A stretch of 64,000 bases of DNA, taken from positions 1 through 64,000 of the forward strand of contig NZ_FRCQ01000024.1 of NCBI RefSeq assembly GCF_900142965.1. Reading direction: 5' to 3'. Positions 1-64,000 of this stretch are shown here, piece by piece (position 1 is the first letter of the stretch; each line of letters opens with the position of its first letter). Under the pieces are notes generated by a model, which was not told the DNA's origin, made no database searches, and worked only from the letters and a program-made list of their open reading frames with translations. This DNA is from Rhizobacter sp. OV335 (lineage in GTDB: Bacteria > Pseudomonadota > Gammaproteobacteria > Burkholderiales > Burkholderiaceae_C). Both the position numbers and the translations under genes were made by a program.

Positions 1-578
<578 letters not shown>

Positions 579-621
579 TTTTCGCGCTCCTAGCGGTCGA
601 GATTGACAGTGCTGAAAAAAC

Positions 622-696
<75 letters not shown>

Positions 697-763
697 AGGT
701 CTCTTGTGTCCTGTCGACACAGGGCTGACAACCTCTGGCAGTCAAGCCTCTGACGACACCTTG

Positions 764-837
764 TGGAGCGGGAGACGGGAATCGAACCCGCGTCATTAGC
801 TTGGAAGGCTAGGGTTCTACCATTGAACTACTCCCGC
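764..837 (-). tRNA. tRNA-Gly (TCC)
   Basis: Minus-strand cloverleaf with acceptor GCGGGAG/CTCCCGC, anticodon loop CTTCCAA (anticodon TCC), T-loop TTCGATT and encoded CCA at 764-766. Middle member of the Tyr-Gly-Thr-tuf unit. Confidence 0.97.
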
Positions 838-972
838 CCGGGAGCCCCACCCGCCCCGGCCGGGCCTCTCATCGAGACCTCACCGGAACGGTCTTGCACA
901 CAGCTCTTGCAACAACTACATCTAGCGATCTAACGTCCAGCGGTCTAGCAACTTGCAGAATATGTTTCGCCG

Positions 973-1058
973 TGGTGGAGGAGGCTGGATTCGAACCAGC
1001 GTAGGCGTAAGCCAACAGATTTACAGTCTGCCCCCTTTAGCCACTCGGGCACCCCTCC
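973..1058 (-). tRNA. tRNA-Tyr (GTA)
   Basis: Minus-strand class II tRNA of 86 bases. Acceptor is GGAGGGG paired with the 3' arm, anticodon stem CAGA/TCTG encloses CTGTAAA (anticodon GTA), and there is a long variable arm and an encoded CCA. First gene of the tRNA-tuf transcription unit. Confidence 0.97.
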
Positions 1059-1065
1059 GCGGCGA

Positions 1066-1101
1066 ACTCGGGACTATACATCGAGTTGAGGCCCCTGACA
1101 A
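1066..1101 (-). promoter_or_regulatory. Strong sigma-70 promoter of the tRNA-tuf unit
   Basis: On the minus strand, TTGTCA (1101-1096) and TATAGT (1078-1073) are separated by exactly 17 bases. Each matches the consensus hexamer at five of six positions. The predicted start is near 1066, eight bases before tRNA-Tyr. Position, spacing and strand fit a stable-RNA promoter; the start site itself is inferred. Confidence 0.75.
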
Positions 1102-1196
1102 ACCAGCGCCGCAAAAAACGCCGTCGCAGCGGCCGCCGGGCCCCGATAATCGCGCCCGCCGCGGCATTTTCGCGGGTGACACGGAGGAGAGACCCC

Positions 1197-1814
1197 ATGA
1201 AGAAGATCATCCTGGCCGCCGCGGTGCTCGCGTTGTCGGCCTCGGCCCACGCCCAGGCACAGCCTGACAACAGCGGCCCCGGCGTGCGGGTGCGCCCGTT
1301 CGTCGGCCTCGGCCTGACCTGGGGCGGCGACAAGCTCGACTCGGTCGAGTTCGAGGACGGCCACAGCACGTCGATCCGCGCCGGCGGCCTGGTCGACGTG
1401 AAGGCCGGCGTCGACGTGCATTTCGACAGCCCGTTCTCGGCGCAGATCAGCGTCGGCTACCACTTCCAGACGATCAACGGCGAGACGCGCAACGGCGACG
1501 ACGGCCGCAAGACCTTCGACCGCTATCCCGTCGAGGTACTGGGCCACTGGGACCTGAACGACCAATGGCGACTCGGTGGCGGTCTGCGCTGGTCGCAGAA
1601 CGCGAAGTTCTCGTCCAGCGGCGCGCTCGATGTCGGCAACGTCGAATTCGAATCGTCGACCGGTGTCGTGCTCGAGGGCGAGTACTTCATGACGCAGGCG
1701 ATCGCGCTGAAGCTGCGCGCCGTGCACGAGAAGTTCAAGCTGAAGGGCTACTCGACCGCGCCGGAGTACGACGGCAGCCACGTCGGCTTCTACATCAGCT
1801 ACTACTTCAACTGA
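1197..1814 (+). CDS. Small outer-membrane beta-barrel protein
   Basis: 205 residues. A Sec signal peptide (Lys-Lys, then Ile/Leu/Ala-rich core, likely cut after residue 19) is followed by alternating hydrophobic/polar segments with many Gly and aromatic residues. It ends ISYYFN, as expected for a small 8-stranded barrel of the OmpX/OmpW size class. A GGAGGAG ribosome site lies 7-13 bases upstream of the ATG. It is monocistronic, divergent from the tRNAs and convergent with ung. The exact family is not recognised and no ligand is inferred. Confidence 0.75.
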   Translation: MKKIILAAAVLALSASAHAQAQPDNSGPGVRVRPFVGLGLTWGGDKLDSVEFEDGHSTSIRAGGLVDVKAGVDVHFDSPFSAQISVGYHFQTINGETRNGDDGRKTFDRYPVEVLGHWDLNDQWRLGGGLRWSQNAKFSSSGALDVGNVEFESSTGVVLEGEYFMTQAIALKLRAVHEKFKLKGYSTAPEYDGSHVGFYISYYFN

Positions 1815-1833
1815 CGCCCGGCCGGCGGAAGCC

Positions 1834-2547
1834 TCAGCGGCTCCAGTCGATCGCGCCGCCGTGTGCCTGCAGGTGTCGTTGCGCCGCACCGAAGTGCCCG
1901 TTGCCGATGAAGGGCACCGGCGGGCGGCGCGCCGACAGCGGCGACGGATGGTTCGACGCCAGCAGCAACGCATCGGGCCCGCCGGTGTCGCGGATCAACG
2001 CGGCGAACTGCTGCGCATGCGCGCCCCACAGCATGTACACGCAGGGCCGGCGCCGGCCCGCGACCGCCGCGACGATGCGCTCGGTCAGCGGCTCCCAGCC
2101 ATGGCGGGCGTGGCTCGCGGGCGCGGCCTGCTCGACGGTCAGCGTCGTGTTCAGCAGCAGCACGCCTTGCGCGGCCCAGCCGGACAGGTCGCCGGTCGCC
2201 GGCGCTTCGCCGAGGTCGCGCACCAGTTCCTTGACGATGTTGCGCAGGCTGGGCGGCAAGGCCACGCCGGCCGGCACCGAGAACGCCAACCCGTGCGCCT
2301 GGCCCGGGCCGTGGTACGGGTCCTGCCCGAGGATCAGCACGCGCACGTCGGACAGCGCCGTCAGTTCCAGCGCGCGCAGCGGCGCGGGCGGGTAGACCAC
2401 CGCCCCGTCGGCGACGCGCCGATCGACGAATTCGATCAAGCCCTTGCCGGCGGCGGAGTCTCGCCACGGTTGCAGCACCTCGCGCCAGCCGGCCGGCGCG
2501 GCATCGAGCACCTGTGCCAGCGGTGTCGTCAGCGACAACGAACTCAC
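1834..2547 (-). CDS. ung: Uracil-DNA glycosylase (family 1)
   Basis: Removes uracil from DNA in base-excision repair. 237 residues, normal length. The water-activating motif GQDPYHG is at residues 74-80 (catalytic Asp76) and the HPSPLS loop with catalytic His200 at 200-205. LLLNTTLTV near 130-138 is the uracil-recognition strand with Asn. Its ATG overlaps the trpC stop by 4 bases, so it is the distal gene of the trpG-trpC operon. trpC-ung adjacency is, as I recall, common in Burkholderiales. Confidence 0.97.
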
Positions 2548-3332
2548 CGGAACAGCTCGGCCAGCGCCACGCCGGGGTCCGGCGCCCGCATGAAGGCCTC
2601 GCCGACGAGGAAGGCATGCACGTTCGCGTCGCGCATGCGCTGCACGTCGGAGCGCGCGAGGATGCCGCTCTCGGTCACCAGCAGCCGGTCGCCGGGCACG
2701 TGCTTCAGCAGGCCGATCGAGGTGTCGAGCGTGACCTCGAAGGTCCGCAGGTTGCGGTTGTTGATGCCGACCAGCGGCGTCTTCAGCCGCAGCGCGCGAT
2801 CGAGTTCGGCGCCGTCGTGCACCTCGACCAGCACCGCCATGCCGAGCGCCTGCGCCTGGGCTTCGAGGTCGGCCATCTGCGCATCGTCGAGGCAGGCGGC
2901 GATCAGCAGGATGCAGTCGGCCCCCATCGCGCGCGCCTCGAACACCTGGTAGGCGTCGACCATGAAATCCTTGCGCAGCACCGGCAGCGCACAGGCGGCG
3001 CGGGCGGCCTTCAGGTAGTCGACCGAGCCCTGGAAGAACTGCCGGTCGGTCAGCACGCTGAGGCAGGCCGCGCCGTGCTTCTCGTAGCTGGCGGCGATCT
3101 CGGCCGGCACGAAGTGCTCGCGCAGCACGCCCTTGCTCGGGCTCGCCTTCTTGACCTCGGCGATCACCGCGGCCGAGCCGGCGGCGATCTTGTCGCGCAA
3201 TGCCTTCGTGAAGTCACGCAGCCCGCCGAGCGATTCGGCCTCGCGCCGCACCGAGGCTTCGTCGCGCAGCTTGCGTGCTGCCACGATCTCGTCGCGCTTG
3301 ACCGCAACGATCTTGTTCAGGATATCGCTCAT
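2544..3332 (-). CDS. trpC: Indole-3-glycerol-phosphate synthase
   Basis: Closes the indole ring of CdRP in tryptophan synthesis. 262 residues, the monofunctional length. The TIM-barrel motifs are visible: [10 protein letters not shown] near residue 60 with the catalytic Lys, VLRKDFMVD near 120, LVEVHDG near 165, VGINNRNL near 190 and LVTESGI near 220. The start overlaps the trpD stop by 4 bases and the stop overlaps ung by 4, indicating translational coupling. Regulation is probably through the leader at 6105-6170. Confidence 0.97.
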
Positions 3333-4363
3333 GCCGCCTTGAACTGGTTGGTCACCGCGACGAACTGGCTCAGCTTGGCCAGCGCCTTGCCCGAGGCCAC
3401 CGCTTCGCGCGCCATCCGCACGCCCTCGGTCACCGAGGACGCGACGTTCGCGCAGTACAGCGCCGCACCGGCATTCAGCAGCACGATGTCGCGCACCGGC
3501 CCGTCTTCATTCGCGAACGCACGCTGGATGCACTGCACCGACTCGGCCTTGTCGGCCACCTTCAGCACGCGGGTGTCGTAGACCGGCATGCCGAAGTCGC
3601 TCGGGTGCACCATGTACTCGCGCACCTCGCCATTCTTCAGCTCGCCGACCAGCGTCTCGCCCGACAGCGAGATCTCGTCCATGCCGTTCATGCCGTAGAC
3701 CACCATCACGTGCTCCGAGCCCAGGCGCTGCAGCACGCGCACCTGGATGCCGACCAGGTCGGCGTGGAACACGCCCATCAGCTGGTTGGGCGCGCCGGCC
3801 GGGTTGGTCAGCGGGCCGAGGATGTTGAAGATCGTGCGCACGCCGAGTTCCTTGCGCACCGGGCCGGCATGCTTCATCGACGCATGGTGGTTGGGCGCGA
3901 ACATGAAGCCGATGCCGCTTTCCTGCAGGCACTGCGCGACCTGCGCGGCATTCAGGTTGACGTTGGCGCCGAAGGCCTCGAGCACGTCGGCGCTGCCCGA
4001 ACTCGACGACACGCTGCGCCCGCCGTGCTTGGCGATGCGCGCGCCGGCCGCGGCCGCGACGAACATCGCCGCGGTCGAGATGTTGAAGGTGTGCGCCGCG
4101 TCGCCGCCGGTGCCGCACAGGTCGACCAGGTGCGTCGTGTCGGCCACCACCACCGGCGTCGCGAACTCGCGCATCACCTGCGCGGCGGCGGCGATCTCGC
4201 CGATGGTTTCCTTCTTGACGCGCAGCCCCATCGACAGCGCGGCGATCATCACAGGCGACATCTCGCCGCTCATGATGCGGCGCATCAGCGTCAGCATCTC
4301 GTCGTGGAAGATCTCGCGGTGGTCGATGACGCGGGCCAGGGCTTCGGTGTTGCTGATGGACAT
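3329..4363 (-). CDS. trpD: Anthranilate phosphoribosyltransferase
   Basis: Transfers the PRPP ribosyl group to anthranilate. 344 residues from the ATG at 4363; an upstream in-frame ATG at 4438 would add 25 unrelated residues and is rejected. Glycine-rich [13 protein letters not shown] near 107, KHGGRSVSS near 135 and the anthranilate-site [17 protein letters not shown] near 180-196 are present. There are 19 bases between the upstream threonine-aldolase stop and this start, while the downstream trpC overlaps. Confidence 0.97.
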
Positions 4364-4382
4364 GGTTCGGCTCGTCAAGGCG

Positions 4383-5399
4383 TCAGGGGGACATGTGCTC
4401 GCGCACCGCGGCGATCGCGCGGTCGACGCCGGCGGCATCGACGTCGAGGTGGGTGACGAAGCGCAGCCGGTACAGGCCGGTGGCCAGCACGCCGCGCGCC
4501 TTCAGGTGGTCGAGCAGGCCAGCAGCCTTCGGGCCCTGCACGTCGACGAACACGATGTTGGTCTGCGGCGGCTCGACCGTCACGCCGGGCACGTCGGCCA
4601 GGCCCGCGGCCAGCCGCTGCGCGAGCGCATGGTCGTCGGCGAGGCGCTCGACGTGGTGGTCGAGCGCATGCAGCACCGCGGCCGCCAGCACGCCCGACTG
4701 GCGCATGCCACCGCCGAGCATCTTGCGCCAGCGGTGCGCGCCGTGGATGAAGGCCTTCGAGCCGACCAGCGCCGAGCCGACCGGCGCGCCCAGGCCCTTC
4801 GAGAAGCAGACCGACACGCTGTCGAAGTGCGCGGCGATCTCGCGCGCGGCGATGCCCTGCTTCACCGCGGCGTTGAAGAGCCGTGCGCCATCGAGGTGGG
4901 TCGCGAGGCCGCGCCGGCGCGCCAGGCCGGTCGCATCGGCCAGGTAAGACTGCGGCAGCACCTTGCCGCCGAGCGTGTTCTCGAGGCACAGCAGGCGCGA
5001 GCGGGCGAAGTGCGCGTCGTCGGGCTTGATCGCGGCTTCGATGTCGGCGAGCGCCAGCGTGCCGTCGGGCTGGTGCTCGAGCGGCTGCGGCTGCACGCTG
5101 CCCAGCACCGCGGCGCCGCCGCCTTCCCAGCGGTAGGTGTGGGCCATCTGGCCGACGATGTACTCGTCGCCGCGGCCGCAGTGGGTCATCATGCCGACCA
5201 GGTTGCTCTGCGTGCCGGTCGGCACGAACAGCGCGGCCTCCTTGCCGAGCAGCGCGGCGATGCGCTCCTGCAGCGCATTGACGGTCGGGTCGTCGCCGAA
5301 GACGTCGTCACCGACCTCGGCACGGGCCATCGCCTCGCGCATCGCCGGCGTCGGCCGCGTGATGGTGTCGCTGCGAAGGTCGACCACGCCGGCGTTCAT
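4383..5399 (-). CDS. ltaE: Low-specificity L-threonine aldolase (PLP)
   Basis: Cleaves L-threonine or allo-threonine to glycine and acetaldehyde. 338 residues, fold-type I PLP enzyme. Near the N terminus it has [19 protein letters not shown], then GTQSNL (phosphate/PLP loop), [10 protein letters not shown] with the PLP-binding Asp, and [15 protein letters not shown] with the Schiff-base Lys. The ATG overlaps the trpG stop by 4 bases. Its place inside the trp operon, between trpG and trpD, is unusual. Glycine supply also feeds one-carbon pools, but a link to tryptophan control is only inference. Confidence 0.93.
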
Positions 5400-5980
5400 G
5401 CGCGCAACTCCAGGAAGTTCTTCAGCATCGCGTGCCCGTGTTCGGTGAGGATGGATTCGGGGTGGAACTGCACGCCTTCGAGCGGCGTCTTGGTGCCGGC
5501 CAGTGCGGTGTGGCGCACGCCCATGATCTCGTCGTCCTGCGAGGTCGACGTGATCTCCAGCTCGGCGGGCAGCGTGTCGCGCTCGATCACCAGCGAGTGG
5601 TAGCGGATCACGGTGAACTGCTGCGGCAGCTCGGTGTAGACACCGCGCTTGTCGGTGGTGATGACGTCGGTCTTGCCGTGCATCTGCGTCTTCGCGCGGA
5701 TGATCTTGCCGCCCAGCGCTGCGCCGATCGCCTGGTGCCCCAGGCACACGCCGAGGATCGGCAGCCGGCCGGTGAACTCGCGGATCGCGTCGACGCAGAT
5801 GCCGGCCTCGGCCGGCGAGCACGGCCCGGGCGACAGCACCAGCCGGTCGGGCTTCAGTTCGCGGATGCCGTCGAGCGTGATCTCGTCGTTGCGGAACACC
5901 CGCACGTCCTCGCCGAGCTCGGCGAAGTACTGCACCAGGTTGAAGGTGAAGGAGTCGTAGTTGTCGATCATCAGCAGCAT
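5396..5980 (-). CDS. trpG: Anthranilate synthase glutamine amidotransferase subunit
   Basis: Supplies ammonia from glutamine to TrpE; may also serve PabB. 194 residues, class I amidotransferase. [18 protein letters not shown] is at the N terminus, the nucleophile Cys lies in [10 protein letters not shown] (near 79) and the His-Glu pair in [11 protein letters not shown] (near 170). First structural gene of trpG-ltaE-trpD-trpC-ung. Its partner trpE is more than 15 kb away (21234-22718). The 124 bases upstream hold a Trp-rich leader peptide and hairpins. Confidence 0.97.
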
Positions 5981-6076
5981 GTGCTCAGGCCTCTGGAATC
6001 AGTGGGTTCGGGGCGGGTGCCGGCCGACGGCGGGTGGATCGCGGGGTCGGGGGCAGGGGCGCGGCGGAAGACTGGA

Positions 6077-6128
6077 GCGCCCGCGCGGGCGCCATGAGGT
6101 GGGTTCAGGTCGTTGGCTTGCGCCAACG
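6077..6128 (-). promoter_or_regulatory. Attenuator-type hairpins before trpG
   Basis: Two perfect stems follow the Trp codons of the leader. The first is CGTTGGC/GCCAACG with a GCAA loop on the minus strand (6111-6128); it contains the second TGG and overlaps the end of the leader peptide. The second is GCGCCCG/CGGGCGC with a 2-base loop (6077-6092). The layout fits Trp attenuation, with a pause hairpin and then a terminator-like stem. No U-tract follows the distal stem, so termination may be factor-assisted. Pairing is seen; function is inferred. Confidence 0.6.
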
Positions 6129-6170
6129 CCAACCGCGGAGCGTCGCTGTGAATGAACGCGTGGAGACCAT
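6105..6170 (-). CDS. trpL: trp leader peptide before trpG (21 aa)
   Basis: A 21-codon open frame with two Trp codons (residues 14 and 16, the motif GWRWRK) four codons before the end, overlapping a perfect hairpin. This is the classic leader-peptide design by which ribosome stalling senses charged tRNA-Trp. The stop lies 125 bases before trpG. No good Shine-Dalgarno is visible. A CATAAT box ends 8 bases before the ATG, so the transcript could begin near the start codon (inference). It is the same length as the leader of trpE at 22908-22973. Confidence 0.7.
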   Translation of the reverse strand: MVSTRSFTATLRGWRWRKPTT

Positions 6171-6229
6171 GGGGCCGCATTATGGCCTCGGGCCGGCTTC
6201 CGAGAAAAGCCCTCCGGGATATTCCGGGG

Positions 6230-7300
6230 CTAAGGCTGGGGCGGCTGCAAGACGGCGTTCAGCGCCAGGTTCACGTAGTAGTTTCCGCGACCGACCTTCT
6301 GTTTGCGCACGAAACCGCCCTGCGTCAACGTCTCCAGGTACTTGGTCGCAGTCACACGCGAGACGCCCAGGTCGTTTTGCAGGAACTCGATCTTGGTGTA
6401 CGGGTGAGTGAACAGGTTGTTGATCAAGTCCTGGCTGTAGAACTTGTAGCCGCTGCGAATCCGATGCTTGTAGTCGAACAGCGCCGCCTTGATGGCATGA
6501 ATCGTCGCGATGGTCCGACCGGCGGTTGCTTCCACCGCCTCCAGCATGTAGAGCACCCAGTCCTCCCATCGATCCTGGTCGCGCACCGCTTGCAGAAGAC
6601 GGTAGTAGTCGGCCTTGGTGCGAACGATGTGGCTGCTCAGGTAAAGAACCGGTATGTCGAGCAAGCCTTCTTTCACCAAGTACAGGACGTTGATGAGGCG
6701 TCCCGTGCGCCCATTCCCGTCGTAGAACGGATGGATGCTCTCGAACTGGTGATGAATCAACGCCATCTTGATCAACGGGTCGACCGGGAATAGCTCGGGC
6801 TCGTTGACGAAGTGCTCCAGGCCACGCATCAACTCGACGATCTCGGACGGCGTCTGCGGCGGCATGTAGACCGTCTGCCCGCTCGAATCCTTGAGGGCCG
6901 TGCCAGGCAGTTTCCTGAAGCCGGCGTTGTTGCGCTCCAGCTCGGCCTGGATCTCGATGATGTGGTTGGCGGTCAGCAACCCGCTGTCACGCACCAGGTC
7001 GAATCCGACGCGCAGCGCCTGCCGGTAACGCAATACTTCCTTGGCCGCCGGGTTCGCAAAGGCCTCTGGCAGCACATCGTCCTTGAAGAGTTCGTCATGC
7101 GTGGTGACGATGTTTTCGATCTCGGAACTGTCCTTCGCTTCCTGGAGACCCAAGGTGTTGATCAGGATTCCCTGGTTCGGGATGGAGGCGGCAATCCCCT
7201 TCAACTCGGCAAGTGCCCGACTGCTGCTCGCCAACCGCTTGAGGATGGCTGGTGCATCGAAGCGCGCGGGATTGAGCTGTGGGAGTGGGGCGATGACCAT
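6230..7300 (-). CDS. Fic-domain protein with winged helix (class II Fic)
   Basis: 356 residues from ATG 7300; a longer frame to 7381 exists but adds unrelated sequence. Fic proteins usually transfer AMP to protein hydroxyls. The catalytic loop HPFYDGNGRTGRL has the His and the GNGR phosphate-binding residues. An N-terminal inhibitory helix motif SSEIEN matches S/T-x3-E-G/N, the self-inhibited class II type, so no separate antitoxin is needed. The C terminus (VSRVTATKYLETLTQGG) looks like a winged helix. Codon use and GC are clearly lower than in neighbours, suggesting transfer. Target unknown. Confidence 0.9.
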   Translation of the reverse strand: MVIAPLPQLNPARFDAPAILKRLASSSRALAELKGIAASIPNQGILINTLGLQEAKDSSEIENIVTTHDELFKDDVLPEAFANPAAKEVLRYRQALRVGFDLVRDSGLLTANHIIEIQAELERNNAGFRKLPGTALKDSSGQTVYMPPQTPSEIVELMRGLEHFVNEPELFPVDPLIKMALIHHQFESIHPFYDGNGRTGRLINVLYLVKEGLLDIPVLYLSSHIVRTKADYYRLLQAVRDQDRWEDWVLYMLEAVEATAGRTIATIHAIKAALFDYKHRIRSGYKFYSQDLINNLFTHPYTKIEFLQNDLGVSRVTATKYLETLTQGGFVRKQKVGRGNYYVNLALNAVLQPPQP

Positions 7301-7329
7301 GGACAGGCGACATGTATAGGAAAAGCGAT

Positions 7330-7363
7330 TTTCTATGCATGTGAGCCGCCATGCGCATAGAAA
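7330..7363. promoter_or_regulatory. Inverted repeat upstream of the fic gene
   Basis: TTTCTATGCATG and CATGCGCATAGAAA form an almost perfect inverted repeat (8 perfect terminal base pairs plus CATG inside) centred 46 bases upstream of the fic start. The C-terminal winged helix of the Fic protein makes it a candidate autoregulatory operator. Alternatively it marks the boundary of the inserted fic cassette. Symmetry is seen, function inferred. Confidence 0.5.
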
Positions 7364-7450
7364 TTCCGATTTCTTTGACATGTCCCAGGCACTCGTGCCG
7401 GGCAGCTGCTCGCCGCGCTCGGCGGGCTCGGCGGGCTATCATGCCGCCCA

Positions 7451-7661
7451 CGTTGGTGCTCGCCGCGGCCGTCCGGTCGCGGCAGTGAAACGGGAATCAG
7501 GAAGACGAGCCCTGCCGGGGCGGATCCAACCTGAGCTGCCCCCGCAACGGTAAGCGGACGCCCTCCCCGGAGAGCGCTCCCGTGCGAATCACCCACTGTC
7601 GGCCCCGCGCCGATGGGAAGGGTGCACGGGAGATGTCCGCCAGCCCGGAGACCGGCCAACC
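7451..7661 (+). ncRNA. Cobalamin riboswitch 1 (before cobB)
   Basis: Conserved B12 aptamer elements occur in order: GGTGC (7455), GAAACGGGAATC (7487-7498), the B12-box region GCTGCCCCCGCAACGGTAA (about 7534) and AGCCCGGAGACCGGCC (7643-7658). A closing P1 helix is GTTGG (7452-7456) with CCAAC (7656-7660). A CCCTGC/GCAGGG hairpin at 7709-7726 lies between aptamer and cobB and may be part of the expression platform. It should repress the cobalamin operon when B12 is plentiful. Confidence 0.93.
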
Positions 7662-7758
7662 CAGTGGGTGCGCGCCCGCGGCAACGCAGCGCATGCCTGT
7701 TCACGAAACCCTGCGGGGAAGCAGGGCGACGGCCGGTCTGTTGCGAGTTGTCCATTCG

Positions 7759-9063
7759 ATGGAAGTCCCCGAGCTGCGCCCCGTGCGCTGCCCTGCCCTG
7801 CTGGTGTCCGCGCCCGCCTCCGGCCAGGGCAAGACCAGCGTCACCGCCGCGCTCGCGCGCCTGCACGCCCGCCGCGGCCGCCGCGTGCGGGTCTTCAAGG
7901 CCGGACCCGATTTCCTCGACCCGATGATCCTCGCCCGCGCCAGCGGCTCGCCGGTGCAGCAGCTCGACCTGTGGATGGGCGGCGACGCGCACTGCCGCGC
8001 GCTGCTGCACGATGCCGCGCAGCACGCCGACCTGGTCCTCGTCGAAGGCGTGATGGGGCTGCACGACGGCACGCCGTCGACCGCCGACCTCGCGCTGCGC
8101 TTCGGCCTGCCGGTGCTCGCGGTGATCGACGGCAGCGCGATGGCGCAGACCTTCGGCGCGATCGCGCTCGGCCTCGCGAGCTACCGCGACGGCCTGGCGA
8201 TGGCCGGCGTGCTCGCCAACCGCGTCGCCGGCGACAGCCACGCCGCGCTGCTGCGCGAGAGTCTGCCCGCGTCGATGCGCTGGTGGGGTGCGCTGCCGCG
8301 CGACGAGCAGATCGCGCTGCCCGAACGCCACCTCGGCCTGGTGCAGGCCGCCGAGCTCGACGACCTCGACGCCCGCCTCGACCGCGCCGCCGACGCGCTC
8401 GGCCCCGATGCCGGCGAGCTGCCGCCCGCGGTCAGCTTCGAGCCCGGCCACGCGCCGCCCGTCGAGCCGCTGCTGCGCGGCGTGCGCATCGCGGTCGCGC
8501 GCGACACCGCGTTCTCGTTCCTCTACACCGCCAACCTCGCGCTGCTGCAGGCGATGGGCGCCAGCCTCGCGTTCTTCTCGCCGCTGCACGACACCGCGCC
8601 GCCGCCGTGCGACGCGATCTGGCTGCCCGGCGGCTACCCCGAGCTGCACCTGGACACGCTGGCCGCCAACCGCTTCATGCACCAGGCGCTGCGCGACCAC
8701 CATGCGGCCGGCACGCCGATGCTGGCCGAATGCGGCGGGCTGTTGCTGCTGCTGCAGGCGCTGACCGACGTGCAGGGCCGCCGCGCCGCGATGGCCGGGC
8801 TGCTGCCGGGCCACGCGGCGATGCAGACGCGGCTGGCCAGCATCGGCCTGCACGAGGCCGCGCTGCCCGAAGGCACGCTGCGCGGCCACAGCTTCCACTA
8901 CTCGCGGCTCGAATCGCCGATGACCCCGCTGTGCACCACGCAGCCGATGCGTGCCGGCCGGCGCGGCGAGGCGGTGTACCGCAGCGGCCGGCTGACCGCC
9001 TCGTACTTCCACGCCTATTTCCCGTCCAACCCGCAGGCCGTCGCGCGCCTGTTCACGCGATGA
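7759..9063 (+). CDS. cobB: Cobyrinate a,c-diamide synthase
   Basis: Amidates the a and c side chains of cob(II)yrinate or hydrogenobyrinate using ATP and glutamine (CobB/CbiA). 434 residues from ATG 7759; upstream in-frame codons run back through the riboswitch and are not used. Domain 1 has the P-loop-like SAPASGQGKTS near 17-27 and FKAGPDFLDP near 50. Domain 2 is a glutamine amidotransferase with nucleophile Cys in AECGGLLLLL and the C-terminal FHAYFPSN. First gene of a tightly overlapping operon; its stop overlaps cobM by 4 bases. Confidence 0.95.
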   Translation: MEVPELRPVRCPALLVSAPASGQGKTSVTAALARLHARRGRRVRVFKAGPDFLDPMILARASGSPVQQLDLWMGGDAHCRALLHDAAQHADLVLVEGVMGLHDGTPSTADLALRFGLPVLAVIDGSAMAQTFGAIALGLASYRDGLAMAGVLANRVAGDSHAALLRESLPASMRWWGALPRDEQIALPERHLGLVQAAELDDLDARLDRAADALGPDAGELPPAVSFEPGHAPPVEPLLRGVRIAVARDTAFSFLYTANLALLQAMGASLAFFSPLHDTAPPPCDAIWLPGGYPELHLDTLAANRFMHQALRDHHAAGTPMLAECGGLLLLLQALTDVQGRRAAMAGLLPGHAAMQTRLASIGLHEAALPEGTLRGHSFHYSRLESPMTPLCTTQPMRAGRRGEAVYRSGRLTASYFHAYFPSNPQAVARLFTR

Positions 9064-9860
9064 GCGCCGTGAACGCGATGTCGGGCCGCGTGTGGTTCGT
9101 CGGCGCCGGCCCCGGCGACCCCGAGCTGATCACCGTCAAGGGCCGCGCGCTGATCGAGCGCGCCGGCGCGATCCTGTTCGCCGGCTCGCTGGTCAACGAG
9201 GCCGCCACGCGTTGGGCCCCGCCCGGCTGCGTGATCGCGGACAGCAAGGACATGACGCTCGAGCAGATGGTCGCCTGGTTGATCGAGCAAGCCGCGCGCT
9301 GCGAGACCGTCGTGCGGCTGCAGACCGGCGACCCGGCGCTGTACGGCACGCTGATCGAGCTGGTGCAGCCGCTCGACGCGGCCGGCATCCCGATCGCGGT
9401 GGTGCCCGGCGTGTCGTCGGCGATGGCCTCGGCGGCCGCGGCGGTCGAGAGCTTCACGCTGCCCGAGGTCACGCAGACGGTGATCTTCACGCGCGTCGAA
9501 GGCCGCACGCCGATGCCGGCGGGCGAATCGCTGGCCGAGCTGGCGGCGCACCGCTGCACGCTGTGCATCTTCCTGTCGATCACGCTGCTGCACAAGATCG
9601 AGGCCGGGCTGCGCGAGGCCGGCTGGGCCGACGACGCGCCGATGCTGGTCGTGCACAAGGCGAGCTGGCCCGGCGAGGAACGCATCGTGCGCGGCACGCT
9701 GGCCACCATCAAGCAGCAGTGCCGCGAGGCCGGCATCGTCAGCCAGGCGATGGTGATCGCGAGCCCGGCGCTGGGCGCGCGCGGCTGGGCCGAACTCACC
9801 AAATCGAAGCTCTACGACGCTGCATTCACCCACCGCTTCCGGAAAGCGACCGCCCCATGA
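9060..9860 (+). CDS. cobM: Precorrin-4 C11-methyltransferase
   Basis: SAM-dependent methylation at C11 of (cobalt-)precorrin-4 (CobM/CbiF). 266 residues, tetrapyrrole-methylase fold. The N-terminal motif VWFVGAGPGDPELITVKG, the GDPALYG loop and VVPGVSSAMASAAA are the SAM-binding signatures. Overlaps cobB and cbiX by 4 bases each. Two close ATGs are available (9060, 9078); the first gives the overlap typical of this operon. Confidence 0.94.
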   Translation: MSAVNAMSGRVWFVGAGPGDPELITVKGRALIERAGAILFAGSLVNEAATRWAPPGCVIADSKDMTLEQMVAWLIEQAARCETVVRLQTGDPALYGTLIELVQPLDAAGIPIAVVPGVSSAMASAAAAVESFTLPEVTQTVIFTRVEGRTPMPAGESLAELAAHRCTLCIFLSITLLHKIEAGLREAGWADDAPMLVVHKASWPGEERIVRGTLATIKQQCREAGIVSQAMVIASPALGARGWAELTKSKLYDAAFTHRFRKATAP

Positions 9861-10741
9861 AAGACACCATCCTGCTGGTCGGCCACGGCTCGCGCGAGAA
9901 GAGCGGCAACGACGAGATCGAGCGCTTCGCCGCGCTCTGGCGCGCCCGCCATCCGCACTGGCGCACCGAGCTGTGCTTCATCGAGTTCGCCGAGGTCGAG
10001 GTCGAGGATGGGCTGGACCTCGCCGCGACCGGCTCCGAGCGCGTGATCGTCGTGCCGCTGATCCTGAACGCGGCCGGCCACGTCAACGTCGAGATCCCGT
10101 CGCACATCGCGCGGGCCCGGCTGCGCCATGCCGGCGTGCGCTTCGACTACGCGCCGCACCTGGGCGTGTGCGAGCCGGTGCTGGAGGTGCTGCGCCGCCA
10201 GCTCAAGCAGTGCATGCATGCGCTCGACATGCCCGACCCGACCGGCACCGGCGTCGTGCTGCTCGGCCGCGGCTCGTCGAACCGCGAGGCCAACGGCGAG
10301 ATGGCGCGGATGGCGCGCTGGCTGTTCGAGGAAGGCGACCACGAGCTGGTCGACTTGGCCTTCACCGGCATCGCCTGGCCGCGGCTCGAGCGCGTGGTGC
10401 AGCGCCAGGTGCAGCTGGGCATGCGGCAGGTGATCGTGCTGCCCTACTACCTCTTCACCGGCACGCTGATCCAGCGCATCGGCCGGCAGGTCGAGCACCT
10501 GCGCCTCCAGTACCCGCAGGTGCGCTTCGCGAGCGGCACGCACTTCGGCTTCGAGCCCGAGATCGCGCAGCTGCTGGCCGGGCGCGTCGACGCGCTGATG
10601 CACGGCGCGCTGGCCGCGGTGCCCGTGAGCGACGAAGCCGCGCAGTGGGAGGCCCATCACCACGATCACGATCACGCGCATCCACACGAACATGCGCATC
10701 CCCACGAGCACGCCCATGACCACGCAGAACACGGTCACTGA
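9857..10741 (+). CDS. cbiX: Sirohydrochlorin cobaltochelatase, His-rich tail
   Basis: Inserts Co2+ into sirohydrochlorin. 294 residues, the long (two-domain) CbiX form. The N-terminal LLVGHGSREKSGN carries the metal-site His, and a second half begins at VVLLGRGSSNREANGEM. The last ~27 residues are nearly all His, Asp, Ala, Glu and Pro, a metal-storage-like tail common in class II chelatases. The DNA for this tail also contains the start of cobH, which overlaps by 26 bases. Presence of CbiX points to early (anaerobic-type) cobalt insertion. Confidence 0.94.
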   Translation: MKDTILLVGHGSREKSGNDEIERFAALWRARHPHWRTELCFIEFAEVEVEDGLDLAATGSERVIVVPLILNAAGHVNVEIPSHIARARLRHAGVRFDYAPHLGVCEPVLEVLRRQLKQCMHALDMPDPTGTGVVLLGRGSSNREANGEMARMARWLFEEGDHELVDLAFTGIAWPRLERVVQRQVQLGMRQVIVLPYYLFTGTLIQRIGRQVEHLRLQYPQVRFASGTHFGFEPEIAQLLAGRVDALMHGALAAVPVSDEAAQWEAHHHDHDHAHPHEHAHPHEHAHDHAEHGH

Positions 10742-11408
10742 ACAGCTCACGCGCGCCGGCCGGGCGATCGAGCACGACAGCTTCGCGGTGATCGACCGCG
10801 AGGTCGGCCCGCACGACTACGCGCCGCACCAGTGGCCGATCGTGCGCCGCATGATCCACGCGAATGCCGACTTCGACTTCAACGGGCTGACCGCCTTCCA
10901 TCCGCGCGCGGTGACGGCCGGCATCCACGCGATCCTGTCGGGGCGATCGCGCGTGGTCGCCGATGTCGAGATGATCTGCGTCGGCCTGTCGGCGCCGCGC
11001 CTGGCGCACTTCGGCATGCGCACGCACCAGTTCATCGCCGATGCCGACGTGATCGCGCAGGCCAAGGCCGACGACACGACGCGCGCGGTGCAGGCGATGC
11101 GCAAGGCGCACCGGCTCGGGCTGCTTGACGACGCGGTCGTCGGCATCGGCAACGCGCCGACTGCGCTGATCGAGCTGGTGCGGCTGATCCGTGACGAAGG
11201 CGCGCGCCCGGCGCTGGTGGTCGGCATGCCGGTCGGCTTTGTCTCGGCCGCCGAATCGAAGGAGCTGATGTCGCAGGTCGACGACGTGCCGTGGATCGTG
11301 ATCCGCGGCCGCAAGGGCGGCTCGACGCTGGTCGTCGCCGCGATCCACGCGCTGCTCAGCCTCGCCGAGGCGACGCCGGAGCACGCACCGGGGGCCACCC
11401 CGCCATGA
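10716..11408 (+). CDS. cobH: Precorrin-8X methylmutase
   Basis: Moves the C11 methyl to C12, giving (hydrogeno)cobyrinate (CobH/CbiC). 230 residues from ATG 10716. Key features are HDYAPHQWPIVRRMIHANADF with the catalytic His, VVADVEMICVGL, IGNAPTALIELVRL and VGMPVGFVSAAESK. The ATG at 10692 is possible but would place eight residues inside the cbiX His tail. Overlaps cbiX by 26 and cbiD by 4 bases. Confidence 0.95.
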   Translation: MTTQNTVTEQLTRAGRAIEHDSFAVIDREVGPHDYAPHQWPIVRRMIHANADFDFNGLTAFHPRAVTAGIHAILSGRSRVVADVEMICVGLSAPRLAHFGMRTHQFIADADVIAQAKADDTTRAVQAMRKAHRLGLLDDAVVGIGNAPTALIELVRLIRDEGARPALVVGMPVGFVSAAESKELMSQVDDVPWIVIRGRKGGSTLVVAAIHALLSLAEATPEHAPGATPP

Positions 11409-12514
11409 TGGAGAAGACCGTCAAGCGCGGCACCCGCACCGGTTTCACGACCGGTGCGTGTTCGGCTGCGGCCGCGCGCGCGGCGGTCCTGGGCCTGATC
11501 GACGGCGAGGTGCCGCCGTCGGTCGAGGCGCTGCTGCCGAACGGCCAGCGCGTGCGCTTCGACGTGAGCGACGGCCAGTGCGACGCCGGCAGCGCGCACG
11601 CGATGGTGATCAAGGACGCCGGCGACGACCCCGACTGCACCGACAAGGCCCACCTGACGGCCGACGTGCTGCGCCTGCCCGGCGCGGCCGGCGAGGTGGT
11701 GCTGCTCGGCGGCTTCGGCGTCGGCACCGTGACGATGGCCGGGCTCGGCCTCGCGGTCGGCGGGCCGGCGATCAACCCGGTGCCGCGCCGCAACATCGAA
11801 GAGAACGTGCGCGAGGTCGGCACCGCGCTGCTCGCGAGCGACGGCCTGCAGGTCACGATCTCGGTGCCGCAGGGCCTCGAGATGGCGAAGAAGACCCTGA
11901 ACGCGCGCCTGGGCATCCTCGGCGGCATCTCGATCCTCGGCACCACCGGCATCGTCAAGCCGTACAGCACCGCGGCCTACCGCGCGAGCGTGGTGCAAGG
12001 GGTCGAGGTCGCGGCCACCACCGGCAGCGACACCGTCGTGCTGACCACCGGCGGGCGCACCGAAAAGTTCGCGATCGCCGAGATGCCCGGCCTGCCCGAG
12101 GCCTGCTTCGTGCAGATGGGCGATTTCCTGCGCTACGCGCTCGACGCCGCGGTGAAGGCGAAGCTGAAGCGCATCGTGATCGGCGGCATGGTCGGCAAGC
12201 TGACCAAGATCGCGCAGGGCGAGACCATCACGCACGCGAACCGCGCCGAGGTCGACACCGAGCTGCTGGCCCGGCTGGCCGCCAGCATCGGCGCGCCGCC
12301 CGACGAATGCGCCGCGATCGCCGCGGCCGAGACCGCGCGCTTCGCGGCCGAGCGCATGCAGGCGCTGGGGTTGATCGACCCGTTCCACCGTGCGCTGGCG
12401 CGCCAGGTGGTGAGCACCGTGATGGGCCGCTACCCGGGCCGCTTCCGGCTCGACGTGCTGGTCTGCGATTTCGACGGCAAGAAGGTGGCGGAGGCCTCTT
12501 CGAATGAGGAATGA
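11405..12514 (+). CDS. cbiD: Cobalt-precorrin-5B C1-methyltransferase
   Basis: Methylates C1 in the cobalt-early pathway. 369 residues (ATG 11405; ATG 11408 is also possible). TRTGFTTGACSAAAARA at the N terminus and the GGFGVGTVTMAGLGL and NPVPRRNIEENV segments are diagnostic for CbiD. It replaces CobF of the oxygen-dependent route, consistent with cbiX and cbiG here. The stop overlaps the alternative start of cobL. Confidence 0.96.
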   Translation: MMEKTVKRGTRTGFTTGACSAAAARAAVLGLIDGEVPPSVEALLPNGQRVRFDVSDGQCDAGSAHAMVIKDAGDDPDCTDKAHLTADVLRLPGAAGEVVLLGGFGVGTVTMAGLGLAVGGPAINPVPRRNIEENVREVGTALLASDGLQVTISVPQGLEMAKKTLNARLGILGGISILGTTGIVKPYSTAAYRASVVQGVEVAATTGSDTVVLTTGGRTEKFAIAEMPGLPEACFVQMGDFLRYALDAAVKAKLKRIVIGGMVGKLTKIAQGETITHANRAEVDTELLARLAASIGAPPDECAAIAAAETARFAAERMQALGLIDPFHRALARQVVSTVMGRYPGRFRLDVLVCDFDGKKVAEASSNEE

Positions 12515-12515
12515 C

Positions 12516-13817
12516 ATGACCCACGACGCTCCCCGCCCGCACCGCTGTCGCATCGTCGGCGTGCTCGACGACGGCGCCGCCAGCCTGGGCGCACCGGCGC
12601 TGCAGGCGCTGGCCGAGGCCGACCTGGTGATCGGCGCCAAGCGCACGCTGGCGCTGCTCGAATCGCGCATCCAGCCCGAGGCCGAGCGCCGCGCGATCGG
12701 CGGCCTGGCTGCCGTGGCCGAGGACATCCGCCAGGCCCAGGCCACCGGCAAGCGCTGCGTGGTGCTGGCCACCGGCGACCCGCTGTGCCACGGCATCGCC
12801 GGCTACCTCGGCATGCAGCTGTGCCTGGACGCGATCGAGGTGCTGCCCAACCTGTCGACCATCCAGCTCGCCTGCGCCCGCGTCGGGCTGGTGTGGCAGG
12901 ACCTGAAGATCGAGAGCGTCCATGCGAAGGACGCCGGCGAATGGCCCGGCCCGGGCGCCGAGCCGTCGCACGGCCTGTACGCGCTCGCGCAATCGCTGCG
13001 CCGCCAGGCGCGGCTGGCGGTGCTGACCAGCCCCGACAACACGCCCGACCGCATCGCGCGGATGATGCAGGCCGAGGGCCTGGCGGACGACTTCCAGATC
13101 GCGGTCGCCGAGCGGCTGCTGCAGCCCGATGAGCGCATCGTCACCGGCTTGTCGATCGCCGACGCGGCGCAGGCGAGCTTCGCCGATCCGAACGTCGTGC
13201 TGCTGTGGCGCCAGTCGGCGCGGGCCCTGCCGGTGCGCTTCGGCCTGCCGGACGCGAGCTACGAACAGCGCCATCCGGACAAGGGCCTGATCACCAAGCT
13301 GGAGGTGCGGGCGGTGTCGCTCGCGCGCCTGCAGCTGCGCGAAGACAGCATCGTCTGGGACATCGGCGCCGGTTCAGGCGCGGTCGGGCTGGAGGCGGCG
13401 CGGCTGTGCCCGGCCGGCCATGTGTACGCGATCGAGAAGAACGACGACGACGTGGCCATCGCCGGCCGCAACCGCGCGGCGCTGGGGGTCGGCAACCACA
13501 CGCTGGTGCACGCGAAGGCGCCGCAGGCGATGGACGGCTGGGCCGATCCGGACGCGGTCTTCATCGGCGGCTCGGGCGGCGAACTGGCCGAGCTGATCGC
13601 GCTGTGCCTGCGGCGGCTGCGGCCGGGCGGGCAGCTGGTGATGAACTTCGTGACGATCGAGAACCTGGGCACGGCCACCAGCACGCTCGCCGGACTCGGC
13701 ACCGAGTGGGACGTCGTGATGCTGCAGGCCTCACGCAGCAAGCCGATCCTGCACATGCACCGGATGGCGGCCGAGAACCCGGTGTGGATCGTCTGCGCGC
13801 GAAAGGCGGCGTCATGA
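12516..13817 (+). CDS. cobL: Precorrin-6Y C5,15-methyltransferase (decarboxylating), CbiE-CbiT fusion
   Basis: Methylates C5 and C15 and decarboxylates C12 acetate. 433 residues. The N-terminal CbiE tetrapyrrole-methylase part includes VLATGDPLCHGI and VLPNLSTIQLACARVGL. The C-terminal CbiT part has the class I SAM motif VWDIGAGSGAVGLEAARL near 285 and VFIGGSGGEL. ATG 12516 is chosen because GAGGA lies 5 bases upstream at 12506-12510; ATG 12504 would add four residues. Overlaps cobI by 4 bases. Confidence 0.95.
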   Translation: MTHDAPRPHRCRIVGVLDDGAASLGAPALQALAEADLVIGAKRTLALLESRIQPEAERRAIGGLAAVAEDIRQAQATGKRCVVLATGDPLCHGIAGYLGMQLCLDAIEVLPNLSTIQLACARVGLVWQDLKIESVHAKDAGEWPGPGAEPSHGLYALAQSLRRQARLAVLTSPDNTPDRIARMMQAEGLADDFQIAVAERLLQPDERIVTGLSIADAAQASFADPNVVLLWRQSARALPVRFGLPDASYEQRHPDKGLITKLEVRAVSLARLQLREDSIVWDIGAGSGAVGLEAARLCPAGHVYAIEKNDDDVAIAGRNRAALGVGNHTLVHAKAPQAMDGWADPDAVFIGGSGGELAELIALCLRRLRPGGQLVMNFVTIENLGTATSTLAGLGTEWDVVMLQASRSKPILHMHRMAAENPVWIVCARKAAS

Positions 13818-14599
13818 CGCTCGGACGATTGATCGGCGTCAGCCTCGGCCCGGGCGACCCCGGCCTGATCACGCGCGCCGCGTGGGCGCAGCTGGAACGC
13901 CGCGACACCGTGTGGACCTACCCGACGCGCAGCACGAAGACGCCGAGCTACGCGTTCGACATCGTCGTTCGCAGCGAGCTCACGCCGCCGGCCGAGCACC
14001 TGCCGCTGCTGTTCCCGATGACGCACGACGAGGAGAAGCTGCTGCGCAGCTGGCACCGCGCCGCCGACACCGTGCTGCCGCTGCTGCTGGCCGGGCGCGA
14101 CGTGCTGTTCCTGGTCGAGGGCGATGCGAGCACCTACGCAACCTTCGGCCACCTGGCGCGCACCGTGAAGGCCCGCGACGAGCGCATCGCGGTCGACACC
14201 ATCGCCGGCGTCAACGCCTTCAACGCCGCCGCGGCCACGCTGGGCCGCCCGCTGGGCGAGCAGGACGACACCATCGCGGTGGTGCCGGCGGCCTATGGCG
14301 TCAGCGCACTCGACCGCCTGCTCGGCGATTTCGACACGCTGGTGCTGATGAAGGTCAAGCCGCTGATCGAGGACCTGCTCGACTGGCTGCAGCAGCGCGC
14401 GCTGCTGGACGGCGCGGCCTTCATCGAGCGCTGCGGCGCGCCGGACGAACGCGTGCTGCGCGGTGCCGAGATGCTGTCGCTGCGCGGCCAGAAGGTCAGC
14501 TACCTGTCGCTGATGCTGGTCCACAACCATTTGCGTGTCCGTGGCGAACGGATCCGCGGATGCCTCAAGAAATCCAGCCCGGAGACCCTCGATGACTGA
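13814..14599 (+). CDS. cobI: Precorrin-2 C20-methyltransferase
   Basis: SAM-dependent methylation at C20 of (cobalt-)precorrin-2 (CobI/CbiL). 261 residues. GVSLGPGDPGLITRAAW at the N terminus, FLVEGDASTYATF, and VDTIAGVNAFNAAAATLG are tetrapyrrole-methylase motifs; LVLMKVKP is typical of CbiL/CobI. Start overlaps cobL by 4 bases and the 3' end overlaps cbiG by 8 bases. Confidence 0.94.
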   Translation: MTLGRLIGVSLGPGDPGLITRAAWAQLERRDTVWTYPTRSTKTPSYAFDIVVRSELTPPAEHLPLLFPMTHDEEKLLRSWHRAADTVLPLLLAGRDVLFLVEGDASTYATFGHLARTVKARDERIAVDTIAGVNAFNAAAATLGRPLGEQDDTIAVVPAAYGVSALDRLLGDFDTLVLMKVKPLIEDLLDWLQQRALLDGAAFIERCGAPDERVLRGAEMLSLRGQKVSYLSLMLVHNHLRVRGERIRGCLKKSSPETLDD

Positions 14600-15335
14600 C
14601 CCCCGCATCGCGATCGTCGCGATCACCAAGCACGGCGCAACCCAGGCGGCCCAACTGGCTGCGCAACTGCCGCACGCCCACATCGTCTGCGCCGAGAAAT
14701 TCGCCGCCACCTTCGCCGGCCTCGCGAACCCGCTGCGCGCCTACACCGCCGCGTTGCGCGACGAGATCGGCCCGCTGTTCGCGGCCTACGACCAACTGAT
14801 CTTCTTCGTCTCGCTCGGTGCCGTCGTGCGGCTGATCGCGCCGCACCTGAAATCGAAGGACGGGGACCCCGGCATCACCGTCGTCGACGACGCCGGCCAG
14901 TTCGTGATCCCGGTGCTGTCGGGCCACGTGGGCGGCGCGAACGCCTGCGCGGAACAGGTCGCCGCGCTGCTCGGCGCGACACCCGTGCTGACCACCGCCT
15001 CCGACGTCGGCAAGACCATCCCGGTCGACATCCTCGGCCGCGAGCTCGGCTGGAAGGTCGAGGCGCCGAAGCTCAACATCACCCGCGTGTCGGCCCACGT
15101 CGTCAACGGCGAACCGATCGCCTTCGTGCAGGAAGCCGGCAGCCCGAACTGGTGGACCCGGCCGACGCCGCTGCCGGCCAGCATCCACCGCTTCGAGCGC
15201 TTCGAAGACGTGGACCTGGCGCGCTTCAAGGCGGTGCTGTGGGTCACGCGGCGCGCGATCGACGACACGCTGTGGCAGCAGTTGAACGAGCGCCTGGTCG
15301 TCTACCGCCCGCCGCTCGACGAGGCTGCGCCATGA
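14592..15335 (+). CDS. cbiG: Cobalt-precorrin-5A hydrolase, N-terminal/central CbiG
   Basis: Opens the delta-lactone of cobalt-precorrin-5A and releases acetaldehyde. 247 residues from ATG 14592, covering the N-terminal and central CbiG regions: IAIVAITKHGATQAAQL, FVSLGAVVRLIAPHL, VVDDAGQFVIPVLSGHVGGA. The C-terminal CobE-like domain is encoded by the next separate gene, which overlaps it by 4 bases. The split is clean and in a different frame, so it is a natural two-gene form, not a frameshift. Confidence 0.92.
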   Translation: MTDPRIAIVAITKHGATQAAQLAAQLPHAHIVCAEKFAATFAGLANPLRAYTAALRDEIGPLFAAYDQLIFFVSLGAVVRLIAPHLKSKDGDPGITVVDDAGQFVIPVLSGHVGGANACAEQVAALLGATPVLTTASDVGKTIPVDILGRELGWKVEAPKLNITRVSAHVVNGEPIAFVQEAGSPNWWTRPTPLPASIHRFERFEDVDLARFKAVLWVTRRAIDDTLWQQLNERLVVYRPPLDEAAP

Positions 15336-15727
15336 GGGTCGCGCTCGGGCTCGGCTGCGACCGCGGCACGCCGGTCGAGACGCTGTCGCGCGCGGTCGGC
15401 GAGGCGCTGGCGCTGGCCGGCGTCGCGCTCGCCGATGTCGCGGCGGTCGCCAGCATCACGCTGAAATCCAACGAACGCGGCCTGCTGGAACTGGCCGGGC
15501 AGCGCGGCTGGTCGCTGCACTTCTACGACGCCGCCGAGCTGGCCGAGGTGCAGGTGCCGAACCCGTCGGAGACGGTGCGGCGCTACACCGGCACGCCATC
15601 GGTCAGCGAGGCCGCCGCGCTGCTCGCGGCCGGCGCGGCGCCAGCCAGCTCGTTGCTGGTCGAGAAACACATCCTGCGCGGCGACGACGGTCGCCACGCC
15701 ACCGTCTCAGTCGCACGCTGCAGATGA
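15332..15727 (+). CDS. cobE: CobE / CbiG C-terminal domain protein
   Basis: 131 residues. ALGLGCDRGTP at the N terminus and SITLKSNERGLLELA, VPNPSETVRRYTGTPSVSEAAA are the conserved blocks of CobE and of the CbiG C terminus. It probably acts with the preceding cbiG product in contraction of the ring. It overlaps cbiG by 4 bases. A 29-base gap with an AAGGA site separates it from cbtB. Confidence 0.92.
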   Translation: MRVALGLGCDRGTPVETLSRAVGEALALAGVALADVAAVASITLKSNERGLLELAGQRGWSLHFYDAAELAEVQVPNPSETVRRYTGTPSVSEAAALLAAGAAPASSLLVEKHILRGDDGRHATVSVARCR

Positions 15728-15756
15728 CTCTCCCTCCTCTTCTGAAAGGAAACACC

Positions 15757-15945
15757 ATGAACCCGCAAACCCTGCAACCCTCGATCGCCCTGCCCGCCAC
15801 CGCCTCGCGCGGCGTGCTGCGCCAGCTCGCCGCCGGCGCGCTGCTCGGGGTCGTGATGCTGTACGGCGTCGCGTTCGCCGAGAGCCCGCTCGCGCACAAC
15901 GCGGCGCACGACGTGCGCCACGCCACCGGCCGTCCGTGCCACTGA
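15757..15945 (+). CDS. cbtB: CbtB small cobalt-transporter subunit
   Basis: 62 residues: one predicted membrane helix (LAAGALLGVVMLYGVAFAE, about 26-45) followed by a short His-rich tail with HNAAHDVRH. This matches CbtB, the small subunit proposed to form a B12-regulated cobalt importer with CbtA. ATG 15757 has AAGGA 8 bases upstream; an in-frame ATG at 15724 would add 11 residues overlapping cobE. cbtA starts 10 bases after its stop. Confidence 0.9.
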   Translation: MNPQTLQPSIALPATASRGVLRQLAAGALLGVVMLYGVAFAESPLAHNAAHDVRHATGRPCH

Positions 15946-15955
15946 GCGGGAGCCG

Positions 15956-16765
15956 ATGATGCTGTTCCGACGCCTGGTGTGGTGTGCGCTGCTCGTCGCC
16001 TTGGCGGTGGGCAGCCTGCAGTGGGTCGTGCAACGCTGGCAGGCGGTGCCGATCATCCTCGCGGCCGAGGAGTTCGAGGTGCAGAAGGCACCCGTGCAGG
16101 CCGCCCTCGACGCCCATGCCCACACACCGGAAGAAGCGGCCCATGCGCACCACCACGACGTGGACTGGACGCCGGCCGACGGCCTCGAGCGCAGCTTCTG
16201 GACCTGGGTCGCCAACCTGCTGAATGCGTTCGCGCTCGCGCTGCTGGTGTTCGCGGCGATGGGAGCATGGGCCTGGAAACGCGGGATGCCGGCCGGGGCA
16301 GGCGCCTGGCCGATCGCCGCGGCGGTCGCCGCGACCGGCTGGCTGAGCCTGCACCTGTGGCCGTCGCTCGGCCTGCCGGCCGAGGTGCCGGGCATGGAAG
16401 CCGCCGACCTGCACCTGCGGCAGCTGTGGTGGCTGCTCGCTGCCGGCAGCGCGCTGTCGGCCTGCGCGCTGGTCGCGTTCGGCAGCAAGCCGTGGCGCTG
16501 GGCGGCTGCCGCGGCGTGGCTCGCGCTGCCGTTCGTGATCGGCGCGCCGCAGTTGATCGGCGACCCGCTCGGCGCGTTCAGCGGCGAGGCGCACCAGCGC
16601 CTGCAGGTGCTCGGCCGCGATTTCGTGCTGGCGACGCATGTGTCGGCGTCGCTGTTCTGGATCTCGATGGGCATCGTTGCCGCGCCGGTGTTCAAGCGCT
16701 GGCTGGCGCCCTTGCTCGATCGATCTTCCAGCGCTGCGGCGCTACCCACCGGGAGCCTGGCATGA
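15956..16765 (+). CDS. cbtA: CbtA cobalt-transporter subunit
   Basis: 269 residues with about five or six hydrophobic helices. A His-rich stretch (HAHTPEEAAHAHHH, about 52-65) lies in the first loop, suited to Co2+ capture. Partner of CbtB. Two adjacent ATGs (15956, 15959) are equally usable and GGGAG lies just upstream. The stop overlaps cobJ by 4 bases, placing transport in the same transcript as corrin synthesis. Confidence 0.91.
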   Translation: MMLFRRLVWCALLVALAVGSLQWVVQRWQAVPIILAAEEFEVQKAPVQAALDAHAHTPEEAAHAHHHDVDWTPADGLERSFWTWVANLLNAFALALLVFAAMGAWAWKRGMPAGAGAWPIAAAVAATGWLSLHLWPSLGLPAEVPGMEAADLHLRQLWWLLAAGSALSACALVAFGSKPWRWAAAAAWLALPFVIGAPQLIGDPLGAFSGEAHQRLQVLGRDFVLATHVSASLFWISMGIVAAPVFKRWLAPLLDRSSSAAALPTGSLA

Positions 16766-17739
16766 GCGGCAAGATCACGCTGGTCGGGATCGGCCCCGGT
16801 GCCGTCGAGCACATGACCCAGCGCGCCCGCGAGGCGATCGCCGAGGCCGATGTCGTCGTCGGCTACGTCACCTACATCAAGCTGGTCGCCGACCTGCTCG
16901 ACGGCAAGGAGGTCGTGCGCAAGGGCATGACCGAGGAGCTCGACCGGGCCGTCAGCGCGCTCGAGGCGGCCCGCGCCGGCAAGAAGGTCGCGCTGATCTC
17001 GTCGGGCGATGCCGGCGTCTACGGCATGGCCGGGCCGACCTACGAAGTGCTGTTCCAGGCCGGCTGGACACCGGCCGACGAAGTGCAGGTCGAGGTGGTG
17101 CCCGGCGCGTCGGCGATCAACGCCTGCGCGGCCCGCGTCGGCGCGCCACTGACGCACGACTTCTGTTCGATCTCGCTGAGCGACCTGCTGACGCCGTGGC
17201 CGGTGATCGCGCGCCGGCTCGATGCGGCCGCGCAGGCCGACTTCGTCGTCGCGCTCTACAACCCGAAGAGCGGCCGCCGCACGCGGCAGATCGTCGAGGC
17301 GCAACGGCTGTTCCTGCGGCACCGCCGGCCCGATACGCCGGTCGCAGTCGTCAAGAGCGCCTACCGGCGCCGCGAGCGCATCGAGTTCACCACGCTGGCC
17401 ACGATGGCCGAAAGCGAGATCGGCATGCTGAGCACGGTGCTGATCGGCAACAGCCACACCTTCGTGCGCGACGGGCTGATGGTCACGCCGCGCGGCTACT
17501 CGAACAAGTACGACATCGAGCAAGGCGGCGAGACGCGCGACGGCGAACGCGCCGGCCGCTCGCTGAGCACCGGCCTGCTGGGCTGGCTCGAAACACTGCA
17601 GGCGCAGGTCACCGCAGGCCACACCATGGCCGACCTCGCGCGGCTGCACGGGCTGCCGGCTGACTACCTGGCGGCCACACTGGCCGAGCCAGTCGAGATC
17701 ACCACCACCAACACGACGACCGACGAGGGGGAGGGCTGA
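16762..17739 (+). CDS. cobJ: Precorrin-3B C17-methyltransferase
   Basis: Methylates C17 and drives ring contraction (CobJ/CbiH). 325 residues. TLVGIGPGAVEHMTQRA at the N terminus, LISSGDAGVYGMAGP, VVPGASAINACAARVG and FVVALYNPKSGRRT are diagnostic. The C-terminal ~70 residues extend beyond the minimal CbiH domain and are Thr/Glu-rich at the end. Last gene of the biosynthetic operon; a strong hairpin follows four bases after the stop. Confidence 0.95.
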   Translation: MSGKITLVGIGPGAVEHMTQRAREAIAEADVVVGYVTYIKLVADLLDGKEVVRKGMTEELDRAVSALEAARAGKKVALISSGDAGVYGMAGPTYEVLFQAGWTPADEVQVEVVPGASAINACAARVGAPLTHDFCSISLSDLLTPWPVIARRLDAAAQADFVVALYNPKSGRRTRQIVEAQRLFLRHRRPDTPVAVVKSAYRRRERIEFTTLATMAESEIGMLSTVLIGNSHTFVRDGLMVTPRGYSNKYDIEQGGETRDGERAGRSLSTGLLGWLETLQAQVTAGHTMADLARLHGLPADYLAATLAEPVEITTTNTTTDEGEG

Positions 17740-17742
17740 GAC

Positions 17743-17775
17743 CCGCGCGGGGGCGAGCTGATGGCCCCCGCGCGG
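17743..17775. terminator. Perfect 12-bp GC hairpin after cobJ
   Basis: CCGCGCGGGGGC (17743-17754) and GCCCCCGCGCGG (17764-17775) pair perfectly over 12 bp with a 9-base loop, three bases after the cobJ stop. There is no T-tract, so it is either a hairpin that protects the 3' end or a non-canonical terminator separating the cob operon from the next riboswitch. Confidence 0.7.
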
Positions 17776-17782
17776 CAGACAC

Positions 17783-17985
17783 GACCAGGTGCCTGCGGCG
17801 TTCACTGCGCCGCGGGTCAAACGGGAACGGGGTTCGACGCCCCGACTGCACCCGCAACGGTGTGCGAGCGCAAACGCGTCACGACGGTTCATGACCGCCA
17901 AGCCACTGGGCCCACCGGCCCGGGAAGGCGATGCGTTCGAGGCCTGACAGGTCTCGGCTCGCGAGTCCGGATACCGGCCTGGCGT
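17783..17985 (+). ncRNA. Cobalamin riboswitch 2 (before TonB receptor)
   Basis: B12 aptamer elements: AGGTGCC (17787), TCAAACGGGAACGGG (17817), the B12-box core CTGCACCCGCAACGG (17846-17860) and GAGTCCGGATACCGGCC (17963-17979). P1 pairs CCAGG (17785-17789) with CCTGG (17979-17983). It lies 86 bases before the receptor start and should repress receptor synthesis when B12 is sufficient. Confidence 0.92.
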
Positions 17986-18071
17986 GAGGGGCCGCTGCCC
18001 GAGGGCCGCGGCGAACACCACGCATGCATCTGCGGGAATGCGGATGCCATGCAGCGACGAGTCTTTCAACG

Positions 18072-20171
18072 ATGCAACAGCGCAAGCTGCCCCCCGCCCT
18101 GGCCGCCACGGCCCTGGCGATGAGCTTCTTCACCCCTGCCCCGGCTGCGGCCGAGGACAGCCCTACCGCCCTGGCCCCCGTGACCATCATCGGCCGCGGC
18201 CAGGACATGATCGGGCTGGCCGACTCCGCCACCGAAGGCAAGGTCAGCGCCCAGCAGCTCGCGAACCGGCCGCTGCTGCGCCCGGCCGAGGTGCTGGAGA
18301 CGGTGCCCGGCATGACCGTCACGCAGCACAGCGGCGACGGCAAGGCCAACCAGTATTTCCTGCGCGGCTTCAACCTCGACCACGGCAGCGACTTCGCGAG
18401 CTACGTGAACGGCATGCCGGTCAACATGGCCAGCCATGCGCACGGCCAGGGCTACATGGACCTCAACTTCCTGATCCCCGAGCTGATCGGCGCGATGCGC
18501 TACCGCAAGGGCGTCTACGCGGCCGAGGACGGCGATTTCGCGACCACCGGCTCGGCCCGCATCGAGTACCAGCGCGCGCTGCCGGCACCGATGGTCGACC
18601 TGAGCGTCGGCCCGCACGACTTCCGCCGTGTGCTCGCCGCGGGCAGCCGCCCGCTCGGGCAAGACAAGGACAGCGGCCCGACGCTGCTGGCCGCCTTCGA
18701 GGCCGCGACCAACGACGGCCCGTGGCAGCAGCCCGAGCGGCTGCGCAAATACAACGGCGTGCTGCGCCTGTCCGAAGGCACCGCGCGCGACGGCTACGCG
18801 CTGACCGCGATGGCGTACCACGCCGAGTGGACCGCCACCGAGCACGTGCCCGAACACGCGATCAGCTCCGGCGAGATCGACCGCTTCGGCAAACTGGTGC
18901 CGGGCGACGGCGGGCGCACGCACCGCCACAGCCTGTCGGCCGACTGGGCCGGCAGCGACGGCAACACGCAGACGCAGGCCAGCGCCTATGTGATCGACTA
19001 CGGCCTGAACCTGTTCTCGAACCCGTCCGGCTACATCAACGGTCCGCAGGGCGACCAGCACGAGCAGGCCGACGAGCGCACCGTGTGGGGCGGGCAGGTG
19101 GCGCGCCATTGGGCCATCGCCCCGGCCGGCCACGAGACCCAGCTGACGCTGGGCGCGCAACTGCGCCACGACCGCATCGCTACGCTGGGTCTTTACGACA
19201 CGGTGAACCGCGCGCGGACGGACACCGTGCGCGAAGACCGTGTGCGCGAGACGCTGCTGGGCCTCTACACCGAGGCGCGCACGCAATGGCAGCCGTGGCT
19301 GCGCAGCGACCTGGGCCTGCGCGTCGACACCGTGCGTGCGAACGTGACGCCGACCGGCGGCGACGACAACGTCCAGAACGGTGGCAGCGCCCGCGCCCAC
19401 CAAGTCAGCCCGAAGCTGGGGCTGGCCTTCGGTCCGTTCGGCGACACGATGCGCACCGAGCTGTACGCCAACTGGGGCCGCGGCTTCCACAGCAACGACG
19501 TGCGCGGTGTCACGGCCGCCCTCGATCCGGTGCCGGCGCTGGTGCGCGCCACCGGCAGCGAAATCGGCCTGCGGGCGGTGCCGCTGCCGGGCTGGAACAC
19601 CAGCTTGTCGTTGTGGCAGGTGAAGCTGGCGTCCGAGCTGGTGTTCATCGGTGATGCCGGCGTGACCGAGCCCAAGGGTGCCTCGAAGCGCGCCGGCATC
19701 GAGTGGTCGAACGACTGGCAGCTCAACCGCTGGCTGCTGCTGGATGCCGACGTGGCCTGGTCGCGTGCGCGCTTCGAGCAAGAGGCGGAGCCGGGCAGCG
19801 GCACCCACGTGCCGAACGCGATTCCGCGCTCGGCCTCGTTCGCGCTGGCCGCCGACGACCATGGCGCGTGGTTCGGCGGGCTGCGCTGGCGCTACATCGG
19901 CAGCTACGCGCTGGAGGAGACCGGCACGCAGCGCTCGTCATCGCTGTGGACCGCGAACCTGAAGGCCGGCTGGCGCGCCAGCCCGTCGCTGCAGTTCACG
20001 CTCGACGTGCTGAACCTGTTCGACCGCGAGGCCTATGACATCGAGTACTGGGGTGCGGCGTGCTCGCGCAACGACGGTCCCCGCTGCAACGGTGGCGCGG
20101 GCACCGATGGCCGACTCGTGCATCCGATGGAGCCGCGCACGCTGCGCGTTTCGATGCGCGCCACCTTCTGA
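18072..20171 (+). CDS. B12-regulated TonB-dependent outer-membrane receptor
   Basis: 699 residues from ATG 18072. A signal peptide ends near PAAAEDS, a TonB-box-like PVTIIG is at about 35, the plug domain contains EVLETVPGMTVTQHSGDGKA and FLRGFNLDHGSDF, and a ~550-residue beta-barrel ends in MRATF with terminal Phe. The upstream B12 riboswitch implies transport of cobalamin, a corrinoid or a cobalt chelate. It is longer than BtuB (about 600) and its plug is unlike BtuB, so the symbol is withheld. The riboswitch is the only direct clue to substrate. Confidence 0.88.
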   Translation: MQQRKLPPALAATALAMSFFTPAPAAAEDSPTALAPVTIIGRGQDMIGLADSATEGKVSAQQLANRPLLRPAEVLETVPGMTVTQHSGDGKANQYFLRGFNLDHGSDFASYVNGMPVNMASHAHGQGYMDLNFLIPELIGAMRYRKGVYAAEDGDFATTGSARIEYQRALPAPMVDLSVGPHDFRRVLAAGSRPLGQDKDSGPTLLAAFEAATNDGPWQQPERLRKYNGVLRLSEGTARDGYALTAMAYHAEWTATEHVPEHAISSGEIDRFGKLVPGDGGRTHRHSLSADWAGSDGNTQTQASAYVIDYGLNLFSNPSGYINGPQGDQHEQADERTVWGGQVARHWAIAPAGHETQLTLGAQLRHDRIATLGLYDTVNRARTDTVREDRVRETLLGLYTEARTQWQPWLRSDLGLRVDTVRANVTPTGGDDNVQNGGSARAHQVSPKLGLAFGPFGDTMRTELYANWGRGFHSNDVRGVTAALDPVPALVRATGSEIGLRAVPLPGWNTSLSLWQVKLASELVFIGDAGVTEPKGASKRAGIEWSNDWQLNRWLLLDADVAWSRARFEQEAEPGSGTHVPNAIPRSASFALAADDHGAWFGGLRWRYIGSYALEETGTQRSSSLWTANLKAGWRASPSLQFTLDVLNLFDREAYDIEYWGAACSRNDGPRCNGGAGTDGRLVHPMEPRTLRVSMRATF

Positions 20172-20195
20172 CGACTCACCAAGGAACGCAAGCCC

Positions 20196-20537
20196 ATGAC
20201 CGACGAAGTGACCAAGCCCAAGATCGGCGAGTACCGCCGCCACCTGCTGATCTGCACCGGCCCGCGCTGCACGGAGCAGGGCGAATCGCAGGCCTTGTTC
20301 GACAGCCTGGGCGACAAGTTCAAGGCCGCCGGGCTGCACGAGGGCGAGCTGCGCGTGAAGCGCAGCCGCGTCAGCTGCTTCGCCGCCTGCAAGGGCGGCC
20401 CGGTGATGTGCGTGCAGCCCGACGGCACCTGGTACTACAACGTGACGCCGGCCAACATGGACCGCATCATCGAGCAGCACCTGGTGGGCGGACAGCCCGT
20501 CGAGGACCTGGTGTTCCACCAGGGTCCGACCGGCTGA
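20196..20537 (+). CDS. Thioredoxin-like [2Fe-2S] ferredoxin (cobalamin cluster)
   Basis: 113 residues. Four cysteines in the pattern ICTGPRCTEQG (C25, C30) and SCFAACKGGPVMC resemble thioredoxin-like 2Fe-2S ferredoxins, a family often found beside cbiX. It probably donates electrons in corrin synthesis, for example to the missing precorrin-6A reductase step or to cobalt reduction; this is inference. It lies 24 bases after the receptor with AAGGAA upstream, so shares its B12 control. Confidence 0.82.
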   Translation: MTDEVTKPKIGEYRRHLLICTGPRCTEQGESQALFDSLGDKFKAAGLHEGELRVKRSRVSCFAACKGGPVMCVQPDGTWYYNVTPANMDRIIEQHLVGGQPVEDLVFHQGPTG

Positions 20538-20538
20538 T

Positions 20539-21234
20539 TCAGCGCGCCGCGGCGGCCCGCACGAAGGCCGCGACGATCGGCGGCGCGGTGCCCTTCAGCG
20601 CGGCGCGCTCGGGTTGGAACAGCGTGCCGACGAAGAACGGATGGCCGTCCAGCTCGATCGCGCGGACCTCGCCGTGCTCGTCGTGCGCGGTGGCGCGCAA
20701 CGGGCCCTGCGTCAGCTGCGCGGCGAACGCCGGGTTCAGCCCGTAGTTGCAGCGGTAGCCCTCTTGCGCGGTCTCGGTGCCATACGCGGCCGCGATGCGC
20801 GAGCCGGGTTGCAGCCGCAGGTCCTGGCTCACCTCGACCAGCGAGCAGGCCAGCGCGCTGATCACCGCGCGCGGCGCCTGCGGCGCCGTCTCGGCATGCT
20901 CCGCATCGGCCCAGCCGAGCGCGTTGCGCGCGTACTCGATCACCGCATGCTGGAAGCCGCCGCAGGTGCCGAGGAAGGGCACGCCGCGCTCACGCGCCAC
21001 GCGGATCGCCCCCAGCACCGCGTCCATGTCGCGGTACGGGCTGCCCGGCACGCACCACAGGCCGTCGTACGCGGCGAGCGCCTCGTCGGCCGGCAGCGCA
21101 TCGCTCGCGAGCCAGTCGAACGCGACCGGCTGCGCGAGCTGCTCGGCGACCAGCCGCAGTGCGGCGGGAATCGCGCGGTGCGCGGTGATGGTGTCGTCGC
21201 GGTCGCCGATCAGGCCGATGCGACGCGCCCCCAT
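20539..21234 (-). CDS. CTP-synthase C-terminal-like glutamine amidotransferase
   Basis: 231 residues. Class I amidotransferase resembling the C-terminal half of PyrG without the synthetase domain. The nucleophile lies in FLGTCGGFQHAVIEYARN (Cys, encoded TGC; some relatives carry selenocysteine). EYARNALG, SALACSLVEVS and HPFFVGTLFQPE complete the site. The substrate is unknown. The start shares one base with the trpE stop, so it is translated with trpE. Its 3' end nearly abuts the convergent ferredoxin gene. Confidence 0.85.
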   Translation of the reverse strand: MGARRIGLIGDRDDTITAHRAIPAALRLVAEQLAQPVAFDWLASDALPADEALAAYDGLWCVPGSPYRDMDAVLGAIRVARERGVPFLGTCGGFQHAVIEYARNALGWADAEHAETAPQAPRAVISALACSLVEVSQDLRLQPGSRIAAAYGTETAQEGYRCNYGLNPAFAAQLTQGPLRATAHDEHGEVRAIELDGHPFFVGTLFQPERAALKGTAPPIVAAFVRAAAAR

Positions 21235-22718
21235 CAGAAGCCTTCCTCGACCAGCTCGGCCGCGCGGATCAGCGCGCGGGCCTTGGCCTCGGTCTCCTTC
21301 CATTCGAGTTCGGGCACCGAATCGGCCACCACGCCGGCCGCGGCCTGCACGTACAGCGTGTTGTCCTTGACGATGCCGGTGCGGATCGCGATCGCGACGT
21401 CCATGTCGCCGGCGAAGCTCAGGTAGCCGCAGGCGCCGCCGTAGATGCCGCGCTTCACCGGTTCGAGCTCGTCGATGATCTCCATCGCCCGCACCTTGGG
21501 CGCGCCGGTCAGCGTGCCGGCCGGGAAGGTCGCGCGCAGCACATCGAGGCTGGTCATGCCGTCCTTCAGCAGGCCTTCGACGTTGCTGACGATGTGCATC
21601 ACGTGCGAGTAGCGCTCGACCGTGAAGGCCTCGGTCACCTTCACGGTGCCGGTCTTCGCGATGCGGCCGATGTCGTTGCGCGCCAGGTCGATCAGCATCA
21701 CGTGCTCGGCGCGCTCCTTCGGGTCGGTGCTCAGCTCGGCCTCGAGCGCCTTGTCCTGCGCCGGCGTCGCGCCGCGCGGGCGGGTGCCGGCGAGCGGGCG
21801 GATCGTGATCTTCTCGCCCTCGGGCGTGGTCTCCTGGCGCACCAGGATCTCGGGCGACGCACCGACGATCTGGAAATCGCCCATGTCGTAGAAGTACATG
21901 TATGGCGACGGGTTCAGCGAGCGCAGCGCGCGGTACAGGCTGAGCGGCGATTCGGTGTAGCGCTTCTTCAGCCGCTGCCCGACCTGCACCTGCATCATGT
22001 CGCCGGCCGCGATGTACTCCTTGGCCTTCAGCACCGCGGCGAGGTAGTCCTCTTTCGCGAACTCGCGCTCCACCGCGTGCGAGGTGCCGCGGCGCACCGG
22101 CGGCGCGGTGACGCTGTACTTCAGCTTGTCGCCCAGCTCCGCCAGTCGCCGCTTGGCCTTGAAGAAGGCCTCGGGTTGGCCGGGGTCGGCGTAGACGATC
22201 AGGTAGAGCCGGCCCGACAGGTTGTCGATGACGGCCAGCTCCTCGCATTGCAGCAGCAGGATGTCGGGCGTGCCGATGCCGCCGGGCAGCTCGGTCTTGG
22301 CGAGCTTGGGCTCGATGAAGCGCACCGCGTCGTAGCCGAAGTAGCCGGCGAGGCCGCCGCAGAAGCGCGGCAGCCCGGGGCGCAGCGCCACCTTGAAGCG
22401 CTTCTGGTACTCGGCGACGAAGTCGAGCGGGTTGCCCTCGTGCGTCTCGACGACCTGGCCATCGGTGACGACCTCGGTGCGAAAGCCGGTGGCGCGCAAC
22501 TGCGTGCGCGCCGGCAGGCCGATGAACGAATAGCGGCCGAAGCGTTCGCCGCCGACCACCGATTCGAGCAGGAAGCTGTGCTTGCCGCTGCCGGTGCCGT
22601 AGGCGAGCTTCAGGTAGAGCGAGAGCGGGGTTTCGAGATCGGCGAAGGCTTCGGCGATCAGCGGGATGCGGTTGAAGCCCTGCGCGGCGAGGCTCTTGAA
22701 TTCAAGTTCGGTGATCAC
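21234..22718 (-). CDS. trpE: Anthranilate synthase component I
   Basis: Makes anthranilate from chorismate with TrpG. 494 residues from GTG 22718, chosen because GGAGG lies 10 bases upstream and the protein then begins ITELEFKSLAAQG as in the family; ATG 22775 adds 19 unrelated residues. The N-terminal part has the Trp feedback motif LLES near 51-54. The chorismate-binding domain shows IVGASPEILV, PLAGTRPRGATPAQD, MLIDLARNDIGR and FPAGTLTGAPKVRAMEII. Separated from trpG by the cobalamin block; preceded by its own Trp leader. Confidence 0.97.
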   Translation of the reverse strand: MITELEFKSLAAQGFNRIPLIAEAFADLETPLSLYLKLAYGTGSGKHSFLLESVVGGERFGRYSFIGLPARTQLRATGFRTEVVTDGQVVETHEGNPLDFVAEYQKRFKVALRPGLPRFCGGLAGYFGYDAVRFIEPKLAKTELPGGIGTPDILLLQCEELAVIDNLSGRLYLIVYADPGQPEAFFKAKRRLAELGDKLKYSVTAPPVRRGTSHAVEREFAKEDYLAAVLKAKEYIAAGDMMQVQVGQRLKKRYTESPLSLYRALRSLNPSPYMYFYDMGDFQIVGASPEILVRQETTPEGEKITIRPLAGTRPRGATPAQDKALEAELSTDPKERAEHVMLIDLARNDIGRIAKTGTVKVTEAFTVERYSHVMHIVSNVEGLLKDGMTSLDVLRATFPAGTLTGAPKVRAMEIIDELEPVKRGIYGGACGYLSFAGDMDVAIAIRTGIVKDNTLYVQAAAGVVADSVPELEWKETEAKARALIRAAELVEEGF

Positions 22719-22856
22719 GTTCGAGGGCCCTCCACGGCCCGGCGCGGCGCCCAAGGGGCGGGCCTGTGACTGCATTCTTCGGGTGGCACGCGGCGCGCGC
22801 AGTGTGCGGCGAGCGCGGCGGCCGATGGAGCCGGAGGGCGGGGGGCTGGAAACAAC

Positions 22857-22898
22857 CCGTGGCCCACGGCAAGAAAACCTGGGTGCTGGAGGACCAGC
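22857..22898 (-). promoter_or_regulatory. Attenuator-type hairpins before trpE
   Basis: Downstream of the trpE leader peptide are GCTGG-TCCT-CCAGC (22885-22898) and CCGTG-GGC-CACGG (22857-22869). The second is followed on the minus strand by GTTGTTTCC, a weak T-rich tail. A further GGCCC-TGGC-GGGCC stem includes the second Trp codon. Competing pairing between CCTGG at the Trp codons and CCAGG before the distal stem is possible. Structures are read by eye, so function is inferred. Confidence 0.5.
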
Positions 22899-22907
22899 CC
22901 GCGTGGA

Positions 22908-22973
22908 TCAGGCCCGCCAGGGCCAGGCTCCCCGGTCGTTCGACCCTTTGGTTTGCTTGCGTGCGATGAACAT
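22908..22973 (-). CDS. trpL: trp leader peptide before trpE (21 aa)
   Basis: 21 codons beginning MFIARK and ending AWPWRA, with Trp codons 17 and 19 just before the stop. Length is identical to the leader before trpG. The stop is 189 bases before trpE, the space filled with stems. No Shine-Dalgarno is evident. A TACACT box lies 6 bases before the ATG, which could give a transcript with almost no 5' leader (inference). Expected role: ribosome stalling at Trp codons when charged tRNA-Trp is scarce allows read-through into trpE. Confidence 0.7.
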   Translation of the reverse strand: MFIARKQTKGSNDRGAWPWRA

Positions 22974-23133
22974 CGAAAAAGTGTAGCAGGCTTGGCATTC
23001 CATCGAGGGAAGCGATCGGTCGTCCGTGAAATCATGAATGGACCGACGCCTGTCACCGTCAGACACTCCTGCGTTGCCCGCAGCGGCCCATACTGGGGTC
23101 GCCGGGCCCCATGACAACGAGATGGAGACTGCC

Positions 23134-23775
23134 GTGATTCGTCAAACCTTCCTGCTGGCCGTGACGGCCGCTGCCCTCGCGGCACCGCTTGCAGCGCAAG
23201 CCCAAGCCCAGCAAGCCCAACCCCAGGCCATCGAACTGGCGGGCGTGCGCTACGAGCCCACCGTGCAGGTGGCCAACACCAAGCTGGTGCTGAACGGCGC
23301 CGGCATCCGCTACAAGGCGATCTTCAAGGTCTACACCGCCGGCCTGTACCTGACGGCCAAGGCGACCACGCCCGAGGCGGTGCTCGCGACGCCGGGCCCG
23401 CGCCGCATGCACATCACGATGCTGCGCGACATCGACGCGAACGAACTCGGCAAGCTGTTCACGCGCGGCATGGAGCAGAACACCACGCGCGACGACTTCA
23501 TGAAGTCGATCGCCGGCACGCTGAAGCTCAGCGAGGTGTTCTCGGCGAAGAAGAAGCTCGTGGCCGGCGATTCGTTCTACGTCGACTGGACCCCGGGCCA
23601 GGGCACGGTGATCGTCGTCAACGGCAAGCCGGCCAACGAGCCGATCAAGGAACCCGAGTTCTATTCGTCGCTGCTGAAGATCTGGCTGGGCCATTCGCCC
23701 GCCGATTCGGGGCTGAAGGATGCGCTGCTCGGCAAGACCGCGACCGGCAACGGTGCCGGCGCCGGCAACAACTGA
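23134..23775 (+). CDS. Exported chalcone-isomerase-like domain protein
   Basis: 213 residues from GTG 23134, which has GGAG 6 bases upstream and gives a proper signal peptide (IRQTFLLAVTAAALAAPLAAQAQA). ATG 23122 in frame is an alternative. The mature part has VRYEPTVQVANTKLVLNGAGIRYKA-type chalcone-isomerase-like strands and FKVYTAGLYLTAK, as in periplasmic bacterial members with no isomerase activity known. C-terminal Gly/Asn tail. Divergent from the trpE leader and convergent with gph. No function assigned. Confidence 0.85.
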   Translation: MIRQTFLLAVTAAALAAPLAAQAQAQQAQPQAIELAGVRYEPTVQVANTKLVLNGAGIRYKAIFKVYTAGLYLTAKATTPEAVLATPGPRRMHITMLRDIDANELGKLFTRGMEQNTTRDDFMKSIAGTLKLSEVFSAKKKLVAGDSFYVDWTPGQGTVIVVNGKPANEPIKEPEFYSSLLKIWLGHSPADSGLKDALLGKTATGNGAGAGNN

Positions 23776-23780
23776 TCGCC

Positions 23781-24497
23781 TCAGGCGTCGATCACCAGCT
23801 GGTCGAGCCGGTCGATGAAGCCATCGGCATCGACCTGACGCACCGGTTCGCCGTGGTTGTAGCCGTAGGTCACGAGGACGACCGGGCAACCCGCGGCGCG
23901 CGCCGCCTGCGCGTCGTTGGCGGAGTCGCCGACCATCAGCACGTCTGACGGCGGCACGCCGAGCGCCTTGCACGATTCGAGCAGCGGCAGCGGGTGCGGC
24001 TTCTTCTGCGCGAATGCATCGCCACCGAACACGTGGCGGAAGAAGCCGGCCAGCTGCTTCTTCTCGAGCAAGGCCTGCGCGAAGGCCGTCGGCTTGTTCG
24101 TCAGGCAGGCCATCGGCACGTCGGCACGCTGCAGGCGCAGCAGGCCCTCGACCACGCCGGGGAACACCTCGGCATGCTCGCCGTTGACGCGCCGGTAGTG
24201 CCGCTGGTAGCTGGCCCAGGCGTCGTCGTAGCGGTCGCCGGCCGCGCCCACCTCGGCCAGCGTGCAGCGGATCAGGTGCTCCGAGCCCTTGCCGACCGTG
24301 TCCGCAATGAAGTCGCGGCCGATCGGCGGCAGCGCCAGCTCGCCGAGCATCGCGTTCAACGCGACGGCGAAGTCGCCGAGCGTGTCGACCATCGTGCCGT
24401 CGAGGTCGATGAGCGCGGCGCGCCAGGCGGGGTGGTTCGACCGAATAGAGTTCACAACTGCGAAATAGAGTTCAAAAGGTAGCGAGCCCTGCCGCAT
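23781..24497 (-). CDS. gph: Phosphoglycolate phosphatase (HAD)
   Basis: Hydrolyses 2-phosphoglycolate. HAD motif I LIDLDGTMVDT, motif II ACLTNKPT, motif III KKPHPLPLL and motif IV MVGDSANDAQAA are all present. Up to 238 residues from ATG 24497; a GTG at 24455 would give 224 residues and a more usual N terminus (NSIRSNHPAWRAALIDLDG). Neither start has a clear ribosome site. The 5' end lies within AATAGAGTT repeats, so its native start may have been altered by the adjacent insertion. gph beside trpE is standard in Burkholderiales. Confidence 0.92.
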   Translation of the reverse strand: MRQGSLPFELYFAVVNSIRSNHPAWRAALIDLDGTMVDTLGDFAVALNAMLGELALPPIGRDFIADTVGKGSEHLIRCTLAEVGAAGDRYDDAWASYQRHYRRVNGEHAEVFPGVVEGLLRLQRADVPMACLTNKPTAFAQALLEKKQLAGFFRHVFGGDAFAQKKPHPLPLLESCKALGVPPSDVLMVGDSANDAQAARAAGCPVVLVTYGYNHGEPVRQVDADGFIDRLDQLVIDA

Positions 24498-24520
24498 TCT
24501 CTCAACAATAGAGTTTCAAA
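24444..24520. repeat. Three AATAGAGTT(T)CAAA direct repeats
   Basis: AATAGAGTTCA (24444), AATAGAGTTCAAAA (24464) and AATAGAGTTTCAAA (24507) occur within 77 bases at the junction between high-GC gph and the lower-GC islet. They could be the end of a decayed mobile element or binding sites before gph. Confidence 0.6.
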
Positions 24521-24723
24521 CCACCGACGTGCCAAGCCCTGATCGCCGTCATCGGCGTTGGCAGGACCGGGAGGTCGACGGTTGCGGTCGGTCGCTTCGA
24601 GCTATCGACCGGCCGCTTGCTGCCTTCATGCGGACGCTCGTCAACGTGCCGTGCCGCCAGCGGATCGCGCCCACTTGCAGACAGCGGCGAGGTCCGATCT
24701 TCACGCGCCCAGAGCGCCCTCGG

Positions 24724-25182
24724 TCACCTGTCCCAGAAACTGATCCTCTTGGCTTTCGCGGGCAGCGCTGCTGTTGCGACCGGTCCGGCCTGCTTGGGGC
24801 ACAGGTCGCTCAAGAGCATGCTTCTACGCTGCAGCATCTCCTTGGCCTCCTGTGGCATCAACTTGCGGAGTGTTGGACGGGCCTCGGCGGGGCGATAGAG
24901 CTTCCACAACCAATGCTGCCCGCGCTCGTCTTTGCAAACGTATACGGCCACATAGGGGGCGCCGATCTCGACGAACTTGCTCGGAGCGAAACGGTCCACT
25001 CGCTTGTCCGAGAACAGGATAGTGGTCTCGGCCGCCACGAAACCGCCTTCTCGATACCGGCTGAACTCACGGTCAATGTTCACGAAGTCCATCATTCCGG
25101 ACGCGCGGTACATCCGCAAGAAAAATGGCAGAAACACGGCGATCGCGAGCATCGCAAGGAAAGCTTCGAAAGACAACGACAT
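24724..25182 (-). CDS. Hypothetical protein with one N-terminal membrane helix
   Basis: 152 residues from ATG 25182. An N-terminal hydrophobic helix (about residues 6-23, FEAFLAMLAIAVFLPFF) is followed by a soluble domain rich in Arg, Lys and aromatic residues. No family recognised. A longer frame to 25605 is open but has no membrane-anchor logic. GC and codon use are lower than in neighbouring operons. It sits in an islet with two other unknown small genes on the same strand. Confidence 0.6.
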   Translation of the reverse strand: MSLSFEAFLAMLAIAVFLPFFLRMYRASGMMDFVNIDREFSRYREGGFVAAETTILFSDKRVDRFAPSKFVEIGAPYVAVYVCKDERGQHWLWKLYRPAEARPTLRKLMPQEAKEMLQRRSMLLSDLCPKQAGPVATAALPAKAKRISFWDR

Positions 25183-25382
25183 AGCTGCTCTTCTTCGGTC
25201 AGGAGTACCGGCGCAGGCTAGCCGGATGTGAAAGTTGACCCGATCCGCGACGCTGCCCGAGTTGATCGCCAAAGAGTTGACGCTCAACGTATGACATGAG
25301 AGTCGCTTGGAGGCCGAAGGCAGTAGGCATCCTCTCGATGAAAGGGTTTGGCCCCATACGCCTCGCCTCTGCCTATGACCTG

Positions 25383-25817
25383 TCATTTGTCGACGGAAGG
25401 ATCGTGCCGGACCAGAAGGAACTTGCGCGGCACGAAGTAGTGAATCATTGAGATTCGGTCTCGGTAGAGGTAGACGGACGTCGAACAACCCGCGCACAGG
25501 CCGTGCGCGTCCTTCTCGAAGATGAGCTTGGAGCCGACATGGATGCTTGGCTTCTCGGCAAAGTGAGAAATGACGCTCTCCGCCGTCGCGGGGCTGGGTG
25601 TCCAAGGTGCTCTATCCAGGGCTTCGACGACGTACTTTTGCTCCGCCTCGGTCAGCCCTAGGTTCTTCAGCTCTCCGCCCTCGCATCCCTTCGAGGGATC
25701 AATGCTGCACTTCCACCATTTGTTGTCGCTTCCATAGGTCGAGGCGTGGTTTGTCTTCGAGCACCCACTCTGGAAGACTACGAGAAGAATCGCTGCAATC
25801 AGCGTGAGGGTTTTCAT
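25383..25817 (-). CDS. Putative lipoprotein, unknown function
   Basis: 144 residues. A lipoprotein signal peptide (MKTLTLIAAILLVVFQSGC) has the lipobox Cys at residue 19. The mature part has Cys pairs in WKCSIDPSKGCEGG and LCAGCST, and a C-terminal FVPRKFLLVRHDPS. No family recognised. Lower-GC islet gene, 200 bases upstream of the next membrane protein gene on the same strand with nothing recognisable between. Confidence 0.6.
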   Translation of the reverse strand: MKTLTLIAAILLVVFQSGCSKTNHASTYGSDNKWWKCSIDPSKGCEGGELKNLGLTEAEQKYVVEALDRAPWTPSPATAESVISHFAEKPSIHVGSKLIFEKDAHGLCAGCSTSVYLYRDRISMIHYFVPRKFLLVRHDPSVDK

Positions 25818-25971
25818 TTGAGTAGGAATAGTGTTTGACGTCAGCTGCGTGCCCCACCTTGCCGAAGGCAGCTCAGCTCGATGGAGGAGTTGGAGGTCAG
25901 TGCGCTCAACGAAGCAGGGTCATCCATGGCGGCTTCACTCTCGCCGGTCAAGCTTCATGCTGTTGGCCAAC

Positions 25972-26253
25972 TCAGTTACCACCACCGAAAGTGGCGAACG
26001 GAAGGCAGGCACACATCACCGCCTTGGGGAAGAGCGTTCCAAGCAGAACGCCCGCGACTGCGCCACAGATCGACCAAACCGCAAGGGCGCCGAGGTCAAT
26101 GGGCAACGGGCCTAGCAAGCCTCGTCCAAAGCATGCAATCCAGAAGCACCCAATTGCACCAACCGTGACACCGAGGAGTCGGTCCTTTCGCGAGACCGGC
26201 GCATGCCACCAGCGCTGAAAGCCATGCTTTGCAGATTCAGTGTTCGTCGTCAT
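25972..26253 (-). CDS. Small two-helix membrane protein, unknown
   Basis: 93 residues from ATG 26253; upstream codons back to 26382 are open but begin with a GTG lacking a ribosome site. Two hydrophobic helices (LLGVTVGAIGCFWIACFG near 28-45 and LAVWSICGAVAGVLLG near 57-72) follow a basic, Trp-rich N terminus. No family recognised. Part of the lower-GC islet. Confidence 0.5.
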   Translation of the reverse strand: MTTNTESAKHGFQRWWHAPVSRKDRLLGVTVGAIGCFWIACFGRGLLGPLPIDLGALAVWSICGAVAGVLLGTLFPKAVMCACLPFATFGGGN

Positions 26254-26494
26254 CGTGGCCTGCTCGATGTGTTGTTCGCCGGCCAGCACGATAACAGTCG
26301 ACGCGTCCCAGACCGTCGGCAACAAGAACGCCCGGATTTCATGGAGGTTGTCGCTGCTGAACGCGACACGATTCATACGCACTACTCAGAGGGAAGACAC
26401 CGGCTTGGCGTTTGCAGACTCTATTGAGGCGTACCACGGGGTCGAGGGCATGGGGTTCACCGAGAGGAGTTCAGGGACCGGACCCATTCTCCCT

Positions 26495-28792
26495 TCAGAT
26501 CTCGGAACCCCCGAACGACACCCGCAACCCGATCCACCCGGCCCGCGGCGCTCCCGGCGCGACGAACTGCTCGTGCTTCCAGTCAGCGGGCGGCTGCACC
26601 GCGCCGTTCGCATCGAACGCGTTCGTGCCGAGCAGGCCGCCGGTCGAATACTTCCGATCGAACACGTTCGACACCTTGGCGAACAGCTCCCAGCCCGGCC
26701 GGAAGGTCCAGCCCGTGGTCAGGTCGAGCAACGCAAACCCGGCGGTGCTGCCGCTGCCGAAGAAGTCGACGCCATCGGCCTGGTGGGCATTGTTCTCGTT
26801 GCCCCGCACATACTGCTTCGATTGCGCGCGCAGTTGCGCCCCGATGCGCCAGCTCGGCGTGGCCTGCAGGTCCAGGCTGAGCTTCAGCGTGTGGCTCGGC
26901 AGGCCGGGCAGGCGGTTGCCCTTGCGCACCTCGATCTCGTCATCGCCGGTGCAGGCGGCGCTGGTCTCGGCGCTGCTGTTGGCTTCGGAGACCAGGCAGG
27001 CCGACGAGTCGAAGGTGGCCCGCAACCAGCTGTACGACAGTGCCCAGTTCAGAGCGCCAACCTGCTGCGAGAGGCCAAGCTCCACGCCCTGTCGCACGGT
27101 GCGCCCGACGTTGCTGAAATAGCCGGCCGACAGCCCGTTGCTGATGAACAGCAGGTCATCCCGATTGATGGTCCGGAAGACCGACGCATTCCAGCGCAGG
27201 CCCTGCCCCAGCTTGCCGCGCACGCCGGCCTCGAGCGTCTGCGACACCACCTGCTTCAACGGCGGGTCCGACTGCAATGCATTCGGCAGCACGCAGGCGT
27301 TGGCCGGGTCCGAGCAGCCGAGCTCGATCGGGCTCGGCGCACGGTTGCCCTGGCTCCAGCTGCCGTAGGCGGTGAAGCTGGGTGTCACCTGCCAGGTGGC
27401 GCCGATCGCCGGGTTGAACTTGCGGTAGCGGTCTTCGGCATCGAGCTTGGTCGGCAGGCCCAGCTCGGCCCGGCCGTCGTCGACCGTGCTGACGCGGGTG
27501 TCGTTGTAGCGGCCCGAGACGGTCAGCTGCAGGTTGGATCGCAGCGCGAACAGGTCGCTGAAGTAGACGCTGGTGGTGCGACTGCGGCCGGAGATCTTCG
27601 CGTTGATCTCGGCGTCTTCGGTCGGGATCACCGCGCGGCTCGCGTCCAGGTCGCCCTCGGCCTCGCTCTGCTCGAAGTGCGTGCGCGAGCGGTCCTGCGA
27701 CAGCCCAACCGTCAGGCGGTGCGGCTGGGCATTCCAGGTCGCCTGCACCGCCAGGCCTTCGCTGTCGGTGCTCGTGCGGGTGCGGTTCTCGACGCCGGCC
27801 TCCGCGACGGCCGGCGGGTCGTAGTCGTCGTTCAGGTCGCCGTTCAGCGTCGACGCGCGGTTGCGCCGCGCATACGCCGTGGCCGCCATCTCCCATTGCG
27901 GGGTCAGCTTGGCCGTGGTGTTGAAGGTGAGTAGCGTCGCCTCGTTGTCGGTGAGGTCCGGCCGCGTGTAGATCTGCTCGCGGCGCTGCGCCAGCATCGA
28001 TTCGGGCAGGCCGCCATTGCCGATCAGCTGGTTGTCGGCATGGCCCAGGCTCAGGTCCCACGAGAAGCTGCTGCTGCGCTGCCCGCCCTTGACGAACAGC
28101 TGCCGCACGCGCGACGGCGACTCGTCGCGCCAGCCGTCTTCGTTCAGCGCGCCGAAGGCCATGAAGAGGTGGCCGGTCTCGCCGAGCTTGCGGCCGTGCG
28201 TCAGCTCGGTGCTGATGCGGCCGAACGAGCCGCCCTCGACCTCGATCTCGGTGCCGGGGTGCGTGTCGCCGCTCTTGGTCTGCAGCGACAGCGCGCCGCC
28301 CAGCGTGTTCAGCCCGAACAGCGGGTTCGAGCCGGGCAGCAGCGTGATGTTGGCGAGTGCGGCACGCGGCAGCAGGTCCCAGTTGACGACGTCGCCGAAG
28401 GGCTCGTTGACGCGCACCCCGTCGAGGAACACCGACAGGCCCTGCGGCGTGCCGAGCAGCGGGCTGGCGGTGAAGCCGCGGTAGTTGACGTCCATCTGGT
28501 ACGGGTTGCCCTGCACCTCGTTGACATTGACGCTGGGCAGCTGCGTGCGCATGAACTCCGGCAGGTTCAGGCTCTGCAACTGGCGCAGCCGCCGGTCGGT
28601 GGCGGTCTGCACGTTGGACGGGATCTGGTCCTTGGGCACGCCGGTGCCGGGGACCGGGGTGGTCAGCACGATCTCGACCTCAGGCAGCACGACCGGTGCC
28701 GGCGCCTCGGCCGCCGGGACCGATTGGGCGTGGACGGCGGGCGCGAATGCGGCCAACGCCAACAACGAGGCGTTCGCGAGCGGGTGATGCAT
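26495..28792 (-). CDS. TonB-dependent receptor beside lanthanide/PQQ genes (LutH-like candidate)
   Basis: 765 residues from ATG 28792, which has GGAG 8 bases upstream. A signal peptide ends at VHAQS, the plug has LNLPEFMRTQLPSVNVNEVQGNPYQ, VNYRGFTASPLLGTPQGLSVFLDGV-type segments and LFGLNTLGGALSLQTKSG. The barrel ends RVSFGGSEI. Its position next to the Lut/Ped-type ABC operon and xoxF suggests uptake of a lanthanide chelate, as for LutH in Methylorubrum, but sequence alone does not prove the substrate. It is separated from the response regulator by 345 bases containing a REP pair, so likely has its own promoter. Confidence 0.87.
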   Translation of the reverse strand: MHHPLANASLLALAAFAPAVHAQSVPAAEAPAPVVLPEVEIVLTTPVPGTGVPKDQIPSNVQTATDRRLRQLQSLNLPEFMRTQLPSVNVNEVQGNPYQMDVNYRGFTASPLLGTPQGLSVFLDGVRVNEPFGDVVNWDLLPRAALANITLLPGSNPLFGLNTLGGALSLQTKSGDTHPGTEIEVEGGSFGRISTELTHGRKLGETGHLFMAFGALNEDGWRDESPSRVRQLFVKGGQRSSSFSWDLSLGHADNQLIGNGGLPESMLAQRREQIYTRPDLTDNEATLLTFNTTAKLTPQWEMAATAYARRNRASTLNGDLNDDYDPPAVAEAGVENRTRTSTDSEGLAVQATWNAQPHRLTVGLSQDRSRTHFEQSEAEGDLDASRAVIPTEDAEINAKISGRSRTTSVYFSDLFALRSNLQLTVSGRYNDTRVSTVDDGRAELGLPTKLDAEDRYRKFNPAIGATWQVTPSFTAYGSWSQGNRAPSPIELGCSDPANACVLPNALQSDPPLKQVVSQTLEAGVRGKLGQGLRWNASVFRTINRDDLLFISNGLSAGYFSNVGRTVRQGVELGLSQQVGALNWALSYSWLRATFDSSACLVSEANSSAETSAACTGDDEIEVRKGNRLPGLPSHTLKLSLDLQATPSWRIGAQLRAQSKQYVRGNENNAHQADGVDFFGSGSTAGFALLDLTTGWTFRPGWELFAKVSNVFDRKYSTGGLLGTNAFDANGAVQPPADWKHEQFVAPGAPRAGWIGLRVSFGGSEI

Positions 28793-28948
28793 GTCAAGTC
28801 TCCGGTGGTTTTTCCTTGTCTCGGAGTTGCGGGAGTCGTCTGGGTGGTGGTGGTGCCACGCTAACAAGCGGGCTGTGCAGGGCACAGGGAAATTTTCCCG
28901 GCGGCGCTGCTCGTTAACACCAGGGGGCCGGCAGTTGCAAGGAAGCTC

Positions 28949-29046
28949 CGTTCGCCCTGAGCTTGTCGAAGGCCACGCGCGCGTCGGGCGCAACCCTTCG
29001 ACGGACGGGCCCTCGACAAGCTCGGTCCCTGCTCAGGGCGAACGGG
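28949..29046. repeat. REP-type inverted repeat pair
   Basis: CGTTCGCCCTGAGCTTGTCG (from 28949) and its inverted partner (to 29046, CTCAGGGCGAACGGG) flank a GC-rich core with further partial copies. It occupies the 345-base gap between the response regulator and the TonB receptor. The same sequence family recurs at 34733, 46421, 46613, 51965 and 60207. The rest of this gap (28793-28948, 29047-29137) shows only a GGGAAATTTTCCC palindrome near 28888. Confidence 0.85.
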
Positions 29047-29137
29047 AGTGTTGTTTCTCGGGGGTATCGAATGAAGCCGCCAAGCCGTCGCCCGATTCCG
29101 TCTTCGCGAGCAGATGCGCGAAGACCGCAGGCTCGCC

Positions 29138-29779
29138 TCAAGCCCCAGCCGTGCTGATCACCTGATGCCGGATCGCCAGGTGCACCAGCGCCGCCGAGGT
29201 GGCCACGCCGAGCTTGTCCTTGATCGCCGTCTGCAGGTTGGCAACCGTCTTCGGGCTGAGCTTCAGCGCCTCGGCACAGGCGCCGGCCGAGTGGCCTTGC
29301 GCGAGCAGCCGGAACACTTCGAACTCGCGCGCGCTCAGCTCGGCGAGCCGGTCGGCTTCGTCGTGCGGGTCGCGTTCGAGCAGCGTGGGCGACAGCTCGC
29401 GCCCCAGATAGCGGCGTCCGGCGTGCAGCTCGCGCACCGCATCGACCAGGCACTCGGGCGGGCTCGCCTTGGTCAGGAACCCTCGCGCGCCGGCCTGTAA
29501 CGCGCGCCGCACCAGCACCGGCGCGTCGTGCATGCTGAACACCAGCAGCCGCGCCTGCGCGTCGCGCAGCAGCACGCGGCGCAGCAGCTCCAGGCCGCCG
29601 CCCGCGGGCATCGCGAGGTCGGTGACCAGCACGTCGGGCCGGTGCGCGATGAAGGCCGCATACGCCGCGTCGGCATCGCCGGCTTCGGCGATCACCTCGA
29701 TGTCGCCCGCCTGGTCGAGCAGGCGCAGGTAGCCGCTGCGCACCACCGGGTGGTCGTCGGCCAGCAGCACGCGGATCAC
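29138..29779 (-). CDS. LuxR/NarL-type response regulator
   Basis: 213 residues from GTG 29779, giving IRVLLADDHPVVRSGYLRLL at the N terminus. Receiver domain has acidic pair DD (6-7), phosphoacceptor Asp in VLVTDLAMPAGGG (near 55) and Lys in GFLTKASPP (near 104). The C-terminal LuxR helix-turn-helix is LSAREFEVFRLLAQGHSAGA and LSPKTVANLQTAIKDKLG. The start overlaps the kinase stop by 4 bases. Likely DNA-binding output for the xox/lut-type region; related in type to regulators of PQQ alcohol dehydrogenases. Confidence 0.93.
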   Translation of the reverse strand: MIRVLLADDHPVVRSGYLRLLDQAGDIEVIAEAGDADAAYAAFIAHRPDVLVTDLAMPAGGGLELLRRVLLRDAQARLLVFSMHDAPVLVRRALQAGARGFLTKASPPECLVDAVRELHAGRRYLGRELSPTLLERDPHDEADRLAELSAREFEVFRLLAQGHSAGACAEALKLSPKTVANLQTAIKDKLGVATSAALVHLAIRHQVISTAGA

Positions 29780-30750
29780 GCGAGCTCCCGGTGCGGCAGC
29801 GCGGCGTCGGCTGCGGCCGTCGCGGGCATCGGCACGCGCAGCACCAGCTGCACGCCGGCGCCGGGCGACGCGCGCACGTCCAGCTCGCCGCCGAGTGCCG
29901 CGGCCCGCTCGGTCGCACCCAGCAGGCCGAGGCCACGCGTCGCCGCGGCCAGGTCCATGCCGCGACCGTCGTCCTCGACGCTCAGCTGCAGCTCGCCCTG
30001 CGCGCTGCGGCCCAGCTTCACATGCACCGCGCTGGCCTGCGCATGGCGCATCACGTTGGTCAGCGCCTCCTGCGTCACGCGGTACAGCGCGATGTCGATC
30101 GCGTCGCCGAAGCCCTGCGCAAAGGCCTCGTGGTGAAAGATGCAGGGCACGCCGCTGCGCTCCTCCCACGACTCGCACAGCTCCTGCAGCGCCGCCTCCA
30201 GCCCCAGCTCGTCGAGGTTGGCCGGCCGCAGCCGGCGCAGCATGCCGCGCACCGCCTGGTACAGCTGCTGCGCCGCGCGATCAGCGCGCTCCACGGCGGC
30301 CAGCGTGGCGCTGCGATCGGCCGCGCCGCACAGGCGAACGAAGGCTGTCTCGGCACGCACCGCGGCGCAGCCCTGGCCCAGCTCGTCGTGCAGCTCGCGC
30401 GCCAGGGCCAGTCGCTCGCTCTCCTGCAGCGCGATCAGCTGGCGCGCCAGCTCGCGGTTGTGCGTCAGCAGCTCGCGCGCCTGCGCCTCGGCCTGCTCGC
30501 GCAGCGCGAGCTGCGCGCGGGCGTCCTGCGCGCGCCGCAACGCGTACCAGGCCAGGCCGCCGGCCAGCACCGTCAGGCTGAACGGCAACTCATCGGCCTG
30601 CCAGTGCTCGTGCGGCAGGGCCCAGCGCTGCACGAGTTCGCTCAGTTCGAAGAACGACGCCAGGCCGTAGCTCGCCAGCGTCGCGAGCACGACGATGGCG
30701 ATGTCGCCCAGCAAGCGGAGGCGCCGCGCGCGCCGTTCAGCTGCCGCCAC
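29776..30750 (-). CDS. Membrane sensor histidine kinase (HisKA_3/NarX type)
   Basis: 324 residues from GTG 30750. Two membrane helices (GDIAIVVLATLASYGLASFF near 15-34 and LTVLAGGLAWYAL near 57-70) leave a short periplasmic loop, then a coiled coil (AQLALREQAEAQARELL). The H-box is ARELHDELGQG with the phosphorylated His, and the ATPase has ALTNVMRHAQA, DDGRGMD and GLGLLGATER. Overlaps the BUG receptor gene by 14 bases and the regulator by 4. The tiny sensor loop suggests it reads a partner protein or the membrane. Confidence 0.92.
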   Translation of the reverse strand: MAAAERRARRLRLLGDIAIVVLATLASYGLASFFELSELVQRWALPHEHWQADELPFSLTVLAGGLAWYALRRAQDARAQLALREQAEAQARELLTHNRELARQLIALQESERLALARELHDELGQGCAAVRAETAFVRLCGAADRSATLAAVERADRAAQQLYQAVRGMLRRLRPANLDELGLEAALQELCESWEERSGVPCIFHHEAFAQGFGDAIDIALYRVTQEALTNVMRHAQASAVHVKLGRSAQGELQLSVEDDGRGMDLAAATRGLGLLGATERAAALGGELDVRASPGAGVQLVLRVPMPATAAADAALPHRELA

Positions 30751-31705
30751 GAGACAGGCCCATGCGTTCGACGATGAGCCCCTCCTTGATGAACTGCTGG
30801 CGACAGACCTCGGCGTAGTCGGCCGTGCCGAGGTAGTCGATCTCCTGGTCATACTTGGCCAGCTCCTGCGCGAACAGCGGGTCGAACATCGCGGCCTTGA
30901 ACGCGTCGTGCAGCACCTTGACCACGTCGGCGGGCAGCCCACGCGGCCCACCCAGGCCGTAAGGCGACATCGCAACGATGTCGAAGCCCAACTCGCGCAA
31001 GGTCGGCACCTGCGGCCAGCGCTTCGACCGCTGCGCGGCAAAGGTGGCCAGCAATCGCAGCCGGCCCGAATCGACGAAGGGCCCGAAGCCGGTGGAGTTG
31101 ACGCCGACCATCACCTGCCCCGAGTCGACCGCGATCATCTGCTCCGAGGTGCCCTTGTACGGCACGTGGATGTACTTCAGGCCGCGCGCGGTGAACAGCT
31201 CTTCGAGCACCACGTGCGGCGTGGTGCCGACACCATTGGTCGCGATCGTCAGGCGGCCGGGGTTCTTGCGCGCGTACGCGAACAGGTCGTCGAGCTTGCG
31301 CAGCTTGCTGCTCGCGCTGACCAGCACGCCGAAGGTCACGCCGGAGACCTGGATGATCGGCGTCACGTCGCGGATCGGATCCCACAGCACCTTCTGCGTG
31401 TGCACCGCGCGGAAGATCGGCTGTGGCAGCTGCGCGATCGTGTAGCCGTCGGGCTCGGCCTGCTGCAGCACCGGCATCGCCAGCGTGCCGCCGGCACCGC
31501 CGCGGTTCTCGGTGACGACCGGCTGGCCGAGGTGGTGCGACGCCAGCTCGGCCAGCAGGCGCAATGAGATGTCGGTCGCGCCACCGGCCGGCCACGGGAT
31601 CCACATCACGATGGCGCGCGACGGGTACGGCGTCTGCGCGCGCGCCAGCGGCCAGGCGCCGAGCGCCGCGGCAGCGCCGACAAATCCGCGGCGGGTGACG
31701 GTCAT
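30737..31705 (-). CDS. BUG/TctC-type periplasmic solute receptor, Tat-exported
   Basis: 322 residues. Twin-arginine signal TRRGFVGAAAALGAWPLARAQ-type (Arg5-Arg6). The mature BUG fold is shown by YPSRAIVMWIPWPAGGATDI, ENRGGAGG, VPYKGTSEQMIAV and QVPTLRELG. BUG proteins bind small carboxylates or similar and normally serve TctAB transporters; none is present here. It sits between an ABC permease (4-base overlap) and a histidine kinase (14-base overlap), so a sensing role for a methanol- or metal-related ligand is possible (inference). Confidence 0.9.
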   Translation of the reverse strand: MTVTRRGFVGAAAALGAWPLARAQTPYPSRAIVMWIPWPAGGATDISLRLLAELASHHLGQPVVTENRGGAGGTLAMPVLQQAEPDGYTIAQLPQPIFRAVHTQKVLWDPIRDVTPIIQVSGVTFGVLVSASSKLRKLDDLFAYARKNPGRLTIATNGVGTTPHVVLEELFTARGLKYIHVPYKGTSEQMIAVDSGQVMVGVNSTGFGPFVDSGRLRLLATFAAQRSKRWPQVPTLRELGFDIVAMSPYGLGGPRGLPADVVKVLHDAFKAAMFDPLFAQELAKYDQEIDYLGTADYAEVCRQQFIKEGLIVERMGLSRGGS

Positions 31706-32595
31706 GCCGGGCCGCCTCCACGCTTCGCCAGGCCACCGAAACCACGCTGCGGGTCGTAGCCCCAACACGCCACGACGAAGAACACCACCAGGCAACCCAG
31801 CACCACCCACGGCGCGATCCCCGGGTCCTTGCCATACAACGCAAAGCGGATCCACTCCACCGCATGCGTGAACGGGTTGAAGCGCGCCGCCTGGTACACC
31901 CACTCGGCGCCCGACTCCTGCAGCTTCCACAGCGGGTAGAGCGCGGTCGACAGGAAGTACATCGGGAAGATCACGAAATTCATCGTGCCGGCGAAGTTCT
32001 CCAGCTGCTTGATGTGTACCGACAGCAGCAGCCCCAGCGCCCCCAGCATCAGCGCGCCGCACACCAGCGCGAGCAGCGCGTGCAGCCCCGCCCACGAGAA
32101 CAGCGGCAGCTCGGTGCCCAGCAGCATCGCCACCACCACGAAGGCCAGCGCCTGCAGCACCGAGAGCAGCGCGGTCGCGCACAGCTTGCTGAACAGCAGC
32201 CACGAACGCGGCAGCGGCGCCGTCAGCAACAGCCGCATCAGCCCCATCTCGCGGTCGTAGACCATCGCCAGCGACGACTGCATGCCGTTGAACAGCAGCA
32301 CCATGCCGACCAGGCCCGGCGCGATGTAGACGTCGTAGGGGATGTAGGTGTCGTAGGGCTCGACGATGGCGACGCCGAACACGTTGCGAAAGCCCGCCGC
32401 GAACACCGCCAGCCACAGCAGCGGGCGCACCAGCGCCGAGACCAGCCGCCCGGTCTGCTGCGAGAACTTGAACAGCTCGCGCATCACGATGGCCTGCAGC
32501 GCCTGCAGCGCATGCGTGATGCCGTGCCGCCCTTCGGCCTCGACGGCCGCAGCCGCGGCGGGCGGGGTCACGGGTTTCACCGCGTCGCTTTGCAT
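31702..32595 (-). CDS. ABC-2 type permease of PQQ/lanthanide-associated transporter
   Basis: 297 residues, six predicted helices, ABC-2 export-type fold (EIAP-like region VYDREMGLMRLLLTAPLPRSWLLFSK near 120-145). It resembles the PedC/LutF-type permease found with PQQ alcohol dehydrogenases. The start is supported by GGAG 7 bases upstream. A REP-free, His/Ala-rich N-terminal tail of about 25 residues precedes the first helix. Overlaps the binding-protein gene by 19 bases and the BUG gene by 4. Confidence 0.9.
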   Translation of the reverse strand: MQSDAVKPVTPPAAAAAVEAEGRHGITHALQALQAIVMRELFKFSQQTGRLVSALVRPLLWLAVFAAGFRNVFGVAIVEPYDTYIPYDVYIAPGLVGMVLLFNGMQSSLAMVYDREMGLMRLLLTAPLPRSWLLFSKLCATALLSVLQALAFVVVAMLLGTELPLFSWAGLHALLALVCGALMLGALGLLLSVHIKQLENFAGTMNFVIFPMYFLSTALYPLWKLQESGAEWVYQAARFNPFTHAVEWIRFALYGKDPGIAPWVVLGCLVVFFVVACWGYDPQRGFGGLAKRGGGPA

Positions 32596-33767
32596 AGTTT
32601 CTCCGGGGCATCGGCGCCCAAGGTGTCGAGGACATCGGTGGGATGCAGCAAGCCCTCGATCGGCGCCTGCGCGATCACGCCCTGCCCGTCGGTCAGCAGC
32701 ATCGATTGCCGCAGCTGCCCGTCCCACGGACGGAAGCTCAGGCTGCCGCCTTTCGAGCCGTCGACCGGCGTCGCGGCCAGCGCCTTCGCCCACGCGGCGT
32801 TCGGCCCCTTCGGCTCGGCCGCGGCGATCGCGATCAAGGCCTTGCCACCCATCCACGCCGCCCAGTCGTGGTCGGTCATCGGGCGCTTCGCGGCCTTGGC
32901 GAACCGGCGTGACACCTGCGGCGCGCCATAGCGCTCGAACTGCGCATGCCAGGCCAGCGCCACCAGCCCGGCATCGCCGACCACCGGCCGCGGCAGCACG
33001 GTGCGGTAGGGCAGGCTGCGCGCGAACTCGCCGTCGCTGTCGACCACCCACACCGCGTCGTACGCAGCGCCGGAGGTCAGCAGCAGCGGGTTCGCGAGAT
33101 CGCGCTCGCGCGGGTCGGCCGACAGCTTGTAGGGCTTGCTGGCGACCAGCTGCAGGCCGTAGCGCTTGATCGAAGCCTGCGCGGTGGCCGCGCGAACGGC
33201 GTCCTGCGGGCCACTGCCGACCAGCAGCAGCAGCTTGCTCCACTTGCGCGACACCAGCGTCTGCGCGAGCGCGTCGGCGCGCATGCGCTCGCTCGGGATC
33301 AGGTGGAACAGGCGGGCGCGGCAGTCCTGCTGGCGCAGCCGGTCGGCGCTGTCGCCGAGGTTCAGCACCGGCAGCTTCACCGCATCGGCCGCCGCCAGCG
33401 TGGCGTCGCTGCCGAGGTCGGTGAGCACGACGGCAGCGCCGGCCTTCTCGGCCGCCTGCGCGGCAGCGCGTGCGGCCTCCGCCGTGGCAGCGGTCACGAC
33501 GCTCAGGGCCACCGCCGCACCGGCGGCTTCGAGTTCGAACCTGCCTTCATCGAGCGCCACCTGCAGGCCGTCGGTCGCCGGACCGCCGGTGTGGCCGAGG
33601 TAGCCGCGCTCCAGCCGCGTGCGTTCCAGGCGCGCATCGCCGGCCGGCACGATCAGCGTGGCCTTCAGCGTGGCCGCGGCGGCCGAGGTGGCGGTCGCAG
33701 CGAAGGCAGCGCAGCACATCAGCATCACCGTCCCACTCACCCGGCGGCCTGCGGCACCGTGCGTCAT
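32577..33767 (-). CDS. ABC transporter substrate-binding protein, PQQ-alcohol-dehydrogenase type
   Basis: 396 residues. Signal peptide ([20 protein letters not shown] then Ala-rich, cut near ATSAAAA), then a branched-chain amino-acid receptor-like fold: GGPATDGLQVALDEG, LTDLGSDATLAAADA, VLNLGDSADRLRQQDC, LLLLVGSGPQD. This matches the receptor family tied to PQQ-dependent alcohol dehydrogenase clusters (LutA/PedB-like). Start overlaps the beta-propeller stop by 4 bases. Ligand not shown by sequence; lanthanide-related uptake is inferred from context. Confidence 0.88.
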   Translation of the reverse strand: MTHGAAGRRVSGTVMLMCCAAFAATATSAAAATLKATLIVPAGDARLERTRLERGYLGHTGGPATDGLQVALDEGRFELEAAGAAVALSVVTAATAEAARAAAQAAEKAGAAVVLTDLGSDATLAAADAVKLPVLNLGDSADRLRQQDCRARLFHLIPSERMRADALAQTLVSRKWSKLLLLVGSGPQDAVRAATAQASIKRYGLQLVASKPYKLSADPRERDLANPLLLTSGAAYDAVWVVDSDGEFARSLPYRTVLPRPVVGDAGLVALAWHAQFERYGAPQVSRRFAKAAKRPMTDHDWAAWMGGKALIAIAAAEPKGPNAAWAKALAATPVDGSKGGSLSFRPWDGQLRQSMLLTDGQGVIAQAPIEGLLHPTDVLDTLGADAPEKLCKATR

Positions 33768-34843
33768 TCGAGGATCGCCACGCCGTAGGGCACGCGGCCG
33801 ACCGGGATGCTCTTGATCGCCTTGGCACCCGCCACGTCGACCACCGTCACGTCGTCGCTCAACCCGTTGACGACGAACAGCCGCGCCTCGGCCTTGTCGA
33901 GCGCGACGTTCCAGGCCCGCTTGCCCACCAGCACCAGGTTCGTGGTCTTGCGGCTGGCCACGTCGATGAAGGCCACGTGGTTGGCCTTGCCGAGCGCGAC
34001 GAAGGCCCGCTTGCCGTCGCGCGACATCTGGATGCCGACCGGCGTGATGTCGGTCGCGCGCGCGCCCTTCACTTCGAGCTTGATGGTGTCGGTGACGGCA
34101 TGGGTGGCCGTCGCGATGATGCTGATGCTGGCGCCGAGCTCGTTGGTCACCCACAGCTCCTTGCCGTCGGGCGTCAGCGCCATGCGGCGCGGCCGCTTGC
34201 CGACCTTCACATTGCTGGTGATCTTCGCGGTGGCCACATCGATCACGTGGATCAGGCTCGCGACCTCGGAGGTGATGTACAGCGTCTTGCCGTCGGCGCT
34301 GACCTTCACGCCCTCGGGCTCCTGCCCGACCTTGATCGACTGCAGCGTCTTGCCGCTCGCGGCGTCGATGAAGCTGGCCTCGGCGGCATCCTCGTTCGAC
34401 ACGTAGATGGTCTTGCCGTCGGGCGACAGGTCGAAGGCCTCCGGCTCGTCGCCGAGCGGCACGCGGCGCAGCGACTTGCCGGTGGCCGGGTCGATCACGT
34501 CGGCCGCGTTCGCATCGGTGCAGGCCACCATGATCTTGCGGTCGGGCGTGACCTGGATGTGCCGACCGCGCTTGCAGGTGGGCACGGTGCCCTTCACCGT
34601 CAGCGTCGCGAGGTCGATCATCGTCAACGCATCGTCCTTCTCGCTCGACACGTAGGCGGTGCCCTGCGCCGATGCGGCGGTGCAGCAGGCGGCGAGCGCC
34701 CATGCAGCGCCCAGTCGTCGGCAAAGAAATCCCGTTCGCCCTGAGCTTGTCGAAGGGTGGGACTGAGCTTGTCCTTCGACAAGCTCAGGATGATCGGGCC
34801 CTTCGACAGGCTCAGGGTGAACGGCGGGGGCGAGTGAGTTCAT
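33764..34843 (-). CDS. PQQ-associated YVTN beta-propeller protein with REP-derived N terminus
   Basis: 359 residues if started at ATG 34843, one base overlapping the ATPase stop. Residues ~9-37 (PEPVEG, PELVEG, STSSGRT motifs) are a translated REP element inserted before the real signal core ([19 protein letters not shown]). The mature part has about seven propeller blades with repeats such as [13 protein letters not shown]-type units. It belongs to the PQQ-catabolism-associated beta-propeller family (LutD-like context). No in-frame ATG, GTG or TTG was seen between the REP and the signal core, so the long start seems to be used. Confidence 0.87.
34733..34825. repeat. REP element inside the 5' end of the beta-propeller gene
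   Basis: CGTTCGCCCTGAGCTTGTCG (34733) with inverted partners CTTCGACAAGCTCAGG and CTTCGACAGGCTCAGGGTGA ending at 34825. It is translated as part of the propeller gene's N terminus, 18 bases from the start codon. Confidence 0.88.
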
Positions 34844-35583
34844 CAGGCAGTGCGGGCGATGAACCCCGCCTCCAGCGTCGATTCGCCGAGCGCCTGCGTG
34901 ACCTCGGCCGGCGAGCCGTCGGCCAGCAGCGCGCCCTGGTGCAGCACCAGCACGCGGTCGGCGGCCATCGCCTCCTCGACCCAGTGGGTGGCCCACAGCA
35001 CGCACACGCCGCGCTCGCGCACGTCGCTGCGCAGGGCAGCCAGCAGGTCTTGGCGCGATTTCGGATCCAGCCCGACGGTGGCCTCGTCCATCAGCATCAC
35101 CGCCGGGTGGTGCAGGCCGGCGCGCACCAGCTCGACCTTGCGGCGGTTGCCGCCCGACAGCTCGCGCACCTTGCGGTCGAGCTCGCCGCCCAGGCCCAGC
35201 CGCTCGCAGCCGGCGGCTATGCGCGCGCGCGCCAGGCGGCGCGGCAGGCCGTGCAGGTCGGCCTGGAACAGCAGGTTGCGGCGGATGCTCAGGTCGAGGT
35301 CGAGCGAGACCTGCTGGAACACCACGCCGATCTGGCGCAGCGCCGATGCGGCCGCGCGCCGCAGCGAATGCCCCGCCACCTCGACCTCGCCCTCGTCGGC
35401 GGCGAACAGCCCGGTCAGCAACTGGAACAAGGTGGACTTGCCGGCGCCGTTGGGGCCGAGCAGCGCGACGAACTGGCCCGCGGCCACCTGCAGCGACAGC
35501 GACCGCAGCGCCGCGCGCTCGCCATAGCGCTTGGTCAGTCCGGTGGTCCGCAGCATCGTCGAAGGGGGCATGGCGAAGCTCAT
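34843..35583 (-). CDS. ABC transporter ATP-binding protein (PQQ/lanthanide cluster)
   Basis: 246 residues from ATG 35583; ATGs at 35571 and 35556 are possible as none has a clear ribosome site. Walker [11 protein letters not shown]-loop VVFQQ, signature [14 protein letters not shown], Walker B VMLMDEAT and H-loop ATHW are complete. The domain is of the export/ABC-2 class, matching the permease two genes down. First gene of the seven-gene overlapping operon, divergent from xoxF. LutE/PedA-like by context. Confidence 0.92.
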
Positions 35584-35949
35584 GAACCACGAACACTGCA
35601 ATACACGGGCCCGCCGCGATGCTGCAGTGCAACGCAGCGCGGCACAGCGGCCCGCACGGGCGTCGGCGCGGCGCGTCACGCCTGCTGCGCGGCGCTGAAA
35701 CACTCTGTGCCGAACGTGGTTGCCACGAATTCGGCGCAAGGTGTCAGCGGCATTTCATTTCCGGAGCACCAGCGTCACAGCGCTGGAGCGAAACATGGGT
35801 TTTCCCTCTTCGGGCAATCCCGCAGTGGCACATGGGCGCAGAACTTGCGGTTCTGCACACGCCGAGTTCTGTGGGTCGCTGCGTGTGGTGGATCTCGGAA
35901 TGGTGCTTCGCGACCGGACTCTGCTCACTTCATAAAACAGGAGACTTCG
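35584..35949. promoter_or_regulatory. Divergent control region between ABC operon and xoxF
   Basis: 366 bases without a gene. Two perfect small inverted repeats are visible: CCAGCG-TCACAG-CGCTGG (35769-35786) and GCAGAAC-TTGCG-GTTCTGC (35838-35856). The second lies 94 bases before the xoxF start and is a candidate site for the NarL-type regulator. AGGAG at about 35939-35943 is the xoxF ribosome site. No convincing sigma-70 or sigma-54 promoter pair was recognised on either strand. Confidence 0.5.
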
Positions 35950-37770
35950 ATGCGAAATTCCGGTCTGTCGACATGGCGTATCTGGCGCCATCTGGGCATG
36001 GTGTTGCTTGCTCTGCCGCCATTGGCGATGGCGAATGCGGATGTCGAGAAGAACATCGCCAACTCCAAGAACTGGGCGATGCAGGCTGGCGACATGTACA
36101 ACCAGCGCTACACCAAGCTCAACCAGATCAACACCGGCAACGTCGGTAAATTGCAGGTCGCGTGGACCTTCTCGACCGGCGTGCTGCGCGGCCACGAGGG
36201 CTCGCCGCTGGTGATCGACGGCACGATGTACCTGCACTCGCCGTTCCCGAACAAGGTGTTCGCGATCGACCTCGACAGCCAGAAGATCCTCTGGAAGTAC
36301 GAGCCCAAGCAGGACCCGGCCGTGATTCCGCAGATGTGCTGCGACACGGTGAACCGCGGCCTGGCCTATGCCGAAGGCAAGATCATCCTGCAGCAGGCCG
36401 ACAGCATGCTGCTCGCGCTCGACTCGAAGACCGGCAAGGTCATCTGGAGCGTGAAGAACGGCGACCCGAAGCTGGGCGCGGTGAACACCAACGCGCCGCA
36501 CATCTTCAAGGACAAGGTCATCACCGGCATCAGCGGTGGCGAGTGGGGCGTGCGCGGCTTCATCGCGGCCTACAACCTGAAGGACGGCAAGCTCGCCTGG
36601 AAGGGCTACAGCGTCGGGCCCGATGCCGAGATGCTGATCGACCCCGACAAGACCATGACCTGGACCAATGGCGCGATGGCGCCGGTCGGCAAGGACTCGT
36701 CGACCAAGACCTGGAAGGGCGACCAGTGGAAGACCGGCGGCGGCACCACCTGGGGCTGGTACAGCTACGACAAGGCGCTGAACCTGATGTACTACGGCAC
36801 CGGCAACCCGTCGACCTGGAACCCGGCGCAGCGCCCGGGCGACAACAAGTGGTCGATGACCATCTTCGCGCGTGACGTCGACACCGGCATGGCCAAGTGG
36901 GTCTACCAGATGACGCCGTACGACGAGTGGGATTTCGACGGCATCAACGAGATGATCCTGGCCGACATCGACGTCAAGGGCAAGCCCACCAAGGCGCTGG
37001 TGCACTTCGACCGCAACGGCTTCGGCTACACGATGGACCGCGTGACCGGCGCGCTGCTGGTCGCCGAGAAGTACGACCCGCAGGTCAACTGGGCGACGCA
37101 CGTCGACATGAAGACCGGGCGCCCGCAGGTGGTGGCGAAGTACTCGACCGCGCAGGGCGGGCCTGACGTCAACACCAAGGGCATCTGCCCGGCGGCGCTC
37201 GGCAGCAAGGACCAGCAGCCGGCCTCGTTCGACCCGGAGACCAAGCTCTTCTACGTGCCGACCAACCACGTGTGCATGGACTACGAGCCGTTCAAGGTCG
37301 AGTACACCGCCGGCCAGCCGTACGTCGGCGCGACGCTGTCGATGTACCCGGCCCCGGGCAGCCACGGCGGCATGGGCAACTACATCACCTGGAATGCCGG
37401 CACCGGCAAGATCGTGCAAAGCCATGCCGAGAAGTTCTCGGTCTGGAGCGGCGCGCTGAACACCGCCGGCGGGCTCAGCTGCTACGGCACGCTCGAGGGC
37501 TACCTGAAGTGCGTCGACAAGAAGGACATCAACAAGGAGCTCTTCAAGTTCAAGACGCCGTCGGGGATCATCGGCAACGTGTTCAGCTATGAGCACAAGG
37601 GCAAGCAGTACATCGGCGTGTTCTCGGGCATCGGCGGCTGGGCCGGCATCGGCATGGCGGCCGGCCTCGAGAAGGACCAGGACGGCCTCGGCGCCGTCGG
37701 TGGCTACCGCGAACTGGCGCAGTACACCGAGCTCGGTGGTTCGTTGACGGTGTTTGCCCTGCCGAACTGA
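35950..37770 (+). CDS. xoxF: Lanthanide-dependent methanol dehydrogenase XoxF
   Basis: PQQ quinoprotein that oxidises methanol in the periplasm. 606 residues with a signal peptide (cut near LAMANA). Vicinal Cys130-Cys131 (QMCCDT) stack on PQQ; Glu198 (SGGEWG) and Asn286 (GTGNPS) are metal ligands. The catalytic segment PYDEWDFDG has Asp328 and the extra Asp330, the residue that marks lanthanide enzymes; calcium MxaF has Ala there. An eight-bladed propeller with Trp-docking repeats is evident. AGGAG precedes ATG 35950. Followed by xoxG and xoxJ; no mxaF or mxaI in the window. Confidence 0.97.
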
Positions 37771-37830
37771 ACGGCGGCCGGCAACTCCAAGAAGAAGCAA
37801 GAAGAAGAATCGAGAGACAACCTGGGCACA

Positions 37831-37858
37831 GGGACGGCACCCCGGGGGATGCCGTCCC
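37831..37858 (+). terminator. Hairpin between xoxF and xoxG
   Basis: GGGACGGCA (37831-37839) pairs perfectly with TGCCGTCCC (37850-37858), loop of 10 bases, no T-tract. Placed 60 bases after xoxF and 25 before xoxG, it is likely a partial terminator or mRNA-stability stem lowering xoxG and xoxJ relative to xoxF. Confidence 0.6.
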
Positions 37859-37882
37859 ACCCCCTTGATGGTGGATGGGTCA

Positions 37883-38278
37883 ATGAAATTGAAGCAGTCT
37901 CTGTTCCAGACTTCCGTCGCCGTGCTGGCGTGCCTCGCAGCGAGCGCGCTGGCCGACGACAAGCCCTACACCGTGGTCGACGGCTACAAGGTCGACGCGA
38001 AGACGATGGACGGCTTTCGCACCTGGCGCGCGGCCGCCTGCGACCGCTGCCACGGCGCCAACCAGGAAGGCCTGGTCGGGCCCTCGCTGATCAACAGCCT
38101 GAAGACGCTGAGCCAGGACGAGTTCGTCAAGACCGTCACCGAAGGCCGCCTGCCCAAGGGCATGCCGAGCTTCGGCGAGAGCCCGCAGGTCAAGGAACAC
38201 ATCAACGACCTGTACGCCTACCTGAAAGGCCGTTCGGACGGCGCCATCACGCGCGCCAAGGTCGAACCCAACAAATGA
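37883..38278 (+). CDS. xoxG: Cytochrome c XoxG (methanol-dehydrogenase electron acceptor)
   Basis: 131 residues from ATG 37883 (ATG 37871 possible). Signal peptide cut near ASALADD. One heme site C53-x-x-C56-H57 (CDRCHG); LPKGMPSFGES supplies a candidate axial Met. Accepts electrons from XoxF and passes them to a class I cytochrome. Smaller than typical MxaG (about 170-200). The stop overlaps xoxJ by 4 bases. Confidence 0.92.
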   Translation: MKLKQSLFQTSVAVLACLAASALADDKPYTVVDGYKVDAKTMDGFRTWRAAACDRCHGANQEGLVGPSLINSLKTLSQDEFVKTVTEGRLPKGMPSFGESPQVKEHINDLYAYLKGRSDGAITRAKVEPNK

Positions 38279-39150
38279 ACCGCACCCGCAAGATCCTCAC
38301 GCTGGCGCTCGCGCTGGCCGGCGCGGCAGCGTGCCTCCCGGCCACTGCGCAGGACACCGACAAGCCGCCGGCGCGCCAGGCGCTGCGCGTGTGCCAGGAC
38401 CCGAACAACCTGCCGTTCTCGAACGTCGAGGGCGCGGGCATCGAGAACCGCATCGCCGACGTGTTCGGCAAGGCGCTCGGGCTGCCGGTGCAGTACTACT
38501 CGTTCCCGCAGCGCCTGGCCTTCATCCGCAACACGCTGCGCTACAAGCTGCCGGGGCAGGACTACCCGTGCGACATCGTGATGGGCGTGCCGGTCGGCTA
38601 CGACCAGGTGTCGGCGACCAAGCCCTACTACCGCTCGACCTATGCGCTGGTGTTCCCGCAGGGCCAGGGGCTCGACCAGGTGAAGTCGGGCGACGACTTC
38701 CTGAAGCTCGACCCGACGCGCCTGGGCAAGCTGCGCATCGGCATCTACGACCGCTCGCCGGCGTCCGACTGGCTCAAGCTGCACCGCCTGGTCGACCAGG
38801 GTGTGCCCTACCCGATCATGAACGCCGACCCGCAGCAGTACCCGGGCGAGATCATCGAGAAGGACCTCGCCGCCGGCAAGATCGACGCGGCCATCGTCTG
38901 GGGTCCGATCGCCGGCTACTTCGCGCAGCGCGTCAAGTCGCCGCGGCTGACGGTGGTGCCGCTGAAATCGGAACCCGGCGTGCGCTTCGACTACGAGATG
39001 GCGATGGGCGTGCGCTACGGCGAGCGCGAATGGAAGCAGAAGATCGAAGCGCTGATCGACTCGCAGCAGGCGGCGATCCAGGCGATCCTGAAGGACTACG
39101 GCGTGCCGCTGGTCGATGAGTCGTTCGCGTACAAGGCGCCGATGAAGTGA
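38275..39150 (+). CDS. xoxJ: Periplasmic XoxJ (MxaJ-like) protein
   Basis: 291 residues, signal peptide cut near PATAQD. Solute-binding-protein fold: LRVCQDPNNLPFSN at the mature N terminus, PCDIVMGVPVGYDQV, TKPYYRSTYALVFP, and DAAIVWGPIAGYFA. XoxJ is required for XoxF activity, probably as an activator or chaperone for metal or PQQ loading (family knowledge). ATG overlaps the xoxG stop by 4 bases. Confidence 0.93.
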   Translation: MNRTRKILTLALALAGAAACLPATAQDTDKPPARQALRVCQDPNNLPFSNVEGAGIENRIADVFGKALGLPVQYYSFPQRLAFIRNTLRYKLPGQDYPCDIVMGVPVGYDQVSATKPYYRSTYALVFPQGQGLDQVKSGDDFLKLDPTRLGKLRIGIYDRSPASDWLKLHRLVDQGVPYPIMNADPQQYPGEIIEKDLAAGKIDAAIVWGPIAGYFAQRVKSPRLTVVPLKSEPGVRFDYEMAMGVRYGEREWKQKIEALIDSQQAAIQAILKDYGVPLVDESFAYKAPMK

Positions 39151-39238
39151 CCCACCCCCGAATCGCCTTCGGCTCCTCCCCCTCAAGGGGGCGCCGCCAG
39201 CGGCCCGGCAAAGCCGGTTCCGCGGCGGCCGCTTGATC

Positions 39239-39925
39239 ATGCGTTTTCATGCATGGCGGGTCGCGCTGGCTGTGATGCTGCCGGCGAGCGGCTTTGCGGC
39301 GCAGGAGTTCTCGGCCGCGGAGCAGGCCATCTTCCTGGCCGACCAGCTCGCGAACCTGCGGCCGCCGTCGACGCTGCGCTACAGCTTCCACAAGGCCGGC
39401 AGCCTGGAAGCCGGTTTCGACGATGCCGTGGTGCTGTCGTTCAAGCCGCAGGCCGACGGCAGTTGCTGCGCGTCGACCGGCGAGTTCCTCACCGGACCGC
39501 GCCGGTTGCCGCTGCCCGACATCGACAACGCCAAGGCCAACCCGGTGATCCTGTACTTCCTGGAGCACGACATCCGCGAGATGCGCCGGCTGACGCAAGG
39601 GCCGGAGAACTACTTCCGCAAGCGCATCCGGATGGCGGTCTTCCAGGGCGCGACGGTGGCACCGGCGTCGTTCGTCTACAAGGGCAAGACCGTCGCCGGC
39701 CGCCAGGTGTCGTTCAAGCCCTACCTCGACGATCCGAACCGCTACCGCTACGAGAAGCTGGCCGGCAAGGAGTACCGCTTCCTGCTGTCGGACGCGGTGC
39801 CGGGCGGCGTGCTGGGCATCCGCACGCACATCGCCGCCGCCGGAGCCGATGCCGCTGCGCCGCCGCTGCTGAGCGAAGACCTGCTGATCGAAGGCGCCGA
39901 GCCCCTCCCGAAAGCCACACCATGA
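39239..39925 (+). CDS. Exported protein of unknown function in the xox cluster
   Basis: 228 residues from ATG 39239 (a TTG at 39233 is also in frame). Signal peptide cut near GFAAQE. The mature part has an adjacent Cys pair (GSCCAST) and the strings NPVILYFLEHDIREMRRLTQG, YFRKRIR and YKGKTVAGRQVSFKPYLDDPNRYRYEK-type segments that suggest a beta-rich lipoprotein-carrier-like fold. No family recognised. The 88 bases upstream hold a CCCCCTCAAGGGGG palindrome. Stop overlaps the next gene by 4 bases, so the two are coupled. Confidence 0.8.
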   Translation: MRFHAWRVALAVMLPASGFAAQEFSAAEQAIFLADQLANLRPPSTLRYSFHKAGSLEAGFDDAVVLSFKPQADGSCCASTGEFLTGPRRLPLPDIDNAKANPVILYFLEHDIREMRRLTQGPENYFRKRIRMAVFQGATVAPASFVYKGKTVAGRQVSFKPYLDDPNRYRYEKLAGKEYRFLLSDAVPGGVLGIRTHIAAAGADAAAPPLLSEDLLIEGAEPLPKATP

Positions 39926-40299
39926 ACCTTTTGCATCGACTGCCGTTTCGACTGACGTGCATCCTCGCCCTGCCCTGGCTGCTGCTGATCCCGGTGGCCG
40001 CGTCGGCCAACGACTTCCCGACCTCGGAGCGCGTGATCTACGTGCAGGAGTGCATGCGCACCCACCCGGGCCCGCACTTCGAGATGATCAACAAGTGCTC
40101 GTGCGCGGTCGATGCAATGGCCGGCGAGGTGGCCTACGACGACTACGTCGGCATGACCACGGTGGTCAACGCGATGTCGATCGGCGGCGAGCGCGGCGGC
40201 ACGCTGCGCGACAACGAATCCATCAAACCGCAGATCAAGCGCTACCGCGAGCTGGAGACCAAGGTGCACAAGGCGTGCTTCATCAACGACGCCAAGTAG
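39922..40299 (+). CDS. Small exported Cys-containing protein, unknown
   Basis: 125 residues. Signal peptide (LPWLLLIPVAASAN) then a ~95-residue mature protein with four Cys: ECMRTH (44), NKCSCAVDAM (59, 61) and KACFIN (119). The CSC and the flanking acidic residues could hold a disulfide or a metal. No family recognised. Overlaps the preceding gene by 4 bases and is followed after 2 bases by a propeller gene, so it is part of the xox-pqq cluster and probably acts in the periplasm with XoxF. Confidence 0.8.
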   Translation: MNLLHRLPFRLTCILALPWLLLIPVAASANDFPTSERVIYVQECMRTHPGPHFEMINKCSCAVDAMAGEVAYDDYVGMTTVVNAMSIGGERGGTLRDNESIKPQIKRYRELETKVHKACFINDAK

Positions 40300-40301
40300 C
40301 G

Positions 40302-41249
40302 GTGGCGGCGCTGCTGGCGGGCCTCGTGTCCGGCAGCGTCGCGGCGCCGTTCGCCTGGATCACCAACCAGGGCAGCAACGACGTGTCGGTGATCGACCTC
40401 GCGTCGCAGCAGGTGGTGGCCACGGTCCCCGTCGGTCGCTCGCCGGCCGGCGTGGTGGCCGCGTCGCGCGCCGGCAAGGTGTTCGTCTCCAACCCCGACA
40501 GCCGCGACATCTCGGTGATCGACATGCGCGAGCAGCGCGTCGTCGGCACGCTGGCGGCCGGCGACGGCCCGGTGGGCATCGATGCCTCGCCCGATGGCAC
40601 GCGGGTGTTCGCCGCCGACTGGTATGCCAACCGACTGATGGTGTTCGACGCGGCGGGCAGCGGGCCACCGCTGGCGCGAATCGAGGTGGGCCGTGCGCCG
40701 GCCGGCGTGGCAGCGCATGCCGACAACGACACCGTGTTCGTCGCCGAGCGCGACGATGACAGCGTGGCCGTGGTCGGCGTGCGCGAACGCCGCGTGCTGT
40801 CGCGCGTGAAGGTCGGCAGCCATCCGTTCGCGCTGCTGTTCGATGCAATGCGCCAGCGGCTGTACGCCCTCAATGTGCAGAGCGACGATGTGTCGGTGAT
40901 CGACACCCATGACAGCCGTGCCTTGCGCGTGATCGCCACCGTGAAGGTCGGCAAGGCACCGTACGGCGCCGCGCTCGCACTCGGCGGCGCGCTGCTCTAC
41001 GTGACCAACCAGCACGACGACAGCGTCAGCGTGATCGACGCCGATTCGCTGAAGCTGCTGCGCACGCTGAACGGCTTCGGCTACCCCGAGGGCGTGGCCG
41101 CGCATGGCGACAAGGTCTACGTCGTCAACTGGATGGACGACGACGTCAGCGTGCTCGATGCCGCCAGCGGGCAAGCGGTGCGCCGCATCGCCACCGGCAA
41201 GAACAGCCGCGGCTTCGGCGCCTTCATCGGCGCGCCCGCACAGCCCTGA
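40302..41249 (+). CDS. Exported YVTN beta-propeller protein (second copy type)
   Basis: 315 residues from GTG 40302, two bases after the previous stop. Short signal peptide (ALLAGLVSGSVAAPFA). About seven repeats of the form VSVIDLASQQVVATVPVG and KVFVSNPDSRDISVIDM, a complete propeller. Related to, but not a duplicate of, the propeller at 33764-34843. The operon also contains the two unknown exported proteins and MxaD-like protein. Function unknown, probably periplasmic scaffold or binding. Confidence 0.85.
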   Translation: MAALLAGLVSGSVAAPFAWITNQGSNDVSVIDLASQQVVATVPVGRSPAGVVAASRAGKVFVSNPDSRDISVIDMREQRVVGTLAAGDGPVGIDASPDGTRVFAADWYANRLMVFDAAGSGPPLARIEVGRAPAGVAAHADNDTVFVAERDDDSVAVVGVRERRVLSRVKVGSHPFALLFDAMRQRLYALNVQSDDVSVIDTHDSRALRVIATVKVGKAPYGAALALGGALLYVTNQHDDSVSVIDADSLKLLRTLNGFGYPEGVAAHGDKVYVVNWMDDDVSVLDAASGQAVRRIATGKNSRGFGAFIGAPAQP

Positions 41250-41272
41250 TCCCACCCACGAAGGAGGACCCC

Positions 41273-41818
41273 ATGCCCATGAAACTGCTTGGCGGCTGGC
41301 TCGCGCCACTGGCCGCGATCACGATGCTCGGTGTCGTGCCCCTCACCGGCGAAGGCCACGGCCCGACGCGGCAGAAGGTGGTCGAGAAGATCACCATCGA
41401 TGCCCCCGCCGCTGCGGTGTGGGCCCGCATCAAGAACTTCGACGCACTGAAGGACTGGCTCCCGCCCGTCGCCGAGAGCCCGGCCTCGCAGGGCAACGCG
41501 GTGGGCTCGGTGCGCTCGCTGAAGCTGAAGGGCGGCGGCGAGCTGACCGAGACGCTGGAGGGCTACGACGACGCCGCGATGAAGTACAGCTACCGCGCGA
41601 AGGATGGCGGCGCCCTGCCGGTGACGAACTACACCTCGACGATCACCGTCACCGCGAGCGGCAACCAATCCATCGTCGAATGGCGTGGCGCGTTCTACCG
41701 CGGCTACCCGCAGAACGATCCGCCGCCGGACCGCAACGACGAGGCCGCGCTGAAGGCCATCACCGGCGTGTACCAGAGCGGGCTGGCGAACCTGAAGAAG
41801 CTGGCCGAGGCGAAGTAG
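41273..41818 (+). CDS. mxaD: MxaD-like periplasmic SRPBCC protein
   Basis: 181 residues (ATG 41273; ATG 41279 possible) with AAGGAGGA 5 bases upstream. Signal peptide through VVPLTGEGHG, then a START/SRPBCC fold: KITIDAPAAAVWARIKNFDALKDWLPPV and WRGAFYRGYPQNDPPPDRND. MxaD is reported to improve electron transfer from methanol dehydrogenase to cytochrome cL. It is the last plus-strand gene of the cluster, convergent with pqqE. Confidence 0.85.
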   Translation: MPMKLLGGWLAPLAAITMLGVVPLTGEGHGPTRQKVVEKITIDAPAAAVWARIKNFDALKDWLPPVAESPASQGNAVGSVRSLKLKGGGELTETLEGYDDAAMKYSYRAKDGGALPVTNYTSTITVTASGNQSIVEWRGAFYRGYPQNDPPPDRNDEAALKAITGVYQSGLANLKKLAEAK

Positions 41819-41827
41819 AGAACCGGC

Positions 41828-42982
41828 TCAGGCCGGCTTGGCGCTGAGGCGCCGCGAGTTGGCCGGGTCGCGGAACACCAGCGGGTGTTCCACCAAACCG
41901 CCCGCCACGGCCTTCACGCCGACCGTGCCTGCGCGCTCGACCGCCTCCTGCACCAGGTGGTGGTGCGGGCTCTTGACGCACACCGGGTCGGCCATCGCCG
42001 GGTCGTGCGCGATCAGGTACGCCTGGCAGCGGCAACCGCCGAGGTCCACCTCGCGCTGGTCGCAACTGGCACACGGCTCCTTCATCCAGCCGGTGCCGCG
42101 GTAGCGGTTGAAGCCTTCGGAGTCGAACCAGATGTCGCGCACGCTGTGCTCGCGCACGTTCGGGAAGCTGAGGCCGGGCAGCATCTTCGCGGTGTGGCAG
42201 GGCAGCGCGGTGCCGTCGGGCGCCACGGTGAGGAACATGCTGCCCCAGCCGTTGACGCACTTCTTCGCCTTGCCCTCGTGGTAATCGGGTGCGACGAAGA
42301 ACAGGCGCATCTTGTCGCCCAGGCGTTCGCGCCATTCGTCGGTCACCGCCTCGGCGTGGCGCAGTTGCTCGTGCGTCGGCAGCAGCTGGTCGCGGTTCAG
42401 GAAGGCCCACGAGTAGTACTGCGTGTTGGCGAGTTCCAGGTACTCGGCACCGAGCTCGGCGGCCATGCCGATGATGCGGTCGATGTGGTCGATGTTCATG
42501 CGGTGGATCACCACGTTCATCACCATCGGCCAGCCGTTGGCCTTGATGATCTGCGCCACCTTGTTCTTCAGGCCGAAGGTCTTGGTGTGCGACAGGAAGT
42601 CATTCATCTCGCGGGTCGAGTCCTGGAACGACAGCTGCACGTGGTCGAGCCCGGCCTCCTTCAGCGCCGCGGCGCGGGCCTCGGTGAGGCCGACGCCGGA
42701 GGTCAGCAGGTTGGTGTAGTAGCCCAGCCGGTGCGCCTCGGCGACGATCACTTCCAGGTCGTCGCGCAGCAGCGGCTCGCCGCCCGACAGGCCGCATTGC
42801 ACCGCGCCGAGTTCGCGGCCCTGGCGCAGCACGCGCAGCCAGTCCTCGGTGCCGAGTTCGTCTTCCTGGCGCGCGAAGTCGACCGGGTTGTAGCAGAACA
42901 CGCAGTGCAGCGGGCAGCGGTAGGTCAGCTCCGCGAGCAGCCACAGCGGCGGTCCGGGCGGGGATGACGACACGGTGGCCAT
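41828..42982 (-). CDS. pqqE: PQQ biosynthesis radical-SAM enzyme PqqE
   Basis: Cross-links Glu and Tyr of PqqA. 384 residues. Radical-SAM cluster motif C23-PLH-C27-VF-C30, then LSGGEPLLRDDL, and a C-terminal SPASM domain with CHTAKMLPGL, PCASCDQREVDLGGCRCQAY supplying auxiliary Fe-S cysteines. Three bases separate it from pqqD. Last gene of pqqABCDE on the minus strand; needs PqqD as peptide chaperone. Confidence 0.97.
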   Translation of the reverse strand: MATVSSSPPGPPLWLLAELTYRCPLHCVFCYNPVDFARQEDELGTEDWLRVLRQGRELGAVQCGLSGGEPLLRDDLEVIVAEAHRLGYYTNLLTSGVGLTEARAAALKEAGLDHVQLSFQDSTREMNDFLSHTKTFGLKNKVAQIIKANGWPMVMNVVIHRMNIDHIDRIIGMAAELGAEYLELANTQYYSWAFLNRDQLLPTHEQLRHAEAVTDEWRERLGDKMRLFFVAPDYHEGKAKKCVNGWGSMFLTVAPDGTALPCHTAKMLPGLSFPNVREHSVRDIWFDSEGFNRYRGTGWMKEPCASCDQREVDLGGCRCQAYLIAHDPAMADPVCVKSPHHHLVQEAVERAGTVGVKAVAGGLVEHPLVFRDPANSRRLSAKPA

Positions 42983-42985
42983 CGT

Positions 42986-43261
42986 TCAGTCCCAGGCCAG
43001 CCAGCGCTGCTTCGCGGCCAGCTCGATGAAGCCCAGCACGTCCGGCTCCAGGCCCTGCGCCGAGAACGCCTTCTCCAGGTCCTCGACGATCGCGGCGACG
43101 CTGCGCTCGCCATCGCAGCGCTTCATGATCTCGCCGGCGCTGCCGTTCAGCTTGACCATGCCCTCGGGGTAGAGCAGCACATGGCAGTCCTGCACCGGTT
43201 CCCATTGAAGCCGGAAGCCGGGGCCGACGCGCGGTTGCGTTGATGTCGACAGGACACTCAT
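42986..43261 (-). CDS. pqqD: PQQ biosynthesis peptide chaperone PqqD
   Basis: 91 residues. RRE-fold peptide chaperone that presents PqqA to Pqq[30 protein letters not shown] and [22 protein letters not shown] segments are typical. The ATG overlaps the pqqC stop by 4 bases. Confidence 0.95.
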
Positions 43262-44016
43262 GAGGTGACACCGTAGCGGGTGGCCATCGCATCGTTCATC
43301 GCCCACAGGATGTCGAGCTTGAACTGCAGCACCTCCAGCGCGCGCTCCTGCAGCGGCCGCGTCGTGAAGTGGTCCAGCGTGATCGACAGCCCCTGCTCCA
43401 CGTCGCGCCGCGCCTGGCCCAGCCGGTTGCGGAAGTAGCTCAGGCCCTCGGGCTCGATCCAGCCGTAGTGCTCCGGCCAGGTGGCCAGCCGCTGCTTGTG
43501 GATCTCGGGCGCGAACAGCTCGGTCAGCGACGAGCACACCGCTTCCTGCCACGGCGCGCGGCGCGCGAAATCGACATACGCGTCGACCGCGAAGCGCACC
43601 GCCGGCGTCACGTGGCGCAGGTCCTGCACCTCGTCGCGGCCCAGCCCCACCGCCTGCGCGAGCCGCAACCAAGCCTCGATGCCGCCGGCATCCTTCACGC
43701 CGCCGAGCTCGAAGCCGTCGTGGTCGAGGATGCGCTGCACCCAGCCGCGGCGCACCGTGGCGTCGGGGCAGTTCGACAGCACCGCCGCGTCCTTGATCGG
43801 GATCGCGATCTGGTAGTAGAAGCGGTTCGCGACCCAGCCGCGCACCTGCTCGGGCGTCGCCTTGCCGGTGTTCAGCATCACGTTGAACGGATGGTGGATG
43901 TGATACGACTTGCCGCGCTCGCGCAGCTGCGCCTCGAACTCGGCGCGGGTCCACGCGGGCGGACCGGCGTCGGCGGGGTGACGGCCTTCTTTCAGCATGT
44001 CGGCGCGCAGCGTCAT
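43258..44016 (-). CDS. pqqC: Pyrroloquinoline-quinone synthase PqqC
   Basis: Catalyses the final ring closure and eight-electron oxidation. 252 residues. [42 protein letters not shown] and [16 protein letters not shown] contain the active-site His, Tyr and Arg residues. Two bases separate it from pqqB. Confidence 0.96.
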
Positions 44017-44018
44017 GG

Positions 44019-44939
44019 TCAGATCTCGATGCTCATGCCGTCCTCGCAGACCTCGATGCCGGCGCGCTGCAGTTCGGCGCGCTGGGGCGAGTCCTCGTCG
44101 AGGATCGGGTTGGTGTTGTTGATGTGGATCAGCAGGCGCCGCGTGCTGGCCGGCAGGCGGCCCAGCCACTCGAGCATGCCGCCCGCGCCCGACTGCGGCA
44201 GGTGGCCGATGTCGCGCGCCGACTTCTTGCTCAAGCCGAGCGTCTTCATCTCGTCGTCGGTCCAGAAGGTGCCGTCGACCATCACGACGTCGGCGCTCGC
44301 CATCGCGTCGAACACCGGCGGCGTGATCGCGCCCAGCCCCGGCGCATAGAACACCGACGTGCGGCGCGCCGTGTCGACCAGCGTCATGCCGATGTTGTCG
44401 CCCGGCACCGGTGCCTCGCGGTGCGGCGAATACGGCGCGGCCTTGCTGCTCAGCGGCATCGCCTTGAACGCGAGGCCGGCCACGCCGGGCACGCTGAACG
44501 GCGTGCCGTCGAGCGCGATGCGCTGGCGCTGCACGCCGCAGAAGTGCGACAGCACGCGCAGCACCGGGTTGCCCTGGGTCAGGTCTTCTTCGACCGGATC
44601 GGTGCACCACAGCGGCAGCGGCGACGTGCGTTCGCGCAGCATGAAGAGGCCGGTGGCGTGGTCGATCTGGCCGTCCATCAGCACGACGCCGGCGATCGCG
44701 GTGTCGCGCAGCGCCCGCGCCGGTTGCAACGCCGGGTGGCTCCGGATCTGCTCGAGGATGTCGGGCGAGGCGTTGAAGAGCACGCCGTCGGCGGCCCCGT
44801 CCGGCCGCACGAAGATCGACGACTGCGTGCGGGCCTTCGCGCGCACGCGGCCCGAACGCACGCCGGCGCAGTTGTCGCAGTTGCAGTTCCATTGCGGGAA
44901 ACCGCCGCCTGCTGCCGAGCCCAGAACGGTGATGCGCAT
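44019..44939 (-). CDS. pqqB: PQQ biosynthesis protein PqqB
   Basis: Metallo-beta-lactamase-fold hydroxylase in PQQ formation. 306 residues. [18 protein letters not shown] at the N terminus has the structural Cys cluster; [17 protein letters not shown] replaces the canonical HxHxDH as usual in PqqB, and [16 protein letters not shown] is the C-terminal His-containing block. Preceded by a 64-base gap with a stem-loop after pqqA. Confidence 0.96.
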
Positions 44940-44954
44940 GAGGGAGGTATTGGA

Positions 44955-44985
44955 GCCGGCACCCCAGGGTCGCCAGGGTGCCGGC
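44955..44985 (-). terminator. pqqA-pqqB intercistronic hairpin
   Basis: GCCGGCACCC (44955-44964) pairs perfectly with GGGTGCCGGC (44976-44985), 10 bp with 11-base loop. No T-tract. A stem here is common and explains why pqqA RNA is far more abundant than pqqBCDE. Confidence 0.65.
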
Positions 44986-45003
44986 GAGTACGAAGCGCCG
45001 CGA

Positions 45004-45078
45004 TCAGCGGGCCGTGACGTACATCGTGATTTCGAAGCCGAAGCGGAAATCCGTGGCAGTCGGTGTTTGCCAAACCAT
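45004..45078 (-). CDS. pqqA: PQQ precursor peptide PqqA (24 aa)
   Basis: 24 residues. MVWQTPTATDFRFG, then FEITMYVTAR, with the substrate residues Glu16 and Tyr20 in the required E-x3-Y spacing that becomes PQQ. Strong ribosome site AAGGAGAG 6 bases before the ATG. First gene of pqqABCDE; not detectable by length-limited gene finders. Confidence 0.96.
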   Translation of the reverse strand: MVWQTPTATDFRFGFEITMYVTAR

Positions 45079-45183
45079 GAAGACTCTCCTTGGGTGGACT
45101 CACAGTGCCGGTCGGCAACTGCGGGGGCCTCTGGGTCCCGTCCTGCATGGTGGCGCGCTGCGGGTCATCGGCCCAGTCGGGTG

Positions 45184-45219
45184 ATCATGAATGCGAACTG
45201 GCGATTTTCATGAATCGCC
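45184..45219. promoter_or_regulatory. Repeats in the pqqA-mxaR divergent region
   Basis: TCATGAAT occurs twice (45185, 45208). The second lies inside a perfect inverted repeat GGCGAT-N8-ATCGCC (45200-45219). Both are between the divergent pqqA and mxaR starts and are candidate operator sites. The rest of 45079-45354 shows no clear promoter pair. Confidence 0.4.
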
Positions 45220-45354
45220 GCGGCGGGGGTTTTCCAACTGACAGCTCGCGGGCTTGCCTCTTGCTTCCCAGCCCCGGGCGCAGGCCTTCCATGCCCAGTC
45301 CGTTGCAGGGCTGACGCAGAGTGTCCCGCGTCGAACCACATGGAGACGCAAGGC

Positions 45355-46377
45355 ATGGACCGCAACGATGCGCTGTTGACGGATTGGCGCGAACGCGCGC
45401 TGGCGCTCGAGGCCGCGGTGGGCCAGGCGGTGATCGGGCAGGCCCGGGTGATCCGGCTCGTCAACCTGGCGGTGTTCGCGCGCGGCCACGTGCTGCTGCA
45501 GGGCGACGTCGGCGTCGGCAAGACAACACTGCTGCGCGCGTTCGCGCAGGTGCTCGGCGGCAACTTCGCGCGCACCGAGGGCACGATCGACCTGATGCCC
45601 AACGACCTCGTCTACTACACCTACATCAGCGCCGAGGGCCGGCCGGCGGTGGAGCCGGGGCCGCTGATCCGCCATGGCGAAGACCTGGCGATCTTCTTCT
45701 TCAACGAGATCAACCGCGCGCGGCCGCAGGTGCACTCGCTGCTGCTGCGCGTGATGGCGGAGCGCAGCGTGTCGGCCTTCAACCGCGAGTTCCGGTTCCC
45801 GCACCTGATCGTGTTTGCCGACCGCAACCGCGTCGAGCGCGAAGAGACCTTCGAGATCTCGTCGGCCGCGCGCGACCGCTTCATGATGGAGGTCACCATC
45901 GACGCGCCGGCGAGCGATGACGACCGCCGCGAGCTGATGTTCAACCCGCGCTACCACGACACCGACCGGCTGATGGAAGAGCTGCCGGCGGCGATGCTGA
46001 ACCACCAAGCGCTGAACGAGGTGGCCGAAACGATCCAGCGCAGCGTGCAGGCCTCGCAGGCGCTGCAGGACTACGCGCTCGGGCTGTGGCGTGCGACGGC
46101 CGTGCCGGCGGAGTACGGCGTCAAGGTGTCGGGCCTCGACACCGCGCAGCTGATGCTGGCCGGTGCGAGCCCGCGCGGCATGAGCTACCTGCTGCGGGCG
46201 GCGCGCGTCGCGGCCTGGCTCGATGCGCGCAGCTTCGTCACGCCGGAGGACGTGCAGGCGGTGTTCGTCGAGACCATCGCGCACCGGCTGTGCTACCAGC
46301 CGGTGTACGAGATGCGGCGGCAGGAGATCTCGGGGCCGCTGATGAGCGGGATCCTCGCGAGCGTCGCGGCGCCGTAG
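45355..46377 (+). CDS. mxaR: MoxR-type AAA+ ATPase MxaR
   Basis: 340 residues from ATG 45355, which has GGAG 9 bases upstream; ATG 45340 adds five residues and lacks a site. AAA+ ATPase that, with the von Willebrand proteins encoded next, is thought to activate methanol dehydrogenase (metal insertion). Walker A GDVGVGKTT near 50. The Walker B strand reads IFFFNEINRA, with Asn where Asp is usual. PRGMSYLLRAARVAAW is the sensor-2 region. Divergent from pqqA. Confidence 0.92.
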   Translation: MDRNDALLTDWRERALALEAAVGQAVIGQARVIRLVNLAVFARGHVLLQGDVGVGKTTLLRAFAQVLGGNFARTEGTIDLMPNDLVYYTYISAEGRPAVEPGPLIRHGEDLAIFFFNEINRARPQVHSLLLRVMAERSVSAFNREFRFPHLIVFADRNRVEREETFEISSAARDRFMMEVTIDAPASDDDRRELMFNPRYHDTDRLMEELPAAMLNHQALNEVAETIQRSVQASQALQDYALGLWRATAVPAEYGVKVSGLDTAQLMLAGASPRGMSYLLRAARVAAWLDARSFVTPEDVQAVFVETIAHRLCYQPVYEMRRQEISGPLMSGILASVAAP

Positions 46378-46420
46378 TCACGTCGATGAACATGGGAGAA
46401 CCATCTGGCCGCACGAACCC

Positions 46421-46557
46421 CGTTCGCCCTGAGCTTGTCGAAGGGCCCGATCATCCTGAGCCCGTCGAAGGACCTGAGCTTGTCGAAGGGCCGGCGCGCA
46501 TCGAGCGAGGGCTTCGACAAGCTCAGCCCGGCCCTTCGACAGGCTCAGGGCGAACGG
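46421..46557. repeat. Complex REP cluster between mxaR and mxaS
   Basis: At least five copies of the CTGAGC(C/T)TGTCGAAGG or inverted unit lie between 46421 and 46557, forming long stems with CCTTCGACAGGCTCAGGGCG at the end. It lies 44 bases after mxaR and can fold into strong hairpins, so it may affect mxaS expression. Confidence 0.88.
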
Positions 46558-46612
46558 TTTGGGGGCACGGGCACGGTCAAGTATTCGGATTCGGGTTCCG
46601 TTCGCATCACAC

Positions 46613-46637
46613 CCGTTCGGACTGAGCCTGTCGAAGG
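46613..46637. repeat. Single REP half-unit before mxaS
   Basis: CGTTCGGACTGAGCCTGTCG and AAGG, one arm of the family, ending 25 bases before the mxaS start codon and so close to its translation-initiation region. Confidence 0.8.
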
Positions 46638-46661
46638 CCCCGCGCAACACTCGCTTCACCG

Positions 46662-47525
46662 ATGGCCCGCACCATGACCCCCCCGACCCTCCCCGAGATC
46701 CACTACCGCATCGGCAGTGCGGCGCTCGGCCACTTCCCGGGCCACCACCGCAGCCGGCGCGGCGACAGCGGCTTCGAGTTTCGCGGCCACGCCTCGCTGC
46801 TCGACGCGCCCGATCCGCGCCGGCTCGACCTGCATGCCAGCCTGCGCGATCCGTTCGGCCAGTGGTCGGTGCGCGTCTACAGCCAGCGCAAGTCGATCCC
46901 CGTCGCGGTCGTCGCCGACCTGTCGGCCTCGATGGGTTTCGCCGGTGCGCAGGCCCGGCTCGCCGTGCTGGCGGATTTCGTCGACAGCCTCGCGTGGTCG
47001 GCCTGGCGCACCGGCGACAGCTTCGGCTTCATCGCCTGCGACGAGCAGGTGCGCACCGACCTGCTGCTGCCGCAAAGCCGCTCGCGCGCCGCGGCCGGCG
47101 AGCTGACGCGCACGCTGCGCAGCCTGCAACCCACCGGCCATTCGGCGCACGGCCTGCATCACGCGCACCGCCACCTGCCGCAACGCCGTTCGCTGGTGTT
47201 CCTGCTGTCCGATTTCCATTGGCCCGTCGACGAGGTGCAGACGGTGCTCGCGAGCTTGGCCCACCATGACCTGGTGCCGGTGGTGCTGTGGGATCCGCAA
47301 GAGTTCAGCCTGAGCGCGCCGCGCGGCCTGGCCCCGGTGCTCGACCCCGAGAGCGGCCGCCAACGCCTCGTGTGGTGGCGCCCCGCGCTGCGCGAGCAGT
47401 GGCGCACGCAGCAGGCGCAGCGGCACGAGGCGCTGCTGCGGGTGTTCCGCGCGCAGCGGCTGAGCCCCTTGTTCATCGAAGGCGCCTTCGATGCCGACAC
47501 GGTGACGCGGCACTTCCATGCGTGA
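46662..47525 (+). CDS. mxaS: MxaS-like DUF58 / von Willebrand protein
   Basis: 287 residues (ATG 46662; ATG 46674 also possible, neither with a ribosome site). DUF58 N-terminal FRGHASLLDAPDPRRLDLHASLRDPFG and a vWA metal site VVADLSASMG (DxSxS). Cytoplasmic partner of MoxR ATPases. The REP half-unit lies just upstream. Overlaps mxaA by 8 bases. Confidence 0.9.
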   Translation: MARTMTPPTLPEIHYRIGSAALGHFPGHHRSRRGDSGFEFRGHASLLDAPDPRRLDLHASLRDPFGQWSVRVYSQRKSIPVAVVADLSASMGFAGAQARLAVLADFVDSLAWSAWRTGDSFGFIACDEQVRTDLLLPQSRSRAAAGELTRTLRSLQPTGHSAHGLHHAHRHLPQRRSLVFLLSDFHWPVDEVQTVLASLAHHDLVPVVLWDPQEFSLSAPRGLAPVLDPESGRQRLVWWRPALREQWRTQQAQRHEALLRVFRAQRLSPLFIEGAFDADTVTRHFHA

Positions 47526-48420
47526 ACGCCTGGTCACCCTCGCGTTGATCGCCTGCAGCGGCCCGGTGCTCGCTGCACCCGACACGCTGCACGCCAGCAC
47601 CGTCGAGCCGCGCGCGTTCGGCTACCACGTCGGCGACACCGTCGAGCGCGAGCTGATCGTCCACATCCCCGACGGCTTCGAGCTCGACGAGGCCTCGCTG
47701 CCGCGCCCCGGCGCGCGCGGCAAGGCGCTGGAGCTGCAGGGCGTGTCGCAGCACAGCACCGCCGACGCCGGCGGCACCCGCCTGACGCTGCAGCTGCGCT
47801 ACCAGGTGTTCATGGCGCCCGCCGAGGTGCGCACGCTGGAGATCGCGCCGTTCTCGCTCGGCTTCAAGGGCGAGGGACGCGAGCAGTCGCTGCGCGTCGA
47901 CGCCTGGCCGGTGACGGTGTCGCCGCTGGTGCCGCTCGAGGTCTCGCCACGCGAAGGCCTGGGCGAGTTGCGGCCCGACCTGCCGCCGCCGCTGATCGAC
48001 ACCCGCGCCGCGCAACACCGCCTGCTGGCCTATGGCGCGGTGCTGCTGCTGTGCCTGGCCTGGCTCGCGCAGGTCTACCTCGCGCTGCCGTGGTGGTCGC
48101 GGCGCAAGCGGCCGTTCGCGAGCGCATGGCGGCAGCTGAACCACCTGCCGCCGGACAGCCCGGCGCCCGCGCGGCGGGCCGCGTTCCAGCGCCTGCACGA
48201 GGCACTGAACCTGACGGCCGGCGAAGTGGTGTTCGAGCACGGCGTCGACCGCTTCGTCGCGGCACAGCCGCGCTATGCCACGTTGCGCGACGAGCTGCTG
48301 GCGTTCTTCCGCCAATCGCGGCACGAGTTCTTCGCCGATGCCCCGCCGGCGGCGAACGACGGCCGCTGGCTGGTCGAGTTCTGCCGCAAGTGCCGCGATG
48401 CCGAGCGAGGCGCGGCGTGA
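47518..48420 (+). CDS. mxaA: MxaA-like membrane-anchored protein
   Basis: 300 residues. Signal peptide (MRERLVTLALIACSGPVLAAP), a periplasmic beta-rich domain (about 20-160), one membrane helix (LLAYGAVLLLCLAWLAQVYLAL, about 170-190) and a cytoplasmic tail with WWSRRKRPF and a C-terminal Cys pair. MxaA is needed for calcium insertion into methanol dehydrogenase. Overlaps mxaS by 8 and mxaC by 4 bases. Confidence 0.86.
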   Translation: MRERLVTLALIACSGPVLAAPDTLHASTVEPRAFGYHVGDTVERELIVHIPDGFELDEASLPRPGARGKALELQGVSQHSTADAGGTRLTLQLRYQVFMAPAEVRTLEIAPFSLGFKGEGREQSLRVDAWPVTVSPLVPLEVSPREGLGELRPDLPPPLIDTRAAQHRLLAYGAVLLLCLAWLAQVYLALPWWSRRKRPFASAWRQLNHLPPDSPAPARRAAFQRLHEALNLTAGEVVFEHGVDRFVAAQPRYATLRDELLAFFRQSRHEFFADAPPAANDGRWLVEFCRKCRDAERGAA

Positions 48421-49469
48421 TCCATTTCGACACGCCGTGGCTGCTGGTGCTGCTGCCGCTGGCGCTGTGGCCGTGGTGGGCGCGCGCCGCGCACCCGGTG
48501 CGCAATGCCTGGGTCACGCTGATGCCGCGCGACCGCGCGTCCGACACGCTGCAGCGCCTGCTGAAGGGCGCCGCGGTGCTCGCGCTCGCGCTGCTGGTGC
48601 TGGCGATGGCCGGGCCGTACCGGCCGGAGTACACGGTGGAGCGCGTCGGCCAGGGCGCCGAGATCGTCGTGGTGCTCGACCGCAGCCGCAGCATGGACCA
48701 GGGCTTCGCGGGAGCCCGCCTCGCGGCCGGCACGGCCAAGCCGCGCGGCACCGGCCCCGAGGCGCTCGACTACTACATGAGCCTGTCGCCGGGCCGCTCG
48801 CGCGACGCCAAGGGCAAGGTTGCACGCCGCTTGCTGTCGGAGTTCGCGGCCGGCCGGCCCGACGACCGCTTCGGCATGGTGGTGTTCAGCACATTGCCGA
48901 TGCGCGTGCTCGAGTTCACGCAGAAGAACGAGGTGGTGCAGGCCGCGATCGCCGCCGGCGAGATCGGGCGCGGCCTGTCGGAGACCAACATCGGCCTGGC
49001 GCTGCTGGAGGCGCTGTCGTTCTTCGACGACCGGCCCTACACCGGGTCGCGCATCGTGATGCTGGTGTCCGACGGCGGCGACCACCTCGACCCGGCAACG
49101 CAGGAGCGCATCGCGTTCGCCGCGCGCAAGCAGCGCACCGCCATCAACTGGTTCTACCTGCGCTCGGCCAACAGCCCCGGCCTGAACGCCGAAGCGGGCG
49201 ACCCGCTCGGCGCGGCCGACACGGTGCCCGAGCACCAGCTGCACCGCTTCTTCCAGTCGCTCGGCACGCCGTACCGCGCCTACGAGGCCGACAACGACAA
49301 GGCCTTGCAGGCCGCCATCGACGACGTGAACCGGCTGGAGAACATGCCGATCACCTACCTCGACACCGTGCCGCGGCGCGACCTGTCGCCCTGGGGCCAT
49401 GCGATCGCGCTGCTGTGCGTGCTGCTGCTGTGGGGCGCGCAGGCGCTGGAGATCCGGCGATGGGCGTGA
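48417..49469 (+). CDS. mxaC: MxaC-like von Willebrand factor A protein
   Basis: 350 residues from GTG 48417, overlapping the mxaA stop. Two N-terminal membrane helices (LLVLLPLALWPWWA and LLKGAAVLALALLVLAMAG), a vWA domain with MIDAS VVLDRSRSMDQG and SDGGDHLDPATQ, and a C-terminal helix (ALLCVLLLWGAQAL). The domain faces the periplasm if topology follows the family. Confidence 0.88.
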   Translation: MIHFDTPWLLVLLPLALWPWWARAAHPVRNAWVTLMPRDRASDTLQRLLKGAAVLALALLVLAMAGPYRPEYTVERVGQGAEIVVVLDRSRSMDQGFAGARLAAGTAKPRGTGPEALDYYMSLSPGRSRDAKGKVARRLLSEFAAGRPDDRFGMVVFSTLPMRVLEFTQKNEVVQAAIAAGEIGRGLSETNIGLALLEALSFFDDRPYTGSRIVMLVSDGGDHLDPATQERIAFAARKQRTAINWFYLRSANSPGLNAEAGDPLGAADTVPEHQLHRFFQSLGTPYRAYEADNDKALQAAIDDVNRLENMPITYLDTVPRRDLSPWGHAIALLCVLLLWGAQALEIRRWA

Positions 49470-50005
49470 ACACGCGGCGGCGCACGCGCATCGTGCTGGG
49501 GGTGCTGATAGTCGTTGCAGTGGCGGCACTCGCCGACGGCATGCACCTGTGGCGGCTGCATCGCTGGAACGCGGCCATCGCGGCCGACCCGCCGGTGGCC
49601 GTCGGCAACCCGCCGCCCGCCGAGTTGCAGTTCGCGCTGGCCCATGCGCAGGCCGCGAGCGGCGCCACCGACGAGGCCTTGAAGCGCTACCGCGCGCTGC
49701 AAGGCGACACGCCGCTCGGCCAGGCGGCGCGCTACAACAGCGCGAACCTGCTGATGCGCCAGGCCATCGAGGTGCGCGGCGGCGCGCAGCCGGGGCTCGC
49801 GATCCCGCTGCTGGAGCTGGCCAAGGAGGGCTACCGCGAGGTGCTGCGCAACGACCCCGGGCAATGGGATGCGCGCTACAACCTCGAACGCGCGCAGCGC
49901 CTGCTGCCCGACCCCGATGAGTCGCTGGCCGCGCCCGCCGACGGCCGGCGCGATGCCGAGCGCGCCGTCACGACGATGCGCGGCTACTCGCCGGGCCTGC
50001 CATGA
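49460..50005 (+). CDS. mxaK: MxaK-like membrane protein
   Basis: 181 residues. N-terminal helix (RIVLGVLIVVAVAALADGM), then a TPR-like helical part (ELQFALAHAQAASGATDEALKRYRALQ, ARYNSANLLMRQA, WDARYNLERAQRLLP). Small partner of MxaC and MxaL. Overlaps mxaC by 10 and mxaL by 4 bases. Confidence 0.85.
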   Translation: MGVNTRRRTRIVLGVLIVVAVAALADGMHLWRLHRWNAAIAADPPVAVGNPPPAELQFALAHAQAASGATDEALKRYRALQGDTPLGQAARYNSANLLMRQAIEVRGGAQPGLAIPLLELAKEGYREVLRNDPGQWDARYNLERAQRLLPDPDESLAAPADGRRDAERAVTTMRGYSPGLP

Positions 50006-51036
50006 AGGCGGTCGCGTGGCTGCGCGCGTCGTGGCGCGGCCGGCGCGACGCCTGGCTGCTGGCGCTGGCGGCCCTCGCGCTGGCCGCGACCTTCCTGAAC
50101 CCCGGCTTGCGCATCGAGCGCCGGCTGTTCGAGCACGTGGTGGTGCTCGACATCACGCAGAGCATGAACGTGACCGACCAGGTGCTGGCCGGCAAGCCGG
50201 CGTCGCGCCTCGCGTTCGCGAAGGAGGCGCTGCGCCAGGGCCTGCTCGAGCTGCCCTGCGGCTCCAAGGTCGGCTGGGCGGTGTTCACCGAATACCGCTC
50301 GTTCCTGCTGCTCGCGCCGGTGGAGGTGTGCGCCAACCTGGGCGAGCTGCGCGCGACGCTCGCGCGCATCGACGGCCGCATGGCCTGGTCGGGCAACAGC
50401 GAGGTGTCGAAGGGCCTGCACAGCGCCATCGGCATCGCGCGCGACCTGCCCGGCAAGCCGTCGCTGGTGTTCATCACCGACGGCCAGGAGGCCCCGCCGC
50501 TGAACCCGCAGTACCGCCCGGCGTTCGACGACAAGCCGGGCGAGGTGCCGGGGCTGCTGGTCGGGGTCGGCGAGTTGCTGGCGTCGCCGATCCCGAAGAC
50601 CGATCCGCTCGGGCGGCCGCTCGGCGTCTGGCGTGCGGACGAGGTGATGCAGACGGACATGCGCCGCCAGGGCCGTGGCGCGAGCGTCAGCGGCGAGGCG
50701 CTGGCGGACGATGGCGCCGGCCCGGCGGTGGCAGGACTGGGAGCGACGCCGGGCACCGAGCACCTGTCGGCCTTGCGCGAGGGCTACCTGCGGCTGCTTG
50801 CGAGCGAACGCGGCTTGCGCTTCCATCGGCTGCAGACGGCGCCGGGCTTCTCGGAGGCGCTGACCGACCCGGCGCTCGCGAAGCCGGTAGTCGCGCGGGC
50901 CGATGGGCGGGTCGCGCTGGCGGCGCTGGCGTTCCTGTTGCTTCTGTTGCGCAACGCGTGGCCGGCGGCGCAGCGGATGCGTCAGGCGCTGCGGAAGAAG
51001 CGGTCGGCTGCGGCGAGCGCGGTGGCATCGGACTGA
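50002..51036 (+). CDS. mxaL: MxaL-like von Willebrand factor A protein
   Basis: 344 residues. N-terminal helix (WLLALAALALAATFLNPG), vWA domain with MIDAS VVLDITQSMN (DxTxS) and VFITDGQEAPPLN, and a C-terminal helix ending in a basic tail. Last gene of mxaRSACKL. Its last 55 bases overlap the convergent FMN-reductase gene; both ends are well supported. Confidence 0.87.
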   Translation: MKAVAWLRASWRGRRDAWLLALAALALAATFLNPGLRIERRLFEHVVVLDITQSMNVTDQVLAGKPASRLAFAKEALRQGLLELPCGSKVGWAVFTEYRSFLLLAPVEVCANLGELRATLARIDGRMAWSGNSEVSKGLHSAIGIARDLPGKPSLVFITDGQEAPPLNPQYRPAFDDKPGEVPGLLVGVGELLASPIPKTDPLGRPLGVWRADEVMQTDMRRQGRGASVSGEALADDGAGPAVAGLGATPGTEHLSALREGYLRLLASERGLRFHRLQTAPGFSEALTDPALAKPVVARADGRVALAALAFLLLLLRNAWPAAQRMRQALRKKRSAAASAVASD

Positions 51037-51536
51037 ACCGTGCCCGGCGGGCCGCCCTTGCCCCACAGCGCGCCGTCGAACGGCATCGACAGGAAGGCGG
51101 CGCACAACTGTGCGGAGTCGATCATCGGTTGCGCCTTCGCGCGATCGCCGCTGGTCGTCACGAGGTGCATGCGCTTTCTGGCCATCTCGGCCTTGAACGG
51201 CAGGCCCTCGATGCGCAGCCAGGCGCTCCAGTGGTCGAGGTAGGTCTTCAGCGAGCTCGGGAAGCTGTACCAGTAGACGGGCGACACCAGGACGAGATCG
51301 GTGCAGCCCATCGTCGCGTCGAGCAGCGTGCGCAGGTGGCCGTCGTCGGGCCACGGGTAGGTGCCGACGGTGTGGCGCTGGTCGGTGAATGGCTGGACCG
51401 GCATGTGCGCGAGGTGCAGCCAGGTCTGCGTGGTGTCGGCGGGCAGGCTCTCGGCGGCGCGCCGGGCGAGCCATTCGGTGTTGCCGACGTGGCCGGGCTC
51501 GCGGGTGGAGGCGACGATGAAGAGGAAGTGGGACAT
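50982..51536 (-). CDS. NAD(P)H-dependent FMN reductase / flavodoxin-fold oxidoreductase
   Basis: 184 residues from ATG 51536. Flavodoxin fold: FLFIVASTREPGHVGNTEWLARRA for the FMN phosphate, DLVLVSPVYWYSFPSSLKTYLDH for the isoalloxazine loop and VTTSGDRAKAQP. Longer frame to 51632 is rejected. Convergent with mxaL with a 55-base overlap. Role in methylotrophy not evident. Confidence 0.85.
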   Translation of the reverse strand: MSHFLFIVASTREPGHVGNTEWLARRAAESLPADTTQTWLHLAHMPVQPFTDQRHTVGTYPWPDDGHLRTLLDATMGCTDLVLVSPVYWYSFPSSLKTYLDHWSAWLRIEGLPFKAEMARKRMHLVTTSGDRAKAQPMIDSAQLCAAFLSMPFDGALWGKGGPPGTVQSDATALAAADRFFRSA

Positions 51537-51643
51537 GGGCGGGTGGCGGCAACGAATGAAACGCACGCAGTGTTCCATGAAGTCTGGCTGAAGCACGCGG
51601 CAACGACACTGGCCTTCCACCCGACATGCCACTGGAGTTCTCG

Positions 51644-51952
51644 ATGCCCCGCTACGTTGCCCACCCCCTGTTCTGTTTCGCGCTCGTGCTGGGTGCCTTG
51701 ATCGGAGCGCCGGCCGCCCAGGCCCAGGCCGTCGATGCGGTCGTCGTGAACGAGTACGACGTCTTCGTCGATCCGCCGACCGCCTTCGCGTTCATCAAGC
51801 TGCCGACCGGCTGGAAGTTCATCGGCAAGCTCGATGCCGCGCAACTGCGCCAGCTGCCGCCTGGAACGCTGACGTCGCTGCTGCCGGCGGATGAAGAAGC
51901 GACGCGGCTCGCGGCCGGTTCGAAGCCGGTGTCGGTGAAGCGCAAGAGCTGA
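51644..51952 (+). CDS. Small exported protein, unknown function
   Basis: 102 residues from ATG 51644, GGAG 6 bases upstream (ATG 51626 lacks one). Signal peptide (LFCFALVLGALIGAPAAQAQA), then a short acidic mature part with EYDVFVDPPTAFAFIKLPTGWKFIG-type sequence and a basic C terminus. No Cys in the mature part. No family recognised. The 107 bases between this and the divergent reductase hold nothing clear. Followed at once by a REP array. Confidence 0.7.
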   Translation: MPRYVAHPLFCFALVLGALIGAPAAQAQAVDAVVVNEYDVFVDPPTAFAFIKLPTGWKFIGKLDAAQLRQLPPGTLTSLLPADEEATRLAAGSKPVSVKRKS

Positions 51953-51964
51953 CGCGCACAGCTC

Positions 51965-52300
51965 CGTTCGGGCTGAGCCTGTCGAAGACCTGGCTCGATG
52001 CACGCAGACCCTTCGACAAGCTCAGGGCGAACGGTTTGCCCCCTCCGTTCGGGCTGAGCTTGTCGAAGCCCCGGCTCGATGCACGCAGACCCTTCGACAA
52101 GCTCAGGGCAGCCCTTCGACAGGCTCAGGGCGAACGGTTTGCCCCCTCCGTTCGGGCTGAGCTTGTCGAAGCCCCGGCTCGATGCACACAGCCCCTTCGA
52201 CAAACTCAGGGCGAACGGTTTGCCCCCCTCCGTTCGGGCTGAGCCTGTCGAAGACCCGGCTCGATGCACACAGACCCTTCGACAGGCTCAGGGCGAACGG
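51965..52300. repeat. Tandem REP array (four units of about 81-103 bp)
   Basis: Four repeats start with CGTTCGGGCTGAGC at 51965, 52046, 52149 and 52231. Each unit has two inverted arms (TGTCGAAG and CTTCGACA(A/G)(A/G)CTCAGGGCG) with a conserved GGCTCGATGCAC spacer; the second unit has an extra arm. It fills nearly all of the 391-base gap between the small exported protein and the pentapeptide-repeat gene. Confidence 0.92.
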
Positions 52301-52343
52301 GGTTTCTTTGCAACGGCCTGGTCCCTCCAAGGACCTCTTGGGC

Positions 52344-53117
52344 TCACGGCGACCGGCTTTTTCGGGCCAAGCCCTTCGCGCTGTCCAAGCCTTTCACGTC
52401 GGTCAGCACGATGTCATCGAGCACCGCATCGGTGAAATCAGCGCCGGTGACATCGGCCCCGCGCAGATCGGCGCCGGCCATCTTCGCGTTGAAGAAATTC
52501 ACGCCGCGCAGGTTGGCGTTGACCAGCTTCGCGAACGACATCAGCGAGCGGTTCAGGTCCGCCCCTTCGAGGTCGGCCTCGCTCAGGTCGGCGCCCGACA
52601 GGTCGGTGCGCATCTGCCCCATGCCCTGGTTCTTGATGTTGACGCCGAGGTTGGTCCCGACCAGCTTCGCGCGGCGCAGGTCGACCCCCGGAAAATCGGC
52701 GATGACGCGCGCCCCGCTCAGGTCGGCACCGGCGAACGTGGGCGGCTTCTTCACCTCGCCACCCAGCACCACCACGCTGAGCAGGCTGCTGCCCACCAGC
52801 GTGGCGCCGCTGAAGTCGGTGCCCATCAGCCACGCGCCGTTCAGGTTGGCGCGCGTCAGGTCGCAACCGTTGAAGCGGCTCAGCACCAGCTTCGACGCGA
52901 ACAGGCTGGCGCCCACAAGCCGCGCCTGGCGGAAATCGACGCGGCTCAGGTCGAGGTCAGACAAGTCCTGACCCGACAGGTCGGCCGGCTGCTGCGCCGT
53001 GGCAGCGGCCAGCCGCTCGCGCACCTGCTCAACGGTGAGAGGCGCGGCCTGCGCGCCACGGCTGCTCATGCCGAGCAGCGCGGACGCGATGCCGATGTTC
53101 CAGACCCTTCTGCGCAT
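52344..53117 (-). CDS. Exported pentapeptide-repeat protein
   Basis: 257 residues from ATG 53117. Signal peptide (RVWNIGIASALLGMSSRGAQAAP), then many A(D/N)LxG-type pentapeptides: LSGQDLSDLDLSRVDF, ADLSGARV, TDLSGADLSEADLEGADLN, ADLRGADVTGADFTDAVL. Forms a right-handed quadrilateral beta-helix. An insertion breaks the repeat near SVVVLGGEVKKPPT. Secreted, ligand unknown; divergent from the pterin dehydratase gene. Confidence 0.88.
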   Translation of the reverse strand: MRRRVWNIGIASALLGMSSRGAQAAPLTVEQVRERLAAATAQQPADLSGQDLSDLDLSRVDFRQARLVGASLFASKLVLSRFNGCDLTRANLNGAWLMGTDFSGATLVGSSLLSVVVLGGEVKKPPTFAGADLSGARVIADFPGVDLRRAKLVGTNLGVNIKNQGMGQMRTDLSGADLSEADLEGADLNRSLMSFAKLVNANLRGVNFFNAKMAGADLRGADVTGADFTDAVLDDIVLTDVKGLDSAKGLARKSRSP

Positions 53118-53198
53118 GGTGTTGGCTCCCGCGGAGCGATGATGCTGTGCGGTGCCGCGCAAAAGATCAAGGCCGTCAACCCTGCCGAGGAGACCGAC

Positions 53199-53588
53199 AT
53201 GTCGCAATGGCGCAAGAAGACCCCCGACGAAACCTACTCGACCGACGAGGTCGAGGCCCGCCTGAAGGCCGAGCTGCCGAACTGGTTCCTCGAAGACGGC
53301 TGGATCCGCCGCAAGTACAAGACCGGTGGCTGGAAAGGCACGCTGATGGTGGTGAACACCGTCGGCCACCTCGCCGAAGCGGCCTGGCACCACCCGGACC
53401 TCACGGTCTCGTTCGCCTTCGTCACCGTGAAGCTGATGAACCACGCGGCCAAGGGCATCACCGACAAGGATTTCGCGCTCGCCGCGAAGATCGAGGAGGT
53501 GGTGATGTGGCGGCCCGGCGCGGACGAAGGCTCGGCGCTGGAAGGCACGCCCGACGATCCGCGCTTCAAGTACATCAAGTACGACTGA
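53199..53588 (+). CDS. Pterin-4a-carbinolamine dehydratase-like protein
   Basis: 129 residues from ATG 53199 with GAGGAG 7 bases upstream. DCoH fold: WFLEDGWIRRKYKTGGWKGTL, NTVGHLAEAAWHHPDLTVSFAFVTVKL with the HHP active-site motif, and a C-terminal extension (KYIKYD). Such genes are regular members of bacterial H4MPT clusters, where the exact step is not fixed. First gene of the H4MPT block. Confidence 0.9.
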   Translation: MSQWRKKTPDETYSTDEVEARLKAELPNWFLEDGWIRRKYKTGGWKGTLMVVNTVGHLAEAAWHHPDLTVSFAFVTVKLMNHAAKGITDKDFALAAKIEEVVMWRPGADEGSALEGTPDDPRFKYIKYD

Positions 53589-53704
53589 AGCCGCCGCAGG
53601 ACACTGTGTCCCCCGGCCGGGACAGGCGCGCGCTGCCGCGCACCTTCCGCCCCGCTTTTCCGGGGTAAACCCCAGCGGAACGGCGCTTGCTTACCCAGGC
53701 TCCG

Positions 53705-54703
53705 ATGCCTGTCACCGCCGCCGACCCCCACCGCCTGCTGACGCTTCGCGCGCCGGGCCGATTGCACCTCGGGTTCCTCGATCCAGCCGGCACGCTGGGC
53801 CGCCGCTTCGGCAGCCTGGGGCTGGTGATCGACGGCCTCGCGACCGAGGTCGCGCTGAGCAGCGCAGCGGTCGACGAGGTGGTGACCGGGGAGCCCGCCG
53901 CGCAGGCCGAGATCGAGCGCGCCACCCGCTTCCTGCACCTGCTGCGCGAGCACACCGGCCTGCGGGCGCCGCTGCGCCTGCAGCTCACGCGCGTGCTGCC
54001 GCCGCATGCGGGCTTCGGCTCGGGCACGCAGCTCGCGCTGGCCATCGGCCGGGTGTTCGCGCACTGGCACGGCCTGGCGCTCGGCAGCGCGACGCTCGCG
54101 CAGTGGCTGGCGCGCGGGCTGCGCTCGGGCATCGGCATCGCCGGCTTCGACCAGGGCGGCCTGCTGCTCGATGGCGGCCCCGGCCCCGACGGCCTGCCGG
54201 CACCGCTGCTGTCGCGCATCGCCTTCCCGGCCGCCTGGCGCGTCATCGTGGTCCAGGACGATCGCCACCGCGGCCTGTCGGGCCCGCAGGAGAAGCAGGC
54301 CATCGCGACGCTGCCGCCCTTGCCGCAGGCGCTGTCTGCCGACATCTGCCACCAGGTGCTGATGCGCGTGCTGCCCGGTGCCGCGAGCGGTGAGTTCGCG
54401 CTGTTCGCGGCCGGCATCAACCGCGTGCAGCAACTGCTCGGCGAGCACTTCGCGCCGGCCCAAGGCGGCGCGTACACCAGCGCCGCAGTCGGCCGCATCG
54501 TGCAGGCCATCGACGGCGCCGCCATCGGCCAGAGCTCGTGGGGGCCGACCGGCTTCGCGATCCTGCCGTCGCAGGCCGCCGCAGAGGCCGCGGTGCAGGC
54601 GCTGCGAGCCACGCGCGCGCTCGAACCCGGCCTCACGCTGAGCATCGTCGCCGGCCTCAACCGCGGCGCGCTGCTCAGCGAGCACGCCTGCGAACCGCAT
54701 TGA
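53705..54703 (+). CDS. mptG: Beta-ribofuranosylaminobenzene 5'-phosphate synthase
   Basis: Commits 4-aminobenzoate and PRPP to methanopterin synthesis. 332 residues from ATG 53705. GHMP-kinase-like: LRAPGRLHLGFLDPAGTLGRRFG, the glycine-rich VLPPHAGFGSGTQLALAIGR and GGLLLDGGPGP. Presence of this enzyme identifies H4MPT biosynthesis specifically. 31 bases before mtdB. Confidence 0.94.
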   Translation: MPVTAADPHRLLTLRAPGRLHLGFLDPAGTLGRRFGSLGLVIDGLATEVALSSAAVDEVVTGEPAAQAEIERATRFLHLLREHTGLRAPLRLQLTRVLPPHAGFGSGTQLALAIGRVFAHWHGLALGSATLAQWLARGLRSGIGIAGFDQGGLLLDGGPGPDGLPAPLLSRIAFPAAWRVIVVQDDRHRGLSGPQEKQAIATLPPLPQALSADICHQVLMRVLPGAASGEFALFAAGINRVQQLLGEHFAPAQGGAYTSAAVGRIVQAIDGAAIGQSSWGPTGFAILPSQAAAEAAVQALRATRALEPGLTLSIVAGLNRGALLSEHACEPH

Positions 54704-54734
54704 CCCGATCGACAGCACGACCCCGGAGCTCGCG

Positions 54735-55658
54735 ATGGAACGTCCCTACATCCTCCACCTGTTCACCCCGGGCCGGCAGGCCAGCCCGTTCGACGTCAAC
54801 ATGGCGGCCGACGCCGGCTACCAGGTGATCGCACCCTACTGCGAGGTCGATCTCGACGGCATCGCCGCGCTGACGCAGGACGCGATCTTCTCGCGCGGTC
54901 CGAAGGGTGTCGCGCGCACCGGCCTCTTCATCGGCGGGCGCAACGCGATGCTTGCGACCGACATGCTCGAGCGCGCCCGCGCCGCGATGGTCAAGCCCTT
55001 CGTCGTGTCGGTGATGGCCGACCCGAGCGGCGCCTACACCACGGCCGCGGCGATGGTCGCCTGCACCGAGGCCGCGCTGCAGAAGCAGCATGGGTTCGGC
55101 CTGACCGGCCTGCGCGTGGTGGTGCTCGGCGGGCTGGGCCCGGTGGGCCGCATCGCGGGCGTGATCGCCGCGCAGGCCGGCGCGCTCGTCTCGTTGTCCA
55201 GCCGCAGCGGTGCGGCCGCGGCCGAAGCCGCCGCACATGAAACCGCCACGCGCTTCGGCGTCACGCTGCATGGCGTCTCGGGCGCCGACCCTGCGGCCGT
55301 GCGCGCATCGCTTGCCGACGCCGACGTGGTGCTCGCCTGCGCCGCGGCCGGCGTGCAGGTGGTCTCGGCCGACGACCTGAAGCAGGCCCGCCGGCTGAAG
55401 GTGGCGGCCGATGTCAACGCCGTGCCGCCGGAGGGCATCGCCGGTGTCGGCGTGATGGACGACGGCAAGGCGCTGGCCGGCAGCACGGCGGTCGGCATCG
55501 GCGCGCTCGCGGTCGGCAACGTGAAGTACCAGACGCAGCACCGCCTGCTGGTGCAGATGCGCGAGTCCGACAAGAAGGCGCTGGTGCTCGGTTTTCCGGA
55601 GGCGTTCGCGACCGCGCGCGCGTTCCTCGCGGAGCGTGCGGCCGGCGACGCCTCGTGA
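54735..55658 (+). CDS. mtdB: Methylene-H4MPT dehydrogenase MtdB
   Basis: Oxidises methylene-H4MPT with NAD(P). 307 residues. N-terminal ILHLFTPGRQASPFDVNMAADAGY for the pterin, TGLFIGGRNAM, and a Rossmann dinucleotide loop VVVLGGLGPVGRIAG near 130-143 followed by SLSSRS for NADP. Stop overlaps the next gene by 4 bases. Confidence 0.95.
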   Translation: MERPYILHLFTPGRQASPFDVNMAADAGYQVIAPYCEVDLDGIAALTQDAIFSRGPKGVARTGLFIGGRNAMLATDMLERARAAMVKPFVVSVMADPSGAYTTAAAMVACTEAALQKQHGFGLTGLRVVVLGGLGPVGRIAGVIAAQAGALVSLSSRSGAAAAEAAAHETATRFGVTLHGVSGADPAAVRASLADADVVLACAAAGVQVVSADDLKQARRLKVAADVNAVPPEGIAGVGVMDDGKALAGSTAVGIGALAVGNVKYQTQHRLLVQMRESDKKALVLGFPEAFATARAFLAERAAGDAS

Positions 55659-56800
55659 AGGGCGTGCAGGACACGATCGCCGTGGCCGCGCTGTCCGCCC
55701 GCATGATGGCCGAAGCCGCGGTGCGCGACGGCTTCGAGGTGGTCGCGCTCGACCTGTTCGGCGATGCCGACACGCGCGCCGCCGCGTCGCAGTGGATCAG
55801 CCTCGGCGAGCCGGCGTCGCTCGAGATCGACGATGCGCTGACGCTGTCGGCCTTGCGCGAACTGGCGCGCCGCGGCGACGTCAGCGGCTGGATCGCCGGC
55901 AGCGGCTTCGAAGGCCGGCCGCGCCTGCTGGCCGAAGGCGCGCAGCTGCTGCCGCTGATCGGCACGCCGGTGTCTGCCGTGTGCCGCGTGCGCGACCCGG
56001 CGCTCTTCTTCGACCTGCTCGCGTCGCACGGCATCCGGCATCCGCCGGTGCGGCTCGGCGCCCTGGCGCGTTCGCTGCCCGACGACGGCGCGCGCTGGCT
56101 GGTGAAGGACGCCCTCGGCAGCGGCGGCTGGCAGGTGCGCGTCGCGACGCCGGGGCAATTGGCCGAGCTGCCGGCGCAGCACTACCTGCAGCAGGAAGCG
56201 CCCGGCGTGCCGATGTCGGCCACCTTCGTCGCGAACGGGCGCCAGGCCGTCATCCTCGGCTTCAACGAGCTGACGGTGCGCCGCTTCGGCACGCGGCCGT
56301 TCGTGTTCTGCGGTGTCGTCGGACCGGTTGCGCTGGGCACCCTCGCCGCCTCGCGCGTGCAGGCCGCCGTGCGCGCGCTGACCACCGGCTTCGAGCTGCG
56401 CGGCCTGTGCAGCCTCGATTTCATGCGCGATGGCGACGAGATCGCGGTGCTCGAGGTCAACCCGCGCCCACCTGCCAGCCTGGCCTTGTACGGCGCCGGC
56501 GCGATGGCGGCCCATGTGCAGGCCTGCCTGCACGGCGTGCTGCCGCCCCCTCCGACGCCGACGCGGGTCGAGGGCCTGGAGATCGTGTTCGCGCGCCACG
56601 GCGGGCAGGTCGATGCAGCGCTGGCGCAGCGCCTCGCCAGCCGGCCCGACACGCACGACCACCCTCACGCCGGCACGCGCTTCGCGGCCGGTGACCCGCT
56701 GTGCAGCCTGAGCGCTCACGGCGCCGATGCCGATGCGGTGCGCGCCACCCTGCACCAGGCGCGCGAGGCCTTGCTGGATTCCCTGGAGACAAGCCCATGA
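55655..56800 (+). CDS. ATP-grasp protein of the H4MPT cluster
   Basis: 381 residues. ATP-grasp core: GARWLVKDALGSGGWQVRV (lysine and glycine loop near 150), QQEAPGVPMSATFVA and DGDEIAVLEVNPRPPASLALYGAG (metal-binding Glu/Asn). A C-terminal ~90-residue tail contains HDHPHAGTRFAAGDPL. Equivalent genes recur in bacterial H4MPT clusters; the amide or peptide bond it makes is not established. Overlaps mtdB and mch by 4 bases each. Confidence 0.87.
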   Translation: MKGVQDTIAVAALSARMMAEAAVRDGFEVVALDLFGDADTRAAASQWISLGEPASLEIDDALTLSALRELARRGDVSGWIAGSGFEGRPRLLAEGAQLLPLIGTPVSAVCRVRDPALFFDLLASHGIRHPPVRLGALARSLPDDGARWLVKDALGSGGWQVRVATPGQLAELPAQHYLQQEAPGVPMSATFVANGRQAVILGFNELTVRRFGTRPFVFCGVVGPVALGTLAASRVQAAVRALTTGFELRGLCSLDFMRDGDEIAVLEVNPRPPASLALYGAGAMAAHVQACLHGVLPPPPTPTRVEGLEIVFARHGGQVDAALAQRLASRPDTHDHPHAGTRFAAGDPLCSLSAHGADADAVRATLHQAREALLDSLETSP

Positions 56801-57774
56801 CCGAACTCAGCGTCAACACGCGGGCGCGTCCGCTGGTCGAGCGCCTCATCGGCGACGCCGACGCGCTGCAGGTGGCGGTGCGCCGCGACGAGCGCGGCGT
56901 GTGCATCGTCGATGCCGGCATAGGCGTGCGCGGCAGCATCGCCGCCGGCCTGCTGGTCGGCGAGATCTGCATGGGCGGGCTGGGCCAGGTCGGGCTGCAG
57001 GCCGGCGAGCGGCACGGCTGGCCGACCTGGATCGAGGTGCGCAGCTCGCAACCGGTGCTGGCCTGCCTGGGCAGCCAGTACGCCGGCTGGAGCCTCGCGG
57101 CGACGAAGGAAGAGACCGGCGGCAAGAAGTTCTTCTCGCTCGGCTCGGGCCCGGCGCGCGCGCTGGCCGGCAAGGAAGACCTGTTCAACGAACTCGGCTA
57201 CCGCGACCATGCCGACTGCGGCGTGCTGGTGATGGAGGTCGACCGGCCGCCGCCGACGGTGATCGTCGACAAGCTGCTGCACGACTGCGCGCTGAAGGCC
57301 GACGGGTTGACGATCGTGCTGACGCCGACCACCAGCCTCGCCGGCACCACGCAGATCGTCGCGCGCGTGCTGGAGACCGCTTTGCACAAGGCGCACACGC
57401 TGGGCTTTGCGCTGGCGCACGTCGTCGAGGGCGTGGCGACTGCGCCGCTGCCGTCGCCGACGCCCGACGGCGCGCAGGCGATGGGCCGCACGAACGACGC
57501 GATCCTGTACGGCGGCCAGGTGCACCTGGCGGTGCGCGGCGACGATGCGGCGGCGCGCGCGCTGGCGCTGGCGCTGCCGTCCACCAACTCGCGCGACCAC
57601 GGCCGCTCGTTCGCCGACATCTTCAAGGAGGCCGGCTACGACTTCTACAAGATCGACCCCGGCCTGTTCGCGCCGGCCGAGGTGTGGGTCAGCAACCTCG
57701 ACAGCGGCAACACCTGGCATGGCGGTGCGCTGAACATGGCGCTGCTGCGGCAGCTCTGGTTGCAGGAGGCGTGA
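56797..57774 (+). CDS. mch: Methenyl-H4MPT cyclohydrolase
   Basis: Hydrolyses methenyl-H4MPT to formyl-H4MPT. 325 residues. SVNTRARPLVERLI, DAGIGVRGSIAAGLLVGEICMGGLG, KFFSLGSGPARALAGKE and GGQVHLAVRG are hallmark segments of Mch. The start overlaps the ATP-grasp stop by 4 bases and its stop shares one base with the next ATG. Confidence 0.97.
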   Translation: MTELSVNTRARPLVERLIGDADALQVAVRRDERGVCIVDAGIGVRGSIAAGLLVGEICMGGLGQVGLQAGERHGWPTWIEVRSSQPVLACLGSQYAGWSLAATKEETGGKKFFSLGSGPARALAGKEDLFNELGYRDHADCGVLVMEVDRPPPTVIVDKLLHDCALKADGLTIVLTPTTSLAGTTQIVARVLETALHKAHTLGFALAHVVEGVATAPLPSPTPDGAQAMGRTNDAILYGGQVHLAVRGDDAAARALALALPSTNSRDHGRSFADIFKEAGYDFYKIDPGLFAPAEVWVSNLDSGNTWHGGALNMALLRQLWLQEA

Positions 57775-58721
57775 TGCGCGTCGCGATCATGACCGACGAG
57801 GTCGGCTGGCACACCCGGCAGTTGCAGGGCGCCTTGCGTGCGCGCGGTGCGGTCGGGCGCTGCATCGACCTCGCCGATTGCCACATCGACACCACGCTCG
57901 CGTGGCACGGCCTGTCGCTGCCCGGCTTCGGCCGCGCGCTGCCCGACGCGGTGCTGGTGCGCGGCCTGGCGGGCGGCAGCTTCGAGCAGGTCACCAAGCG
58001 GCTCGGCGTGCTGCATGCGCTGCGCGAACTCGGCGTGCCGGTCTACAACGATGCGCGGGCCATCGAGCGCAGCGTCGACAAGTCGATGACCAGCCTGCTG
58101 CTGCATGCGGCCGGCGTGCCGACGCCTCCCACCTGGGCCACCGAATCGCAGGCGCAGGCCCAACGCATCGCGATGCGCGAAGGCGCGGCCGGCCATGCGC
58201 TGGTGCTGAAGCCGCTGTTCGGCTCGCAGGGCAAGGGGCTGCAGCTGGTCGGCGAGGTCGACGGCGTGCACCACGCGCTGCCGCCGCTCGACAAGGGCTT
58301 CGGTTCGCTCGCCTACCTGCAGCGCTTCGTGCCGGCGACCACGGCGCCCGGCTTCGACTGGCGCGTGCTGGTGGTGGGCGGCAACGCGATCGCCGCGATG
58401 CGCCGCGTCAGTTCGCACTGGATCCACAACGTCGCGCAAGGCGCGCGCTGCGAACCGGCCGAGCTGACGCCCGGCCTCGCGCAACTGGCCGAGCAGGCCG
58501 CGGCGGCGCTGGACATGGACTACGCCGGTGTCGACCTGATCCCGTCGGCGCAGGGCACGCAGGTGATCGAGGTCAACGGCGTCGCGGCCTGGCAGGGCTT
58601 GCAGCGGGTGACCGGGTTCAGCATCGCGCGGGCGATCGTCGACGACCTGCTCGACCGCAAGTGCGCGGTGCAAAACACGGTGCAGCACGCGGCGCAGCGC
58701 GCACTCGGCGACGCGGCGTGA
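57774..58721 (+). CDS. RimK/MptN-like ATP-grasp ligase
   Basis: 315 residues from ATG 57774. RimK-type ATP-grasp: VLVRGLAGGSFEQVTKRLGVLHALRELG, VYNDARAIERSVDKSMTSLLL, LKPLFGSQGKGLQLV, FDWRVLVVGGNAIAAMRR and VDLIPSAQGTQVIEVNG with ligand residues. Archaeal MptN adds glutamate to H4MPT, so a similar tail-ligation role is likely but inferred. Overlaps the CitG-like gene by 4 bases. Confidence 0.88.
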   Translation: MRVAIMTDEVGWHTRQLQGALRARGAVGRCIDLADCHIDTTLAWHGLSLPGFGRALPDAVLVRGLAGGSFEQVTKRLGVLHALRELGVPVYNDARAIERSVDKSMTSLLLHAAGVPTPPTWATESQAQAQRIAMREGAAGHALVLKPLFGSQGKGLQLVGEVDGVHHALPPLDKGFGSLAYLQRFVPATTAPGFDWRVLVVGGNAIAAMRRVSSHWIHNVAQGARCEPAELTPGLAQLAEQAAAALDMDYAGVDLIPSAQGTQVIEVNGVAAWQGLQRVTGFSIARAIVDDLLDRKCAVQNTVQHAAQRALGDAA

Positions 58722-59608
58722 GCGTCGACCTGCCGACGGCGGTGGCGCGGGCGAAGGCCGCCTTCCTGTGCGCCTGCACGCTCGACGTGGCGGTGCGCAA
58801 GCCGGGCAACGTCAGCCTGCAGTCCGGCGGCCACCGCATGCAGGCGTCGCTGTTCATCGACAGCGCCACGGCCGCCGCCGGGCCGCTGTTCAGGCGCGGC
58901 GCAGGCGTTGGCGAGCGCATCGAGGCCGCGGTCGAGGCCAGCTGGTCGGTGGCGCACTGCAACACCAACCTCGGCATCCTGCTGTTGTGCGCGCCGGTCG
59001 CGGTGGCGGTGGAGCGATGGCCGGATGCAGTGACGCCGGCGGCCTTGTGCGATGCCATCGGCGAGGTGCTGGCGGGCCTGAGCCTGGCCGATGCCGCACA
59101 CGCCTACCGCGCGATCGCCCGCGCCAACCCCGGTGGCCTCGGCAAGGCACCAGCCGAAGACGTGCGCGCCGCGCCCAGCATCGACCTGCGCGCCGCGATG
59201 GCCTTGTCGGCCGGGCACGACCTGATCGCGCGGCAGTACCGCGACGGCTATGCCGACGTGTTCGGTGTCGCGCTGCCCGCGCTGGGTCCGGGCTTTGCAT
59301 GCCCGCAGGGGGCCGGTTGCATGTCGCCCGATGCAAGCACGACGGCGGCGGTGCAGCGGCTCTACATCGCGCTGCTCGGCAGCTTTTTCGATTCACACAT
59401 TGTCCGCAAACACGGCGAGGCGGTGGCACAGACTGTCATGACCGCGGCGCACGGCTGGCGCGGCGCCGCCGCAATGGACGGCGAGCCGGCCTGGGCAGCC
59501 TGGGACGAATCGCTGAAGGCACGGGGCATCAACCCCGGTACCAGCGCCGATTTGACGGTGGTCACGCTGATGATCGCCGGCCTCGCGGCGCGGTGGCACG
59601 GAACGTGA
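58718..59608 (+). CDS. CitG/MdcB-like triphosphoribosyl-dephospho-CoA synthase family protein
   Basis: 296 residues from GTG 58718. CitG fold: [53 protein letters not shown], and [20 protein letters not shown]. Citrate or malonate lyase genes are absent; this family instead recurs in H4MPT clusters, where a phosphoribosyl or nucleotide transfer in cofactor assembly is plausible (inference). Confidence 0.87.
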
Positions 59609-59623
59609 TAACAGCCGTGAAGC

Positions 59624-59640
59624 ATTGGCGCCTCGCCAAT
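59624..59640. promoter_or_regulatory. Inverted repeat before fae
   Basis: ATTGGCG-CCT-CGCCAAT, a perfect 7-bp palindromic site 57 bases before the fae ATG. Candidate operator or early mRNA stem for fae; AGGAG at 59681-59685 is the ribosome site. Confidence 0.45.
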
Positions 59641-59696
59641 GTCGGGAACGTCCCCAGTCACGTCCCCCAGAAACGCAAACAGGAGATGACACAGCC

Positions 59697-60206
59697 ATGG
59701 CCAAGATCGATCGCATGATGGTCGGGGAGTCGCTCGTCGGAGACGGCAATGAAGTTGCCCACATCGACCTGCTCATCGGGCCGCGCGGCAGCCCTGCCGA
59801 GAGCGCGTTCGCCAACGCACTGACCAACAACAAGGACGGCTTCACGTCGCTGCTCGCAGTGGTGGCCCCGAACCTGTTGACCAAGCCCGCGACCGTGATG
59901 TTCAACAAGGTCACCATCAAGGGCGCCAAGCAGGCGGTGCAAATGTTCGGTCCGGCCCAGCGCGGCGTCGCGATGGCGGTGGCGGACTGCGTCGAGGACG
60001 GCACCATCCCGATGGCGGAAGCCGACAATTTGTTCATCTGCGTCGGCGTCTTCATCCACTGGCTGGCCGAAGACGACAAGAAGATCCAGGACTACAACTA
60101 CCGCGCCGTCAAGGAGTCGATCAAGCGCGCGGTGGCCGGCTCGCCGACGGCCGAGGAAGTGGTCGCGAAGAAGGGGTCGAGCGCGCACCCGTTCGCTGCG
60201 GCCTGA
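59697..60206 (+). CDS. fae: Formaldehyde-activating enzyme
   Basis: Condenses formaldehyde with H4MPT to methylene-H4MPT. 169 residues from ATG 59697. [20 protein letters not shown] contains catalytic His22; [19 protein letters not shown] and the C-terminal [15 protein letters not shown] are typical. First cytoplasmic step after XoxF and normally very highly expressed. A REP half-unit follows its stop directly. Confidence 0.97.
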
Positions 60207-60232
60207 CCCTTCGACAAGCTCAGGGTGAGCGG
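60207..60232. repeat. REP half-unit after fae, overlapping the folB-like 3' end
   Basis: CTTCGACAAGCTCAGGGTGA, one arm of the family, then GCGGGG. On the minus strand its TGA supplies the stop codon of the convergent aldolase gene (60222-60220). Confidence 0.8.
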
Positions 60233-60708
60233 GGGGTGGTGTCCGGCACCATCCCCGAACCGAGCAACTGCACGACGGTCGCCGAGCGGCCGATCATCGG
60301 CACCGGGCTTGCCACGCGCTCGATCTGCACGCCGACCGACGCCACGTCGGCGAACTTGCGCGGCTTGACGACCTTCACGCGGACCCAGCTGGCGCCGAAC
60401 TCGCCCAGCAGGATGTCGGCGATCGCCTCGGCCAGCGCCTCCAGCAGCTTCAGCTGGTGCTCGGCCAGCAGGCGCAGCAGGCGTTCGCGCACGACGCTGT
60501 AGTCGATGGTGTCGCCGATGCGGTCGGTGTCGCAGGCGCGTGCCCGCGGCACGCCGGCATGCACGTCGATCACCAGCGGCTGCGGGTGGTGGAACTCCGA
60601 CTCGTGGATGCCGATGACCGTTTCGCCGGTGAGGCCTTCGATGAAGATCAGGTCGAGCGGGAGCGGCGCGTCCGGGGCGGCGCTCGGGGTGCGGCTGGGA
60701 TGGGTCAT
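60220..60708 (-). CDS. folB: Dihydroneopterin aldolase (FolB-like)
   Basis: 162 residues from ATG 60708. Pterin aldolase fold: DLIFIEGLTGETVIGIHESEFHHPQPLVIDV-type start, DTIDYSVVRERLLRLL and LLEALAEAIADILL with the substrate Glu. Longer than usual FolB (about 120) by N- and C-terminal tails; the tail ends in a REP-derived stop. Likely supplies 6-hydroxymethyl pterin for H4MPT. Convergent with fae, divergent from the regulator. Confidence 0.88.
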   Translation of the reverse strand: MTHPSRTPSAAPDAPLPLDLIFIEGLTGETVIGIHESEFHHPQPLVIDVHAGVPRARACDTDRIGDTIDYSVVRERLLRLLAEHQLKLLEALAEAIADILLGEFGASWVRVKVVKPRKFADVASVGVQIERVASPVPMIGRSATVVQLLGSGMVPDTTPRSP

Positions 60709-60849
60709 CGGGTCTCCGGTGTTGTGGGGTGAGTCGATCCGACAAGCCCGCCGCAAAAAACGCGCCACGAGCGGGCCCCCTCGTTTCACCCGGTATGCAG
60801 GGCCCGGGATCGCACCAGAATCGGGGTCCTGCGTTACCAGGGAGCCCAC

Positions 60850-62913
60850 ATGACGCTGGTCTTGCGAACAGGCGACGATCGCCACGCCGAACATGTGATG
60901 GACGTGGTGCGAAGCGGCATCCACGATTCGGCGAACGACGTGGTGACGCAGTCGTGGAGCCGCTGCCTCAACGAGTACCGGCTGCACCCGGACAAGGCGC
61001 GCGAGCCGGCGGTGATCAGCCGTGCCGCGCTCGAGGAACGGCGCGAGCGCCAGGCCGACGTGATCGACTGCGCGCGCTACGAGATGACCACGCTGTACCA
61101 GCAGCTCGCCGATGCCGATTCGGCGGTGGTGCTGACCGACATCGACGGCGTGATCGTGCACATGGTGAGCTCCACCGAGTTCGCCGCCGAGATGGGCCCG
61201 CTCGGCCTGCGCCCCGGCGGCATGTGGAGCGAGACCGAGGCCGGCACCAACGGCATGGGCACCTGCCTGGCGGCCGCGGCACCGATCTCGGTGCGGCGCG
61301 AGGACCACTTCTTCACGCACTTCACCCAGCTCACCTGCTCGGCCGTGCCGGTGTTCGATCCGTCGGGCCACATCACCGCGGTGCTCGACGTCAGCAGCCG
61401 CTCCAGCATGATGCAGCAGCACCTGCTGGTGCTGCTGGGCATGACGGCGCGGATGATCGAGAACCGGCTGATCGACCGGCGCTTCCGCAACGCGCACCCG
61501 CTGCACTTCCACAGCCGGCCGGAGTTCGTCTACACGCTGCACGAGGGCAAGCTCGCGGTCGGCGACGACGGCCGCATCCTCGCGGCCAACCGCAGCGCGC
61601 TGTTCCAGCTCGGGCTGCAGTCGGTCGACGAGATCCGCTCGCGCCACATCGAGGACCTGTTCCAGAACTCGCTCGAAGACATGCTGCGGCGCAGCACGCA
61701 GTCGTCGTTCCACCCGATCGTGACCTTCCGCGCGAATGCGGCGCTGCGCTTCTTCGCGGTCGCGCGGCGGCCGGCCACCGAATCGGACTTGCCGTCGCAG
61801 GCGCTGGCCACGACGACCGTGCCGCGCCTCGCGCCCCGCACCGCGCTGCCGCGCCCGGCCGCGCAGACGCCGACCTTCAAGGACGCGCGGCTGGCCGCCC
61901 ACTTCGAGACGGCGCGCCGCGTGATCGCGCGCCAGACGCCGGTGCTGCTGTGCGGCGAGACCGGTTCCGGCAAGGAGGTGTTTGCCCGCGCGGTGCACGA
62001 AGCGAGCCCGCATGCGGGCGGCACGTTCGTCGCGATCAACTGCGCGAGCCTGCCGGAGACGCTGATCGAATCCGAGCTGTTCGGCTACCGCGCCGGCGCC
62101 TTCACCGGCGCGCAGCGCACCGGCCGGCGCGGCAAGATTTTGCAGGCCGACGGCGGCACGCTGTTCCTCGACGAGATCGCCGACATGCCGATCGACCTGC
62201 AGGCCCGCCTGCTGCGCGTGCTCGACGAGCGCCAGGTCACGCCGCTGGGCACCGAGGAGACGCACGCGGTGGACTTCCAGCTGATCAGCGCCAGCCACCA
62301 GCACCTGCCCGAGCTGGTGCGCGAAGGGCGCTTCCGCGAAGACCTGTACTACCGGCTGTCGGGCATCGAGCTGGTGCTGCCGGCGCTGCGCGAACGCAGC
62401 GACCGGCGCGAGTTGATCCGCAGCGTGCTCGAAGCCGAAGGCGGCCGCGGCACCACGCTGAGCGCCGAGGCCGAGCGCATGCTGATGGACTACGCCTGGC
62501 CCGGCAACATCCGCCAGCTGCGCCATGTGCTGCGCACCGCGGCGGCGCTGGCCGACGGCGACACCATCGTCTGCGCACACCTGCCGGCCTTGCAGGACAG
62601 TGCCGTGGCGGCAGCGCCGATGCATGCGGCGGCCAGCACCGCGCCGCTCGCGTTGCCGACACCGGTGACGACGATGCCGGCGCTGCCACCGGCGGGGTCG
62701 GCCGTGGGATCGGCGGCACAGGCAGGCGCCGAGCACCCGGCGGTGCCCTACAAACTGAATCCGATCCAGGCGAACGAACGGCAGGTGTTGCTGCAGATGC
62801 TGGAGCAGCACCGCTGGAACGTGAGCAATGTCGCCAAGGCGCTCGATGTCAGCCGAAACACCCTTTACCGCAAGCTCCACAAGCTCCACATCGAGATCTC
62901 GCATCCCGAGTGA
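60850..62913 (+). CDS. Sigma-54-dependent activator (AcoR-like)
   Basis: 687 residues. N-terminal GAF region ([34 protein letters not shown]), a PAS-like central part (near 235-310), an AAA+ domain with Walker [24 protein letters not shown] (the GAFTGA sigma-54 loop) and [10 protein letters not shown], and a Fis-type HTH ([21 protein letters not shown]). Such activators recur in H4MPT gene sets. Target promoters not identified. Divergent from folB; overlaps the flavoprotein gene. Confidence 0.94.
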
Positions 62914-63511
62914 TGCGCCGCCGCAGGGCGATGACGACGCGGCGCCCGTCGATGCGGCGCCGCGCTCGCGCTTTGCGTGGTGCATCACCGGTTCGGGCCA
63001 CGGGCTGGACGAATCGATCGCGCTGGCCGCGCGGCTGCCGGCCTGCGACCTGTTCCTGTCGGCCGCCGGCGAAGAGGTGCTGGCTATCTACAAGATGCCG
63101 CTCGACGAGCTGAAGCAGCGGTTTCGGATCTTTCGTGACAAGACCGCGAGCGGCGTGCCGGTGGGCATGCTGTACGACGACGTCTATCACACGGTGGTGA
63201 TCGCGCCGGCCACCAGCAACACGGTGGCCAAGTGCGCGTTCGGCTTCAGCGACACGCTGCCGACCAACATGTTCGCGCAGGCCGGCAAGCTCGGCATCCC
63301 GGGCATCGTGTTTGCATGCGACACCGAACCGGTGGTGGTGACGAAATCGCCGCACGACTGGGTGACGCTGCGGCCGCGGCGCATCGAACTCGACAACGTG
63401 GACCGCCTTCGTGCCATCGACTTCTGCCATGTGGTGTGCTCCCCCGCCGAACTGGAGGCCGCGCTCGACGCGCGCCTGAAGGAGCTCGCCCTCGCATGGA
63501 CCAGCCCGTAG
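62846..63511 (+). CDS. Flavoprotein of the DmrX/archaeal dihydromethanopterin-reductase type
   Basis: 221 residues from ATG 62846; ATG 62828 is equally possible. Either start lies inside the regulator's 3' end (68-86 base overlap), because no later in-frame start was found before the folded domain. After a ~40-residue disordered Ser/Ala/Asp tail comes the flavoprotein fold: [34 protein letters not shown] and [10 protein letters not shown]. Members reduce dihydromethanopterin to H4MPT. Overlaps the next gene by 16 bases. Confidence 0.82.
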
Positions 63512-64000
63512 AACACATCGTCTTCCTGACCGGCCACCTGGCCCGGCCGGCGCTGGAGCGGGTGCTGGGCGGCATCGACGCTGCTCCCTTCACGTGGGAG
63601 GTGCGCGACCTCGGGCTGCAGGTGGCAGCGCTGATGACGGCCGAGATGATCGCGCGCCGCGTGCCCGGGCCGGTGCAGGCGGATCGCATGCTGGTGCCGG
63701 GGCGCTGCCGCGGCGACCTCGACGCGCTGACGCAGCACTACGGCATCCCGGTGCAGCGCGGGCCGGAGGAGCTGAAGGACCTGCCACGCTTCTTCAACCG
63801 CGCCGCGAAGACTATGGACCTGAGCGAGTACGAGGTCGCGATCTTTGCCGAGATCGTCGACGCACCGAAGCTGTCGGTCGACGGCATCGTCGCGCGCGCG
63901 CGGCAGTTGCGTGCCGATGGCGCCGACGTGATCGACCTCGGCAGCCTGCCGGCGACGCGCTTCGACCACCTGGCCGACAGCGTGCAGGCGCTGAAGGCCG
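63496..64000 (+). CDS. Dihydropteroate-synthase-like protein of H4MPT cluster (partial)
   Basis: 168 codons read to the window edge from ATG 63496. FLTGHLARPALERVLGG at the start, then AALMTAEMIARRVPG, RMLVPGRCRGDLDAL and VIDLGSLP leading into a pteroate-synthase-like barrel. This matches the DUF6513 plus dihydropteroate-synthase-like proteins found in methylotroph C1 clusters. The C terminus is off the window. Overlaps the flavoprotein gene by 16 bases. Confidence 0.85.
   Translation, partial: MDQPVEHIVFLTGHLARPALERVLGGIDAAPFTWEVRDLGLQVAALMTAEMIARRVPGPVQADRMLVPGRCRGDLDALTQHYGIPVQRGPEELKDLPRFFNRAAKTMDLSEYEVAIFAEIVDAPKLSVDGIVARARQLRADGADVIDLGSLPATRFDHLADSVQALKA

Follow-up and report, generated by a model that had tools for sequence, protein, structure and literature searches.

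A BUG-type solute-binding protein gene linked to a lanthanide-type ABC transporter in Rhizobacter and its family

Described transporter clusters and the Rhizobacter locus

The transporter family considered here is needed for lanthanide-dependent growth in Pseudomonas putida (PMC12997753, PMC6839425) and in Methylorubrum extorquens (PMC7391723), according to the accessible portions of these papers, and in the latter organism Lut mutants are described as impaired in La transport (PMC7391723). The PedA1A2BC system of P. putida KT2440 contains the same kinds of permease, ATPase, propeller and substrate-binding protein (SBP) as the locus described below (PMC12997753, PMC6839425); there too a kinase/regulator pair, PedS2/PedR2, adjoins the transporter genes, and the lanthanide-dependent PedH lies in the cluster. 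Unlike our locus, it has no BUG protein in the available table rows, and PMC12997753, in its available text, contains neither “tricarboxylate” nor “TctC” (0 occurrences each). The Lut cluster of M. extorquens AM1 resembles our locus in combining a TonB receptor with an ABC transporter and periplasmic proteins, but the accessible part of its description names no BUG protein (“tricarboxylate” 0 times) and no such kinase/regulator pair (PMC7391723). Bordetella pertussis offers a case of a BUG protein encoded next to a two-component system, BctC with BctDE; in the available text BctC is part of the BctBA (TctBA-type) transporter, and the response to citrate depends on it (PMC5812351). For many BUG proteins neither partner nor ligand is known, according to the accessible part of a review. 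In our judgement, the route by which lanthanides or their chelates traverse the periplasm is still an open question.

The window analysed is a stretch of 64,000 nucleotides from Rhizobacter sp. OV335 (contig NZ_FRCQ01000024.1, positions 1 to 64,000). The genes of the locus are:

26495..28792, minus strand: TonB-dependent receptor (siderophore model, below cut-off)
29138..29779, minus strand: NarL/LuxR-type response regulator, 213 aa (Response_reg and GerE domains)
29776..30750, minus strand: sensor histidine kinase with a GTG start (HisKA_3 and HATPase_c domains)
30737..31705, minus strand: BUG/TctC periplasmic solute-binding protein P0001, 322 aa, Tat-type signal (PF03401)
31702..32595, minus strand: ABC-2 permease of the PedC family (TIGR03861, 358.2 bits, cut-off 241.35)
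32577..33767, minus strand: ABC substrate-binding protein, the SBP (TIGR03863, 344.9 bits, below the cut-off of 413.6)
33764..34723, minus strand: beta-propeller protein, start position approximate (TIGR03866, 323.4 bits, cut-off 287.3)
34843..35571, minus strand: ABC ATPase (TIGR03864, 319.6 bits, cut-off 302.25)
35950..37770, plus strand: xoxF-like PQQ methanol/ethanol dehydrogenase (TIGR03075; Asp pair in DEWDFDG)

The minus-strand genes form a chain with an overlap at every junction, running from the propeller through the SBP, permease, BUG and kinase to the regulator. Propeller and SBP have an ATGA in common, a 19-bp overlap joins the SBP gene to that of the permease, the permease stop and BUG start again share an ATGA, the kinase gene and the end of BUG have 14 bp in common, and a GTGA is common to kinase and regulator. 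The ATPase lies upstream of the propeller across a gap of about 120 bp, and xoxF is divergent from the minus-strand transporter, BUG, kinase and regulator genes. The Lut/Ped-type profiles for permease, ATPase and propeller (TIGR03861, TIGR03864 and TIGR03866) all score over their cut-offs. The initial annotation of this DNA had described a BUG gene overlapping both permease and kinase, with a NarL-type regulator next, and a two-component system fused into the transporter operon; the exact coordinates confirm the former, and the gene layout and family profiles the latter, in an ABC transporter operon of lanthanide type that faces xoxF. Its statement that no Lut or Ped system of such composition had been described also holds among the matches listed from open-licence papers, in which no BUG protein was found in a lanthanide/PQQ transporter cluster.

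The name xoxF for the gene at 35950..37770 is our assumption, made from context, and the Asp pair in DEWDFDG we take to be the signature of lanthanide-type PQQ dehydrogenases. This putative signature is present in 40/43 PQQ dehydrogenases of the examined loci, with or without BUG, a count that takes the first regex match (the one in L125 looks off-site). A second YVTN beta-propeller gene lies downstream of xoxF at 40302-41249 on the plus strand (TIGR03866, 149.4 bits, cut-off 287.3). The TonB receptor gene follows the regulator after about 345 bp; for the P. putida cluster the accessible text reports no close homolog. Its product scores 139.7 bits with the siderophore model (cut-off 223.5) and 100.5 with PqqU (cut-off 1200). 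An interspersed repeat of the TTCGCCCTGAGCTTGTCGAAGG type, recognised by eye, has copies in the gap between regulator and TonB receptor (28940-29050) and in that between ATPase and propeller (34725-34840).

The BUG protein and its linkage to the transporter

P0001 scores 231.7 bits with PF03401, against a gathering score of 27. The family loop P-F-x-A-G-G-x-x-D is present as PWPAGGATD, with tryptophan for phenylalanine in 67/67 members of the clade described below (for residue conservation the fragment L112 was left out and L185 included). By eye the N-terminal TRRGFVG is of the twin-arginine type, and both R5 and R6 reach at least 95% conservation across these 67 proteins, consistent with the Tat-type signal that had been proposed. 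Conservation of the two columns was used for this judgement, and not the count of RRx-hydrophobic motifs (60/67), which was dropped because the segments extend upstream of the start codons. The BUG protein had also been called an orphan and, judged on TctA, it is one: the genome has 30 TctC matches vs 4 TctA, and no TctA was found on the window's contig (C43), all four being elsewhere in the genome.

The family of the window was searched with TIGR03861 (399 genomes), giving 84 places in 83 genomes; the window is the 84th locus, and flanks were taken for the other 83, some of them cut at contig ends. Three loci from a kinase-seeded search (L010-L012) bring the set to 87, L009 and L013 having been left out since they are apparently the same contigs as L067 and L058. 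A BUG gene is found near the PedC permease in 67 of the 87 loci (66/84 for the TIGR03861 search alone). Its position is immediately downstream in 28 loci, downstream beyond an insert in 24, divergent between ATPase and propeller in 13 and upstream in 2. The transporter has no BUG in 14 of the 87 (one, L116, with little upstream flank), four have no BUG but less than 3.5 kb of downstream sequence, and in two there is a BUG elsewhere that is outside the clade. With 30 BUG genes in 6.9 Mb, chance would place one no further than about 3.5 kb from any particular gene roughly 3% of the time, and the repetition of the permease-BUG pairing across the family shows it to be more than chance. Furthermore, in the 74 loci whose flanks are long enough, BUG occurs in 59/67 that have both SBP and propeller and in 0/7 lacking one or both (p = 4e-6, a value that overstates independence as the loci are related). 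Because of this relatedness, none of the Fisher values given here is a true probability.

All 68 linked BUG proteins (the 67 and L185) form a single clade with support 0.993, from which 28 paralogs of the window genome are excluded; the tree (n=98) held these, plus two outside BUG proteins, left out the short C72 fragment and drew its outgroup paralogs from one genome. The linkage was also examined in reverse, with P0001 as the query against the same 399 genomes (E 1e-90, at most five candidates scored per genome). BUG proteins at least 56% identical to P0001 are encoded within 6 kb of a permease in 52 of 56 cases; of the four others, two are in genomes with the permease at the end of a contig, one lies at a distance of 33 kb and one is in a genome without a permease match. 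Below 56% identity the linkage fades, to 12/20 among the further matches tabulated, which reach down to 47%.

Outside the family, 53 permease places were found and the flanks of 40 examined. Here the gene order is SBP-propeller-ATPase-permease, where the window has ATPase-propeller-SBP-permease, and BUG is present in only 1/40, L185, which is from the same taxonomic order as the window. Among 379 genomes drawn from across this order the permease was over cut-off in 8; five of these have a BUG match at E 1e-95 (four being in the window's family) and three have none. A BUG match of 50-52% identity was also obtained in two genomes whose permease is not over cut-off. The BUG protein is therefore not essential to the transporter, since 14 loci in the family and 39/40 outside it are without one. 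That a clade of BUG proteins goes with a lanthanide-type ABC transporter in Burkholderiaceae is new beyond the initial annotation, and it gives a tractable ligand question.

In the loci where an insert precedes BUG (class B, e.g. L072:6383-8959) a four-gene cassette sits between permease and BUG. In L072 its products are three membrane proteins, one MotA/ExbB-like (20.9 bits against a cut-off of 22.9) and two, one of them small, that have no significant family, and a lipoprotein-like protein whose DUF3108-like match falls short of the cut-off. The cassette is complete in 23/24 class-B loci, the other having three of the four genes, and is present in a few loci of other classes; it was found in 0/40 of the loci outside the family and gave no match to NCBIfam.

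The kinase and regulator and their relation to BUG

PedS2-type kinases have a periplasmic sensor domain. The kinase of the window is unlike them: between TM1, placed by hydropathy, and TM2, placed by eye and below the 19-residue cut-off, it has a loop of some 20-25 residues, in agreement with the tiny periplasmic loop first noted. The loop carries HEHWQADELP, and 13/13 aligned kinases, with or without BUG, retain the segment E-[RHD]-W-[QE]-x-D-E-[LIW]-P. The loop was also considered as a generic module of the genome and this was rejected: besides itself, the N-terminal 97 residues gave only three matches, at E 0.3-0.9, two of which (L189 and L190) have longest frames with no apparent kinship, as judged by eye.

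In the 66 permease-seeded loci with full flanks, a co-directional regulator is present in 8/8 loci with xoxF vs 2/58 without it, and in 10/53 with BUG vs 0/13 without (p 0.19; loci related). With the three kinase-seeded loci added the figures become 11/11 vs 2/58 for xoxF, and 11/54 vs 2/15 for BUG (p 0.72; loci related). A co-directional kinase is nearby in 12 loci, ten of them with BUG; seven of the 12 are permease-seeded with full flanks, and all seven have BUG, which makes a link between BUG and kinase possible in the lineage of the window. Elsewhere the genes come apart. In L011 and L012 the kinase directly follows the permease, the SBP, a TIGR03866-like propeller and BUG are absent beside it, and a search at E 1e-60 gave no BUG match in either genome (metagenome-assembled, completeness not stated). 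In L051, L052 and L060, which belong to one genus, the regulator comes straight after BUG, leaving no space for a kinase, and the TonB receptor is kept. A lower-similarity kinase/regulator on the opposite strand follows in 12/87 loci, 11 of which have BUG, and some NarL-type regulator lies up to 9 kb downstream in 27/67 BUG-bearing loci; thus regulation recurs, but not by way of one fixed BUG-kinase pair. The regulator of L051, L052 and L060 keeps its receiver residues, by eye, and may therefore answer another kinase. In L012 (11002-12500) the regulator gene is present in two tandem copies after the kinase (scores 302 and 299).

The initial annotation had taken the BUG protein to be mainly the receptor of the kinase, and had named a conserved linkage of permease, BUG, kinase and regulator as something to look for. 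The permease-BUG part of that linkage stands (67/87), while kinase and regulator track xoxF more closely than BUG (for the regulator, 8/8 with xoxF vs 2/58 without), and 43 of the 53 BUG-bearing loci with full flanks have no co-directional regulator. Moreover, among the five close relatives of the kinase, L011 and L012 lack BUG in their operons, which is the result that the annotation itself had named as counting against its proposal. Most likely it merged two neighbouring modules that are fused in the window. On these comparisons of sequence and gene order, the BUG protein is probably an accessory binding protein of the Lut/Ped-type lanthanide transporter, and the two-component system a separate module linked to xoxF; the comparison thus sets the transport part apart from the xoxF-linked regulator. 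The BUG protein would be a clade-specific periplasmic component of the Burkholderiaceae form of the Lut/PedA1A2BC-type ABC transporter, capturing in the periplasm a small aromatic carboxylate, probably planar, that would be either a metal chelate destined for the transporter or a carboxylate linked to it in some other way, and working together with the propeller and SBP. The kinase and regulator, being tied to xoxF, would most likely control the xoxF and transporter genes, with the kinase probably sensing through its short membrane-adjacent segment and not needing BUG.

A signalling chain like that of BctC, in which the BUG protein, once loaded with ligand, contacts the kinase at its short periplasmic face and the kinase then phosphorylates the regulator, which tunes the xoxF and transporter genes, would fit the overlap of the BUG and kinase genes and the presence of BUG in 10/12 loci with a co-directional kinase (7/7 of those permease-seeded with full flanks). 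A kinase with no sensor domain must also obtain its input from somewhere, and there is a precedent in BctC-BctE of Bordetella, as described in the available text (PMC5812351). However, L011 and L012 keep kinase and segment in genomes without a BUG match at E 1e-60, L051, L052 and L060 keep BUG without the kinase, and the association of BUG with the regulator is not significant (p 0.72 and 0.19), so that we regard such a chain as unlikely. The window also differs from BctC in that its contig has no TctA and in that BUG and kinase each occur alone in relatives. A dual role, with BUG serving the transporter widely and being recruited as a signal for the kinase only in the xoxF lineages, would accommodate both the wide transporter linkage and the tight overlap in the window operon, and BctC is known as a binding protein with two roles (PMC5812351, accessible part); the same five loci, two with the kinase and no BUG and three with the reverse, count against it, and we consider it likewise unlikely. 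Finally, the BUG protein could scavenge an organic acid produced by periplasmic alcohol oxidation and have no link to a metal. Carboxylates are common BUG ligands, according to the literature seen in part, and the adjoining enzymes oxidise alcohols, but the import partner TctA is absent from the window's contig and the presence of BUG tracks the SBP and propeller of the metal transporter; this explanation appears very improbable.

The BUG pocket and its candidate ligand

Fourteen residues (W38, Q92, P94, R99, W108, Q119, F125, T162, S204, F207, W230, S247, P248 and E308) are each at least 96% conserved in the clade and present in at most 29% of the paralogs; R99, W108 and F207 are invariant in the clade and count among its differences from TphC and TBP. 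In TphC, the pocket is described in the accessible text as having a stacking aromatic, a narrowing proline and a carboxylate-binding threonine, with Q150 as a fourth determinant (PMC8556258). By motif-position mapping through the TBP alignment and the TphC description, W38, P94 and T162 (94-100% in the clade, 4-11% or less in paralogs) apparently correspond to TphC F30, P86 and T155. The BUG protein thus resembles TphC and TBP in its fold and, apparently, in three of the four side chains of the planar pocket, as mapped by motif position (PMC8556258, accessible part). It differs in its sequence (26-30% identity to TphC/TBP, PDB 7ndr and 8hka), in its gene context and in having N157 at the position that, by the same mapping, is apparently that of Q150.

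The best PDB match of the profile is the terephthalate-binding TBP, at 174.5 bits vs 173.3 for the next different protein. The AlphaFold model of P0001 has a pLDDT of 90.8 and matches 2dvz (BugE) with a TM score of 0.84; the top solved structures by fold are BugE, BugD, Bug27 and TBP, with BugE and BugD nearer than TphC. These residues weakly suggest that the ligand is a planar aromatic carboxylate; the suggestion is a weak one because the fold is nearest to BugE and BugD and because asparagine replaces Q150.

Direct binding of lanthanides by the BUG protein was considered and set aside as less likely, as the only clade-specific acidic residues listed are E281, D286 and E308, which do not form a cluster. 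In the text of a chemical proteomics study of PQQ binders, the terms “solute-binding”, “substrate-binding” and “tricarboxylate” are absent. Bug27 and Bug69 bind quinolinate with K_D values of 136 nM and 70 nM respectively, as given in the accessible part of PMC11452294, which makes PQQ or an aromatic lanthanophore conceivable as the ligand here. We tentatively suggest, as possible but doubtful, a five-part Burkholderiaceae system for the uptake of lanthanide or PQQ-lanthanide, in which the BUG protein would bind an aromatic carboxylate chelate (a lanthanophore or PQQ) in a narrow pocket lined by Trp, Arg and Pro and hand it to the ABC-2-type transporter, serving this in place of TctAB. The pyridine dicarboxylate of PQQ would, by analogy, resemble the quinolinate bound by Bug27 and Bug69.
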